A DNA stretch of 64,000 nt from Morinoia aosen (lineage: Eukaryota; Arthropoda; Malacostraca; Amphipoda; Talitridae). Below the pieces are notes generated by a model. It did no database searches, had not been told where the DNA came from, and saw nothing but the letters and a program-made list of their open reading frames with translations. The stretch spans positions 83,383,130-83,447,129 of the forward strand of contig CM059567.1 of NCBI GenBank assembly GCA_030386875.1. The letters run 5' to 3'. Positions 1-64,000 of the stretch are shown piece after piece (within the stretch, counting starts at the first letter, position 1; every line of letters begins with the position of its first letter). Made by a program: the position numbers and the translations under genes.

Positions 1-470
1 AGTGGATATTTTATTCTAAGACCTGGTATGGTTCTAATGGATATTAAAATATCTTATGTGACCAAAAAATCCATGCTGTTTTTTGAATGTTTTTGTTACA
101 AAAAAGTCATGACTAAAAAACATGGATATTAATATACTTTATTTTATCATAAACAACCATGCTGTATTTTTTAAAATAAACATCTTTTTTACAGAAATTT
201 CATGATTATAAAATGAGGATATTAATACACTTTAAGTGCCAAAAAAAACATGCTGTTTTTTTAAATCATGTTTTCTTAACCAAAAAAAATCATGACTAAA
301 AAACATGGATATTAATGACTTTTGGTGAAAAAAACATGGTTTTTAAAATGTCATGTTTTGATTGGTCAGATAAAATATAATAACACTCATATTTTTGTAA
401 AAAATCTTTTTTTCAGAAAACATGGTTTTGTGGTCACATAAAATAAATTAATATCCATGTTTTTTTTACA

Positions 471-745
471 GATTGGATTAGTCATTAGTTTTAGCCTCCC
501 TACCCAGCAACAAATGCAATCCAAAGAGAAGAAGGAAGATTATGAAACAAGATCAAAGTTGAAGAAGACAGTAGTAGGTGCTGAAAAACCGGACAGCAGT
601 GAACCGAAAAAAAGGTGGTCCTTAACATCACAAAAACATTTCATTTCAACAAAAAGAAGGCCTACCTAACTCTCAGCTTGGGCCCTTACATTGTCTCCCT
701 GGGAGCGCTAGTTCTCATAGATACAATAATTGTATCCCCGAGGGG
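471..745 (-). mobile_element. SINE-like family copy inside the left fold-back element
   Basis: Begins gattggattagtcattag, runs through tagcctcccta and ends at tgtatccccgagggg. It belongs to the same family as copies at 6521, 14669, 16503, 22070 and 41128. The equivalent position of the right fold-back copy also carries it (63103-63381), so it was there before the two fold-back copies separated. Read on the minus strand, the TAATC-rich edge is the 3' tail. Confidence 0.7.
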
Positions 746-1264
746 TGTCTTTTTTACAAAGAATTCGTGACCAAAAAATGAATAACATTATCTTTTTAAT
801 AAAAAAAACATGTTTAAAAAAAACAATGATTTTTTGGTAACAAAATATTTTAATATCCATGATTTAAGCCACGATTTTTTAAGAAAAATACATATAATAA
901 AACAGCATGGTTTTTTGGTCGCATAGAATATATTCATATCCAGGTTTTCTTATACATCTTTGTTTGTAAAAAAACATATTTTTTAAAAAACAGCATGGGG
1001 TTTTTTAGGTCTCATAAATATATTCATGTTTTTTTAGTCATGATTTTTTAGTACAAAAACATTTTTTTGGTCTCAAATATATTATTCATGATTTTTCAGT
1101 CATGATTTTTTAGTAAAAAACATGTTTTTTTTTAAACTGCATGGGGCTTTTTAGGTCACATAAAATATATTGTTTTTTAGTCATGATTCTTTAAAAAAAA
1201 AAACAGCATGGTTATATTTGGCATTAGAGAATATAGTAATATTCATTTTTATTAGTCAGAATTT

Positions 1265-1937
1265 GGTCAATGTGAAGTTTAATGCGATCATGGAAATTAA
1301 TAATTATATTCCAAACAATCACTAAAGGAACCCATTCAAGAACTTTTCACAAGAACGAAATTCTGCTCGCCGATGCTTTATTTTTGAATCATTGAACTTT
1401 GAAGTTGGACTTCCCGAGCCAAAGGAAGCGAGCGTAATTTAATTAAAAACGGAAGCTAACCCCCTATTACAAACGTAAAGAGGTTGGGTCGTGAGGGGGA
1501 GGCACAGTTCTTCAATTAAAATTATAAATAAAGCTTCTAACTCACCCATTAGGGTGACGACCGCAATCTTGTTTACATCGGGTCTAAGATGGCGACCACC
1601 ATGGGCTCCGCCATCTTGGACCCGATGTCAACAAGATTGCGGTCGTCACCCTAATGGGTGAGTTAGAAGCTTTATTTACAATTTTTACTAGAAGAACTGT
1701 GCCTCCCCCTCACAACCCAACCTCTTTACGTTTGTAATAGCTTCCGGTATTAATTAAATTCCGTTTGACGCGGTCGCTTCCTTTGGCGCAAAGGCCAACT
1801 TCAAAGTTCAATTATTCGAAAATAACGCATCAGCGAGCAGAATGTCATTCGTGTAAAACGTTCTTAAATGGGTTCCTTTAGTGATTCCTGGGATCGCTAA
1901 TTATTATTTTCTGATTGCATTAAACTTCACATTGACC
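1265..1937. mobile_element. Palindromic non-autonomous DNA element, 673 bp
   Basis: The element is one large inverted repeat with a centre near 1603 (accaccatgggctccgcc). Ends read GGTCAATGTGAAGTTTAATG and its reverse complement. It is flanked by a perfect 8-bp duplication, CAGAATTT (1257-1264 and 1938-1945). There is no coding capacity. The right fold-back copy lacks it, so it arrived later. The 8-bp duplication fits hAT or similar superfamilies; the GG start does not settle which. Confidence 0.75.
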
Positions 1938-2106
1938 CAGAATTTTTTGTAAAAAAACACGTTTTAAAAAAAAACAGCATATTTTTTTGGTCACCTTAAA
2001 TATATTAATATCTATGGTTTCAAGTCATTGTTTTGTAATGAAAACATGAAAAAGAAACCATACAGTAAAAGTGGTGGCAGATAACCCACGATTACCTAGA
2101 GTCTAA

Positions 2107-2672
2107 GGGTAGACGCACACCAAAAGACGGCAAGCTACAAAGCAAGCGAGAGAGAAAGATGTTTGGCGAGATCTATCACACACCAAAAGATAGCCAGTTT
2201 GCTCCTGAATGTCATGGAGAGAGGTTAATAACAAAAATAAGCGGAACTAGCATGTGTTTGTAACGTTGAGTATCATTCATACTTCGTCCCATTGCTTTGA
2301 AACATGTAATCTGTCATTGTGCTTTGGATTTTTTGACTTCCAAAGGCACAATACAGCATAAACTTTGGATATAAGGAGTTCAGTCTTTGCTGGAGAAATT
2401 GTGTAGCACACCTCTCCCTTCGACATCTCGCCGCGCACTGCCAGACGCAGCGCTGCCACTGCCAGAGGCCACACAGGTCTGTGCAGAGGCTTCTCACTGG
2501 AGCTTTCAAGCGTGAAACCATCTTCAAGTTGCTTTCTCGCTGCAGCCAATCTTCAATCTTTCTCACTCGCTCGCTAGCTTGCTTGTGGTGTGCGCACTCC
2601 CATAGGAATACATGTATATCGATTCAAGCTTGCTCGCTTTCTCGCCTGAAATCTTTTGGTGTGCGTCTACCC
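2107..2672. mobile_element. PIF/Harbinger-like element, 566 bp
   Basis: Terminal inverted repeats GGGTAGACGCACACCAAAAG at both ends, flanked by TAA (2104-2106 and 2673-2675). A 3-bp TAA/TTA duplication is the hallmark of PIF/Harbinger. The matching place in the right fold-back copy (around 61245) is uninterrupted. It carries a remnant of a MADF-type reading frame on the minus strand. Confidence 0.75.
2277..2549 (-). pseudogene. MADF-like domain remnant of the Harbinger-like element
   Basis: The frame reads AKTELLISKVYAVLCLWKSK and then KQWDEV before a stop. This spacing of a leading LI..V, a central LW and a later W matches the start of MADF (Myb/SANT-like) DNA-binding domains. PIF/Harbinger elements often encode a Myb/SANT-like protein beside the transposase, so the location fits. 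Only the first half of the domain is open. A chance resemblance is possible. Confidence 0.4.
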
Positions 2673-2734
2673 TAAGAGGTACAGCAGGAGCCACAGAACT
2701 TATATTGATGGAGTCAAAATTCAGAGCTTATTAT

Positions 2735-3287
2735 GGTAAATCTTAAGAATTTGTCAGTTATTGATTTTCCACTTTTTGGTGCCTGAACCTAATTAATTGA
2801 ATCAAAATAAACAAGTTTTCTTCTACGCACCTTCCGTCTCAAATGAGTATTTTACGATTTATAGCGATAAGTTTAGTTTCGTCTTTGATGACGAATGCGC
2901 TCGAATTAACAGCTACTCATCGATTTTCAAATTTTTGTTGCTTGAATCATGGTAAAAACATCGAAATAAACAACTTTTCTTCTATACACTTTTCTCGTCA
3001 AAAGAGTATTTAACGAGGTATAGCGGTAGGTTTGGTTTCGTCTTTGATGACGATCGCGCTGGAAGCGAGTGCGCATTGCAGTGTTGCTGTCCGACGTGCT
3101 CCTTGAATTACTTGCCGCTTCAAACACAGGAGTTGCGGTAAGTCATTTACCGCTATAACTAATAAAATACTCATTTGAGACGGAAAGTGCATAGAAGAAA
3201 ACTTGTTTATTTCGATCTAATTAACTATGCTTAGGTTAGGCATCAAAATTTACAAAATCGATAACTGACATATCCTTCAGATTTACC
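2735..3287. mobile_element. Non-autonomous DNA element, 553 bp, 8-bp target duplication
   Basis: Ends GGTAAATCT and AGATTTACC, flanked by a perfect CTTATTAT duplication (2727-2734 and 3288-3295). Inside, the arms are partly palindromic around ttcttctatgcactttccgt. A partial copy of the same family in direct orientation is at 60381-60900. The right fold-back copy shows the empty site. No coding frame. Confidence 0.75.
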
Positions 3288-3668
3288 CTTATTATCTCTG
3301 CAAAGTCTGATTTTTTTGGTCACATAAATATAAAATCAGGCATAGTAGAGATAGTAAGCTCTGAATTTTGACTCCATCAATATAAGTTCTGTGGCTCCTG
3401 CTGTTCCTCTTAGACGCCTCTAGGTAATTGTGGGTTATCTGCCACCACTTTTACTGTATGGTTTCTTTTTGATGTTTTTATAACAATGAAATGACTAAAA
3501 AACATGGATATTAATATATTTCAGGTGTCCAAAAAAAAAACCCAGACATATGCTTAACAAAATTTAGGTGTGCAAAAAAAACCAAAAAAAACAAAAAAAA
3601 CACATAAAAAACACGTTTTTTTTGCAAAAAAAACGCAATCAAATAAAACCGTTTTTTTTGCATCACTA

Positions 3669-6323
3669 TCCCTGTAGCTTAATGCCTACGGCCAAGCCCC
3701 ATTCATTTGTCACCAGTCGATGGATAACCGAAGTACATACTCGCTTCGAAGGTCAACACATAATTTCTTGAATAACTTTGGGCCAGGATACGTGTACAGT
3801 AGTTGCAAAAATTGCTAAGGCAATCCCTTCTTTACTATACTAAGCGAAGATGTCGATTGCGCCGAAGTCAAATCACCTCTCAGCAGTCGACTCAGCTTGC
3901 CTGCTGCGCGCACCAAAAAATTTTCCCTGAGGGTCAGAGCATCTGCGCGGACAAAGATTTGAAAACTCGTCGATAAGATTTTATCTACTGGCAGTATAAC
4001 ACAGTTGGTTCCCGAGCTATGAATTTTTTTGTGTAAACCTCAATTTAAATGAATAAAATTGGCTTTAGTATTTCAAGAATTGAAACAAGTATCGTATTAA
4101 TTGAATAACGCAGACTAATTTTATCCGTGGAAGTTGAGGCTTGGATTAGATAATGCATAACGCGATGATCGACAATAGTGTACGCAAATTTGCTTAGCAT
4201 CCAGCATCGTAGCACGAGAAAAGTACAAGGATAGAGTATTGTTAGTACTGGTAGTACTGAAGGAGCAAGTGTGGGTAGCGAGAAGGAGGGGGTCACATCA
4301 CACGAAAACTTAACTAAATGAAAGTTTATGCGGGAAACCTTACTTATAGTATTTCAAATGAACTTGATGCTATCGATAATAAATGTATTTTAGTAAGATT
4401 ATTCGTCAATCACTCAAAAAAATACACCAACGCGTATGCAATTGGGGGTTTTAGTTTTCAATGTGCTAAAACTAAGCTTGAAAGTAAATTTTTAAAACTT
4501 GCTACTAATACAGCACTGAAGAGCTTCAGAAAAGTACCCCGTAGGGATGACAAAAATAATTTACGGAAATCAGAAAAACACATTTGCAACTTCAAAGGCA
4601 CTTTGTTCAAAAAAATCGTTTCAGCACTGAGTCAAGGGAGCACTTGAACGAAAGAACTATTATCGTTCACCGTGGAAAACACATTTGAACTCTTGTTGAT
4701 GTCAATTCAGGTGTAAAACAGTTCAACCTGCGAAGGAAGACAACTGGTCCATCGATCCTAAGACTATACTTCAGCTCAACGTTATATAACCTGGTTGAAA
4801 CTGAGTCGAGGTCACAAAAAGCCAGGTTTTGTGCGTAATTCAACGAGTTCCTTCGTCACCACGACTGGCAACGGTGGCAGAGGCAATTTAACGCCTAGAA
4901 GCTGCTTAACGGCGGCTGGTGCCAGCCAAGTTCGTATTTAAGGAAGGTATAGCTCAAGAAATTATGCAATGCCCTTCAGCGTTCCGGACGACGATCTTAT
5001 GTCGTCTACGCGAGACCGGACTTTGTCTGAGTAAAAGACACCTACCAGCCAAAACCAAGCCAGTAAACCAGCATAGCGGTTTCAGCTGAGCAGAAGACCA
5101 TGAAGAAAGATTAGACTGAGTATATCCACAATCCTTAGTGCTATGCATGACCAAGGGCAAGAACTGTAGCTGAAGAAAGTGACACTAACTACCTGAAAAG
5201 GAAGCGTCATGACAAGCGAGCCAAAATACCTTTAGTTGTTGGCGAGTGCTGTGTAAAAAATGAGTCCAAAACAATTGAATGCTCTGACGGCCGAAAAGGT
5301 TTGTTAACCATGTACCGTGCGATTTTTACAAACGCATTTGATTTATCATGAAACGATAATATTGTATTTTTCACAAAATGTTAATGAGTGAATTGTACTT
5401 TTACCGTATTATAATTGTAATTTTCAATTAACATGATTTAAAATTGCATGTGAATGTCAAATAAACAAGATATTCAACTGTTGTTTAATTTTGACGATAT
5501 TTTAACAATACTTAAACGAGTATTTAGCGCCATTTTGGCATAACAGCGCTCAGACACTGTGCTTGAAAGACGTGACATTGATTGGAGTGATTAATATTTT
5601 GTACTGAAGGACCAAGAGGTCTTCAGTACTTCAGAATAAATATAAATCCCCTCACAAAAAATAGGGCGAAAACAAAACTGCGTCGAGCCTGAATGCACGG
5701 GAATGATACGTCAATTTCCTCATGGAAAAGAGAAAATTAAAAAATGAAGTTTACCCAATTTAAAATCAACACCTACAGCAAAGAATACAACCATTGCTAC
5801 AGAATCTGCTAGAATTAGCCTAGAAAATCTCTTCTACTTGTCAAGTCCCTAATGGCCCCTACCGTCGACATACACTTATTATATAGTATATCCTTTCGAG
5901 AGAACTCGGGAATCCTGCCGATGAACCCCTGGACTAAGCGCCTAAGACACGCTGAAACGCCAATCTCCACGCTATTCCAGGACGGGTCGGTTACAGCAGA
6001 CAGAGAGAAAGAAGAAACGCCACCGATATAAACATAAAACCCAATCATAACATCCTGGGGGTCTCACCTTCAAGCTTTGGCATCTATGGAAAACGTATAC
6101 AGCAATGCCCCAGGATTCATAAATAAAGCTCAATTTAGCCAGCACACAAGAAAGCAAATACTTCACAAAAATAGATATCAGGTAGAACACAACATAAAGA
6201 TGATTCTCTTCGATTCAAAGTTACGGTTGCTCACTGAACTCCACCTTTTTTATCGGACCAAGACTGTCCTCTTTTAACTGTTATTTATATACAAAATTTA
6301 AAAAAGGTATGGTATAAAATTAG
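3669..6323. other. Intergenic, no recognised gene
   Basis: AT-rich sequence. An AT-rich 109-codon frame at 4318-4647 (+) and short opposing frames at 5815-6190 have no recognisable domain and no splice context. I see no RNA gene or complete repeat here. Confidence 0.5.
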
Positions 6324-7106
6324 CAATCTATTTTGCACAAGACTACGTTCACATAATGTACTTGATTAGTACAATTCCAAAAGAGTCAACGGGATTTAAC
6401 AGGTAAGTCTTTGTACATACGACGCTTCATTCAGATTGGATAAAAGAACGATTTCTTTCTCAAACCCAATCCCTTTTGATCTCAATACTTCTAGCAGCTC
6501 TTTCAAAGAAATTACTAACAGTTTATTAGTTAGTTTAAGCCTCCCTATCCTCAACAATGAGATGTAAAGAGAGGAAGGAAGAAGGCACCATTTAGTATGG
6601 AGTTAAGGGAACGTGGAATCTATGCAGAAAGGGCACAGAAACAGAAAGCTAAGAAAGAAGTTCATGAAACAAGAAAAAGTTGAAGAAGAAAGTGGTAGGC
6701 GGTGAAAAACAGGACAGCAGTGAACCGAAAAAAAGATGGTCCGTAACACAACAAAACCTATTCTATTTTAACAAAAGAAAGCCTACCTAACCTTTAGCTC
6801 GGGCCCTCACATTGTCCCCCTGGGAGCGCTAGTTCCCATAGATACAATAATTGTATCCCCCTGAGGGGAGAAATTACTAACACTGGAGATCTTGAACAAT
6901 TCGCCACATTTCCCAGGCTAATCGAACTGATCTGCCATTACTCACGCACTCGGCTGGAAAGTGAGCAGACACGTAGACTTTTTGCCGGACTCGATGACTA
7001 TCACTGGCTTGCCTTTTTCACGTCACACGCCAGCGTTTCCAGTGCGATAAAACTTCTTACAGCCATGAAGCTCGACGCTCCACAGACCACTTCCAACATT
7101 CGCTAA
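6324..7106 (+). pseudogene. Unrecognised coding-like stretch, split by a SINE-like insertion
   Basis: Two pieces have protein-like composition. At 6324-6402 the frame reads DYVHIMYLISTIPKESTGFN and meets a consensus donor (AACAG|GTAAGT). At 6435-6520 it reads SFSNPIPFDLNTSSSS, and after the SINE it continues at 6883-7106 through LFAGLDDYHWLAFF to a TAA at 7104-7106. The 13-bp duplication gaaattactaaca brackets the SINE. A consensus acceptor (TTCATTCAG) lies only 32 bp after the donor, too short for a normal intron. I do not recognise the family. It could be the 3' end of a gene convergent with INTS8 or a fossil; AATAAA at 7800 would suit its 3' end. Confidence 0.35.
6521..6869 (-). mobile_element. 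SINE-like family copy with 13-bp target duplication
   Basis: Full-length copy starting tttattagttagtttaagcc and ending ttgtatccccctgagggg. It is bracketed by gaaattactaaca (6508-6520 and 6870-6882). The duplication length and the variable TAATC-like edge suggest target-primed retroposition with the tail at the lower coordinate, so the copy reads on the minus strand. I see no clear Pol III box, so it could instead be the 3' end of a LINE. Confidence 0.75.
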
Positions 7107-7763
7107 CTCTGATGATTCATTAAGTCAAATCTCAAACCGTCTTACGTAAAATCTTACACTCACTGTCTGTGGATCCTCAACGCCCTCACCCTGCCCTTCC
7201 AACAATTTATCATTCCATACATTTACTCGTATCTATCCATTCATATCTGATCATTTCATGTGCTTCCATCTTACTGCGCATTATGCCACGTTTTTGATCA
7301 TGCATTGCTGAGTCATTCCTGCAACGCAAGCACGCAAACAACTTAAACTTCAAGTCCATCAAATAAGTTTGTACACGACTTTCCTTTTATGCTCTTCCTT
7401 ATTTACATTTCCCACATTTATCAGTTTCAAACTCATTTCAATTATAATACAAGAGATTCTCAAAAGTACATTCCGCTTATTCACTATAAAATTCCAAGTT
7501 TCCGCTTACATGCGAAAGAATAACCAGAACTACTGCACTCTCCACAACAGTCGCACCACACGTCTACAATCAGCTTGCCTTCCATACATCACTCGACTGG
7601 CATCCTGAGACCCATTTCTATCAATCTTTCCTTAACGCAATGTGCACAGCTCTAGGTGTTCAAAAGTTGCTCTTCTTGTATATTTTCACTCATATTAAAA
7701 ATTACTCTGCCTACAGTCTTCAACAGAGAAACGCCTAACTCGTAATGTCCCATCATCTTAATT

Positions 7764-7769
7764 TTTATT
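7764..7769 (-). terminator. Candidate poly(A) signal of INTS8
   Basis: TTTATT on the + strand gives AATAAA on the minus strand about 550 bases past the INTS8 stop codon. It is the clearest hexamer I noticed downstream, but such hexamers are common in AT-rich DNA. Confidence 0.3.
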
Positions 7770-7799
7770 TAACCAGAACTGAGTCATATATTTCAATCG

Positions 7800-7805
7800 A
7801 ATAAA
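7800..7805 (+). terminator. Candidate poly(A) signal for the + strand stretch
   Basis: AATAAA about 700 bases after the TAA at 7104. If both signals are used, the two 3' ends would overlap slightly. This is inference from the hexamer alone. Confidence 0.2.
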
Positions 7806-8319
7806 TTATAATTGTAGAAAGTTCAAGAAACTCAATAACATTGAAATCCACTTTTGAGATCTCTCTTTTTCCAACTATTAGTGCTTAAAAGAAGTGCACA
7901 AGTTTTCATGAGTAAGCCTTTTTTTGACATTTCACACAAGATGTATTCCTAATTTTAAAATAAAAATGAGATCCATCAACTAATAACTCTCGATGCGAAA
8001 GAAAGGCGAGATCTATCAGGGGAAGCAAATTCACACGTACTTAAAACGTGAAACTCATTCCAAACATTAATGCCTTGCAAATGGATAACCCATCCATAGG
8101 AAATTCTCCCTAAGGATTAACGAGAATAAATCCTTCATAGGAAACGCGAGACTTGAGTTCAATCCGAAAAGACAGTTCATTTACTGAACACGTAAGCCAT
8201 ACTGCCAACCTGCGTTGACTGGCCGACCTGCGGCACACATCGCCCACAATGGCAAACAGCACTAACGTAAGCACTCGAGCTATACAATGAAGAGGCACAT
8301 GAGACCGTGTCGTCGCGCC

Positions 8320-8439
8320 TCAGCTAAGGTACTGCTTGGCCAGCGCTCGGAGAAGGCGATGTTTGCGTACTTTGGCCGCCTCCCGCTGGATCTCTTCATT
8401 ATTGTTGCTGTTGATCTCTAATTGGCCGATAACTTTCAA
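8320..8439 (-). CDS. INTS8: INTS8 exon 20, C terminus and stop (residues 965-1003)
   Basis: [20 protein letters not shown] then [11 protein letters not shown] and TGA (8320-8322), equivalent to vertebrate IKAIGQTELNASNPEEVLQL and FLQAMAKLYF. Acceptor TTGTCTTGCAG. No open frame longer than this reveals it. Confidence 0.95.
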   Translation of the reverse strand: MKVIGQLEINSNNNEEIQREAAKVRKHRLLRALAKQYLS

Positions 8440-11400
8440 CTGCAAGACAATAACAATATATTATACACAATTTCATGCCAAATGAGGAACCCTTGAATGA
8501 ATTACGCACCGATTACAATGGCATATCAGTCAACTTAAAAGCTAAGCCAAAAAAACATGGAATATAATCTAATCAGCCAGTACATCATCCCAGCTCAAGC
8601 ATGAGAAACGCTAGAGAATTGAGAAGTGTTTATTCAGAGGAAAATTTTCACAAAATCAACAATGAATTAAGATTATAGTTTAAATCATACGTTGGTTAAA
8701 GATTCCCTAACCCCAACGAAAGTGTTCCAAGGAGATGAAGGACGAAGACACCATTTAGTATGGAGTTCAGAGAATGGAGAATCCATGCACAACGTTTCCC
8801 GCCCATAGAAACCCTAAGTTAAGAAAGAAATTGATACGAAAGAGGAGAAGAAGGAAATCAGAGGTGCTGAAAAACAAGACAGCAGTTAACCGAAAAAGAT
8901 TGTTTGTCCCAAAACAAATATCCGTTTTATTTTAACAAAAAGGAGAAATCCTATCAACCGCAGAACAGCTCGAAATTTCCAAGACAAGCGTTAAGATAAT
9001 TTATTGAACAACACACCTCGGGCATTAATTGTAATGAAATTTACCAATACACAAATATTACTCGAACATGTTCGTAACACTTTCAACAGATAATGTTAGT
9101 CGGTTTATACAGATGAAATTGTTTATGTACTTTTATTTTACTGAGTGAACGCAATATTCCTACAGCAATTACTAGACACTACCCATTTAGTTGAAAAAAG
9201 AACGAAATACGTAAATTGGTCAGTTGAGAAAAGCAGTATAGTGCGAGTCTGCAGTAAACACATTCAGACTTGCAAAGAAACAACTAGAGAATATTAATTG
9301 ATCACCTCGTTAACTGATTTCAACCACTATGATGGCAATTGACGGCGTAATATCAATTATTTCCAACATAGCAAGAAGGTCCTTCATAGATGATCATAAA
9401 TTTGACACAGCTGTTATCTCGACAGAGCTCGAAGTTGGCAGTAATGCAGACTAGCCTTATGCCACCATGCCACCCTTAACTGGCTTTGCAAATGCTCTGA
9501 TAGATGATCATGCACCCTAGCGGTGATAGCGAAAAAAAGAAGAGACTGGAAACATTACACTCTAGCTTTCATCCATCAACCACTTACACAAAAAAAAAAA
9601 GAAAAGAAAAACAGCAAAAATACGATAAAAGAAATAATGAAATAAAAAAACATGAATGCCAATTAAAACTTAACAATATAAATTTTTAGACCCAAAATGT
9701 CAGTGCTGGAGAGCTAGGGTTTGAATCTGCACGTGCCACTGCAGCATTCGGTGACTCCAGTGAGCTCTGCTTTCTAGCTGACCTTGGCTTCTGCCGTAAC
9801 TTATATAACTACTCTTACACGTGAGCCTGCATCCTGTTACACTAACAAGACTAACACATTTTGTGTGTAGACTTCATTGCTGCAATATGTCGATTGCAAA
9901 AACAAATAAAAGCCAATGGCTTCAAGTATTTCATGATTAGGAAAAAATATTTAGACACAGTAAAAATTTTGCATCGAAGGGGCTTCGTATGTAAGCATCA
10001 TTCACGAGAGAAATTGGAACAAATTTAATGCAGTACCTCAAAGTTATCAGAAATAAACTCATAACAGTGTCCCACATAATACCATGTCGATATCACAACG
10101 GGTTAACAACTTTACAGCCGGATCGGACTGCATTTGATGTACTCACAGCAGCGTCTCTGCGCTGAATTTCTCCTTTCTTTTGATGGGCGTTGATGATGAA
10201 CTCGATGAGAGTCACGTCCCACAGGCAGTGGTAGTATGCGTCCATGGCGTCCACGCCGCTGCGGTCCTGCAGGCAGCACAGCGCCGTGCTGTAGTCGATC
10301 GGCTCCACGAACTGGCACAGCAAACCCGCCTGCTCAGCACCACTGATCGCACTTCATTTCATCCTCAACTGTCGCAAGTTTTTAATGATATTACGGTTGA
10401 TACAACCACCGTTATCAGACTGTCATCACCATCCGAATGAGAAAAAAAACGGCACATGGGAATGTACTTCTTTGACCACAAATTAGACTAGAAATTAGCT
10501 ATTTTAAAGTTTTCTCTAGAAGTGAAATTAGTAATCATCTCGCCTATAAAAAGCCCCACCGCCTGCTAAACCGGATGTTTCTAAATTAGGCACCAAAATT
10601 GTCCACGTCAATTGCAATCTGTAGGATCCGCAAATGCAAAAACGATTATCATGTTAGTCATGACGCGCGACTGGTCTCTTCAGACTTTAACTCTGAAAAA
10701 TATAGAATGGACACACAATATTCTCATGCTCTGTGCAACGAATGTAATGTATGGATAGGGTCAGGTTAACATATTATTAAATAAAAATGTTATCATGAAG
10801 GGATATTATGTGACGGTGCGATTGCGCGGTTCTGTGGTTCTTTGTTTCGCTGTATCCCCATCCAAGTCCATGTGCAGGAAAAGTAATATATTGAGTAAAG
10901 TTTGATGAGAAGAGACAGGAGGCTAATTAAGTCAATTTTCAATCGATTAACCGAGACATGCATCTTAGCTTTAACACCACAACTTATTAACGTAATTAAT
11001 GGCAGAAAAATCCAACAATGATGGGTCGGGTCTATTGCAGATAATGATGAAATTATCTGAATCTGCGCCCGATAGCGTCAAATTACTAAAACCAATTTTT
11101 AAATGATCAAAATATTGTAATAAAATAAAATAAACCAGAGATCTATATAAATCTGAAATAAACGAAAATAATTCATGATAATATTGTGGGGATTGTATGC
11201 AGACGTGTCCAACTTCCATGAAGCGGGTCCTTCCTCAGGCCGGGAAATATAGTCTTACTTGCCTTTGCTTCAACCACCTTCACTGTGAAAGAAACTTCAT
11301 CTGGAGAAATTTGTCTGCGCGCGAACAATATATGAACTGATGTCGGAGTTATAATCAACAGGATGAGCGCCGTAACGTGGTGTCACGAAGTTGAAAATAT

Positions 11401-14400
11401 TGTTTAAAAGATGCAAATACTGTGTAGAGGATGCAAATATTGTGGGTCTGATTCTTCATGCGTTTGTCTTTTGAGTTGTTGTGTATTGTAACTGATGTGT
11501 TCAAGTCCGCGGTCCACGAGTACCATTGCCGAAAGGCAGTATTTGTTGTTAGGGAAGTGAATTGGCTGGCCCATGTCAGGATTTAAGTGGTGTCATTATG
11601 GTTGCATACCGATTTGTATGGCGAGTTCTCTGCATAGCGATTGTGTAATAGGACATAATTGGAGCTAGTAAAGTTCGTGAAACATCCAAGAGAATCATAT
11701 CCCAAGTGGACTAGAGAACAGGCACTGCTGAAAGAGCTCAGGCTCGTGGCAGTGTATTGACACGTCTCCTGTGTTCATGTTTTACTCGTGTTAATTGCAT
11801 AATCATTTGTGGGGGTGTGCCTTTCCCCCATTCTCATGCTAATGTAAACTAACAAGGGGCTCAACGTCTCGTCACACTCTGCAGCAAGTGGTGGTGACAC
11901 TTACTGAAGAATAATGTAAGCCTACATAACAAGAACCCCATTTTCGTCCCTCACTACCTTGTATCCTGCTGTCACAACTTAATTATATAAAAATTACTGA
12001 TAAAAACTGAGCCGAAAAACTTTGAAAAACTATCCAAGCGACACGGAGCACAACTGAAGTTCAGAACAAATTTCTCGTCCTACAGAATTGACATTTGATG
12101 TCGTTAGTACAGCCATCATTAGCTACCGTCTAGGAATGCTTTAGTGAGAGCATTTTAAACCGATATCGATCATTCTGTTACCACAGTACTGATTAATACT
12201 AATACACTAACTAAAATCTCTGAATGACAGTCATTATTAACATCGAAACCATCTTAAAATTTTTGCCAGTTCAAATGCACGATAGAGTACATTGGTTGAT
12301 ACAAATAATACAACTGTCCATTACGGTGAATGAAATTACTTCGACAAATATCAATGCAGTAACACAGTCCAACTCTCAATAACAAATTGTACTACTTTTT
12401 TCACATCCTCAGCCAGTACGTGCTTCTGTTACATTGGGCACATGCTGCCATGATATTTCTGATTACACATAACACTGTATATTAAATTTGTCACGCAAGT
12501 TTTTTCTGTGCCTTCAACACTACAGCTGCTAAAACGCATAGAAGAACAGCTGCATATAACGCATGTTTTAAAAAATTTTCCCTATATTTCTCTCATTTAC
12601 AAGACGTCCAAAGAAAGTAAACTTTGATAGAGAGAAATTTGAAGCATGCACAGGCAAGGTTATGATTTGGAAGTTAGGACAAAAACCAACTATGTTGTTG
12701 CGAGGTGATTTTAAAAAAAAGGAATTAATTTCTAACAATTTGCAACGGCAGAACACAAGATAGATGCAGACGCCACGCAGAGCACACACGTCACACAGAA
12801 CCGACCCACAAGACAGTGAGCGCTAGAAGAAGAGGCTGACCTGCGTGTAGCAGCCGAGGTTCATGCAGCAGCGCACCATCCTCCTGATGGCGCGGTCGCC
12901 CACCAGCATCACAGTGAGGTCATCACCAGGGTCACTCCTGAGGTAGTTGGTGGCGATGAAGACGGCCGTGAGGTAGAGACACAGCGCGCTGTGGTACTCC
13001 TCGGTGCTGTAGCTCAAGTCCGCCGCCGTCACGTGCCACGAGGTGGCCGTCGCCTCGCTCACCTGTCGAGCAACACACCCGTCACCACACGCGAACGCAG
13101 CGAACTCCAGTCCACCATAGGGCAGCGGGCTGGCATCTCTTAGTTGTCGTCTCACGGTCAGAGTTGAGAACGAACAACTTTTTCTCACTACTAAATCATC
13201 CAATCGAACAAAATGTGTAGCAGTTCAACTGAGCAAAGGATTCTGAGCGAAATAAATGCATTGTGAATTGTACTCATGTGCAAGAACAGTTGAAAGTTTC
13301 AATATTTGGAAAGTAATTGAATGTCAAAACAAAAATAACCTTCGAACTAGTCAAAGAAAGAGCTTTGATATACTACTGGCACCATAGATTGATTAGATGC
13401 TTAGACCAATGACACTGACGAGAGCAAACTTACAAGCCGAGTTCGTCCACGGACTTGTTGGCTGCTGCTTTGCAAATTAAATGGGAAAACGAAAAAATAA
13501 AAACAAAATTGCTAAAAAACGCTGATGAGAATTACAACCACTGCAACTGAGCGAGTTGCACTTTGTGTAACCTTATCTTTGTGATTATCCCTGTCTCCTG
13601 AGGAGGTTAACTGGGAAAGCTACCAATGATGTGCACTGCCCTCCTCTCACTCGCCTCACAAGCCCCGGCAGTATTATCGTTGTTTTACCTTAGCATTTGC
13701 GCTGCCCTCAACATTATGGGTCTATCTCGTTTCATATAATATAAATATATATAGTAAAAATCAAAGTAAACTATGCTCGAAATTCAGTAAATGACTTAAG
13801 TTTTAAGATATAACATAAATGTTCATCCAGACATTTACTTTTCATGACATTTGCTAACGTCCCCTAAGGCACCACGACTATCAATTACCTAAGAAATTCA
13901 TGTAATTTTGCTGGATCATGGCATTTTCAAGAACCAGAAAGGAGGGAATTCAACCTGCAAGTTAGAGTCAAGAGGATTATAAGATTTCCATAAGGATTCG
14001 AGGTCCTGATTTGTATAAACGTAGCAAGCCAATAAGAAATTAGACAATACTGACGAGGCAGAGGCAGCAATACTGACGTGATCAGCGCCAGGGAAGTACT
14101 TGATGGCGTGCGCGACGACCGCCTCAAGCGTCTCCCGGACCGTGTTGAGGTCAGCCTCCTTGCAGAGTGGCAAGTTAAGCCAGAGGTGACTATGCTGCGT
14201 GTGTACCTCGGCCGAGGGCTCCCCCAGCAGCCTGTTGTACAGTGAGCCCAGCAGGGAGCACAGCAGGCTGAGGCATGTGGGCTCCTTGAGGCAGTACACC
14301 AGCTCAAGTAGCTCGGACAGCTGCAGAACCTCAGCTTGCCGCTCTGAAGATTTACTGCTAGTAGGCTTCCGATGAGAGCACGCAGCGTGATCTAAGATAG

Positions 14401-17400
14401 TGACCACTGACTCCCAGAGATGAACGAAGGGCGGCTCGGAGTGATGAGGACCTCCTGAGTCGAGGATGTGAGCAGCAGCCAGCAGAGGGCGCAGAATAGC
14501 CATAAGAGGCAGGTAGGGCTGCGGCAGCTGCAGCCCTGATAGGATGCTAGCAACCCCTTCCCAGTCCCGGGCGTTTACCAAACACATCATGCATCTGAAC
14601 AAACGAAAACAGCGTGTCAGGAAGGCAGGTAATTAAAAATGTTCCATGCATCTATATGATACAAGCCATTATTATATAAGAAAGTTTTAGCCTCCCTTAA
14701 CCACGACAAAGATGTTCCAAGAGAGGAAAGAGGAAGGCACCATTTAGTATGGAGTTGAGGGAACGCGGAATCTATGCACGAGGTGCACAGAAACAGTAAG
14801 CTAGGAAAGAAGTTCATGAAACAAGAAAAAAGTTGAAGAAGAAAGTAGTAGGTGCTGAAAAACAGGACAGCAGTGAACCGAAAAAAGATGGTCCGTAACA
14901 AAACAAAAACCTATTTTATTACAACAAAAAGGAAGCCTACCTAACCTTTAGCTCAGGCCCTCACATAGTCCCCCTGGGAGCGCCAATTCCCATAGATACA
15001 ATAGTTGTATCCCCCTGAGGGGATGATACAAGCCAATAGAAGCATTTGCACTATCACACAAAACTTTTAAAAACATGAAAGGGCTTCCTATTTAAAAACG
15101 CAAACCCACGCACTGTAAACGTGGTTATTCCTGACTGTCAGCTCCCAGGGATCTCACGCTCTTGCTACGTCTGTAGATCTAGTCTGATCTCGCGATCAGG
15201 CTGCTACTACACGTACATTACAAAACAAAAAATTGATAGTCTCTAATGACAATAGCCTGATTTAACGTTTCTAGGCTTCACGAATACTTAGGGATATGAG
15301 TAATGGTTTTCACAATGAAAGAATATTTAATTAACGTCAGCATGGTTTGCACAGTGTTTATAGTAGCACGATACACCATACTATTTGAAGAATAAAAAAT
15401 GATGGGAGCAGCTGAAGTATAGAAGATTAGATTAGATTATACTTAAGTTTAAACATCTCTAACCACAGAAAATGCATTCTGAAAAGAGGTAAGAGAAAAC
15501 CTCCATTTACTATGAAATTAATGGAAAGGGGGAATTTACCTACAAGTATGCTCCTGCATAGGCTTTTACGAACAGAAAGTTATACTGAAAGGAGCTAATA
15601 CAATGAGATATAAGTTGAAGAAAAGATGCTGGAAAAAAGGACATTAGTGAATCGAAAAAAGATGGCCTTTAACAAAACAAAAAATATTCTATTTCAATTA
15701 TAGAGAGGCCTACCGAACTATCAGTCCAGGGCCTGTCATCTTTCCCCTGGAGCGCTAAGGTACAATAATTGTCTCTCCTGAGCAGTAGTACAAATTTTAT
15801 TGTGTAAAGCAGAGTGCAAAATAGACTAAGAGTTGTTAAAGTCAAGAGGATTATAAAATTTCCATCAGGAATTGAGGTCCTGGTTAGTATTATAATTATA
15901 TCAGTTCACGCAAAAATCACATTTTCGATGATTAGACCCCAAATGATCCCAGTTTGGTGGCCATAAACCTTGAAGAATTGAGGACTTACACCAAAGAGGA
16001 GCGGAACAAAATTCCTTCGAAATGTTGTCAGGACCAAATAAAAAGCAAAATTAAAAAGCAAAACAAAAAGCACAAAAAACGTTCAATTAAGAGCTGTAAT
16101 TGCGGCTTGAGGAGATTCAACTATTTATTAAGAGCTATATTTGTAAGTGCCTAAACACATCTTTCACCCCCTATTTACTAAAATGTAAAATTATTCGCAT
16201 TCAATACACATTATGCTTTAGTTAATGAAATATTTTTTTATGTGTTATTGCTATAATATTATTAGTTTCATGGGTTATTGTATTTTACCAAGATAACAAA
16301 AAAAATTAAATTTCCCTCATATCCAAATACTTATTTCACCACACTGTAGATCAAAAGCGATTTCGAAAGATAAATACAGAAAGAAGCAATGAAGGAAGAA
16401 GAAGAAAAAGTAAAAAGAGAAAGCAGAAAGGCTTGAAAATTGAAAGAAGCAAAGTGGACACGCAAGATAGAAGTCACGAAGGCCTATCTATAGCTCAGAT
16501 AACGATCGATTTTAACTGAGTTTTAGCCTCCCTTTACCACGACAAAGATGTTCGAAGCGAGGAAGGATGATAGAACCATTTAGTATACAGTTAAGGGAAC
16601 AAAGAATTTATGCACAAAGGGTGTTCCCGCAAAGGATCCCGTGCGCATAGAAACAGTAAGATAAGAAGGACGTTTATGAAACAAGATAAAAGTTGAAGAA
16701 GAAAGTCAGAGGTGCTGTAAAACAGGACTGCAGTGAACCGAAAAAAGTTGGTCCTTAACAAAACAAAAACATTTCATTTCAACAAACAGAGGGCCTACTT
16801 AACTCTCAGCTCAGGACCTCACATTTTTCCCCCTGGCAGTGCTAATTCCCATAGATATAATTGTTGTGTCCCCCTGAGGAGAACAGCTCAGATAATTTGA
16901 GGTCAGAAATCAATTCATCATTTCCTAACATTTTACCTTTGACTATCAATGTTAGCTATACTTAGTATTTGGTGAATAATAATTAGGTTATATATATTGG
17001 CTACTCGCCCTACTCCAAGTCACTTTAAAAGTATAAAAGTATCCGTTGTACTTTTCCATCTACTTACAACTTTATATAATAAATACATTGTGTAAATGTA
17101 CGAGGAGTTCGCGAGACTCGAACTCAAGACTATAAATCACCGCGCTAGCACGCTATCGACCGCGCTATCGATCACCCTAAAAGATGGAAGATGTGATACA
17201 TTGTGATCATAACTCTCGATACATTGTGTAGTTGAGTACACTTCCTGTTAACTGGGTTAATTTATAATGAAAGTTTAGTTCTTTCCCCAAATTTATTCGG
17301 TGTTATGAATTCTGCTGTCCAAAAAATACACGGATGAAAAACTATCTTCCATGTCAAATACACTGAAAAGTATAATCCTGCTTCAAAATTGAAATTGAAA

Positions 17401-20400
17401 AGAGAAATAAATGTTCATTCTAATTATGTTTTTTTCTGTTTCAAGGTGTATTTGAGCTGCTTCAGAAGATTTTTTAATTTTCACTCCTGATACAAACACC
17501 AAACGGCAGGCTGTGCAGACCAGATGGCGCGCACAGCCGCCAGGATCAGAGCACCCAGACCTGCTGATGACGGTGGTCCAAGGCAGCGCCTCCTCTCTGC
17601 CATTGAGGGACATGAGGCACAGCTTCGCCTCGCTCGCCAGCCCGCTGCCGCCGTCTGTGCCAACACAACAGTCACGTCAGCTACACATGACACACGTTTG
17701 AGCTATACAGTAATTCATACAATACCACCAGTTCAGTGAAGATCGAGACACGATCCAGCAACTATCTTCGTTTCTCTGATACAATGACGAGCGTCGTAGC
17801 ACAGATAGAAGGCGCACGCAAATTTTGCTCTTCAGTGCTTCATGCGTGTGAAATGATGAGCAATCCTCAGCCGAACCTCCTAAAGTACAACACGCAACCA
17901 CGGTGACACATGCTCACACATATCGTCATGTACAACTGAAGATCCTAGAACATTGTAACTAGTTTCTGTGAAAATAATCTTATTTTTTGCAAACAGCTTT
18001 CAAGAGTCATAACATAAGAACACTATAGCGTCACTTAAGAAGAGACTAGATGCATTTGCCGTTCTTTTCGTTTTGAATTTTCATTTTGAATGGTCATTCC
18101 TGTAAATTCTGAAATATAACTACGCATTTTTATGAGGAACACTTCAATATTTCTATTATGTTTCTCATATACAATATTCCTCAACAATAAATACTAAGGA
18201 ACAGGAGACGAGCTAAAGAATGCCTATCCACTTAAATAAAATATCAAAGGTTTGTCCGATTTCCTAGAAACAATACTGCCACAACGATTTATTGGACAGA
18301 CATACCCTCTCCTCTAAACTACTCGATACTTGAAAGAAAAATGGAAAGGGACAGGTTTGTTCTACATCGACTTGGCGATAATTATAATCAAAGGAACAGG
18401 TGACTCACGGAGTGCTCAATATTAGTTTCTCGGCTCGAAAGAGAATCATTTTTGAATCGAATCATTGCGTGTGATGAGAAATGGATACTCCTCGATAACA
18501 GTAAAAAACTGGGCAGTGATTGGATGCAGAAATGTCGCCTAAACACTATCCTAAACCACAAGTACACCCAAAAAAGTTAATGGTTACTGTTTGGTGGTTT
18601 GTAAAGGGAATCATTCATGTTTGATTTATGAAAAAGTGATGCTCTAACAGCAGCATCTTATTGTCAAGACATTGATCGCATGCCTGAAACATTGAAGAAG
18701 AAAAAGCATCAAAAAGTTGTAAGTAGAGATGGACCAATTTTGCTTCACGATAATGCACGACCTCACACCTCTAGAGCTACGGTAGACAAGCTGCTAAGTC
18801 TGAATTATGAAATTTAGATGCATCCTTCCTATTCTACTGATATTCTACTTGATATTCTACTGATAACTAGAGATATTTCATTAATATCACTTGTTCAAGA
18901 AGTTTAAATTTTTTATTCACAATAAAAACATTCTTAAATGAAAAAAGGATACTTGAACCATTTGAAAACTTTATCTGTGAAAAAGATGACAAGTTCTTTG
19001 ATAATGGAATACATGCTTTAGAAAAACGTTAGGCGAATGTTATAGAGAAGCACCATATTTTAGTTAAAATAAACACTTTCCGGCGCTATTATTTTCTTTC
19101 GTATTGAAATGCGACATTTCATGTGAGAAAACTTTTTATAAGTTGAGAACAGAAACCCTCGATGAGAGCCGAAATGGCAGAAGCCAGCAGCAAAACGCGA
19201 CACACCGTCAGTATGAGGCAGAGCAGTGATCCACTTGTCGATGTTGTGGCTGAGCTTGAGCCACGTGAGCTGCTTGTAGAGGCGGGACCCGTCACCTCGC
19301 TCCCCCTCCGCCACCTCCCCACACGCCTTCAGAGCCGCGTCCAGCAGGTCGCACGACTCGCCCCAGCTCTGAACACGACGGATCAGCAGCTCAATATAGG
19401 GCAGCTGCCTGGCGCCGCCGCAGCAGGGCAACGAAACATAAGCAGGACTACTCATGAGGGTGAAGTGCTGTTAGTTCTACATACGAATATTACAGAGAGA
19501 AGATTTACTAGGAGGTGGTAAAATCACCTGGAAATAATTTTCGTTTCCCCACTGAGCATTGGGTTTGAGGGGAAAGTTTTCCTCTTTTTGATACGCTTTA
19601 ATTGCTTTTAAACCGTGTGTGCCTTTTTTACGCTGAACACTTGGGTCGTTTAAGGGACATTAGCAGCACCAGCCATCCCAGCACCAAAAATTTCAACTCA
19701 TTAAAAACGCTATTGTGTTCATTCTATTGGATTTTAATGAACTAAGCATTTGCATTTGTAGACCATTCAATGAACTGACCATTGCATTTGAAATACAGGG
19801 TCCGCCACACATGTATGGCATTATATGTATTTCCTCAGAAGCGCTGGAATGTGCGCCTGAATCCATTGCTAAGTCTTTTGTGAGCCATGTGGCGCGGCTG
19901 AGTCTTGTTACAGGGTCCAAGGTTCATAACCGAAGTGTTCATTTGCTAATTGAAGCAGTTCTACTTCCAAAATATCATAAAAGTATCGCTGACTGTTAAG
20001 TTTGAGTACTGAAAGAATAAAAACGCGAGTAGAGGTTACAGCTGCCCAGACCATCAGAGACAGTGGATTTTGACGTCTGTTGACTTTTCTGCCTTCTACA
20101 GATCTGTTTGAAGCCAAACTCTACCATTCTGACTGTTTACACTTTGTTGGACATCAAATTTCTTCTCATCACTGGAGGAAAATTTGGTAGCATGCCATAT
20201 TTTGAGCTAGAGAATGTGACAACTTTTGTCGAGTCTCATACGTTCACGAGCGTTTGTAAGTTCATGCCATTTCTGCCCCTGGTAAAGATGTAGCTGGAGA
20301 TCATTTTCAAGTCCGCGTATTGAAATCTGAGCAACTCCTGCTTCTGTGGCCAATTTTGAAGCAGATTGGCCGGGTTTTCTTCACAATTTTCTAAGGTATT

Positions 20401-23400
20401 TTTGATGAGGACTGAACATGTTCTTTCCTGACTTGGTCTATTAGATATCGTACAAGTTTCTTTAAACTTTTTAATCGCTTTCCAAACGGATTCATGGCAA
20501 ATGTGCAGCGTTTCAGCGATGCACGAATTCCTTTCACCTCTTTTTAGGTAAACATTCATTTAAAAATTTGCTTCAAAATGACGGTTATAGTAAAGAAAAT
20601 CAATTTAAAAGACGTTTCTGTTAAAAACGAACGTTTCGACCCTTAATGTTATCATCAGCGGTTATCTGAAAAACACGCAGAAAAATAGTTTCATAAATTC
20701 ATAAAAAAGAACAACACAAAAAGACGGTAAACTGCTAAACAGAAGCTATTTGTAAAGGAAATGGCGACTGCATATCGTTTAGATTGGGTTTTGGGCGGCT
20801 AATGAAAAGGAATTCGATTACACGTAAATCGGAGACTGAGTTTGCCGAGCTTATTAAGATGGAAAAATCTTGCTGCAAAACAGGAGATTTACACTGGTAC
20901 GAATGTACTGGTATAGCTGAGTGAAGGGGCTTGCTTAATGGATTACCTGTTCTGAAAATTCTGCCAATATGCTCAAATACTCTACATTTTAGTGCACGTG
21001 TGGTAGAACCAACATGCACAGACCCACACGATGGGCAACGATATTTATAAATAATAGAAGAGAGCATACACAGGTAGTTTATCCTTGAAAACAAAGTACT
21101 GATTCTAAAATCGTTCACTAATACAATCTGGAGGTTTACACAAAAAATATTTCATCGTGAGAGAGTGTAGTTCTCTCTTCAGCTTCTCGGACTGAAAACC
21201 AAAGAACGGCATTGGCAAGTTTCTCTTCTCCACTGTCGGCGGCATCATAACACACATATATTTGGTTTATAAAATTGCCGAATACATTTGTAAAGTAAAT
21301 GAAGTGGATAGCCATTGTTCAACAAAAATTGTTTATGAAATTCAAGCGCATTGTGCAATAATAGGTAATTAAAACTAATTTCATATGACCTGAACAATAG
21401 CGTCTTGGTACTATTTATTCTAAACTGAAAACAGTATCACGACTCTACTGTTCCAGTACTCCGTAAGAGCAAAAGAGTGTTTGAGCATATTGGCAGAAGT
21501 TTCAGAACTGGTAATCCATTAAGCAAACCACCTCACTCAGCTATACGAATCCATTCACATCAGTGTAAATCTCCTGTTTTGCAGCAAGATTTTTCCGTCT
21601 TAAGCTCTGCAAACTCACTCAGTCTCTGATTTACAAGTAATTGAATCCCTTTTCATTAGCCACCAAAAATTCAATTTAAACGATATGCAGTCGTCATACC
21701 CTTTGGAAACAGCTTCTTTTTAGCAGTTTACATCTTTTTGTGTAATTTTTCTTCAAATTATGAATATATTTTCCGCGTGTATTTCAGATACCGCTGTTAA
21801 TGACCTTAGGGGTCGAAACGTTCGTTTTTAACGTAATGTCTCAAATCGATTGTCTTTGCTATAGCCTTCATTCTAAAGCTATGTCGTGTTTTACAACCCA
21901 ATTTGATACTTACAAAATTTTGAATTGAAAAATTTCACGACAAAAATATATAAATGTACTTCTTAAAGTTTAAACAGAAAGATTAAATAAAGACATGGCA
22001 TGAAAATAAGCATTTCAAACAATATTTCAAAGTTGTGTTGCCATAAATATTACAGATCCTGTAATCTGAGATTATAAGATTATAAGTTAGTTTAAGCCTC
22101 CCTAACCGCTACAAAAAAAGAGCGTATCGAAGAGAAGAAGGAGGAAGGCACCATTTAGTTTGGAGATAAGAGAATGGGGAATCTATGCAGAAGGGGCATA
22201 GAAACAGTAAGATGAGAACGGAGTTCATGAAACAAGAGCAAAGTTTAAGAAGAAATTAGTAGGTGCTGAAAAAACAGGACAGCAGTGAACCAAAAAAAGA
22301 TGGTCCATAACAAATCAAAAGCCTATTCTATTTTAACAAAGAGAAAGCCTACCTAACCTTTAGCTCGGGCCCTCACATTGTCCCCCTGGGAGCGCTGATT
22401 CCCATAGACACAATTACTATAGTTGTATCCCCCTGATGGGTCCTGTAATTTGAAAAAAAAAAAAAAAAAAGGCTACTTTTTTCCAGGGTTATAATATATT
22501 ACCAGACATGCTATTGTGTTCTTAGGTGCTGGAATACATTATTTCCCTCCGCATGCACAGGACTGTCACCTAGAATGCAACACAAAAGTTCCCACCTTAG
22601 ACTGGAGCAGCTCCTGACTCTTGGCCACAAATATAGAGATGAGGAAGCGGTGAAGCGTAGACGGAATCTTGACTAGGGTATTGCGAATTGGAACTGGAAT
22701 ATCCCACTGTAAAGTGACAGAAGAGAACATAGAATGAAGCACAGCATGGTAGTCATGTTGGAAACCATGGATCGACAGTTTAACACACGCTCAGAGCTGT
22801 TGAGGCGACCTCAACGGTCAAATCACAGCCTTGTGACGCTAGTCTCTAGACCAGGTGTTCCCAATCTGGGTTTAACGCATCCCCTGGGGGTGCTAGAAAA
22901 ATCCAGGTAAATAATAGGATACTGGCTATGTGTTGGTATTTCCCTTTCAGGGGGTGCGAGGTTCGAATGAAATTTCTTTATGGGTGCGGGGTGGAAAAAA
23001 GGTTGGGAACGGAACGTCTGCTCGAAACAAGGTCAGTCCAAAATACGGCAATTTATTTTTTCAGATTACTTCTATGCCGTTAGGCTTTTCAGTAGCTAAT
23101 GAAACTCATGCTTCACTATAGCAATCGTTCATAGTTATAAGTACATTCATTACGCATACTTCTTTTGAATGAGGTAATCAAATCTCTCAACATGTTTTTA
23201 AACACATCGTGTCTGAATAAGACGAGAGCACTTAGTTCACAGTTTATTAATCGACTTCATATTTTCTTCCACAGTCTTGTGAGAAACCACAATATTAATC
23301 TAGGGAGTTTAATTCGCTTAACAACATAAGAACAGGTATATGACTAGGGGCAGAAATAAATGCAGAAAACTTTCTTACAAGATTCACAAAGAGAATCTAT

Positions 23401-26400
23401 CAGTTCAGATTTTACAGCCTCTTTCAGTATATAGTGTTGCATACAGTATCTTTAACACTGCAGCATTCATTAGCGTCAGTCTATGTTAAGACGCTCATCC
23501 ACACCAATTTGTTTCAAATATTCCCCATATCTGATGAGCATGCAATGGTTACATCGTATACAAAGACATGGTTGGATATTTTTCACTCTTACTTTCACTC
23601 GTCTCTTACTCATCTTGCTCAATTGACGATGTATTCATGGTGATCTACACCGTGTTTGCTGTCCCTAATGTCCGCTCGGTTACACTAGTCTCTATTAACA
23701 ACCAAATTCAAAACATTTTCTCGGCATGTGAAGTGTCCTGGCTTCAGGAGCTTTGCAGGTCAGGCAGTCGGCGATGGCGCACGGTGGGCAGTATTGGGCG
23801 CACATCGCATACAAGTGAGTGGAATGTTGCTGTGTGAAGTGGAGATGGTGAAATTGGTCGATAGCTTGCTGCAACATTGATTTTTATAGCTTTATTGCCT
23901 CGAGGGGCTGAGAATAACGCCGTTTACTTTCAGGGTGAGAAAAATATCTCACACAATGATGCGAGGGGAGATGAACAACGCCTGATTGGATTTAAAGAAG
24001 ACAGAATGAAAAGACAAGATCGAGCCATTTCTTCCCTACCACATTATTTCAACTGAAATGGTTCGACTCAAAAACTCACCATCTCCCTGATGGAATACAA
24101 GTCACTCGACATACTTTCTAAACTGGGAGCTTAACGAGCCAATATTCTCACCTCACCCAAACCAACACCAAATGAAGGCTGACGCAAGCACACACAGACA
24201 ATCCTAACACTCGTCTACTTGCGGTACAAATAATTTAATGTGCGCTCTCGTGCAGTGTCATGCACTGGCAGAAAAGTCTAAGGTCAAAATCTTCACACGG
24301 TAAAGAGTTCAAAATCGGGCGCACCTTATCATTGAGGTCTAGTATGTCTTTGTATGGAGCGCCCTGCTGCTGCAGCGAGGAGGTGTAGCGAGTTACAGCG
24401 CGGCGCAGCGCCACGGGCTCGTGTGAGTGGATCAGCTCCCAAGTGAGGCTCGCGTCGTCTCCAGCCTCCACTGCCACAGGGGGGTCACAGAAAGCGTCTC
24501 GTTAACCAACGCAACTAAGTTCACGGCACGTGAAGGCTCTTCCCATTAGGCAACACTGGTTGTGTTTTTCAGAGGATAAAATAATTTTACTGATTACGCA
24601 GACACGATTCTTCTTTAACTGAAATAAGTTATGCAGAAAATACAAGAAAGTAACTGCTAGCAGGGTTTGAAAAAATGGCTGAAATATAAGTAAATATTCA
24701 TACGTCACACCCTTCCTAAACAGCGCAACGCAACAACACCGTTGCTGAAACAATAACAATATGAGTCCCCAAATCAAAAAGAAATCAAGCCATACTTCCA
24801 CCAGTCATCTCTGAAACTTTGCACCGCCTCGTCCTAGGTTAGGATGTTCTTAAAAGACCACCACTGTCACATCCAATACTTTCCTTAAAACGAACTCGAC
24901 ATTGGGCATGGAAAAGCTTGACACCCTACTCCTGTAGAACACAAGAGCAGTTCGAGAACCACTCACCTCCATGGTTGACATCCATGGCCTGCCTCATAAT
25001 TTTGGCCTGATTCTCCTCCTCGACGCCCTGCCACATGTCTATCATCTGCTGGTGGGTGAAGAGGCTGGCGAGGGGGGCGGTGGCCATGAGGGGCGGCACC
25101 AGGGCCCCACTCACGCCCTCCTGCAGGTTCAGCGTCACGAGGAATTCGTGCACCGAGACCCGCTGCTGGCTGGTCAGCTGCGATAGCTTGGCTGACAACA
25201 ACTGTAGGAGGCAGAGGATCTAATCTAGTAGCAGTAATAAAAAAATTTGAAAAATACAACGGTGAGAACATGAGGAGCCACAATTTAGCCAAAAAGAACA
25301 TCGCATTGTGAACCAATAAAATTTTAGTATACTTGGACTAGCGCGAATCCATATTCTCTGGATAAGATCAACAAAAATCTGAGGTAATTCTAAAGAACCT
25401 AGAAGATCCGTGCTTCAAACATGGAGAACTGTAGGGCACTTTTTTATTTTTAGATGACATGTTTCATGACTTAATCTGTTGCCATCCTTGTAGGCATGCT
25501 TGAATCAATATCCACCTCACCCCTTCACTTCTGATATTTCTACATAGACCACACACTTTTTGGCTCCCTCCGCTCATGCGCATAAATTTTCATATGATTC
25601 TACAGTTTATTCTATACTCATATTTGCCTCACCTTGTGCTTTTTGCAGAGCTTACTGACTGAAACGAGGTCATCCCTACCTCAATTCTTCTCCAGTAAAA
25701 TATTAGTAAGTTTACTTTCCTTCATTTTATTAGTCATACTCTTCAGCACCACGAGTTACATTAGCTCACACATACACAACTGTTCCATTGATTACAATTA
25801 GTTACACGATTACTCACTCATCCAGCCGATCTTTTTATGAACCACTACCACCTTCCACTTACTAAGATATAAGATATATAATAATTTCAGTATCTTTCGG
25901 AATTCGCGTAGAGATCTGCAATTTTTGCATCTCAACAGCACATAAAAATTTCTTTGTACCAGCAACTGGTGCTGCACGCCCTGCAATGTAGAGCACTATT
26001 GGCTGCCAGAGCGAGCACGTTCTCATTTGAGGCACCATTTCACCAAGCCGCATACGGAGGAGTGGCACACGGACCTGAAGGAGGTAGAGCGCTCCCTGCT
26101 TGCCAGCAGTGACGAGGTGGCCTGGGAAGCTGGGCTCCCACACTCTACCCTCCAGCACGCTGCGCACGACGTTGTGACAGCACACCTGCACGCACACACC
26201 TTGCTCACATCAGTCTTGTAGCAGCTTAGTGATGCAATGCAAGCAGCTAGAACTACGTAGATTCAAGCACCGTCTTTAGACGTCTCAATTACAAACAGTA
26301 ATTAAGCTTTGAACACCTGTTCTGGGCGGGTTTATGTTTGGGTAAGACTGAAGAGGAGCAGAGAATATGAATTTGATACACGTAGATTTATTTTAAGAAA

Positions 26401-29400
26401 CACCTCAAGGCAAATGAGAGGAACACTAAAAAGTACAAACCTTCAAATAATGTATTTAATTGAGTTAATGAAATTCGAGATAGTAGAAGGCACCTGAAAA
26501 CGGAATTTACAAAATCTTACCAACCAAAAATTTCTTCCTTATCCCTCGTTTAGTGGATGCAACGTGAAGGGACTTCAAGCTGTTTCGTGATTAAAAATGA
26601 AAGGGCCATTCCTATCACTTTGTCCGTGTCATTAATATAATCACCACCATCCAATTACAAACGCAAAGCTCCGCGATGCCTGGACTGCCCCGTAGCGGGC
26701 GAGGCCTCAGCTCCAGCATAATTCTAGTTCTAATTCTACTTCTACTTCTACCACTAGATGCGATATTAAAAAAGCGCAGGAAAAATGGAACATTAAAGGA
26801 TAAAATCATTATGAAATAATAATGTAGCTATGTGTTTGAGAAAACCATCACAATGGTCAATGTGGTGGTACTTGAAGTGCGAAAGCTTACCAAGTACAAA
26901 CACACTAGAAGGTAAATGGTAGTTAAAAGCCAAAATTTTGAGGCCATTAAAAAGTAGCGAGTACACATATTTGGTAGAGAATGAACGATGACAAGAAACC
27001 TGCTCAAGAAGGAGGATCTGTGAGCATTGAACACTGTGCCTGCAATGAGGTAAGATCCCCACAACGGGCTATAAACGCAACTTTATGCGATGCACAATTT
27101 CTCTGTCTGGCGCTACATAACACAAAAAACTAGAAATTTTAGAGCAACTTCTGTTTTTCCAGGAAATAAAATGAGAAATAGCAAAAAACGGTAACCAATA
27201 GGAAAATCCTCACGGTATTGAGCATCAAATACCTTTGAAAACCACTCAATGTACAGGGCACCTTTAGGTACACAAGAGTGTACTGAGGACCAGCCAGCAC
27301 ACACAGGACCAGCCAGCACCACACGGCACACACAGGACCAGCTAGCACCACACGGCACACACAGGACCAGCCAGCACCACACGGCACACACAGGACCAGC
27401 CAGTACCACACGGCACACACAGGACCAGCCAGCAGCACACGGCACACACAGGACCAGCTAGCACCACACGGCACACACAGGACCAGCCAGTACCACACGG
27501 CACACACAGAACCAGCCAGCACCACACGGCACACACAGGACCAGCTAGCACCACACGGCACACACAGGACCAGCTAGCACCACACGGCACACACAGGACC
27601 AGCCAGTACCACACGGCACATACAGGACCAGCCAGCACCACACGGCACACACAGGACCTGCCAGCACCACACGGCACACACAGGACCAGCCAGCACCACA
27701 GGGGACACACAGGGCCTGCCAGCACCACACGGCACACACAGGGCCTGCCAGCACCACACGGCATACACAGAACCTGCCAGCATCACACGGCACACACAGG
27801 ACCAGCCAGCACCACAGGGGACACACAGAACCTGCAAGCACCACACGGCACACACAGGACCTGCCAGCACCACACGGCACACAGAGGACCTGCCAGCACC
27901 ACGCGGCACACACATGACCAGCCAGCCCCACAGGGGACACAAGGGACCAGCCAGCACCACACAGCACACACAGGACCTGCCAGCACCACACGGCACACAC
28001 AGGACCTGCCAGCACCACACGGCACACACAGGACCAGACAGCACCACACGGCACACACAGGACCAGCCAGCACCACACGGCACACACAGGACCAGCCAGC
28101 ACCACACGGCACACACAGGACCAGCCAGCACCACACGGCACACACAGGACCAGCCAGCACCACACGGCACACACAGGACCAGCCAGCACCACACGGCACA
28201 CACAGGACCAGCCAGCACCACACGGCACACACAGGACCTGCCAGCACCACACGGCACACACAGGACCTGCCAGCACCACACGGCACACACAGGACCAGCC
28301 AGCACCACACGGCACATACAGGACCAGCCAGCACCACGCGGCACACACAGGACCAGCCAGCACCACACGGCATACACAGGACCTGCCAGGACCACACGGC
28401 ATACACAGGACCTGCCAGCATTACACGGCACACACAGGACCAGCCAGCACCACAGGGGACACAAAGGACCTGCCAGCACCACACGGCACACACAGGGCCT
28501 GCCAGCACCACACGGCATACACAGAACCTGCCAGCACCACACGGCACACACAGGATCAGCCAGCACCACAGGGGACACACAGAACCTGCAAGCACCACAC
28601 GGCACACACAGGACCTGCCAGCACCACACGGCACACAGAGGACCTGCCAGCACCACACGGCACACACAGGACCAGCCAGCACCACAGGGGACACAAGGGA
28701 CCGGCCAGCACCACAGGGGACACAAGGGACCGGCCAGCACCACACGGCACACACAGGACCAGCCAGCACCACACGGCACACACAGGACCAGCCAGCACCA
28801 CACCGCACACACAGGACCAGCCAGCACCACACGGCACACACAGGACCAGCCAGCACCACACGGCACACACAGGACCAGCTAGCACCACACCGCACACACA
28901 GGACCAGCCAGCACCACACGGCACACACAGGACCAGCCAGCACCACACGGCACACACAGGACCAGCCAGCACCACACCGCACACACAGGACCAGCCAGCA
29001 CCACACGGCACACACAGGACCAGCCAGCACCACACGGCACACACAGGACCAGCCAGCACCACACGGCACACACAGGACCAGCCAGCACCACACCGCACAC
29101 ACAGGACCAGCCAGCACCACACGGCACACACAGGACCAGCCAGCACCACACGGCACACACAGGACCAGCCAGCACCACACGGCACACACAGGACCAGCCA
29201 GCACCACACGGCACATACAGGACCAGCCAGCACCACACGGCACACACAGGAACAGCCAGCAGCACGCGGCACACACAGGACCAGCCAGCACCACACAGCA
29301 CACACAGGACCTGCCAGCACCACACGGCACACACAGGACCTGCCAGCACCACACGGCACACACAGGACCAGCCAGCGCCACACGGCACACACAGGACCAG

Positions 29401-32400
29401 CCAGCACCACACGGCACACACAGGAACAGCCAGCAGCACGCGGCCCACACAGGACCAGCCAGCACCACAGGGGACACACAGGACCTGCCAGCACCACACG
29501 GCACACACAGGACCAGCCAGCACCACACGGCACACACAGGACCAGCCAGCACCACACGGCACACACAGGACCAGCCAGCACCACACAGCACACACAGGGC
29601 CTGCCAGCACCACACGGCACACACAGGACCAGCCAGCACCACACGGCACACACAGAACCAGCCAGCACCACACGGTACACACAGGACCAGCCAGCACCAC
29701 ACGGCACACACAGGACCTGCCAGCACCACACAAGACCAGCCAGCACCGCACGGCACACACAGGACCAGCCAGCACCACACAGCACACACAGGACCTGCCA
29801 GCATCACACGGCACACACAGGACCTACCAGCACCACACGGCACACACAGGACCAGCCAGCACCACACGGCACATACAGGACCAGCCAGCACCACACGGCA
29901 CACACAGGACCAGCCAGCACCACGCGGCACACACAGGACCAGCCAGCACCACAGGGGACACACAGGACCAGCCGCACCACAGGGGACACACAGGCCAGCA
30001 CCTGGAAGAAGAGCCCCTGCGTGGTGGTGTGGGGCGGTGCAGCCATCAGGTCCACCTGGAGCTTGTGGCGCAGGTAGCGGGGCAGCGTGTGGCTCAGGTC
30101 GTCTTCTCCAAGCACTTCCAGCACCCCCTGCTCACAGCACTGCCTTAATGACACTTAACCACAGCCTCTGGACCCTATATAATGTCACTAACATAAACTC
30201 ATCAAAATTAGATACTAAACAGATGAAATTCATCATGTGATAAAGTATGAAGAAATTCATTCAACATTTCTCTATTAGAAGACTCAATCATTAAAATGTA
30301 ATCCCTCAGAAGTTTGTAAAACGCAACGTTTCACTGTACAAACATCCTCAGACTGAAAATATACAGAAAAATTGTTGTCACTTTGGTAAAATGTAAATCT
30401 AATTCTTAAGCTACACGAGACTCAGTATGACAGGTGAAATCACAGCACAAAAATATTTTATAAATGAGTGAAGATAAAATTTGATGTACATTTAATATCT
30501 ATTCATCAGGTCATCACGGTCTAAATCATGGGCGCGTTTTAAAGAAATAGAGCATAGAGACAGGAATTTTGATATATTAAGCAATGATAGAACAAAATTT
30601 TGGTGAAAGTTGAGAAACGCTACTTGAGGGCTTGCACTAGTTTGTAAGGAGGCTCTTGTGTTCATTGAAATGATTGGCTTGACAAAATCAAACTTGACTT
30701 TTTGTTGACATTGCATTCAATAGATTTTTCCTGCACGATAAATTATGCATGCACTAAATTCAAGGCAATATTTTGAAGTCCGATACAAGGCAACAAGAAA
30801 AATTTAAGCCGATCTGTTTAAGAAAGTCAGAAATCTTCAGTACGAACTAAACAGAGAACATCACGCAGTGGTCAAAGACTTTTGAAACTTTTAAATCAGG
30901 TAGTTGGGACCACACCATGCACATAGCAGGACACAACACAACCAGGGATGGAAAAAACCCAGGGTTTTTTAAAAAAACCCAACCCACCTGGGTCTTTTTG
31001 GGTTAAATTGGGTTTTATGGGTTTTATTGGGTTTTTTTGGGCTTTATTGGTTTTTTTGTAATACCTGTTTTTGTAAAAGAGTTATTCACACAACTCCCGT
31101 TGCCCCTATTTCAGATTTATGTACATACACTTATTGAGTAAATATTGTTATTTGATTACTTTATTTCCAACATTATATTACATTATTATATGAATTATTA
31201 CATTATATGAACAATATATGAATTAAGTTTGTCCATCACAATTACCCTTTACCAATTACCATATGCATAGAGACATAGCTCTGCAGTCTGTAAAGATATA
31301 AGATGTCCAAAGAGAATTGCTATGCTCGTCAATTCATAGTAAGTTGTTTTAGCAGCAGACAGGCGCAAGTCATGTGAGAGGGAAGCACCATGCAGATCAT
31401 AAGTAACCACCACAAGCAACTTGAAGCAAGACAGCTGCACATCACTTAACAGGCATGCTGTTAACAACTTAACATGTATATTGTGTGAGCTGGAGTGCTA
31501 AGCAGCGCAAGTCAAGTCAGTCAACCACACTGTTACATGTTACAACATGTAGTGACATGCCAAATTTTTTTTAGACTTGCCAAAAAATTCACTTTTCGCA
31601 GTACAGGATAGCAACAAACACTAAAATGATTAGAAGTAAATGCTCTAACAGATTTCATCATCAAATTTGTTCCAGTGCAGCTTGAATGCTCTCCATAGGC
31701 CAGTAGTTTCTTTACTTTCTCACCCCATGGTGGCTGCGGTTGTCTTGTTCCACCTGACTATAATTGTTAGACTTATTTCAATCTGAACAATTTATTTACC
31801 ACAGGTGATACAGAGGTAGAATGTTTCTTAAGTCTAATACAATGGTCAAATTTGAGCATAGCTACTTATGGGCCCGAATAAGTTCAGCGACTTCTAGGGC
31901 ATCCTACCATTACATTATTCTAGGGTGTACAATAATGTTTAACCTAATTCACTTAGCCTAGTTTCACATTAGACTAATCAACAAGATAATGAACTCGATA
32001 TTGATGTTTCATTTTACAACATTTAAGGCAAAGCTCTCACAGGAGACTGATATTGAAGAGTGGTTGGCTGAGTACAATCCGGAGTTCATCAGTGTGCTTT
32101 ACTCCTATAAATTGAAGGACTCCAACATCTTCCCAAAACACATGTTCAATGAGAATATCACTAAGACAATGACTCCTTGTTGATGGTGGGATATTCAAGA
32201 CATGAAACAGCAGAAAATGCAGATTCATGAAAAAACACTGGCAGAGGGTTTCTGCAAGTTTATAAGAAATCTTCATTCTTGCCCCGCAAGTTCAGGAACC
32301 ATTGAGAGAATTTTCTCATCATTTGGAATTGTGTGGAATAAATTGAGAAATAGATTAGGATCAGAACGCGCACAGAAATCATCTCAGTATATCGCCACCT

Positions 32401-35400
32401 CACAAATGATCATGATGTGGATAACAACGATGAAATGGCAGTAGATGTAGAAAGAGAAACACAGTAGTATTGAAGTAGCAGTCTAGTCTAGAAGACAGGA
32501 AAAATTCAGAAGTCTCTATATTAAGTAATCAAACTGCATTTGTTTCTAAATTTTTGTTTTTTTACTTTGGAAATGGAATTCATAAAAATATATTAGTCCC
32601 TCGAGATTTTGTGATTAAGGTATTTCTAATTTGATTTGTATAGGGTTGGTGTTTTGTTTTTCAACGTTTTCTTGTCATGGTCATGCACATGACTTAGATA
32701 CTTATTTTGACAAGATAAATATTTAGCTCATTTTGATTCTATAAGCTTGAAAACAAATAAAATTTACATAACAGTAATAAAACCCAGAAAAACCCAAAAA
32801 AAAACACTACTTAGTGGGTTTTTAGTGTGGGTTTTTTTGGGTTGGTTTTTTATGTGCCAACCCTGAACACAACACCTGGTAGCTGGGACCACACCATGCA
32901 CCTAGCCAGACACAACACCTGGTAGCTGGGACCACACCATGCACCTGGCAAGACACAACACAACACCTGGTAGTTGGGACCACACCATGCACCTAGCCAG
33001 ACACAAAACACCTGGTAGCTGGGACCACACCATGCACCAGACAGGACACAACACAACACCTGGTAGTTGGGGGCGATGGAGGTGGCGTGCATGAAGCGGT
33101 CCAGCAAAGGGCGCTGCGGGACGGGTGTGCTGCGGCCACAGATGGCGCTGCAGGAGCTGGTGTATGCCTGCAACGCGGTGCGCTGCACGCTGCAGTACTC
33201 TGCAGCGTGCAGCCTGATATTAGTGGGGCTCATTCTACAGCGTGCAGTCTGCCATCAGTGGTGCACACTCTGTAGCATGCTGCCTGCTATTAGTGGCCCA
33301 CAACAGCAGCAGACAGGCTAATCACAAACAACTCCAGCAGCACAGCCTTGCTAGACACGAACGTACCAATCAACAACAAACTCCACACCATGTCTCAATG
33401 AATTATCTTACCAACTGGGCATTCTTGCATTGAAATATTCAGCAGGTTTATACGTGTAACAGTCTAAAAACAAGAAATAAAAATAGTTTTATTAAAAAAT
33501 TCCATTCATATTTTAGAAGGACCACAGAATTATGCAAATCAATGATTCATTAACCAAGAGAATGTGTCATCAAAATAGAGAAATAGAAGTTCAACAGACC
33601 GGTAGCACTGAAAGTAATAGCTACACAGAACGAGTTAAGTTAACTGACGTAACGGTTGAGGGAACACATACGAGTACATAGGATGCTCATGATGCCACAG
33701 CTCTTCAACCGTAAAAAATACCATAACTAACTACAATAAATTCAAATAGATTTAATCGTTTGTGTACCAAAACACTAACAGTTTAAGAAAAAGTTTTTAG
33801 GAATAAATGTGGTCAGTACCCTGAAATATCAGTGAAATTTTCCAAGGACATGTTTGTTATTTCACAACAGCAGATACTTACTTCCTTTTCTTAACTAAAA
33901 AAATATCTTGTTTCTTTAAAATGTATATGCTTAGCGAGACGAATCTTAGTCACCAGAAGAAGGAAAAAAAATCTAAGAAAAAATTATCAATTAAGCTTTC
34001 GCCTAACCTTATCAGTAAACTAACGTACGCATGAAAAAACGTGCTCAAGTTAAATAAAAAAGGTATTAGATATGTTACACAGACCATGAAGCTTAAACTT
34101 AGCAGAAATTAATAGCAAACTGCACATACAAAGCTTCTGTAATCTCTCAAAACATAGCTGCTTGAATGCTATTAATTACCCTAATTTTGTCATTTAGTTC
34201 AAAACATTTCCCTACATGTTAAATTACCTTCTTCATCAGTCTCAATCGTGAAATAAGCACCCTTTCATTTTGTAATTCACTTTTTAAGTTAGAATGAATA
34301 AAAATGAAGAGTGGAAAAGATGAGACGAAACCTGTACATGATGCTGACGATGCTGAATGTGCACATATAAATAACAGTCTTGAAAATCCAGCTTTACAGA
34401 GAAATGTATGCCCTCAACATATGCTTACCAAAGTATAATCATTTGTTCACAATGACCGAAAAAAATCATCCAATCACATTATCAAATAAATAAATTATGT
34501 AATTATATCAACATAGTTTGCCTTATTGGAGACTGGTGGTAGCAGATACCAAATATCCTTTGGAAGGATTCCTAAAAGAACAGAATCCAATCAAAAAACA
34601 AGGAGTGGTAACAAGCAATACGATGTTGCGGTTAGATTGAAAAACCATCAAAATAGAAACATCACAGTACCAGTCATATGCAAACAAGCCAAAATTTTTA
34701 CCTGAATTTCTACACATTAAACAGTATTGCATTTACTGGGGATGGGGAATTTATTACAAAGTTTATCATATTTTCATTCCTAATATAAGAAATAGAGCTT
34801 CCAAAAATTGTATAAAATTCTCTGATCACGTGTAGATAAACTGTAACAAATCGGAGCAGTGACTTCAACCAAAGAATAGACCATGACGTCCAGAAGAGGA
34901 GCACTAACGCGGGTTGGCAGGGAGGTCCGCATAGAGCGCGGTGGCCTGCGTGAAGTGGTGGAAGGAGTCGTTGTAGTGCTCCGCCACGAAGTGGAACAGG
35001 CCTAAGTCGTAGTGCACCTGCAAAATGACGGTGTATGTCATTCCGTGATAGGTGAACACTCGGGGGTGATGCCATAAATAAAATTCCTTGGCTCTTCCCT
35101 ACAATTGGTGCAGGTGGCAGACCAGTCTGACACGCTGCACCTAGCAAGAGGTTTCTAAATCTAGCCATGTTAGCAACAGGCGTCGGACTCTTCCTGTCAT
35201 GTGGGAGCTCTATGAAAATACACAAGCATAAAGAAATCCACTATCGCTAAAACAGTCACACTTAATAATTAGTTAATTAAATCAATCAGATTTTTGAAAA
35301 TTGAAACTCAAAAGTCATTTTAATACCAAATTTTCAATACAATAAGTCCTTCGAAAATTAGACACATGACATTCAAAAATGGAAAAGTAATGCAAAAAAT

Positions 35401-38400
35401 TTCTAACAAGATCTCACGTGGACAATATTTTATTTTGACTTGGCTATTCCAGGTAAGACAATGAATTACATTTCTAAAGTACATTATATCTAATTTTGAA
35501 ACCATGATTAAACGTGCATCTGGATACAAAATTGCGAGTTTTTTTCGAAACACCTCCACACACGATAGATCATTCAAAGTAAAGCACGCGCAGGACCGCG
35601 AATAAGATTAATCATAAGAAGGGGAGCACTTTGCCCGAGTTTGACCTCTCACCTGACACTTGAACTGGTCCAGAGGGACTTCAGGGAGCCCCGAGAAGTT
35701 GTGTGTGGAGCCCTTGGGCGCGCCAGGCCCGGGCACCACCAGAGAGAAGCTCGTCGCCGTGGGGGCGCACACCTGCACGGAGCAGGACGCTACTCTCAGG
35801 TCATCTTCTCCACTCACGTAGCATGGCTACTTTTGCAGTAGGTGCTATGGCCACATGTGTGCCGGTCTTAATAACTAGCACTGCAGGTCGATGTCATTTT
35901 ACGGAGTAGGAATGATTATCTTGTTTTTGCGTTGTATCTGCTACGTGTAGTAAACTCAATATTACTACAGAAACTGAATAATTAGATTTGACCAATAAGA
36001 AAGAGCTTCAGCAGTAGTCAAGTAGGACGCAATACAAAGAAAGCTCAAATCCGTTAAAGTGAGGAAAATCATGGCATGATCATGCTACAAAAATGGGTAA
36101 GCATGAACCATCTCAAGACAAAATCATCTTGAACTAGTTGGGAGCTCTCTGCCCAATTTCCCAGCCCTACACAACTTGCTCAGATAGAGCTTAAAGAATA
36201 CATGAAATATAATGTGCTTGGAAAAGATTTCAAAGGTGTTGCACATTGAGATATGAAACACTACATATTTTCATCTTTTTCTCAAATAAACCTTAAGAAC
36301 TTAGATCATAAAAATAAATTCAAGCCCGAGCAGAAAATTAGTACTCAGAACGATCGCATTTGGTCTGGCAAGAAACAGTGAGGGATTGCGAGATGTCAGA
36401 AAATAATCAGGTCCCTGTTACTTAGTGGGTTGAGAAACAGGGTGTTCTAAGTCTATGTTTGGCTGAACTTTATTCTGAAATTTGGCTAAATTAATTTCAA
36501 GGGGTTCCAATCATTACGGTAAAACTGTGCTGAGAAGCACTCGAAAATTAACTGTGATACACCAAGAAAGAACCAGCACCTCGTTAGGGAGCAAGAAAAT
36601 TCGAGGTTCCAAGCAGCTAACTTAACCTTTTTTCAGAGACCAAACTCACGTCTCTATTTTCTCCGGACTTGAGGCTTGTACACTGCTGCATTTCGTTTTT
36701 CAGGGAAGCAATGTCCCAACAACTCATTATTTATTGCGAACTCAAGATAAACGCATGAAACAATGAACCAAAATTCCCAAAATGAGTCATGGCATATGCA
36801 CTGCACGTCAGCAAGTAACAACGTTCAAGAAAGGCAATTTATCGACCAGCTACATAAATTAATTCTTTCAAATTAACAATCATTTTTAGTTATTCAAGAT
36901 AATAAGGGACAAAACCTAAGCAACTGCACACGAATGATAGCTAAAAGGAAAAATCATTCGGTAATGTTAGCTTATTGCACAGAATTGCTTTAGATTCAGA
37001 GGAGAAATTCGTAAAGTTTAGTCAGAATGTAAAATGTTGTGTTTAAATTACGAGTTTGTTCTCTTCATTTCAATCAATTATTTATTATTATTTTGGTTGA
37101 TGGGAATAAGCACAAAACGCTCGAAATTTGATTTCTTACTTCACAAGTTCCGTCTGAAACTCAACAAAATTCAGAACCACTTTGGTAAATGATTTTTATA
37201 AACAGCATATAATACATTTTTCACAGAATACAGTCGTCCACACAGTTTTGTGTGGACGACTATAACACAGGACGACTATAACAATTATTATATTACCAGA
37301 ACAGAGTTTAGCAAAGCAATGACACTGTAAAGAGTAGTTTTCATAGTGAAGATTCATACATGGCAGTAAACATGCACATACTTTTATATATTTTAAATTT
37401 ATCATGTATGCCATTACTACAAAAGCACTCTTATTCTATCCTGAAATTTTCATTCATCCATGAACGATCCTCCGCACAAATGGATGCTTGGAAGACTCAG
37501 GGTTTCCTTTTTCAAATGCTAGTAAAAGTGAAAAGCATTCGCTACATTCAAACCCCCGCTTTTCATCAGACCACCAGGCAAATCCATCCTTCCTAGGTCT
37601 TAGGACATTTCCTTACACCTGTAATCCTCGTCAAATCTAGGCTCGTTGTCTCCATGTACATTTTCTGCTCAAATAAATCAAATCCAGCAACACCTGACAA
37701 ACCTACTTTAAGTACTGGTGACTTTTGTCAGCTTTTTTATCAGTGTTTATACTTGTAAATTTCTCAAAGCATTGTGAAATGCATCTATACTCTATAGGAA
37801 AAATTTGAATCTGTTTCACGGTGTTGCAAGTTTCAGAATTCTTCAAAAAGTTCCTGGTAATGGTTTGAGACGTCTGAAATTTCTACAACCAAAAGCTAAA
37901 ATTAACTCGAGAGATGTTCAAGTAAAAAGGAATCCCTCTCCCTGTACTGTAAGTGGACCTCCTCCGCTTGGTGCGGTGGTAATGATACAAATTTTCCTTT
38001 TTGTATAGAAATGAAAAATCATAAGACATGATAGACTAATTTAATCAGTACTTAGTGCCTAGCAATAAAAGGAATATATTCTCGAGAGGTTCTACTTATA
38101 TTTTCTTCCAAAAAATCCTAAACATTCAGAATAATTTTGTTTTACTGTATGTTGCGGCAAAAATGACAATCTATTACTCATAGCACACTTACTACAATTG
38201 GTGAAATTCTCAATTTTTTAGTGAATTTGAAAAACCAAGAAAACTTACAGAGGGGCCATCACTTTTATCTGCTATTTCACAATCTGTCATGTGATGGGAA
38301 AAACGATATACGAGTTCCAAAAAGAACAAAATTAACTTCACGGAACCCTTCAGTTACAACAGCTGTCAATAAGCAACACAAAAATGAAAACCGTCTCGTT

Positions 38401-41400
38401 ATATTAAATATCGGAACACAGGAAGAAGTATATGGAATTTTAACAAAAGAGTGCAAGCAAAAAGACACAGAGACACAAGTGCAAACGGTGCCCCAGGTGC
38501 GGAGGGCAGCAGCACGAGGGCGAGCACACACCTGCGAGGCGCCCACCACCAGCGTGTCCAGGATGCGCGCCGCGAAGTCTGCCTTCGCCGCCAGCTCCGC
38601 CAGCAGCGCCTCACGGTCCTCCCTGTAGTCTGATGTGTTGCTGTCGCTGGGGCTGCAGGCGGGTTGCTGTCAATGTGTGTGGTGCAGCCAGCATGCAGTG
38701 CAGCCAGCATGCGGTGCAGCCAGCATGCGGTGCAGCCAGCATGCGGTGCAGCCAGCATGCAGTGCAGCCAGCATGCGGTGCAGCCAGCATGCAGTGCAGC
38801 CAGCATGCGGTGCAGCCAGCATGCGGTGCAGCCAGCATGCAGTGCAGCCAGCATGCGGTGCAGCCAGCATGCAGTGCAGCCAGCATGCAGTGCAGCCAGC
38901 ATGCAGTGCAGCCAGCATGCGTTGCAGCCAGCATGCGTTGCAGCCAGCATGCGTTGCAGCCAGCATGCGGTGCAGCCAGCATGCGTTGCAGCCAGCACGC
39001 GGTGCAGCCAGCACGCGGTGCAGCCAGCACGCGGTGCAGCCTGCACGCGGTGCAGCCAGCACGCGGTGCAGCCAGCACGCGGTGCAGCCAGCACGCGGTG
39101 CAGCCAGCACGCGGTGCAGCCAGCACGCGGTGCAGCCAGCACGCGGTGCAGCCAGCACGCGGTGCAGCCAGCACGCGGTGCAGCCAGCACGCGGTGCAGC
39201 CAGCACGCGGTGCAGCCAGCACGCGGTGCAGCCAGCACGCGGTGCAGCCAGCACGCGGTGCAGCCAGCACGCGGTGCAGCCAGCACGCGGTGCAGCCAGC
39301 ACGCGGTGCAGCCAGCACGCGGTGCAGCCAGCACGCGGTGCAGCCAGCATGTGGTGCAGCCAGCATGCGGTGCAGCCAGCATGCGGTGCAGCCAGCATGC
39401 GGTGCAGCCAGCATGCGGTGCAGCCAGCATGCGGTGCAGCCAGCATGCGGTGCAGCCTGCATGCGGTGCAGCCAGCATGCGGTGCAGCCAGCATGCGGTG
39501 CAGCCAGCATGCGGTGCAGCCAGCATGCGGTGCAGCCAGCATGCGATGCAGGCAGTGCAGCCAGTGCAGCCAGCATGCGAAGCAGCCAGCATGCGGTGCA
39601 GCCAGCATGCGGTGCAGCCAGCATGCGGTGCAGCCAGCATGCGGTGCAGCCAGCATGCGGTGCAGCCAGCATGCGGTGCAGCCAGCATGCGGTGCAGCCA
39701 GCATGCGGTGCAGCCAGCATGCGATGCAGGCAGTGCAGCCAGCATGCGATGCAGGCAGTGCAGCCAGCATGCGATGCAGGCAGTACAGCCAGCATGCGAT
39801 GCAGGCAGTGCAGCCAGCATGCGATGCAGGCAGTGCAGCCAGCATGCGATGCAGGCAGTGCAGCCAGCATGTGGTGCAGCCAGCATGTGGTGCAGCCAGC
39901 ATGTGGTGCAGCCAGCATGTGGTGCAGCCAGCATGTGGTGCAGCCAGCATGTGGTGCAGCCAGCATGTGGTGCAGTCAGCATGCAGTGCAGCCAGCATGC
40001 TGTGCAGTGCAGCCAGCATGTGGTGCACCCAACATGTCATGCAGTCAGCATGTGGAGCTAGTCACGAAGTATTTGAACAACCACACACTCCCACTTCCAA
40101 AAATCTGACAAGGGCCTCCTTATCTAGCTAGGAGCTGCAAATCTCGATGCAAGTTGCAGGACAGTGCCCACACACCAGACATATGACGGCTCAACTGCGC
40201 CTTGTATGAACGGTAATTTTTGTTGAATAACGTTAGCTGCACTATAGAATTGGTGGAACCAAGTATATGATATAGTACAAATAACCCTTACTACACCAAT
40301 ATCACTCTTAAAAGACATTATAAACAATGAACATCTTCATGTTCTTAATCTTTGTTGGAAAGTTTACACGTTATGAGCGATAACTTACATCGCTCTCAAG
40401 AAATCTAACTTGGTAATCAAAGAATTAGGCCATCGCCACACACCACTTTGACAAGGTAGAGAAAAAACGAGGCATAATGATGTTGCTTAGCAGAAGACCG
40501 TCACCAAGAGTTCAGCGGATATCATAACAAATATGAGAACTGTGACAAGCAGCAGGTAGAACTAACACTCATATTTGATGAAGCTTGAGGTCGTAGTGGA
40601 TTTTAACCTTTCAATGAGCACCTGATCTCAAAACAGGCAATAATCAGAATAACCTCACTTCTTAAACCAAAATTAGTACATCAAACATAGCATACTTGTA
40701 CCACAGCATTCATTACTGCACCGCCACTGTAATTGATCTGCTGTGCTGTAAGATATCTCTGATGCAGTGGACAGCAGGGCTTCAACAGCAGCATTTGCCG
40801 ACACTGCAGAGCCACAACAACACATGATGCACACCCACAACAGCACATGCTGCACAGCCACAACAGCACATGCTGGACAGACACAACAGCACATGCTGCA
40901 CAGCCACAACAGCACATGCTGCACAGCCACAACAGCACATGCTGCACAGCCACAACAGCACATGCTGCACAGCCACAACAGCACATGCTGCGAAGCCACA
41001 TCAGCACATGCTGCACAGCAACAACAGCACATGCTGCACAGCCACAACAGCACATGCTGCAATGCAACAACAGCACATACCACACAGCAACAACAGCACA
41101 TACCACACAGTCCCAACACACGCCACAGATTAGATTAGATAGATCATTAGTTAGTTTCAGCCTCCCTATCCGCAACAAAGGCTATCCAAAGAGAGGAAGG
41201 AAGAAGGCATCATTTAGTATGGAGTTAAGGAAACGCGGAATCTATGCAAAAAGGGCACAGAAGCAGAAAGCTAAGAAAGAAGATCATGAAACAAGAAAAA
41301 TTTGAAGAAGAAAGTAGTAGGAGCTGAAAAACAGGACAGCAGTGAACCGAAAAAAGATGGTCCGTAACAAAACAAAAACCTATGTTATTTTAACAAAAAG

Positions 41401-44400
41401 AGAGCCTACCTAACCTTTAGCTCGGGCTCTAACATAGTTCCCCTGGGAGCGCTAATTTCCATAGATACAGTAGTTGCATCCCCCTGAGGGGTAACACACG
41501 CCACACAGCCCCAACAACAACGAGGCGCCACCCACAGCGTGAAGGACGAGGCGCGGTGCTGCGGCGGGCGCGGCACGCGGGAGGCCACCACGGCGGCCAG
41601 CACGTAGCGGAAGTACACGCTGGCAGCCATCACCTGGTGGCAGTTGAGGGCATATAAAGAAGGGCAAGATGAATATTGTTCTACTTGAAAGGAGTAGTGC
41701 GCTTGCCCAAGCAGATAGAATTTCATTTTCAATAGAAAACGAGCATATTATAAGAAGAGAATGAGGGTTCGGATGTTCTCCTTACTAAATGAATCATACA
41801 TAGGTTGTTCACAAAAAAGGCAAGCATTACATTATCCAGTTTTCAAACAAACAATTCAAGAAATAATAAACTTGCAATCAACGCATTGAAGTTCTGTGTT
41901 TATAAGGGATACTTGGTAAATTCTGAGTGCACAGCCCGACCTGATGAGGGAGGAACGTGGCGAGGTCCACAGAGCAGGAGGTGGGCGTGAGGTCTGCAGC
42001 CACCGGGCCCAGGCACTCCGCCATCAGGCAGTTGAGGAGGGCGTCACAGATGTCCAGTGGCACTCTGCACACACAGCCTCATCACTGACATGCAGTGCCT
42101 CCCTCAGTAGTCATATGTGATAACTTTTATATCCACTGGCCCTCTGTACACACAGCCTCATCACTGACATGCAGTGCCTCCCTCAGTAGTCATATGTGAT
42201 AACTTTTATATCCACTGGCACTCTGCACACACAGCCTCATCACTGATGTGCAATACTAGCTGTCTTTCTCAATAGTCTTATGTGATAACTTTTATTGGTC
42301 AACAGGTGACTAAATTTGGTTCAATGATAAAAATGGAACTGGAACTATTCATATGAGTACTCGCTAGTGATGCAAAAACACGGTTTAATTTCATGGCAGT
42401 TTTTTTTAAACTGTTTTTTTGGGGCGATTTTTTTTTGCACACATCCAAATTTGTTAAGTAAATAACAACCAGACATAGTAGAGATAGTAAGCTCTAAATT
42501 TTGACTCCATCAATCTAAATTATGTGGCTCCTGCTGTTTCTCTTAGACTTCTCTAGGTAATTGTGGATTATCCGCCACCACTTTTAATGTATGGTTTCCT
42601 TTTGATATTAAGGTAAGGTTAAGGGGGACAACCCAGCGATTTTCAATTTTTTGCCCATTGTTCTGAAAATTGCACATTATATGTGTTTTTAAAAAGGAAC
42701 ACATTTTGCTCATGTAACTTTATCGATTTTGGCCTTAGTTTTTGAGAGTTTTCATGCAAATAACAACAAAATAAACAACTCAGTTTTACCAAATCTCTTC
42801 CAATATAAATTCAAGACACTACATCAAATTGGCAGAAAACTCTTATTTATGACCACCAGTAGATATATTATTACAATACACCATTTGGGAAGTTGAAGGT
42901 GGTGCATTTGCATTGTAAAATAAATGAAATATCAAAACATGAAATAACAGAAAATGACAAATGTCCTACAACAATGGAAAATCATGAATTAAAGGGTATG
43001 CTGTTTTATTCAACAATCTGACATGGAAACATTTTGATGTAGTTTTTTCCTTGCTTAGTTATTTTAAAACAAAATATTAGAAAAAAAATATATACATGTT
43101 TTCTAGTCATGATTTTTTGTAAACATGTTTTAAAAAAAACAGTATTTATTTTTTTGGTTAAATCTCTATCTATGACTATCAGTAAAAATATGTTATTAAA
43201 ACCTCTTTTGGGGAATTGAAGGTGATTCACCTGCATTGTAAAATAAATGAAATATCATGACAAGAAACCACAGAAAATGAAAAATGTCCTACAACCATAG
43301 AAAACCATGAATTAAGGGGTACGCTGTTTTGTTTTATTATCTGACATGGAAATTATTGTAATGTGGTTCTTTTCCTTGCTGAGTTATTTTAAAACCAAAT
43401 ATTAAAAAATATATATCCACTTTTTTTAGTTTTTTTGCTGTAAAAAACATGTTTTTAATATAAAAAACAGCATGTTTTATTTTGAGTCACATCTGTAGTG
43501 TGCACACAAATTTTTTCCCAATGCTTGGTAACTTGATATCAGGCAATGTAAACTCAAATAAAGCCCTTCATTGTTTCCTTCATAAATATTTTTTTATAGA
43601 TCTTTACAAGGAATCCTATTATAGATCTGATTCCTTCAATTGATTTGATAGGAGCTATCAGGTTGTATCACATGAAGTGCTACATTTGAAAACAAAAGAA
43701 AATAATAGTCATAAAGTGTTTAACAAAATCTGATCCTTCTGTATGACCTTTACCCAACGCTTTTCTGAAGCATATATTCTATCTTCAAAGAAGTAATCAT
43801 TTCCACAAATAAAGTCTTCAAAGCTTTGACTATATTTCTTCATTTAATAGGGCTTCATCGCACATTTAAATTTCGAAATATTTGAACAAATGATACTCAA
43901 TAGAATAGAATTAAGAGAATAGGAAAGATGTGGTACAATTTCATAATTCAGACTTTGCAGCTTGTCGATCGAAGCGCTAGAGGAGTAAGGTCGTGCATTG
44001 TTGCTAAGCAAAATTGGTTCATCTCTATTCACCAGTCTTGGATGCTTCTTTAACTTTTCTTGCATGCAATTAATGTTTTGACAGCAAGATGCTGCTGTTA
44101 AACTATCACATTGTTGTAAAAATTTAGCATGAATAATTGAGTCCCTTTACAGACCACTAAACAGTGACCAGTCAACATATTTGATTGTCAACATCTCAGA
44201 ATAGGAATAGTAATTTCCAATAAAAATTCTGCCTGATATTAAAGATGGGGTTTATTCACAGTTAATTAAATGTGACAACTCCTAAAAGATACCCTGATAC
44301 AACCAAGGCATAGCCAAGTACAAAGAATCAAAAATAATTATGAAGTCAACACCTGCTTCTGGAGGGCTACCAATGCAGAAATTAAAAAGGCTAATCTAAT

Positions 44401-47400
44401 TACTTGAACATCAAAATATTGACGATGTTCACAGAGCTATGATATAAGCAATTCTAGCTGTGGACTAATTTGAGCTCAAGAAACAAAAAACATAAAAGAG
44501 GCATAATAAAAAGCAAATATTTCAGAGGTTACCAAGATTATATAACTTATTACAAAATTTTTTAATCTATTCAACAAGAAAGCATGGGTAAAATCAATTT
44601 AGTGTCCAGAAGTTTGCTCAATTTCCCAATCTTACTTTTCTAGGAAATAATATGTATTATATACACAACAATGACAATGTTAATTGCTGTTGCACCTGTT
44701 GTGAGAAGCAACATAAGCACTGCAAAGCACTCACTTGTCAAGGAGAAGCTGCAGATCAAAATTGAGGTGGGCTAGGATGCGCAGTGGCAGCACAATGAGC
44801 ATGTGACCCTTGCGCTGCATTAGTGCTACATCAGCGTGGCTGCCCACACTTTGCTACGAGATGAAGTCACAAATTTAGTGGGTGAAGAGGTTAAGGCAAT
44901 GATAGTGGAGTCTTAAGGAAAATCTCAATTTCTCTTTATTAGATAAGACTAGTTAATTTGAATTTATCCAACCACACCTGCCCCAGGTGTGGTTTCAGAG
45001 AAAGGAAGGAGTAAGGCACTCTAGCATGGAGTTAAGGCCACTGTACACCTTTTTTGGGCCAAATATTCACAAAAACTTGTTTTGCTTTAAATTGAAGCTA
45101 TATATGTGCTGAACATCCATAATAAATTTTACAGATGAGCGGTTAGGTTAATAGAACGCTCACTATGGAGGGTGGACTGGTGGTGAGGAGGAACTGTTTT
45201 CGTTGTATAAAAGTTTTTGCGAGCCTTTTTTCTTTTCGAATAACAAGTCTTTTAAAACTTTTTAAATCATACAAACAAAATAACAACCAAACCTTTTTTT
45301 TACACACAAACAAAATGTTTCAATACAAAATGAAATTTTGTTTTTCTGCAGAAACCTAGAGTATTCCTCACACGAAATGCTACGCCTCCAACAATTTTTT
45401 GTGTAGAGAATCAAGATAATGTTTTTTCTGAAAGAATCACACAGCTACAGCTCCGGGGCAGCAATTTGGGATCTTCAAATTAGGTAAAAAAAACAGCAGG
45501 TCGTCAGATTAAAAAATCGAGTTTTGTGGCTATATTTCAAAACTTGTGTTTTAATTCAAAATATAACCAAAACCAAAAGGGGTTTCAAGCATCCCCACCT
45601 CAGCAGTGTTGCCCAGGTGTTTGTTTTTTAAATGACACTTGTATCATGTCTATAGATTGAAATTTGTTGGAGCAGGGTTTGCTGTACCCCCCTATTTTCT
45701 GTTCTCTTTGCCGTAACTCATTTTCTATGAAGCAAATCAAAAATTTTCCACAGGGTGACCCCTATTTTTTTCTTACATTTAACTAGTCTATCAAAGTTCA
45801 TAAGCATTGGTTCACAAATAAAAAACAAAGTGTAAAAGGTGTTTGGTCCCATTAAGAGAATGTACAAGGTGTGTTCCCACCCAAGAAAGAGTGAATTAAG
45901 GAGCAAGCTTTCGAAACAAGATAAAATTTGCCATATGTTTTAGATGGTGAAAAACTAAACAGCAGAGAACAGAAAAAAATAGTAATGAAGCAAAAAACTG
46001 CTCCTTATCAAACCTCTAGCTTGCAACCTCACATCTCTGGGAGCATAACTCTTGAAGATACAACACATAAGTTATATTGCCTGAGGTGCTCTCTTCACTA
46101 TACAGATGCTTAAATACGTATCCAAAGAATGCATAGTTTTCACAAGATTCATAAATGAAAAACTTCATAAGCAGAATGGTAAATAAAAATTTCAAGTAGG
46201 GGCCACTTGACACACCTCAGAAGCTGGTCTCTTCAGGCTGTTGCACACCATTTGACCCATCAGCTCAATTGGGCTTGGATCTGCAAAGGAGAAGTCAATA
46301 AGCATAATGAAATCAATAATTTCTCGAATTACATTAAAATTGAATCAAACCTAAATAAGACATCATTTCTGCCAAGCTGACAACTTAAACCCATTGTTTT
46401 AAATACAATGTTTAAAAATCATTGCATTGCGCTTAGTAAATTTGCATGGCATTGTATCTCTGACAGACACAAAACATCACAAGTTACAAAATTATTACTC
46501 TTCAATATGATGCTAATCAATAGATAAAATGAATAAAGTAGTTTAATAAATATGAAAATGCTTAGTCAGCTACATCCATAATGCAACACAGGCCTCTTAA
46601 CATCAAAACATCAAGCTATGAACAAAGATAGTCAAAATCTTAAACAAGTAATTCTTTTCCAAAAGTGTTTGGTTGAGAATGTGAATGCATATGAGCATGT
46701 TTTCCAATCAGTTACTCAGAACTAACAACCTCTAATAATAGGACTCTTGCAGAAGCAATACTACACAAACATTGAAGATGTTCTGTCATAATACACTTTC
46801 TGTACTTAGCCATTACTTACCACACATATTTCTAAGCTCATTTACAATCTAAAAATCAAACAGTGTTAGTTGTTAAATACAATTTTTTATGATATTACCA
46901 TGCACACCTTACACATTCTCTTCATTTGTGTGACCAGAATATTTTAATTTCATTCTTTTATTGAAAGCATTTCTCAATAATTTTGCCAAAATTCATGCTA
47001 CTGTAATGCTAGAGCACCACATGACATGTACACAAACTGAATGCTGGGCCTGACTGCACTATTCATAAATTATGATACTTTATAGAGCATTCATGAAAGC
47101 ACAATGTTGACAGTGAAACCTTTAGAATGGATACATTAAACACAATGGCAAACACACTAGCAAATAGCTTGTCATAAAATTCAGAAAAGCATAGTACTCA
47201 TTTATAATCAATAAAGTTCTACTCATATTGCATAGTTATTCTTTGCAAAATAGTACTTTGCACATTTTGGAATTTAAAAAGATTCTTTAATTTATTCCTA
47301 TCAGTTATTCAACTCTAAAATAATTGATTTACAAGGAACAGTCTAGAGCAATTAAAATACCAAGTGCTCAACTATTATTGGTTTTAAAACTTAATATTAT

Positions 47401-48840
47401 TTGAGTGCATTTGGAGTTTGAACCTGCTCTAGAATGTAGAAAAAATTCCATAGTGCTAGGGCATTATGTGGTAGTGTACAAGTTTTGTTGCAAATCTGTT
47501 TTTTTATATAGTACCAAGCTTGACAAAAGAGGAAACATCAAGTACAAAGAGTCTTGACACTGGCAGTGCTGTTCAATATCTGTTGCCCCAGAGTTTCAAA
47601 AATTAAAAATCCAGAATCATTTTCTGAGTACTGGTGAGATGTGTCACAAATTGAAGATGTCAAAAACCACTTAAAATGTTATTAGGTGATGTGTCGCCCT
47701 TCCATTCAAATGGCAGTAATTCTAGGTGGCAACACAAGCTCTGGATAGGCTTGGTCTGCCTACAAAATCTACATTGGTTCAAAATATTGATAAGAAATTC
47801 CCATACAGAATCATCTATGCACATGTATTCATAACCATGCAAAAAGATGATTTCAAAATATAAAAAGAGCCTGCAAAACTGTTACTGAATGAAAAAGGAA
47901 GATATATTTGCTTGAAGAACATCATAAAAAATTCAGGAAATATCAACACTTTAACTGAAAAGTATGCCACTGGCGGCTTCAGACGGGTTTTTAATCACAA
48001 AATCAATTTTTGCAGTTCTCTGAAAAATCTATACGAAGGCATAATCCATTTATTGCTTGCTACTTTCAAAATTGTTAAATACATTTGACATTACACTGAA
48101 CTGGGATTGAACCATGGCTCCATTTGCTGAAAATGTGATAGTTTATCATAGTTCCACGGATTGAGTTGAATATTGATCTTAAGTTTGACCTGACCTATTG
48201 CAGTCAAAGTGTTGAGAGATGTGAACCTGAAGCCTCTGATTTTGGCAAAAGCACAATCCCCTTGCAGAACCATAGACACTAAATGAAGAAATTGAACAAG
48301 TTTACAGCTGGAGGAGGCTAAAAATAGAAATGAATAAAAGGTGGAAACAGAACAGAGCAGAAAATAATCATAATTACATGCCACCATTTCTTAGGTTTGA
48401 TCAATTGATCAAGAAACTGAAGTGTGCTAACAAGTATGCTCCATTAGTAAGTACAGCAAAAATGAAAAAAGCTATGAAAAAAGGCCGAGAACTTTGGAGC
48501 CTGCCTACTTTAGTGTGTCATTTACATGCTAGTTCAAACAGAAAATAACCAGCCAATTCTGACATTTTTATAGAACAGTTAAAAACCAAGAGATTTTAAC
48601 CTTAAATATCTCTACAAATGGATTTGCAATAGTAATGATTTTTCTTGCAATACCATGTTTTTTAGAATTTAGGAAACAAGGCAAAAATAAATGACACAAC
48701 AGCAAAGCAGAGGAGACATGAAGTTTTCACTCACCAGGGTTTGGCTGCTGCAGGTGCTCCTCCAGCATGGAAGGCTTCAGCAGGAACTCAAAATAAGCTG
48801 GCTTTGAGAATGCTGCAGAACTTAATGGTAAAGTAGCCAT
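8320..48840 (-). CDS. INTS8: Integrator complex subunit 8, complete gene of 20 coding exons
   Basis: INTS8 is a helical-repeat (TPR-like) scaffold of Integrator, the nuclear complex that processes snRNAs and terminates paused RNA polymerase II. It anchors PP2A with INTS6. I joined 20 exons whose phases all agree: 3012 nt, 1003 residues plus TGA, against about 995 in vertebrates. Landmarks that match the vertebrate protein as I recall it include YFEFLL near residue 17 (vertebrate WFEFLL), [66 protein letters not shown] and [12 protein letters not shown] near the end. An in-frame TAG (48880-48882) precedes the start ATG. Exons 5-19 are GC-rich, while exons 1-3 and the introns are AT-rich. The exon 8/9 junction has an alternative (see exon 9). 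No frame break is seen, so it looks functional. Confidence 0.93.
8440..10146. other. INTS8 intron 19
   Basis: AT-rich. Holds an old, diverged copy of the SINE-like family at about 8697-8970 (matches include accatttagtatggagtt and aaaacaagacagcagtt). Otherwise I see only A-rich simple sequence near 9580-9650. Confidence 0.5.
10147..10329 (-). CDS. INTS8: INTS8 exon 19 (residues 904-964)
   Basis: [20 protein letters not shown] and [19 protein letters not shown] are almost the vertebrate ILCQFLREIDYKTAFKSLQE and DAMDSYYDYIWDVTILEYL. The exon ends [11 protein letters not shown] at GCT|GTGAGT. Confidence 0.95.
10330..12840. other. INTS8 intron 18
   Basis: About 2.5 kb of AT-rich sequence. Short minus-strand frames at 10971-11358 have no recognised domain. 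No repeat identified. Confidence 0.4.
12841..13062 (-). CDS. INTS8: INTS8 exon 18 (residues 830-903)
   Basis: [20 protein letters not shown] and [18 protein letters not shown] match vertebrate NQYSAALHYYLQAGAVCSDF and QVIKRMIKCCSLLNCHTQ. This is the C-terminal TPR-like part. Acceptor GCTCGACAG, donor CAG|GTCAGC, 74 codons. Confidence 0.94.
13063..14077. other. INTS8 intron 17
   Basis: About 1 kb; nothing recognised. Confidence 0.4.
14078..14594 (-). CDS. INTS8: INTS8 exon 17 (residues 657-829)
   Basis: The largest exon, 517 bp. [36 protein letters not shown] and [18 protein letters not shown] align in order with vertebrate PYVKLGQLLAATCKEL, LWEVVVQICSVSSQHKR and FIKKLREPLVLTIILSLF. Acceptor GTTTGTTCAG, donor CAC|GTCAGT. 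Confidence 0.94.
14669..15022 (-). mobile_element. SINE-like family copy with 13-bp target duplication
   Basis: In intron 16. Bracketed by atgatacaagcca (14656-14668 and 15023-15035). Contains tagcctcccttaaccacgac and ends gtatccccctgagggg. One of the best-preserved copies. Confidence 0.78.
15424..15787 (-). mobile_element. Old diverged SINE-like family copy
   Basis: Starts with agattagattagatta, keeps ggacattagtgaatcg and ends gtctctcctgag. More diverged than its neighbours at 14669 and 16503. Confidence 0.6.
16503..16884 (-). mobile_element. SINE-like family copy with 11-bp target duplication
   Basis: Bracketed by agctcagataa (16492-16502 and 16885-16895). It carries an extra segment (gggtgttcccgcaaaggat) missing from the shorter copies, so at least two subfamilies exist. 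Confidence 0.72.
17100..17185 (-). repeat. tRNA-like segment (SINE head or tRNA pseudogene)
   Basis: On the minus strand TAGCGCGGTCGATAGCG resembles a Pol III A box, followed about 35 bases later by GAGTTCGAGTCTC, close to a B box. The two outer arms do not pair as in a true tRNA. I read it as tRNA-derived and not functional. Confidence 0.35.
17561..17654 (-). CDS. INTS8: INTS8 exon 16 (residues 626-657)
   Basis: [19 protein letters not shown] then PWTTVIS. It is set by phase on both sides: AC completes the previous codon and AG opens the next. Joined to exon 17 it reads [13 protein letters not shown], like vertebrate RQVIAEECVAFMLN. Acceptor GTTGGCACAG; donor AG|GTCTGG is weak. Confidence 0.82.
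17655..18369. other. Start of INTS8 intron 15
   Basis: AT-rich; nothing recognised before the mariner relic at 18370. Confidence 0.4.
18370..19055 (+). mobile_element. Mariner transposase relic
   Basis: On the + strand, fragments in several frames match mariner transposase in order: [19 protein letters not shown] (first catalytic Asp, DEKW), [16 protein letters not shown], then [12 protein letters not shown] and a following [11 protein letters not shown]. Stops and frame changes are frequent, so it is long dead. The N-terminal helix-turn-helix part is not visible. Confidence 0.8.
19206..19368 (-). CDS. INTS8: INTS8 exon 15 (residues 572-626)
   Basis: [20 protein letters not shown] matches vertebrate FSHAKQLFAACLELVTEF at equal spacing. 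Acceptor GTCGTGTTCAG, donor GACG|GTGTGT, phase 1. The antisense 119-codon frame across it is a shadow. Confidence 0.88.
19630..20575 (-). mobile_element. Tc1/mariner-superfamily transposase relic
   Basis: Minus strand. An N-terminal helix-turn-helix-like part ([20 protein letters not shown]) is followed by [14 protein letters not shown]-type sequence (seen as [18 protein letters not shown]) and [16 protein letters not shown], the QQDSAPAH motif around the second catalytic Asp of Tc1-like enzymes. Several stops. It differs from the mariner relic next door. A Penelope-like relic adjoins its upstream edge. Confidence 0.75.
20576..21880. mobile_element. Penelope-like element relic, two inverted GIY-YIG copies
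   Basis: At 20735-21118 (minus) the frame reads [20 protein letters not shown] and [13 protein letters not shown], the GIY-YIG nuclease of Penelope-like retroelements. About 21440-21720 (+) is a second, inverted copy ([21 protein letters not shown]). Both outer edges share a gggtcgaaacgttcg string with a hammerhead-like sequence. No reverse transcriptase part is seen. The element is old and broken. Confidence 0.75.
20625..20665 (-). ncRNA. Hammerhead ribozyme-like sequence of the Penelope-like relic
   Basis: Minus strand CTGATGA (20652-20658) followed 14 bases later by GAAAC (20633-20637), the two conserved hammerhead core strings. Penelope-like terminal repeats are known to carry small hammerheads. 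A related sequence sits in the inverted copy at 21791-21820 (+), where GACC and GGTC can pair as stem II. Cleavage activity is unproven. Confidence 0.45.
22070..22440 (-). mobile_element. SINE-like family copy with 13-bp target duplication
   Basis: Bracketed by tcctgtaatctga (22057-22069) and tcctgtaatttga (22441-22453), then a run of about 20 A. In intron 14, some 150 bp from exon 14. Confidence 0.72.
22596..22706 (-). CDS. INTS8: INTS8 exon 14 (residues 535-571)
   Basis: [20 protein letters not shown], then [17 protein letters not shown], aligned with vertebrate KWEVPSVYSGVILGI and LVYILMAKGLHCSTVKD. Acceptor CACTTTACAG; donor AAG|GTGGGA. Confidence 0.9.
22851..23015. mobile_element. hAT-like MITE
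   Basis: Ends read CAGGTGTTCCCAATCTGG and (inverted) GTTCCCAACC, the pattern of Charlie-type hAT elements. Flanks gtctctag and gtctgctc are only partly alike, so the duplication is not clear. Confidence 0.45.
23016..24324. other. Rest of INTS8 intron 13
   Basis: AT-rich. Short frames at 23568-23877 have no recognised domain; nothing else seen. Confidence 0.4.
24325..24470 (-). CDS. INTS8: INTS8 exon 13 (residues 486-534)
   Basis: [19 protein letters not shown] corresponds to vertebrate HQLILSVDPWRIRQILIEL. It ends DLNDK at AAG|GTGCGC, just where the vertebrate protein reads VSNKWEVP across to the next exon. Confidence 0.88.
24471..24966. other. INTS8 intron 12
   Basis: Half a kilobase between exons 13 and 12; nothing recognised. 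Confidence 0.4.
24967..25201 (-). CDS. INTS8: INTS8 exon 12 (residues 408-486)
   Basis: [20 protein letters not shown], then [20 protein letters not shown]. It matches the vertebrate part from VCSRSVNLEK to HELFITLLKDEERK. Acceptor CTCCTACAG, donor GGAG|GTGAGT, phase 1. Confidence 0.9.
25202..26074. other. INTS8 intron 11
   Basis: AT-rich; nothing recognised. Confidence 0.4.
26075..26185 (-). CDS. INTS8: INTS8 exon 11 (residues 371-407)
   Basis: [14 protein letters not shown] is nearly the vertebrate VCACNTVRDILEGR, one of the clearest matches in the gene. Exactly 37 codons between GTGCGTGCAG and CTTCAG|GTCCGT. Confidence 0.93.
26186..27288. other. 3' part of INTS8 intron 10
   Basis: Non-repetitive AT-rich DNA between exon 11 and the 29-bp array. 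No gene seen. Confidence 0.4.
27289..30000. repeat. 29-bp minisatellite, about 93 units, abutting the exon 10 donor
   Basis: On the + strand the unit consists of ggaccagccagcaccacac plus ggcacacaca. Frequent unit variants are acctgccag or accagctag, and cacaggggacacac or cacaccgcacacac in place of cacacggcacacac. Since 29 is not a multiple of three, every frame is traversed and the unit has no stop, which produces ORFs of up to 726 codons on the minus strand and 322 on the plus. These are artefacts. The array fills the first 2.7 kb of intron 10. Confidence 0.97.
30002..30139 (-). CDS. INTS8: INTS8 exon 10 (residues 325-370)
   Basis: [20 protein letters not shown] aligns with vertebrate YQEVIQIFIEDNLTLSLPVQ. 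Acceptor TTAAGGCAG, donor CCAG|GTGCTGGCC. The donor lies at the very edge of the 29-bp minisatellite, whose units contain the same GTGCTGGC string. Confidence 0.9.
30285..30725 (-). mobile_element. Second Penelope-like element tail
   Basis: A minus-strand frame at 30492-30716 ([19 protein letters not shown]) resembles the C-terminal end of Penelope-like proteins after GIY-YIG. It is followed by a hammerhead-like string. Only the 3' end is present; old and broken. Confidence 0.5.
30320..30360 (-). ncRNA. Hammerhead ribozyme-like sequence
   Basis: Minus strand CTGAGGATGTTTGTACA then GTGAAACG: core CTGANGA at 30345-30351, a possible TGT/ACA stem II, and GAAAC at 30328-30332. The arrangement matches small hammerheads of Penelope-like elements. 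Confidence 0.5.
30895..30942. repeat. Outlying unit of the exon 9 donor minisatellite
   Basis: Contains caggtagttgggaccacac and aggacacaacacaac, one unit of the array at 32874-33059. The hAT insertion at 30943 separates it from the rest. Confidence 0.8.
30943..32865 (+). mobile_element. hAT transposon, decayed, 1923 bp
   Basis: Ends CAGGGATGG and (inverted) CAGGGTTGG, with a perfect 8-bp duplication aacacaac (30935-30942 and 32866-32873). Both ends are rich in gggttt/aaaccc. On the + strand, frames at 31989-32183 and 32202-32444 give [20 protein letters not shown] and KLRNRLGSE, the hAT C-terminal dimerisation domain. A stop separates them and the catalytic part is not recognisable, so it cannot encode a transposase. 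Confidence 0.88.
32874..33059. repeat. 46-bp minisatellite copying the exon 9 donor
   Basis: Four units of about 44-50 bp with acacctggtagctgggacca and ccatgcacctagccagac. On the minus strand each holds a copy of the exon 9 end and donor (CTACCAG|GTGTTGTG), so the INTS8 intron starts with a ladder of look-alike donors. A fifth unit lies beyond the hAT element. Confidence 0.9.
33060..33199 (-). CDS. INTS8: INTS8 exon 9 (residues 278-324)
   Basis: Reads [20 protein letters not shown] and ends SIAPNYQ at CAG|GTGTTG. The start given uses the acceptor CACGCTGCAG, which suits the canonical exon 8 donor. An acceptor 14 bp upstream (CTAATATCAG, exon to 33213) would need a GC donor in exon 8 and would add four residues net. 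The donor with exon-end bases is repeated downstream in a 46-bp minisatellite. Confidence 0.83.
33214..34908. other. INTS8 intron 8
   Basis: AT-rich; nothing recognised. A small extra exon here would be the other way to explain the phase problem at the exon 8/9 junction, but I see no candidate. Confidence 0.4.
34909..35017 (-). CDS. INTS8: INTS8 exon 8 (residues 242-278)
   Basis: [20 protein letters not shown] is a TPR-like helix pair, equivalent to vertebrate VCYDLGAAYFQQGSTNSAVY. Acceptor ATTTTGCAG. The canonical donor is CGC|GTTAGT (phase 1). A GC donor two bases earlier would instead give phase 2. Confidence 0.85.
35018..35652. other. INTS8 intron 7
   Basis: Nothing recognised. Confidence 0.4.
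35653..35772 (-). CDS. INTS8: INTS8 exon 7 (residues 202-241)
   Basis: Forty whole codons between CCGTGCAG and CAG|GTGAGA. The variable part ([19 protein letters not shown]) is probably a loop. The end DQFKCQ joins exon 8 VHYDLG, matching vertebrate MQCQVCYDLG. Confidence 0.88.
35773..38531. other. INTS8 intron 6
   Basis: About 2.8 kb of AT-rich sequence. The only structured item is a perfect 12-bp-stem hairpin at 37233-37260 (gtcgtccacaca, four-base loop, tgtgtggacgac). Confidence 0.5.
38532..38622 (-). CDS. INTS8: INTS8 exon 6 (residues 171-201)
   Basis: [20 protein letters not shown] then [10 protein letters not shown], aligned with the vertebrate LNKDLYVHTMRTLDLLA region. Donor CAG|GTGTGT. 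The acceptor ACTACAG is chosen because it alone matches the phase left by exon 5. It lacks a good pyrimidine tract, so the 5' edge is less certain. Confidence 0.8.
38682..40040. repeat. 16-bp minisatellite, about 84 units, next to the exon 6 acceptor
   Basis: Unit cagccagcatgcggtg on the + strand. Variants occur in blocks: atgcag/atgcgg to about 38920, atgcgt to 38995, acgcgg from 38996 to 39345, atgcgg to about 39725, compound units with gatgcaggcagtgcag to 39865, then atgtgg. Because 16 is not a multiple of three, long frames (up to 527 codons) open on both strands; they are artefacts. The array ends about 60 bp upstream of the exon 6 acceptor. Confidence 0.97.
40041..40795. other. Middle of INTS8 intron 5
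   Basis: Ordinary AT-rich sequence between the two minisatellites; nothing recognised. Confidence 0.4.
40796..41114. repeat. 23-bp minisatellite near the exon 5 donor
   Basis: About 13 units, each with cacaacagcacatgctgca plus cagc. The degenerate edge (acaacagcacataccacaca) continues across the SINE insertion to about 41530, right at the exon 5 donor. The several ORFs here are artefacts. Confidence 0.93.
41128..41492 (-). mobile_element. SINE-like family copy with 13-bp target duplication
   Basis: Bracketed by aacacacgccaca (41115-41127 and 41493-41505). Starts gattagattagatagatc, the clearest tail of TAATC-type repeats among the copies. It split the edge of the 23-bp array. Confidence 0.78.
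41536..41633 (-). CDS. INTS8: INTS8 exon 5 (residues 139-171)
   Basis: [20 protein letters not shown] aligns with vertebrate AMAVLLYNRWAIRTIVQSSF. Acceptor CTGCCACCAG; donor ACGCT|GTGGGT ends in phase 2, which fits exon 6. A 23-bp minisatellite starts just past the donor. Confidence 0.88.
41941..42064 (-). CDS. INTS8: INTS8 exon 4 (residues 97-138)
   Basis: Reads [19 protein letters not shown] and ends [10 protein letters not shown], like vertebrate PVLNMLLNELL and DMDLATLPP. Donor CAG|GTCGGG; acceptor GTGTGTGCAG. The acceptor with the first exon bases is copied twice upstream in a 79-bp tandem repeat. Confidence 0.92.
42057..42295. repeat. 79-bp tandem triplication copying the exon 4 acceptor
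   Basis: Three units with exact 79-bp spacing (ctctgc at 42063, ctctgt at 42142, ctctgc at 42221), the third diverged at its far end. On the minus strand each contains GTGTGTGCAG or GTGTGTACAG followed by a near-copy of the first 15 bases of exon 4. Two extra acceptor-like sites thus precede the true one. Confidence 0.9.
42365..43490 (+). repeat. Diverged third copy of the fold-back family
   Basis: Starts TAGTGATGCAAAAACACGG like the inner ends of the window-edge copies and carries the core half (tgactccatcaatctaaa to ccaccacttttaatgtatgg). It is interrupted near 42612 by TTAAGGGGGACAACCC sequence and holds a 240-bp direct repeat (42843-43082 and 43166-43412). Outer end uncertain. Confidence 0.65.
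43640..44260 (-). mobile_element. Mariner transposase relic
   Basis: Minus strand. [20 protein letters not shown] and [13 protein letters not shown] match mariner [12 protein letters not shown] and the following YEVLPHPPYSPD segment. Upstream [11 protein letters not shown] fits VTVWWSAKG. Catalytic residues are degraded; the rest is missing. Confidence 0.72.
44735..44853 (-). CDS. INTS8: INTS8 exon 3 (residues 58-97)
   Basis: Acceptor CATCTCGTAG, donor AA|GTGAGT. The stretch [17 protein letters not shown] matches vertebrate LKVAAHLKWDLDILEK. The Lys codon AAA is split 2+1 with exon 4. Confidence 0.9.
44942..46092 (-). mobile_element. Old SINE-like copy split by a TTAA element
   Basis: The first part (44942-45031: aaaggaaggagtaaggcact, agcatggag) and the second (45856-46092: gtgttcccac, tttcgaaacaagataaaa, ctgggagcataact) are one diverged family copy. 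A TTAA-flanked element sits between them. Confidence 0.6.
45036..45851. mobile_element. Non-autonomous element with TTAA target duplication, 816 bp
   Basis: Flanked by TTAA (45032-45035 and 45852-45855). Weak terminal repeats GGCCACTGTACACC and (inverted) TGGGACCAAACACC. Its edges are fixed by the SINE it interrupts. No meaningful coding frame. Confidence 0.55.
46216..46280 (-). CDS. INTS8: INTS8 exon 2 (residues 36-57)
   Basis: Acceptor TCCTTTGCAG, donor GAG|GTGTGT, 65 bp. Completes Asp and reads [20 protein letters not shown], aligned with vertebrate DPAPVQLIVQFLEQASKPSV. Too short to stand out as an open frame. Confidence 0.9.
46281..48734. other. INTS8 intron 1
   Basis: About 2.5 kb, AT-rich, no recognised repeat or coding frame. 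Confidence 0.4.
48735..48840 (-). CDS. INTS8: INTS8 exon 1 (residues 1-35)
   Basis: Starts [24 protein letters not shown] aligns with the vertebrate WFEF motif reported to be needed for PP2A contact. The ATG is the first after an in-frame TAG 13 codons upstream. Donor CCCTG|GTGAGT leaves one base of a split Asp codon. Any 5' non-coding exon is not identifiable. Confidence 0.92.
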
Positions 48841-49100
48841 TTTGAAAAACAGCTTAAGCTCTAGCGTCACTTTCAGGCTCTAATTCACTTTATTGATTAC
48901 ACTGTAATTATTACTATCTATAATATGCCAAGATATTCTGAAAACACAATCAACAATGAAAGAAAAGAAAGAATCCTTATGAATTACTTAATGCTAAAAA
49001 ACATTAAAAATAGTGCAAACAAGTTTGGAAAACAAGTAAAAACTATACGGTTTAGAAAATATTTTTATTGTTGAAGACTATATTAGAAGTATGTAGAGCA
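48841..49100. promoter_or_regulatory. Presumed 5' UTR and promoter region of INTS8
   Basis: The sequence directly upstream of the ATG. An in-frame TAG lies at 48880-48882. I see no TATA box or initiator I would trust. Mobile DNA begins at about 49101, leaving only some 260 bp of unique upstream sequence. Confidence 0.35.
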
Positions 49101-49104
49101 TTAA

Positions 49105-50105
49105 GGGAATCGAACGGTTTTTTCTTATAAAACTTCAAAAATTAATAATAAATACTTCAAGAGCAAAAGGCACTTACAACATGATCTTGAAGGCACTTAC
49201 AACATGTTTAGAACATTCGAATGGACGTTCAGAGCTCAAAAAAATTTTAATTTGCCTATACCCCCTCCCCCCTTAGAGGGAAATTTCTATAAAACCTTAT
49301 TTCTCAGTCAATATCGTACATAGAGACAATTAGTTTGATTTGTTTGGTTCACAATGACTGGTCTACAAATTTAAGATCCAGTTTTCAATATCGCTTCAAA
49401 TAAACTTTTAGTAATTTTTGAAATTTAAAAATTTTATATTTTAATGGCTATAGAAAACTTTCTATTTAACTAATCAAAAATTACCACTCAGATTTATAGT
49501 ACTCACCTTGAGCTTTACGATGCTTAAAAGATCTCCTTCATAAGTGAAAAACTTTAGGAGAAATTGAGCCGCACAGCCGAAAAAAAACTTATTACAAGAA
49601 AAAAATGTTCAATTTTTTCAATCATTTCTTTAACAGTTTTTTACTTATGTAGGATATCTTTTTTGCATCGTAAAGATCAAAGTGAGCACTAAAAACCTGC
49701 ATAGTTGTTTTTTGATAAGTTAATTAGAATTTGTTTTATTGCCATGTAAAGTAATAACTAAAAGTAAATATATTTTGTTCAAAATATTTAAATACTTCTC
49801 AAATTTTTTTGAACCGATTTCAAAAAACTGGATCACAACTTTGTAGACCAGTTTATTGTGAATTGAACAAAAAAAACTAATTGACTCTATATACAATATT
49901 GGCTAAGAAATAAAGTTTTTTAGAAACTTTTCTTTCAGGGGTGGGGGGGGGGGAAAGGGGGTATGGGTAAATTTTCAAAATTTTAGGGCTCTGAACACCC
50001 ATTCAAATGTTCTAAATATGTTGTGAATACCCCCAAGTTTATTTTGCTCCTGAAATATTTTTAATTAATGTTTGAAGTTTTTTAAGTAAAAAACGTCCAT
50101 TTCCC
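49105..50105. mobile_element. Palindromic non-autonomous element, about 1 kb
   Basis: Two arms of nearly 500 bp are inverted copies (examples: tctgaacacccattcaaatg against catt cgaatggacgttcagagc in the other arm; agacaattagtttg against caaaaaaaactaattgactc). Ends GGGAATCGAACG and (inverted) GGGAAATGGACG, flanked by TTAA and TCAA. It lies where the LINE at 50110 stops. Confidence 0.7.
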
Positions 50106-50109
50106 TCAA

Positions 50110-52930
50110 AGTCCGCCAGAATTAGAAAAGGGTTTTTTTAGAGGTAAAGTAGTGATTGATTTTTAGGAGTCTGACTGCTTGATTTGGGTTGTAGACATTG
50201 GGGATGGCTAGAGATCTTGAATGGTTGATTGAAATTGACAGGGGTTGAACTTCTAATTGACCATTGGGATAATAAGTGATGTTCAGTGGCAGGTGAGGGA
50301 TATCATTATGAACTAGAATTGCCAGACCTCCTCCTTGATGACTATTTTGACGGTGAAAATACCTTGCTGCATATTTAATGAATGAGGGCTCAAATCCAGC
50401 AAACAACCATGTTTCACAGAGGCACACAAAATGAGGGTGAGTAGAGTAAAGATGTAGCTTAAGAAGAGAACACTTGTTGCGCAAGCTTTGGCAATTCCAT
50501 TGAAGAATTTTCAGTTCTTTTCGAGTGGATATGTTGTTAGGTTTTTAGTCAGATAATAAGAACGTTGTTTCAGAGATGTTTTTACGGTATCTGATTTTTG
50601 GCCTAATACTGGAGATAGATCAATGGTGGTGTCTTTTGTCTTTGGCCAGTTTGTTAGTTAAAAACTTGCCACCAATTACTAGTGATGGAGACAATTGTTC
50701 TTCAGGAATCAAAATAGGGGTTGTGGCTTCTTCATTAGCTACTTGTTGAGTTGAGGTATTTGAATATAAAACGTGTTGTCAGGTGGTTTACCTCAGAGCT
50801 GGTGGAGGATTCTTTGTTTATATTTTTGGAAAGATGAGGAGTCACTCTACTGATGACTGCATTTGCAATATAATTCAGTTGTTCTGAATTAGAGGTTGGT
50901 TCCTGTGGTTGACAGAGGAGGAGAACTTTGGATTGCAGTGAAACTAGCTGAGTTAAGGACACCGTCTGGGTAGAAATCGGGATAAGTGTTGATTTTCTGT
51001 TTTTATATGCATCTTATAGAGGATTTTCTTGCGCTTCCATTGGTACTTTTTGCTTACGTCTACTCCGAATGGTACGCCCACCAGAGGGGGAAAGCGATGG
51101 GGGTGGCGTGACCTTGAACCCTCCCCCCCTCATTATTGGGGGTCAATTGAGCGTGTTTCTCTGAGGCAATGGCAATATAGTTTGTTCATGGGCTACTCAA
51201 AGTGCTTTCATTTTTCAAACGAAACATCCCAATGCTGAGTAAATATTTTTTTATAATTTTTGACAATTTCAGAATTTGGCTGTTCTGCCGTATCTATGAT
51301 ACTGAAGCTTTCATTCATAGCTCAATTACGGCTGCAGTATCATAGCTACAGCTATGGCAAGCACACCAATTCAAAGGGCTTGAAAAGAGCTACAAAATAG
51401 AGTTGTTGACTTGAAAAAACACGTATTTTAGTTGAAAAAAATAAAAAAATAAAATAAGTGGTTGTTTTGAAGAATTACATGCATTGTTTTTTGATGGATA
51501 TTTTTTCCCAGAGTTCCAGAGCTACAGCAATGTAAATTATATCAATGGAAAGGGCTTGAAAAGAGCTACACAAGCTTAAGAGTTCATAATAAAAAACACA
51601 GTAGTTCAAAAGATAAGAAAAAAAATTTTTTTTTGTGAAAAACACGTTTTTATGGAAACTTGACAATTGGTTTCTCAAATGTATCTTCTTCCACAATTTT
51701 AGAGCTAAAAGAATGGTTTATATACCATTCGACAGGGCTTAGCAAGGTGTATCCATAAGGGCTACAAATGTTTGATGCATCCATAACTTTTTTTATTCCC
51801 AAAATCCACAAAAAGAAGTTATCAAAATTCCCTAGCCCTTATGCTTATATAGACATATAAGCATACTAAAAATTAAGTACTGGTTCTGTAACTTCAAAGT
51901 TGTAGAAGGAGATAGTTTTTGAAAAAACCCTATTTTGTCGTATTTTTTGAAAATAAAAAAAATCCAGTGCAGATACAAAAATTTTGTCCAGGTAACAAAT
52001 GATCTTTGCATCATTTCACACCTACTGTGACAATTTCAGACAAATCCATCCATAAATAATGGACTTTTTTTCTACTCAGACGGTGTCCTTAAGGTTGATT
52101 GCAAGTCATTGGAAGAGAGAGAGAGAGTCATGTCATTGTCACTTCCATTCGGCATGTCGATGCAATCGGTGGTGGTTGTAAGAAATCTTGCTGATAATAC
52201 TCATCATCATGGTTGTCTCTCATTCAAAAGTGCATCAGAACTAAAAAAAATTGCAAATTTAATTTCAAGATCTGAAGCAGTATTTGCATTTTGGAAGAAT
52301 CACCCTCAATTTCAAGTTGAAGTTCAAGGTTGTTTAGATGAGGCTGATGACGAAGAAGGCTGCTTCAGAAATTGAATGGCTGAGCGATGATATAGGGCGG
52401 CAGAAGCCTCTGAAATGGGGCGTTTGTGATATGGGGCGGCAGAAGCCCCTCCCTTTGCTTTATGCTTACCCCTCTTGGGGCTACCCATGATGGTAAGATG
52501 CGCTGAAGATGATTGTGGTACAAGCTTATTGTTGGATTGGATCAGGAGTGTAATTTGAGTATCATTGAAGCTATGAAAGTTTTTCTTGTACATGCCTGGA
52601 GTAAAAGACAGTGACTGGTATGAGCCAGTCATGTAAAGTGGGCTGTAGTGAGCCACCATGCCTGGGGATGGTGTCTTGACGTACTGGTTATCCAGAGATG
52701 CCATCTAATTACAGTTGTAACAAGGATTGGTGGATCCTGAGTAATTTATTGGACAAGTCTGGTACGCAGACGCTGAACCCTTTGTGTGAATATTGTGAGC
52801 ATTGAGGCGGGAATTGCAGGCCGTTACAAAGGCCCTGACGCTGTCAGCCCTCAAGTTCAAGTTAGGAAACAAAACAACAACAAAAAAAAGACAAAGTTCC
52901 AAGACTTTCACAAAATTGATTGTGTTACTT
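50110..52930 (-). mobile_element. Jockey-like LINE relic: ORF1 end and start of endonuclease
   Basis: Minus strand. ORF1 pieces at 52100-52911 and 50541-50952 (DMTLSLSSNDLQST, TQLVSLQSKVLLLCQP) are followed by LKILQWNCQSLRNKC and PHFVCLCETWLFAGFEPSF, the first APE endonuclease motifs with the catalytic ETWL glutamate. The element stops at 50122 beside the palindromic element; no reverse transcriptase follows. ORF1 has frame changes and is split by the TTAA element at 50957. Confidence 0.75.
50957..52088. mobile_element. Non-autonomous element with TTAA target duplication, 1132 bp
   Basis: Terminal repeats GGACACCGTCTGGGTAGAAA and (inverted) GGACACCGTCTGAGTAGAAA, flanked by TTAA (50953-50956 and 52089-52092). 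Removing it with one TTAA restores the LINE ORF1 frame (LQST-LTQLVS), so the ends are exact. TTAA is the piggyBac target, but the GG start is not typical of piggyBac. No transposase seen. Confidence 0.82.
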
Positions 52931-55900
52931 ACCTAGTTGAAAAGCATGGGAGGTTAAGACTTTGTCTTATAGGGCTCCCATCTCTTTATCTTACAAGTGT
53001 GTTAAACCAAAACACCTCTAAAATAATCCATCATTCGCTCCTCAATCACTTACTACGGACTTTTCTAGAGTCAATACTCGCTTGTGGGATATATCAGTAC
53101 CTCTCTCACTCAGTCATGGACCAGGCACACTGGTCCAGTCTGGTCTTGAAGGCACCAATGGTTACAGCCGTCACTACATCTTTCGGGAGAGACTTGAGTT
53201 CCAGTCATTGACAACTCTCACACTGAATGAATTTGCTCTGGCTATGGTTCCCCAGTGACTTTGAGTGTACTCTTGAGTGTAACGAAAGCTTGCTGCAGGA
53301 TTGATCAATTCACCGGTTTACTCAATCTCGCACTGACTCTTTATTTCTTTCTTTCTTTCTTTCTTGCGTCGGTTTAATTGAGGATCCTGGTTCCTGTCGG
53401 CCCGTGCACCTCAGGTCTCAATTGTTCTCTGGTAACAATGTGCCTGGGAACATAGAAGAATAAATGTTAATGGATATCTATCTTAAGTTGAAAATGAGCA
53501 AAGATGAATTTGAAAGTCACACATTAAAATGGCACAATAATAGTTCCTTGAATTGTTAGAGCATGCTTCATGATTAGTGGGGCTACCTAACTGCAAGCAC
53601 AGCATAGAGCCATTGACAGCAGGAGGGCGAATGGTATAGCCTAGGTGCCGCAACCTGGAGCATCTTAAAAGTACAAAAAACATTAGGGATTATGAGAATT
53701 GAAACTTCATGAGTGCATTCCCAAACTACACTACTATACTGCTACTGCTACTTCCACTACCACCAGAATACACCTTAAAACATTATTCTTAGTGCTCCCT
53801 GCTGTAAGTTGTAGTGGGAGGCACTATACACTCATGACACTTACCGTAATGTACAGTCCTACACCACCCCACATATATTATAGCCGGATTGTACAGGGGA
53901 TTTCCATTGCGTGCCCCAGGTCAATATCATTGCGCGGACCGGTTTCTCTAATGCCTATTACTTTATATACTATGAACGTGATAATAATACAACTCCAAGA
54001 TTCAATGACTGACACTTTTTTCATTTTCCTTATTTTTGTAGAAATACCATCCAAAAGGATTACACACTTATCAGGCATATCAACTACACTTTCCTATTTA
54101 TTATTTAACTGGCTTTACTCGCAAGCCTAACACCATCGAAACCAATGTTCAAAGCACGTGACCAGGCAACAATATAGATAGTAATGGTTACAGGATTACA
54201 AACAACACAGGCACACGACTTAGCTGTGAACGTGGTAATTGTCACGGAAGGAATACATATCACAGCAGTGGCTAGGCCACTTTTAACTATAAATACTCTT
54301 CGAGCATTAGGACACAGGTACGACAATACACCAATTCCAGGACACCCGCGATGGATTCCAGGCAAGAGTTCAATTCCTGAGATCCTCTGAGGTCTATGAA
54401 TTGTCCACAAGCTCTGGACGCCAGATGTAGATCGGCGGTACTCTCTGATCCGAGTCCTCTTTGCTTGATCAAAGCAATAGGCAACCGTCCCAAGGCTTTT
54501 ACCCGGCCAAGCCTCTGCGTCTAGGTGACGCACGAGAGGACTGCTTTATCTGCCGATCAGCTGCGATGATGGCGCTTACCAGGCTGACAGCGCTCCACGC
54601 AGGTGGCGGCCCTCCGATCAGCCGACACAGCTGGACTGATTGGCGCACTGCAGTGGTAGGCCTTCCCTGGATATCAGGGTGTCAAAAATTGTGTTGGGAA
54701 TCATAAGATCAAGAAACGAACACGTTTATTCATAAAGTTTATTTTATTGATTAGACGCTCGCTTAGACCTTGGGTAGAATCCCAGTCTTACAAAGACGGG
54801 AGCTGCCAAAACTTTATTCAAAGTAAGAGATCGTCGGCGCTTCCACAAGCGTGTCTAGGAGCGTTCTGACGAAATTTAGGAAATAAATTGGATCGAAGCC
54901 AGAGAAGAGTTGAGTAGATTACGCTTAAAAGACACACAATGGCGCTGGCTTTTCTTCATTAAGAACATTGAAGAACATTAAAGGTTCCACATCAATGAAA
55001 AGTGCGACGTTCATCAACGGAAGTTCTGTCTTAAAACAGAATATTCTCTTAAATACTTAGTTGAACATGACGAAAACTAACTCATAACTTCAAATGATTT
55101 CAATAAGCCAAAAAATACCAGAAATTTCATTTGACATTACCTTGAACAATAATCCCGATCAAGAGGCAATTATGCCTAGTCAAAGAGGAAAAATTGGGGT
55201 TAGTAACCTTACCCAGGGTTCGCATTTAAGATCAAGGTTTAAGCATTCCAATAGGTTAGAGATTTTAAGGTTCGTTTTGGAATGTTTAAAGTAGGAATTT
55301 TATTTTAGAACTTAAGGAGCAGTAGCTCAAAGATTTCAAGGCTTATCTTAACGGCCGTAGCCAACATTAAAGCCAACTGGAAGCAGTCAAAGAGACCAAC
55401 GAACAATTATTAGGGACACATCGGAAGGAGCCCTTGAACATTTAAATACTAATCTTCTTCTTAATACTAAGTGTAATGGGAACAATTGAATCTGGCAAGG
55501 CAAGAAGCTCTGACATGCAAAGAGATAAAATAAACCAAACAGAACAATAGAATTGCAGCTGCAACAACGAAAACAGAAAAAAAGGTGTCATGAAGATCCC
55601 GGCTTGGTTCAGACTGCCCTTTCGACTGGGTCAGGCAAGAAGTAACATTTCTTCCTAGTAATCGCATTTAAGAAAGTCGGAATCATAAATTTCTAACAAT
55701 TGCGCTGTCTAATAAATACGTCTGCTGCACCTCGTTTTTACATCTTAAACCTATTCAGATAATCAGAATTACACCACGCATGGACGTCTTTTGTTCTTAA
55801 TGATAATGATTTACTTATAAACTTGGTCAATTGTGCTACACCACAAATTATTGCTTGATTTTATCTATCATGAACTGTTTCTATAATTCACACAACTAAC

Positions 55901-56559
55901 CGACCACATTACATTGCAGAGTTTCATTTAATTCACAAGAAAGTACAAAGCACATCTAATCAACCATATATCTATATCTACTTATTTCACAGCCTCTATC
56001 TATATTCATAGCAGTCTACTATTTATTATACTTTTCAACGCATGACTACATACAATTACAAAAGTATTCATTTTGAACGCCAACTCTAATAGATATAAAC
56101 ACATTACATATTATCACACGTTATCTTGATTATTACGTATTGTCGCAATTACATATATTCATTCTTACCCTTTGGAGCTTGAACTCGAAAGATTCAGCAG
56201 TGCTACGGGTCTCTCCATTTAGAGTCTGTCTTTATTGAAATCTTATCATTTTCAGAGGAATTTGGCATTCCTTTACCTACGTTATTCAGTGACTTACTAT
56301 GAATTTAATTTCTTTCTGTAAAAATTAGAACAATCATTAACATTATTACACTTTTGATCATGCCGATCCATTGAACATTTTTCTCAGAAACAGAGCATAA
56401 CTTAGATTAACTTTACATTAATTAGTAGTGGTCTTGCCCCTACAGAGTTCTGACATGAAACATGATATAGCTAAAAGTCAGGAGAACATCCCTCACATGG
56501 AAGGTCTTTCTTACACTTGTTTCCCTTGAGATACTGACTTGAGACATTCTCACTGACAG
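52931..56559. other. Intergenic region with no recognised gene
   Basis: Contains a (CTTT)n run at about 53340-53366. Frames at 53699-54130 (+), 54105-54533 (-) and 54461-54706 (+) show no domain I know. From about 54720 to 56500 the sequence is AT-rich and featureless to me. Some of it is probably old mobile DNA. Confidence 0.4.
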
Positions 56560-56885
56560 TCAGCCACATCACTTCTTTTGGAAGCTGAACTGACTTCATT
56601 GCTAGAGTTAGTGGTTAGTGGCTACAGGTCCCCTAACCTTTTAGCACAGATCAAATATTTGGCCATAGCATTCAAAATTTTATGTTGCTTGCCTCTATCA
56701 AAGTGGCCTCCTCCTAAGATGTTCTTGAGGGTAAACGCTATACCCAAGGTGTGCAATTTATCATAAAGGGTTGTTCTTTCATTTGCATGTTTGGGACACT
56801 GCAGCAAAAAGTGGGACACAGACTCAACAGAACCACATGAACAAAGGTTAGAGTCGGCTAGATTAAAGCGGGTTAGGTGCTCATT

Positions 56886-57764
56886 TTAATCCCACGTGAC
56901 CAATTCTAACCTAGCCATGGCTGTCTCCACTGCTCTGTTCCTATGGGAGGACAAGGGCCAGTAAGACAGAGTTCCCTTTGACTCCAGCAACTTTTTTCCC
57001 TTACTTGCCATATTTATTTTGTTCAGCCACCATTCCTGCCAGTACTCAACAACAGACTTGTTAATTGTGCTTACCATGTCAGTTCTAGCAATGTGTACAG
57101 ATGAAGTTTCCTTCAAGTTTTTCCTAGTGAATAACATTGCTTTGGTCTTAGAGTGGTTCAGATGGAAACTCCAAGTCCTAGTCCACTCATAAAACCTAAC
57201 TATCTGCTCTTGTACAAGCCTAGTTACATGGAGTAAGTTTTCCTCTTCGCAGTAGAGGGTTACATCATCTGCATATTCTGATAGTGTAACACCTTCCACT
57301 CTGGGAAGGTCAGACATCATTACATTGAATAGCACTGGGGCCAGTATGGACCCTTGTGGAACTCTTGACGTGATTGGTTGCTCTGATAAGTACCTTCCCT
57401 CAAAAAATACCTTGAATTTGCAGTCACTTAGAAATTCTCTTATCCAACACAGTATTTTTCCCCTAATCCCACACTGGCTGAGTTTGTAAAGAAGCCCAGT
57501 ATGCCAAACACAATCATATCCATTGCTCAAGTCAAAGAAGATGGCAATACATATACCATGGTTAACTATTGCCTGCCTGATACTCATCTCTAGCCTAGCT
57601 ACTTGGTCTAGAGTGCTTAGCCTCTTTCTGAAACCCCCCTGGGTGGGACTAGAAGAATCTGAAATCTGCAAGATGTGATATAGTCTGCTACATACTATTT
57701 TCTCTAACAATTTGGCTACACATGGCAGGAGAGAGATGGGCCTGTATGGACTTTGGTCTGACAA
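56886..57764 (-). pseudogene. LINE reverse transcriptase domain
   Basis: An open 292-codon piece covering most of the fingers and palm. The A motif is FFDLSNGYD, the B motif VPQGS, and the C motif YADD is intact. The usual upstream PGPDGI-type block falls outside the open frame. It is the best-preserved part of the LINE. Confidence 0.9.
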
Positions 57765-58573
57765 TGGCTTACCTGGTTTGGGGAACGGAAGAACGATAGC
57801 AAGCTTCTAGCAAGGTGGAATGAGGTCCTGGTCAAAGCTCCAGTTCAATATTTTCAACAGCCAAGTCTGATATCATGGGGTCAGGTTTTTCAGCATCAGG
57901 CTATGGACCATGTCATGGCCAAGAGCTGGGTTGCTGATCCTTTATAAAGCACATTCAAGTTCATGTAATGAAAACTGACTGTTATAAGGAAGCATTTCAT
58001 CACTGCTTAGAGCAAGGGCCAATGGCAAAAGATAGCCAGTAGCACTCCCAGCTGAAGGACTGCAAGTGAGAAGTTTAGAGTAACTATTTGCTATAGCTTC
58101 TGCTTTTTCGGAAGGATTTGTTATCAACTTGTTATTATATAGAATAGGTTCCAATCTGAGTCCTTTCCTTTTGTTTGAGAGAGCTCCAATTTTTTTCCAC
58201 ACTATGTTGGTTTGTGTAAAACAGTTAAGGGAAGTACAAAACTTTTTGAAAAGATTCATTTTTTACTTTCTTAGCAGTTCTCTTAACAATATTTTCAATT
58301 CATCTCAGAGCAATCAAATTGCTGGGAGTGGGATGTTTACAAAAATGGTTCCTTGCAGTGCACCATCTTCTCACCCACAAGGTACATTCCTCATTTCACC
58401 AGTGCTTTGAAAACTTTGGATTTACTGTTACTTTAGTTCTCTCAAAACACTCACTTGCACTATCAAGAAGTGAAGCGGTGAAGCTCTCAACAGAGACTAG
58501 AAAGTCGTCACTTCCTCTAATTTCAGGTAAGCTTGCCTGCCACCTATCCCATGACCCCCTATCAAAAAGCCAT

Positions 58574-58999
58574 TTACGCCTGGCACGGAACACTGCAGTG
58601 CTGAGGAGAAAAATCTATAGACACCAGGACAGGTTCATGGTCACTGCCCATCTCAGCTTCCAAGTTTATGTGAGACATTGGCCGTAGGTCTGCTGAAACA
58701 AAGCATAAATCCCGAGTGGAGTAATTTTTAGTTTGAACGTGATAATAAGTTGGTAGTGACTGGGGGGTAAGCAAGGCTAAGTCGTTCTCCTCCAGAAATG
58801 AGGAGACTAGGTTGTTACCAGTGGCATTAGCAGGCAACCTTGTTTTCCATATCTGATGGTGGGCATTAAAGTCTCCCACTACAACTCTATGCACATTAAG
58901 TTGTTGAAAAAAGTAACTAAATTCAGCTGATTGTACAGTTTCATTTGGATTGTAAATGCTCAAGATATCAAGTTCCCCTTTATCATTAAAAATGCTCAC
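58574..58999 (-). pseudogene. LINE endonuclease C-terminal part
   Basis: GDFNAHHQIW, then RDLCFVSADL and GSDHEPVLVSIDF, the late catalytic and structural motifs of APE-type endonucleases, including the SDH histidine. The N-terminal part lies in other frames towards 59300. Confidence 0.85.
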
Positions 59000-59086
59000 A
59001 GACTGATATTCAAGTTGACCCCATTATACGGTGGTATTATTTTTTCTATACAGTTTATATCATTCCTGACAAGTGACAAGTATTGC

Positions 59087-59107
59087 TAGCCCCCCCCCCC
59101 CCCTTCC
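59087..59107. repeat. Poly-C tract
   Basis: A run of about 15 C followed by ttccccc, inside the LINE endonuclease region. Prone to assembly or length errors. Confidence 0.7.
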
Positions 59108-60380
59108 CCCGCCCACACGTTCTTGTCTATGCTTTTAGAAAATATGGTAATTGATAAAACTTGGTTCTCTGCCAGCCTTTAGCCATGTCTCACACAGACA
59201 TACTACATGAGGTTTAGTGGTAACACCTTCCACTGGTATATAATCTAATTTTGATATGGGATAGCTTCGTATATAGGCTGTGTGCGTTCCAAGTCCAAAT
59301 TTTGAGCTGGTTGTTTGAGCTTGTTTTTTTAAAGTTTAGGTTTCTGGAAGTTTTAGGGGGTTCTTTGCACTCTCCAGCATTCAAACCTGCCCTCATCCTT
59401 GTCTGATGTGAGTTCAAGGTAGGACCCGGTGTGACTTCTGTGATTCTTTTAACTTCTGGGATAAGATTGATATCTTTATTTGCTTTGTTCTTTTTCTTCT
59501 TTGGTTGACCTTCCTGGGGAGGTCCTCCCTGATCATTTTCAGTGCTGTTTGCTTCCTGTTGACTTAACTTAAGTGCAGCTACAGACTTTTTTTGTTGGTG
59601 TAGGGCTCTTTCTGGAACTTTTGTGTTTAGGACTTTGCTTATAACTCCTGAGGTCTCTTTGTCAGTACCTGGCCTTCCCAAGGTTTGTAAGGTTTTGAAC
59701 ATTTCTGCAACTATCACTGCTATTTGTTTTGCCATATATATGCTAAAAGTAGTTTCCCTAGACGTCTATGCTTTGTCATGGTCTCCTCTGATTGAGTGGC
59801 AGCATTACTGATGTTATTTCTTGGGCATGGAAGAGAAATTTTTACTTCAAGTGCAGTTCTGTTTCCTCTATTGGTAGTTTCAGCATATGAGTCACTATTC
59901 AAATTGGGTGAGGTGCTGGATTTTTTTGGTAAATTTAGTAGGCGGATCCTTAACCATTTTGACTGCATCACGGTAAGAAAGCTTGCATTCAGCTCGGACT
60001 TTTTCAACAACCTTGGCTTTTTTCATCAGAGGGCAACCCCCATAGCTAGCTGTATGCTTTCCTTTACAGTTGCAACAGAGCGGGCTCATATTTTCTCTTT
60101 CTGTGCAGTTTTTGGAATTGTGAGGGCCTAAACACAAAACACATCTTGGTTTAAATCTGCAGCTGGAGGCATTATGTCCAAATTCCTGACAATTATAGCA
60201 CTGCCAGGGCTTGTCAACAAGAATTCTGACTTAATATCTTTCATAGCCTAGGTAAACATACTTTGGCAATTCTGATCCTTGGAATGTTATGAGAACGTTT
60301 AGGGTTGTTTTTTATTTGCCCTTGGTAGTTTGTTTGGCACTGATCACATTATTCTGTTTTTGGCTGAGAAATTCCTTAAT

Positions 60381-60900
60381 TTCTTCGGTAAATCTGAAGG
60401 ATATGACAGTAATCAATTTTCCACTTTTCAGTGCCTAAACCAAATGAATTGAATGAAAAACAAGCTTTCTTCTATGCACTTTCCGTCTGAAATGATTATA
60501 TTACATGTTACAGCGGTAGGTTTAGTTTCGTCTTTCACGACGAATGCGCTCGAATATACAGCTACTCATCGATTTTCAAATTTTAGTTGCTTGAATCATG
60601 GTAATAACATCAAAATAAACAACTTTTCTTTCATACACTTTTTTGCCAAATGAGTATTTAACAAGGTATAGCGGTAGGTTTGGTTTCGTCTTTGATGACG
60701 ATTGCGCTGGAAGCGAGAATGCATTGCAGTGTTGCTGTCCGACGCGCTCCTTGAATTACTTGCCGCTTCAAACACTAAAGTTGCGGTGAGTCATTTACCG
60801 CTACAACTAATAAAATACTCATTTCAGATGGAACGTGCATAGAAGAAAACTTGTTTATTTTGATCTGATTAACTACGTATAACACGTTAAGTGCGGCATG
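60381..60900. mobile_element. Partial copy of the 553-bp element family
   Basis: Starts GGTAAATCTGAAGGATATG, matching an end of the 2735-3287 element, and follows it in direct orientation to about gatctgattaactacg. The far end is missing. Confidence 0.7.
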
Positions 60901-61631
60901 ACCCACCGATGGTCATTTAGGTGATTTTCATAATGCTGCTGGCCAGCCAGCAGTCACTGATTCAATTTTTATAAATACTAAATAAAAGTTGAATGAAGGC
61001 ATGACTAGTGATGCAAAAAAAACGGTTTTATTTGATTGCATTTTTTTTTGCAAAAAAAAAACGTGTTTTTTATGTGTTTTTTTTTCTTTTTTTTGCACAC
61101 CTAAATTTTGTTAGGTATATGTCTGGGTTTTTTTTTTGGACACCTAAAATATATTAATATCCATGTTTTTTAGTCATTTTATTGTTATAAAAACATCAAA
61201 AAGAAACCATACAGTAAAAGTGGTGGCAGATAACCCACAATTACCTAGGAGCATCTAAGAGGAACAGCAGGAGCCACAGAACTTATATTGATGGAGTCAA
61301 AATTCAGAGCTTACCATCTCTACTATGTCTGATTTTATTTTTATGTGACCAAAAAATCAGACTTTGCAGAGATAATAAGCTCTGAATTTTGACTCCATCA
61401 ATATAAGTTCTGTGGTAAGTTCTGTGGCTCCTGCTGTACCTCTTAGACTCCTCTAGGTAATTGTGGGTTATCTGCCACCACTTTTACTGTATGGTTTCTT
61501 TTTTATGTTTTCATTATAAAAAAATGACTAAAAACCATAGATATTAACATATTTCAGGTGACCAAAAAAATATGATTTTTTAAAAACATGTTTTTTTACA
61601 AAAAATTTTGATTAATAAAAATGAATATTAA

Positions 61632-62749
61632 CCCTCTATTAACCCTCTAGGATGGTGGGTCAACCATCCTACCTGAAGGACATTAGAAAAATTCCATTTA
61701 TTTTCTTTCAGGAAAGCTTTTTCAAGCAGTACTGCATGTTAGTGAAGAGCAGAGACATTGTGCTTTAATAAATGAGTGGAGTATGTCGTAATACTTCGCT
61801 CACTAAACTGTTATATGCTTCTTAGTTTGGTGGAGCGTGAAATGCCTGTAGGTGATCATACAATCCGTATATTTGTGTAAATTTATATGCTTTTAGAGAA
61901 CATAGAGCGCCACAATAATTCATGACTATGTAAAAACCATTAAACATTCCTTTGAAAAAACTTTTCAATCAAATAACTTTGTTTTGTAGAGTTATTGAGT
62001 GAGTTTTCTAATGTCCTTCATGTAGGACATTGGGTCGTTACGACGCCAAATCTTTTATGCAACAATGGATCCACCCAGATTCTATACTGCCTCTCCGACA
62101 TCCCGCATTGCACAAGTTATTACTTAAGAAACAAGTGCTGATGCGATTTTGAAGATGCTTCTACGATAATTGAACAAGCTGAGTCTATTATAGAGTTTAT
62201 TTATAGAAATATCAATACATATAAATAATTTTATATGTGATACGTCAGCAGAAGGAACACCATGGAGAATTAGACCTGAAGAAATTCACTTATAAATGAC
62301 AATTGATACAGGTTCTAGACATGACCCACTTGATTTCACATGATTTAGGTATTGTTTTATTTCATTTTGATTGTCTTTTTCTCAAAAAGTATTTCTGATA
62401 CATATCTACAATTTTCCTTTTCATACAAAATTATATCAACATTTAAATATATATCCAATACTTACAATTTTTGGTGGGTAAAATATGCAATCCAAACCAA
62501 AAACTTGAACATTTCAACTGTATTTGCTATGGTTTTAGCTGAGAGATTTTTTTTATCCCACTCTGATGAATTCCATTCGGCATGCCCTAACGACCCAATG
62601 TCCTTCATATAGGACGTTAGAATAAAAATAAAACTATTTCAAGAGTTTGCTTTCCAGTCATTGAAATTACTCCAAGTGACCATAAATTACTCATCAGAAG
62701 TAAAAAAGAAAAAATTTTAATGGCGGAAATTAATTTGGGTTATAGAGGG
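61632..62749. mobile_element. piggyBac-like non-autonomous element, 1118 bp
   Basis: Flanked by TTAA (61628-61631 and 62750-62753), ends CCCTCTATTAACCC and (inverted) CCCTCTATAACCC, typical of piggyBac. Inside, ggacattgggtcgtta near 62030 and taacgacccaatgtcc near 62587 form an inverted pair. A + strand start MDPPRFYTASPTSRIAQVIT near 62065 could be a transposase remnant, but this is weak. Confidence 0.8.
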
Positions 62750-63102
62750 TTAATATATTTTCTCGTACCAAATATAACCATGCTTTTTTTTTACAAAGAA
62801 TCATGACTAAAAAACAATATATTTTATGTGACCTAAAAAGCCCCATGCAGTTTTTTTTTAAAATATGTTTTATTACAAACAATGATGTATAAGAAAACCT
62901 GGATATGAATATATTTTATGCGACCAAAAAACCATGCTGTTTTATTTTATGTATTTTTCATACAAAAGTCATGTCTTATAATCATGGATATTAACATATT
63001 TTAGTTACCATAAAAATTATTTTTTTAAAAAACATGTTTTTTTTGTATTAAAAATTTTTTATTATTCATTTTTTGGTCACGACTTCTTTGTAAAAAAAAA
63101 CA

Positions 63103-63381
63103 CCCCCTCAGGGGGATACAATTATTGTATCTATGGGAACTAGCGCTCCCAGGGGGACAATGTGAGGACCCCAGCTGAGAGTTAGGTAGGCCTCCTTTTT
63201 GTTGAAATAAAATGTTTTTGTTATGTTGAGGACCACCTTTTTTTGGTTGACTGCTGTCCTGTTTTTCAGCACCTACTACTGTCTTCTTCAACTTTGATCT
63301 TGTTTCATAATCTTCCCTTCCTATCTTTGGATTGCATTTGTTGCTGGGTAGGGAGGCTAAAACTAATGACTAATCTAATCT
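63103..63381 (+). mobile_element. SINE-like family copy inside the right fold-back element
   Basis: Reads ccccctcagggggatacaat to actaatgactaatctaatc, the reverse of the left-hand copy at 471-745, at the homologous site. Confidence 0.72.
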
Positions 63382-63845
63382 GTAAAAGAAACATGGATAT
63401 TAATTTATTTTATGTGACCAAAAAACCATGCTTTTTGAAAAAAAGATTTTTTACAAAAAACATGAGCGTTACTAAATTTTATCTGAATAAAAAAAACATG
63501 AAATTTTAAAAACCATATTTTTTTCATAAAAAGTCATTAATATCCATGTTTTTAGTCATGATTTTTTTGGTAAAGAAAACATGATTTAAAAAAACAGCAT
63601 TGTCTCCATCCAAAAACCAGCATGGTTTTTTTTGGCACATAAAATATATTAATATCCACATTTTTTAATCATGATTTTTCTGTAAAAAAGATGTTTTTCA
63701 AAAAAACAGCATGGTTGTTTATGATAAAATAAAGTATATTAATATCCGTATTTTTTAGTCATGACTTTTTTCTAACGAAAACATTCAAAAAACAGCATGG
63801 ATTTTTTTGTCACATAAGATATATTAATATCCATTAGAACTGTAC

Positions 63846-64000
63846 CAGGTCTTAGAATAAAATATCCACAAAGAATCTATTCACTCTATAAAACCTTTCA
63901 GAGACTAGCTCCATCCTCAGTAAGTCATTCAGTGAAATGTTTTTCAAAGGAACACTGAAAATTCATTGTCCATTTCACCAAATTTTACTGAATGACTGAG
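63846..64000. other. Right flank of the fold-back copy
   Basis: Unique sequence at the window edge. ctcagtaagtcattcagtg (63920) and tactgaatgactgag (63986) are nearly inverted, suggesting another palindromic element cut by the window end. Confidence 0.35.

Follow-up and report, generated by a model that had tools for sequence, protein, structure and literature searches.

The window analysed here, a stretch of 64,000 nucleotides from the amphipod Morinoia aosen, carries a predicted INTS8 gene on its minus strand, and all exons and arrays of this gene given below are on that strand. A downstream open frame (13919..14632) matches Pfam PF25756 (E=4.3e-31) and PDB 7cun_H, Integrator complex subunit 8 (E=6.7e-6), and the identity of the predicted gene is confirmed on the basis of its downstream exons. 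A PDB search with the N-terminal exons flanking the arrays gave no usable match, and a Pfam search with exons 4 and 5 gave none. Because homology support is lacking beside the arrays, the evidence for exons 4–10 of the model consists of AG/GT signals, composition and open frames. Exons 4 (41941..42064), 5 (41532..41633, with an alternative donor about 4 bases upstream), 6 (38532..38652) and 10 (30002..30127) have been modelled as open GC-rich frames with AG/GT borders, and exon 9 (33060..33195), whose acceptor position is ambiguous, by reading of the sequence. Exon numbers are those of an earlier sequence-only reading of this DNA.

That reading had placed five minisatellites of INTS8 at exon edges. 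All five have been recovered by TRF, together with a sixth beside the exon 9 acceptor that was missing from its list, and between 10 and 42.3 kb of the window no further TRF row has a score of at least 100. The arrays are as follows: 29-bp units (93.6 copies, 92% matches; 27297..29999) beginning 2 bases beyond the exon 10 donor; units of about 46 bp (32866..33071; TRF rows of 43, 48 and 93 bp) spanning the exon 9 donor, with a distal remnant read at 30890..30942; 35-bp units (2.9 copies; 33197..33296) about 2 bases off the exon 9 acceptor; 16-bp units (84.9 copies; 38681..40052) stopping 28 bases short of the exon 6 acceptor; 23-bp units (13 copies; 40804..41101) in the intron after exon 5, on its donor side; and 79-bp units (2.5 copies; 42053..42246), found by TRF and read in the sequence, at the exon 4 acceptor. 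In the order of the exons, 10 down to 4, the arrays lie 2, 0, 2, 28, 430 and 0 bases from their modelled junctions, so that five of the six are within 30 bases of a junction, which none of 200,000 random placements matched.

The two arrays at distance 0 span their junctions and reach 12 bases into the exon. Units at the exon 4 acceptor read GTGTGCAG/AGTGCCAGTGGA (the slash marks the junction) as against GTGTGCAG/AGTGCCACTGGA at the true junction, and those at the exon 9 donor read CCCARCTACCAG/GTGTT, copying the last 12 exonic bases together with the donor. When the likeness of each array to its own exon end was ranked against 237 other junctions, both fell in the top 1%. No exon-end copy was found by this rank test for the 16-bp (rank 36 of 237), 35-bp (55 of 237), 29-bp (136 of 237) and 23-bp (not detected) arrays; many units of the 29-bp array contain GTGCTGGC, the eight bases that open the intron, whereas the exon end is not repeated. 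With these exonic parts the two arrays pass the coding edge, and the proposal that selection halts an array there is not supported; in the junction arrays in general, it is common for units to start within the exon and to include the splice site. The proposal that one array did not spread through the gene is upheld: unit sequences vary between junctions, and copies of a junction match the one they adjoin, which points to independent births.

Two elements are inserted in these arrays. The one within the exon 5 donor array (about 41127..41492), which from its sequence we read as a probable SINE, is flanked by 12-base target-site duplications (41115–41126 and 41493–41504), and sequence like it (CCCCTCAGGGGGATACAAC) occurs in L061 and L020. 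It parts the exon 5 array from its donor and is included in the 430-base gap; if the element and one copy of its target site are subtracted, about 50 bases separate the donor from the start of the TRF array, with degenerate units closer in. The other, at 30943..32865 in the exon 9 donor array, has in our reading CAGGG...CCCTG termini and a duplicated target site of 8 bases (GTTGTGTT), and is presumably hAT-like.

A second, near-identical copy of the INTS8 region with the same arrays lies 2.5 Mb away on the same contig (99.45% identity over 48,458 and 99.86% over 8,769 aligned bases), and the two represent haplotypes or a segmental duplication. One of the six arrays, that of 16 bp, differs between them by exactly one unit (16 bases). 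Such a pair on one contig, and further near-identical pairs among the matches listed, as uncollapsed haplotypes would yield, might suggest that the arrays or the second locus copy are products of misassembly. We regard this as very improbable, since units differ within arrays (by about 8% in the 29-bp array), elements with target-site duplications sit inside arrays, and unrelated genes carry the same structure.

Tandem units copying the adjoining junction are present at donors and acceptors of several unrelated genes, and by our reading of the sequences 11 of the 20 sampled gene regions appear to bear junction-copying repeats. In the myosin and CCT genes, and at INTS8 exons 4 and 9, many units are copies of the junction, with as many as 43 exonic bases together with the donor. 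In the myosin gene on C17 (62 bp, 4.3 copies, 99%) every full unit consists of 43 exonic bases and GTAAGT, and CAG/GTAAGT is present in four units. The myosin gene on C11 has a 42-bp donor array with units of ...TACTTCTACCTCAACCAG/GTTAGT or near variants, most of them with CAG or CAA ahead of GTTAGT, as well as acceptor arrays of 76, 61 and 64 bp; its 42-base unit is mostly open in frame, with a stop in one unit. The muscle Mhc gene on C1 (38 bp, 4.8 copies) has the acceptor and the exon start in the unit, and the myosin gene on C2 has a donor array of 62 bp in 24 copies. Among the myosins compared (some source taxa being presumed), this Mhc most resembles those of tarantula and insects, well ahead of those of vertebrates and molluscs, and the host is thus not a lancelet.

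Among chaperonin genes (CCT2, CCT4, CCT5 and CCT6 were named from PDB matches; the genes on C4 and C16 we take to be CCT3 and CCT8), donor arrays were found in CCT2 (29 bp, 33 copies) and, by reading, in CCT4 (106 bp, 2 copies), and the units of CCT5 (59 bp, 18 copies), now 2.7 kb away from exon 1, are similar to the end of that exon. The acceptor array of CCT3 is assigned from reading of the acceptor tract, with no exon-end copy by rank test. In CCT8, the last sample, two of six exons have junction duplications: one has four tandem acceptors with GCAG, of which the last is the real one, and in another the acceptor is duplicated together with the exon start. A 36-bp array on C19, predicted beforehand to reach an exon, stops 106 bases short of an acceptor that it resembles in sequence; it is no exon-end copy by rank test, and its junction link rests on reading of the acceptor tract. 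Donors are thus affected in INTS8 exon 9, C17, C2, C11, CCT2, CCT4 and CCT5, and acceptors, about as frequently, in INTS8 exon 4, Mhc, C11, C19, CCT3 and CCT8. For a 20-bp array on C9 that was expected to adjoin an exon, none was seen in the following 1.5 kb. Of four arrays chosen by likeness to the 29-bp array, three had flanking sequence, and by eye none of these three adjoined an exon.

For statistics, gene models consisted of HMM exons and added exons, with INTS8 exons taken by reading and the C19 exon by hand; one added exon inside the C17 array was removed, and arrays wholly within an exon were left out. Two misplaced automatic acceptors, one each in C11 and CCT5, were corrected, and the other automatic junctions were checked by eye in part. 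In the rank test with these corrections, 6 of 37 arrays had a top-1% rank at the junction nearest to them (7 of 37 before the correction), as against 0.37 expected; these are the arrays at INTS8 exons 4 (acceptor) and 9 (donor) and those of C17, C11, C2 and Mhc. The count is 4 of 30 without INTS8 and 3 of 21 without INTS8 and C11. A rougher comparison of edges including two-copy repeats had 10 of 37 arrays fitting an exon edge of their own gene above that of any other gene; two INTS8 matches in it were set aside as composition, the matched exons not being their neighbours.

The position of arrays relative to junctions bears on a different explanation, that arrays form equally everywhere in a minisatellite-rich genome and persist at coding sequence where splicing hides them, INTS8 being an extreme cluster. 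Within 20 bases of a junction lie 13 of 37 arrays (4.43 expected) and, without INTS8, 9 of 30 (4.13 expected, p=0.0085), an excess that, together with the placement result for INTS8 and the two of six exons of CCT8, argues against equal formation. Without INTS8 and C11, however, the excess loses significance (5 of 21 against 3.38, p=0.21), array coverage of intronic bases is no higher near junctions (0.049 at 0–25 bases against 0.152 at 800–1600), C11 and the CCT genes often have arrays in mid-intron, and the similarity-chosen arrays were away from exon edges, all of which favor it. An earlier permutation with HMM exons only, superseded by the models with added exons, had shown no excess within 60 bases (7 of 31 arrays against 5.40, p=0.28). 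A genome-wide search with a tandem donor motif was not decisive: it gave 1477 matches and its reversed form 964, with clustered arrays and members of a dispersed family standing out among the matches listed. We consider equal formation a serious possibility, somewhat less than evenly probable, and it is compatible with the reading of junction arrays as copies of splice junctions, which says what these arrays are and not that junctions are favored. The suggestion of a general process therefore holds insofar as exon-edge arrays recur in other genes, and fails insofar as many arrays are mid-intronic and coverage shows no rise near junctions.

The sequence-only reading had attributed the arrays to GC-rich exon borders, where replication or R-loop stress would seed duplications that selection stops at the coding edge. 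Junction-adjacent arrays are richer in GC than others (median 0.48 against 0.37; Mann-Whitney p=0.0023, 15 against 22 arrays, one array inside an exon left out), as is expected in any case if units hold exon sequence. We judge this cause unlikely: since donors and acceptors are both affected and some arrays are AT-rich, among them the junction-adjacent 95-bp C2, CCT3 and CCT2 arrays with a GC of 0.31–0.34, GC-richness is not required, and units start inside exons. An R-loop cause specific to donors gains nothing, because acceptors are affected about as often.

The arrays are thus, in our opinion, probably splice-junction-seeded minisatellites of the type known as mirages. A short segment at the edge of an exon, which often reaches across the junction and then includes either the donor with between a few and 43 exonic bases or the first exonic bases with the acceptor tract, would be duplicated in tandem and would expand into the intron through slippage or unequal exchange. 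Since the duplication leaves the entire exon and its proximal splice site intact, it would be tolerated, and the extra copies could be spliced out with the intron. Separate junctions would be struck independently, and transposons may insert later and push some arrays off their source exon; insertions within arrays, and a single-unit length difference between near-identical copies, are present here. Any preference of the process for junctions is an inference. The broader idea that splice junctions are hotspots of tandem duplication in this lineage, through an active genome-wide process at donors and acceptors that leaves a sizeable share of genes with tandem, sometimes identical sites but only the exon-proximal one in use, is tentative and rather doubtful.

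Mirage structure in many of the genes sampled from an arthropod would show that it is no lancelet oddity. Near-identical arrays of donors or acceptors with the same exon flank, such as the four CAG/GTAAGT copies in the C17 myosin gene, are natural experiments on the choice of the spliceosome among equal sites. Because the C11 unit has 42 bases and is mostly open, use of distal donors could add a repeated peptide.

In amphioxus, mirages have been described, in the accessible parts of the reports, as minisatellite-like tandem duplications that cross exon-intron boundaries, on either the 5' or the 3' side, in Adh3 (units of 10–72 bp), in the globins BflGb6 and BflGb9 (150–160 bp), and also in TnC and PGBD5, with AG/GT signals in many but not all units, undisturbed splicing, and length instability by haplotype or in soma (PMC3087553, PMC3902484). 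As far as these parts go, the lancelet host is the range of the known cases and not a structural requirement. In the literature searched, mostly outside subscription journals, no report of an arthropod case was found; the structure is already known and its arthropod occurrence, as read from these sequences, appears to be new. The present arrays are like those described in spanning the boundary (six by rank test; CCT4, CCT3 and CCT8 by reading), in affecting both splice borders, and in keeping AG/GT signals in many units (C17, C11 and CCT8). The four other INTS8 arrays abut or approach the junction without an exon-end copy. Mirages vary in length, whereas a one-unit difference in one of six INTS8 arrays is seen here, and they are described from a handful of lancelet genes, as against, by reading, 11 of 20 sampled regions in an arthropod. 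In human IFI6 (6-16) a minisatellite contains several splice donor sites (Turri et al. 1995, via PMC4526556), and its downstream units reportedly serve as donors (PMC4526556); tandem units here likewise supply extra candidate donors, although IFI6 is one gene with reported use and our arrays are known from sequence. Tandem duplication also gives additional splice sites in potato RdRp and in the 24-bp AGGT repeats of fission yeast (PMC4974935), and these systems concern new introns, while in the present genes existing junctions are duplicated.

In the genome searched (1.99 Gb in 29 contigs), Pfam and PDB matches of open frames place INTS8 on the minus strand of the window. Three of the eight open frames matched the Pfam family TPR_INTS8 above the cut-off and two weakly, and three, exons 4 and 5 included, were without any Pfam match; one frame found Integrator subunit 8 in PDB. 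Homology support from PDB and Pfam was not found for the array-adjoining exons, which were modelled from open frames and splice signals.

The five tandem arrays that the sequence-only reading had placed at INTS8 exon edges were all recovered by TRF, which detected one more, making six, at the acceptor of exon 9. All but one of these six arrays lie no more than 30 bases from a modelled junction, a result reached by none of 200,000 random placements. As read in the sequence, a SINE flanked by a 12-base target-site duplication separates the exon 5 array from its donor, and the exon 9 donor array is also interrupted, by an inserted element with an 8-base target-site duplication and an array remnant past it. 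The junction itself, when read, is repeated in two arrays, namely that of the exon 9 donor, with units containing CCCARCTACCAG|GTGTT, and that of the exon 4 acceptor, with units that include the acceptor and first exonic bases. Only the first intron bases are repeated in the exon 10 array, and a rank test of unit likeness to the exon end of the nearest junction found no exon-end copy in the exon 5, exon 6 and exon 9 acceptor arrays.

Positions 6869-64000 of the window recur 2.5 Mb away in the same orientation (G000:C12:80856100-80926099, loci L009-L015). The two copies are 99.45-99.86% identical, with mismatches mostly below 25 kb (149 over 48,458 bases in the main alignment); five of the six arrays are identical between them, and the 16-bp array has five mismatches and one extra 16-base unit. 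Comparable near-identical pairs appear in the hit lists for contigs C1, C18, and C22, and the paired locus copies may be uncollapsed haplotypes or recent duplications.

The statistics cover 37 arrays (score at least 80, copies at least 2.4, period at least 12) found in 207,628 bases, for which 238 junctions were modelled. Thirteen have a junction no more than 20 bases away versus 4.43 expected (p=0.00025, the minimum attainable with 4,000 placements), and 9/30 versus 4.13 without INTS8 (p=0.0085). Without INTS8 and the C11 myosin, no significant excess was found within 20 bases (5/21 versus 3.38, p=0.21) or 100 bases (9/21 versus 6.10, p=0.09). Array coverage of introns did not rise toward junctions, and an earlier run of the proximity test with poorer exon models was negative. 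In the rank test, 6/37 arrays were in the top 1% for their own nearest junction against 237 others (0.37 expected), as were 4/30 without INTS8 and 3/21 without INTS8 and C11.

The sample of other genes comprised 30 myosin-exon loci with flanks, six CCT gene regions, and one further myosin gene; six exons from a C16 CCT gene were added last. By our reading, junction copies occur in 11 of 20 gene regions (18 of an earlier comparison plus C11 and C16): INTS8, myosins on C17, C2, C19, and C11, the muscle Mhc on C1, and CCT2, CCT3, CCT4, CCT5, and CCT8, the last, on C16, with duplications in two of the six exons. Those in C19, CCT2, and CCT3 are weaker. The rank test, which excluded CCT4 (two copies) and CCT8, put five of the 11 in the top 1% (INTS8, C1, C2, C11, and C17) and CCT2 in the top 5%. 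CCT5 was ranked only against its nearest junction, not its source junction; its array lies 2.7 kb from the source exon, and therefore arrays can be displaced. TRF gave no rows for one CCT region on C5 (L049 and L050, seven exon matches). An expectation set before fetching past the locus edge held for the C19 array, and one of the same kind failed for the C9 array, downstream of which a tRNA-like sequence was seen by eye (L059, about 985-1066). Among arrays picked for likeness to the 29-bp array, four were fetched, three with flanks, and by eye none of the three is at an exon edge; at locus L053, frames that resemble exons lie a few hundred bases away. A pattern search revealed dispersed tandem repeats of one family, about 40 bp, whose units each bear a consensus donor (CAGGTAAGTGTGGAGCAGCGTGGAAGTCGAGCGCCTCCAG); the family is prominent among the matches listed, many on C1 and C2.

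The muscle Mhc has six tandem matches to one myosin-head segment (about 376-436 of PF00063) at G000:C1:35644596-35648320, which fit mutually exclusive exons. Among the best 60 of 76 matches, it scored 258 bits with a tarantula chain, 235-247 with insect chains, and at most 190 with vertebrate and mollusc chains; judged from these scores, the host is an arthropod. Intronless GroEL-like matches, six near-full-length and two split, were found at about 56.8-71.8 Mb of C27. Among 80 listed loci, one of these matches shares 63-69% identity with GroEL from bacteria, mostly alphaproteobacteria, and the stretch appears to be bacterial DNA that was scaffolded into the assembly.

Since donors and acceptors are both affected, GC content ranges from 0.31 to 0.67 across 15 junction-adjacent arrays, and units frequently begin within exons, the arrays fit a model in which tandem duplication across a junction would be followed by growth into the intron, possibly via slippage or unequal exchange. 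The duplication would be tolerated through splicing because the exon-proximal splice site remains. Intron gain has been modelled by tandem duplication (PMC4974935, PMC2809761). The human IFI6 minisatellite offers a parallel in one gene (PMC4526556). Such repeats, spanning exon-intron boundaries, were named mirages in the amphioxus globin and Adh3 genes, where splicing is described as undisturbed and length as unstable (PMC3087553), and another paper also mentions mirages for TnC and PGBD5 (PMC3902484).
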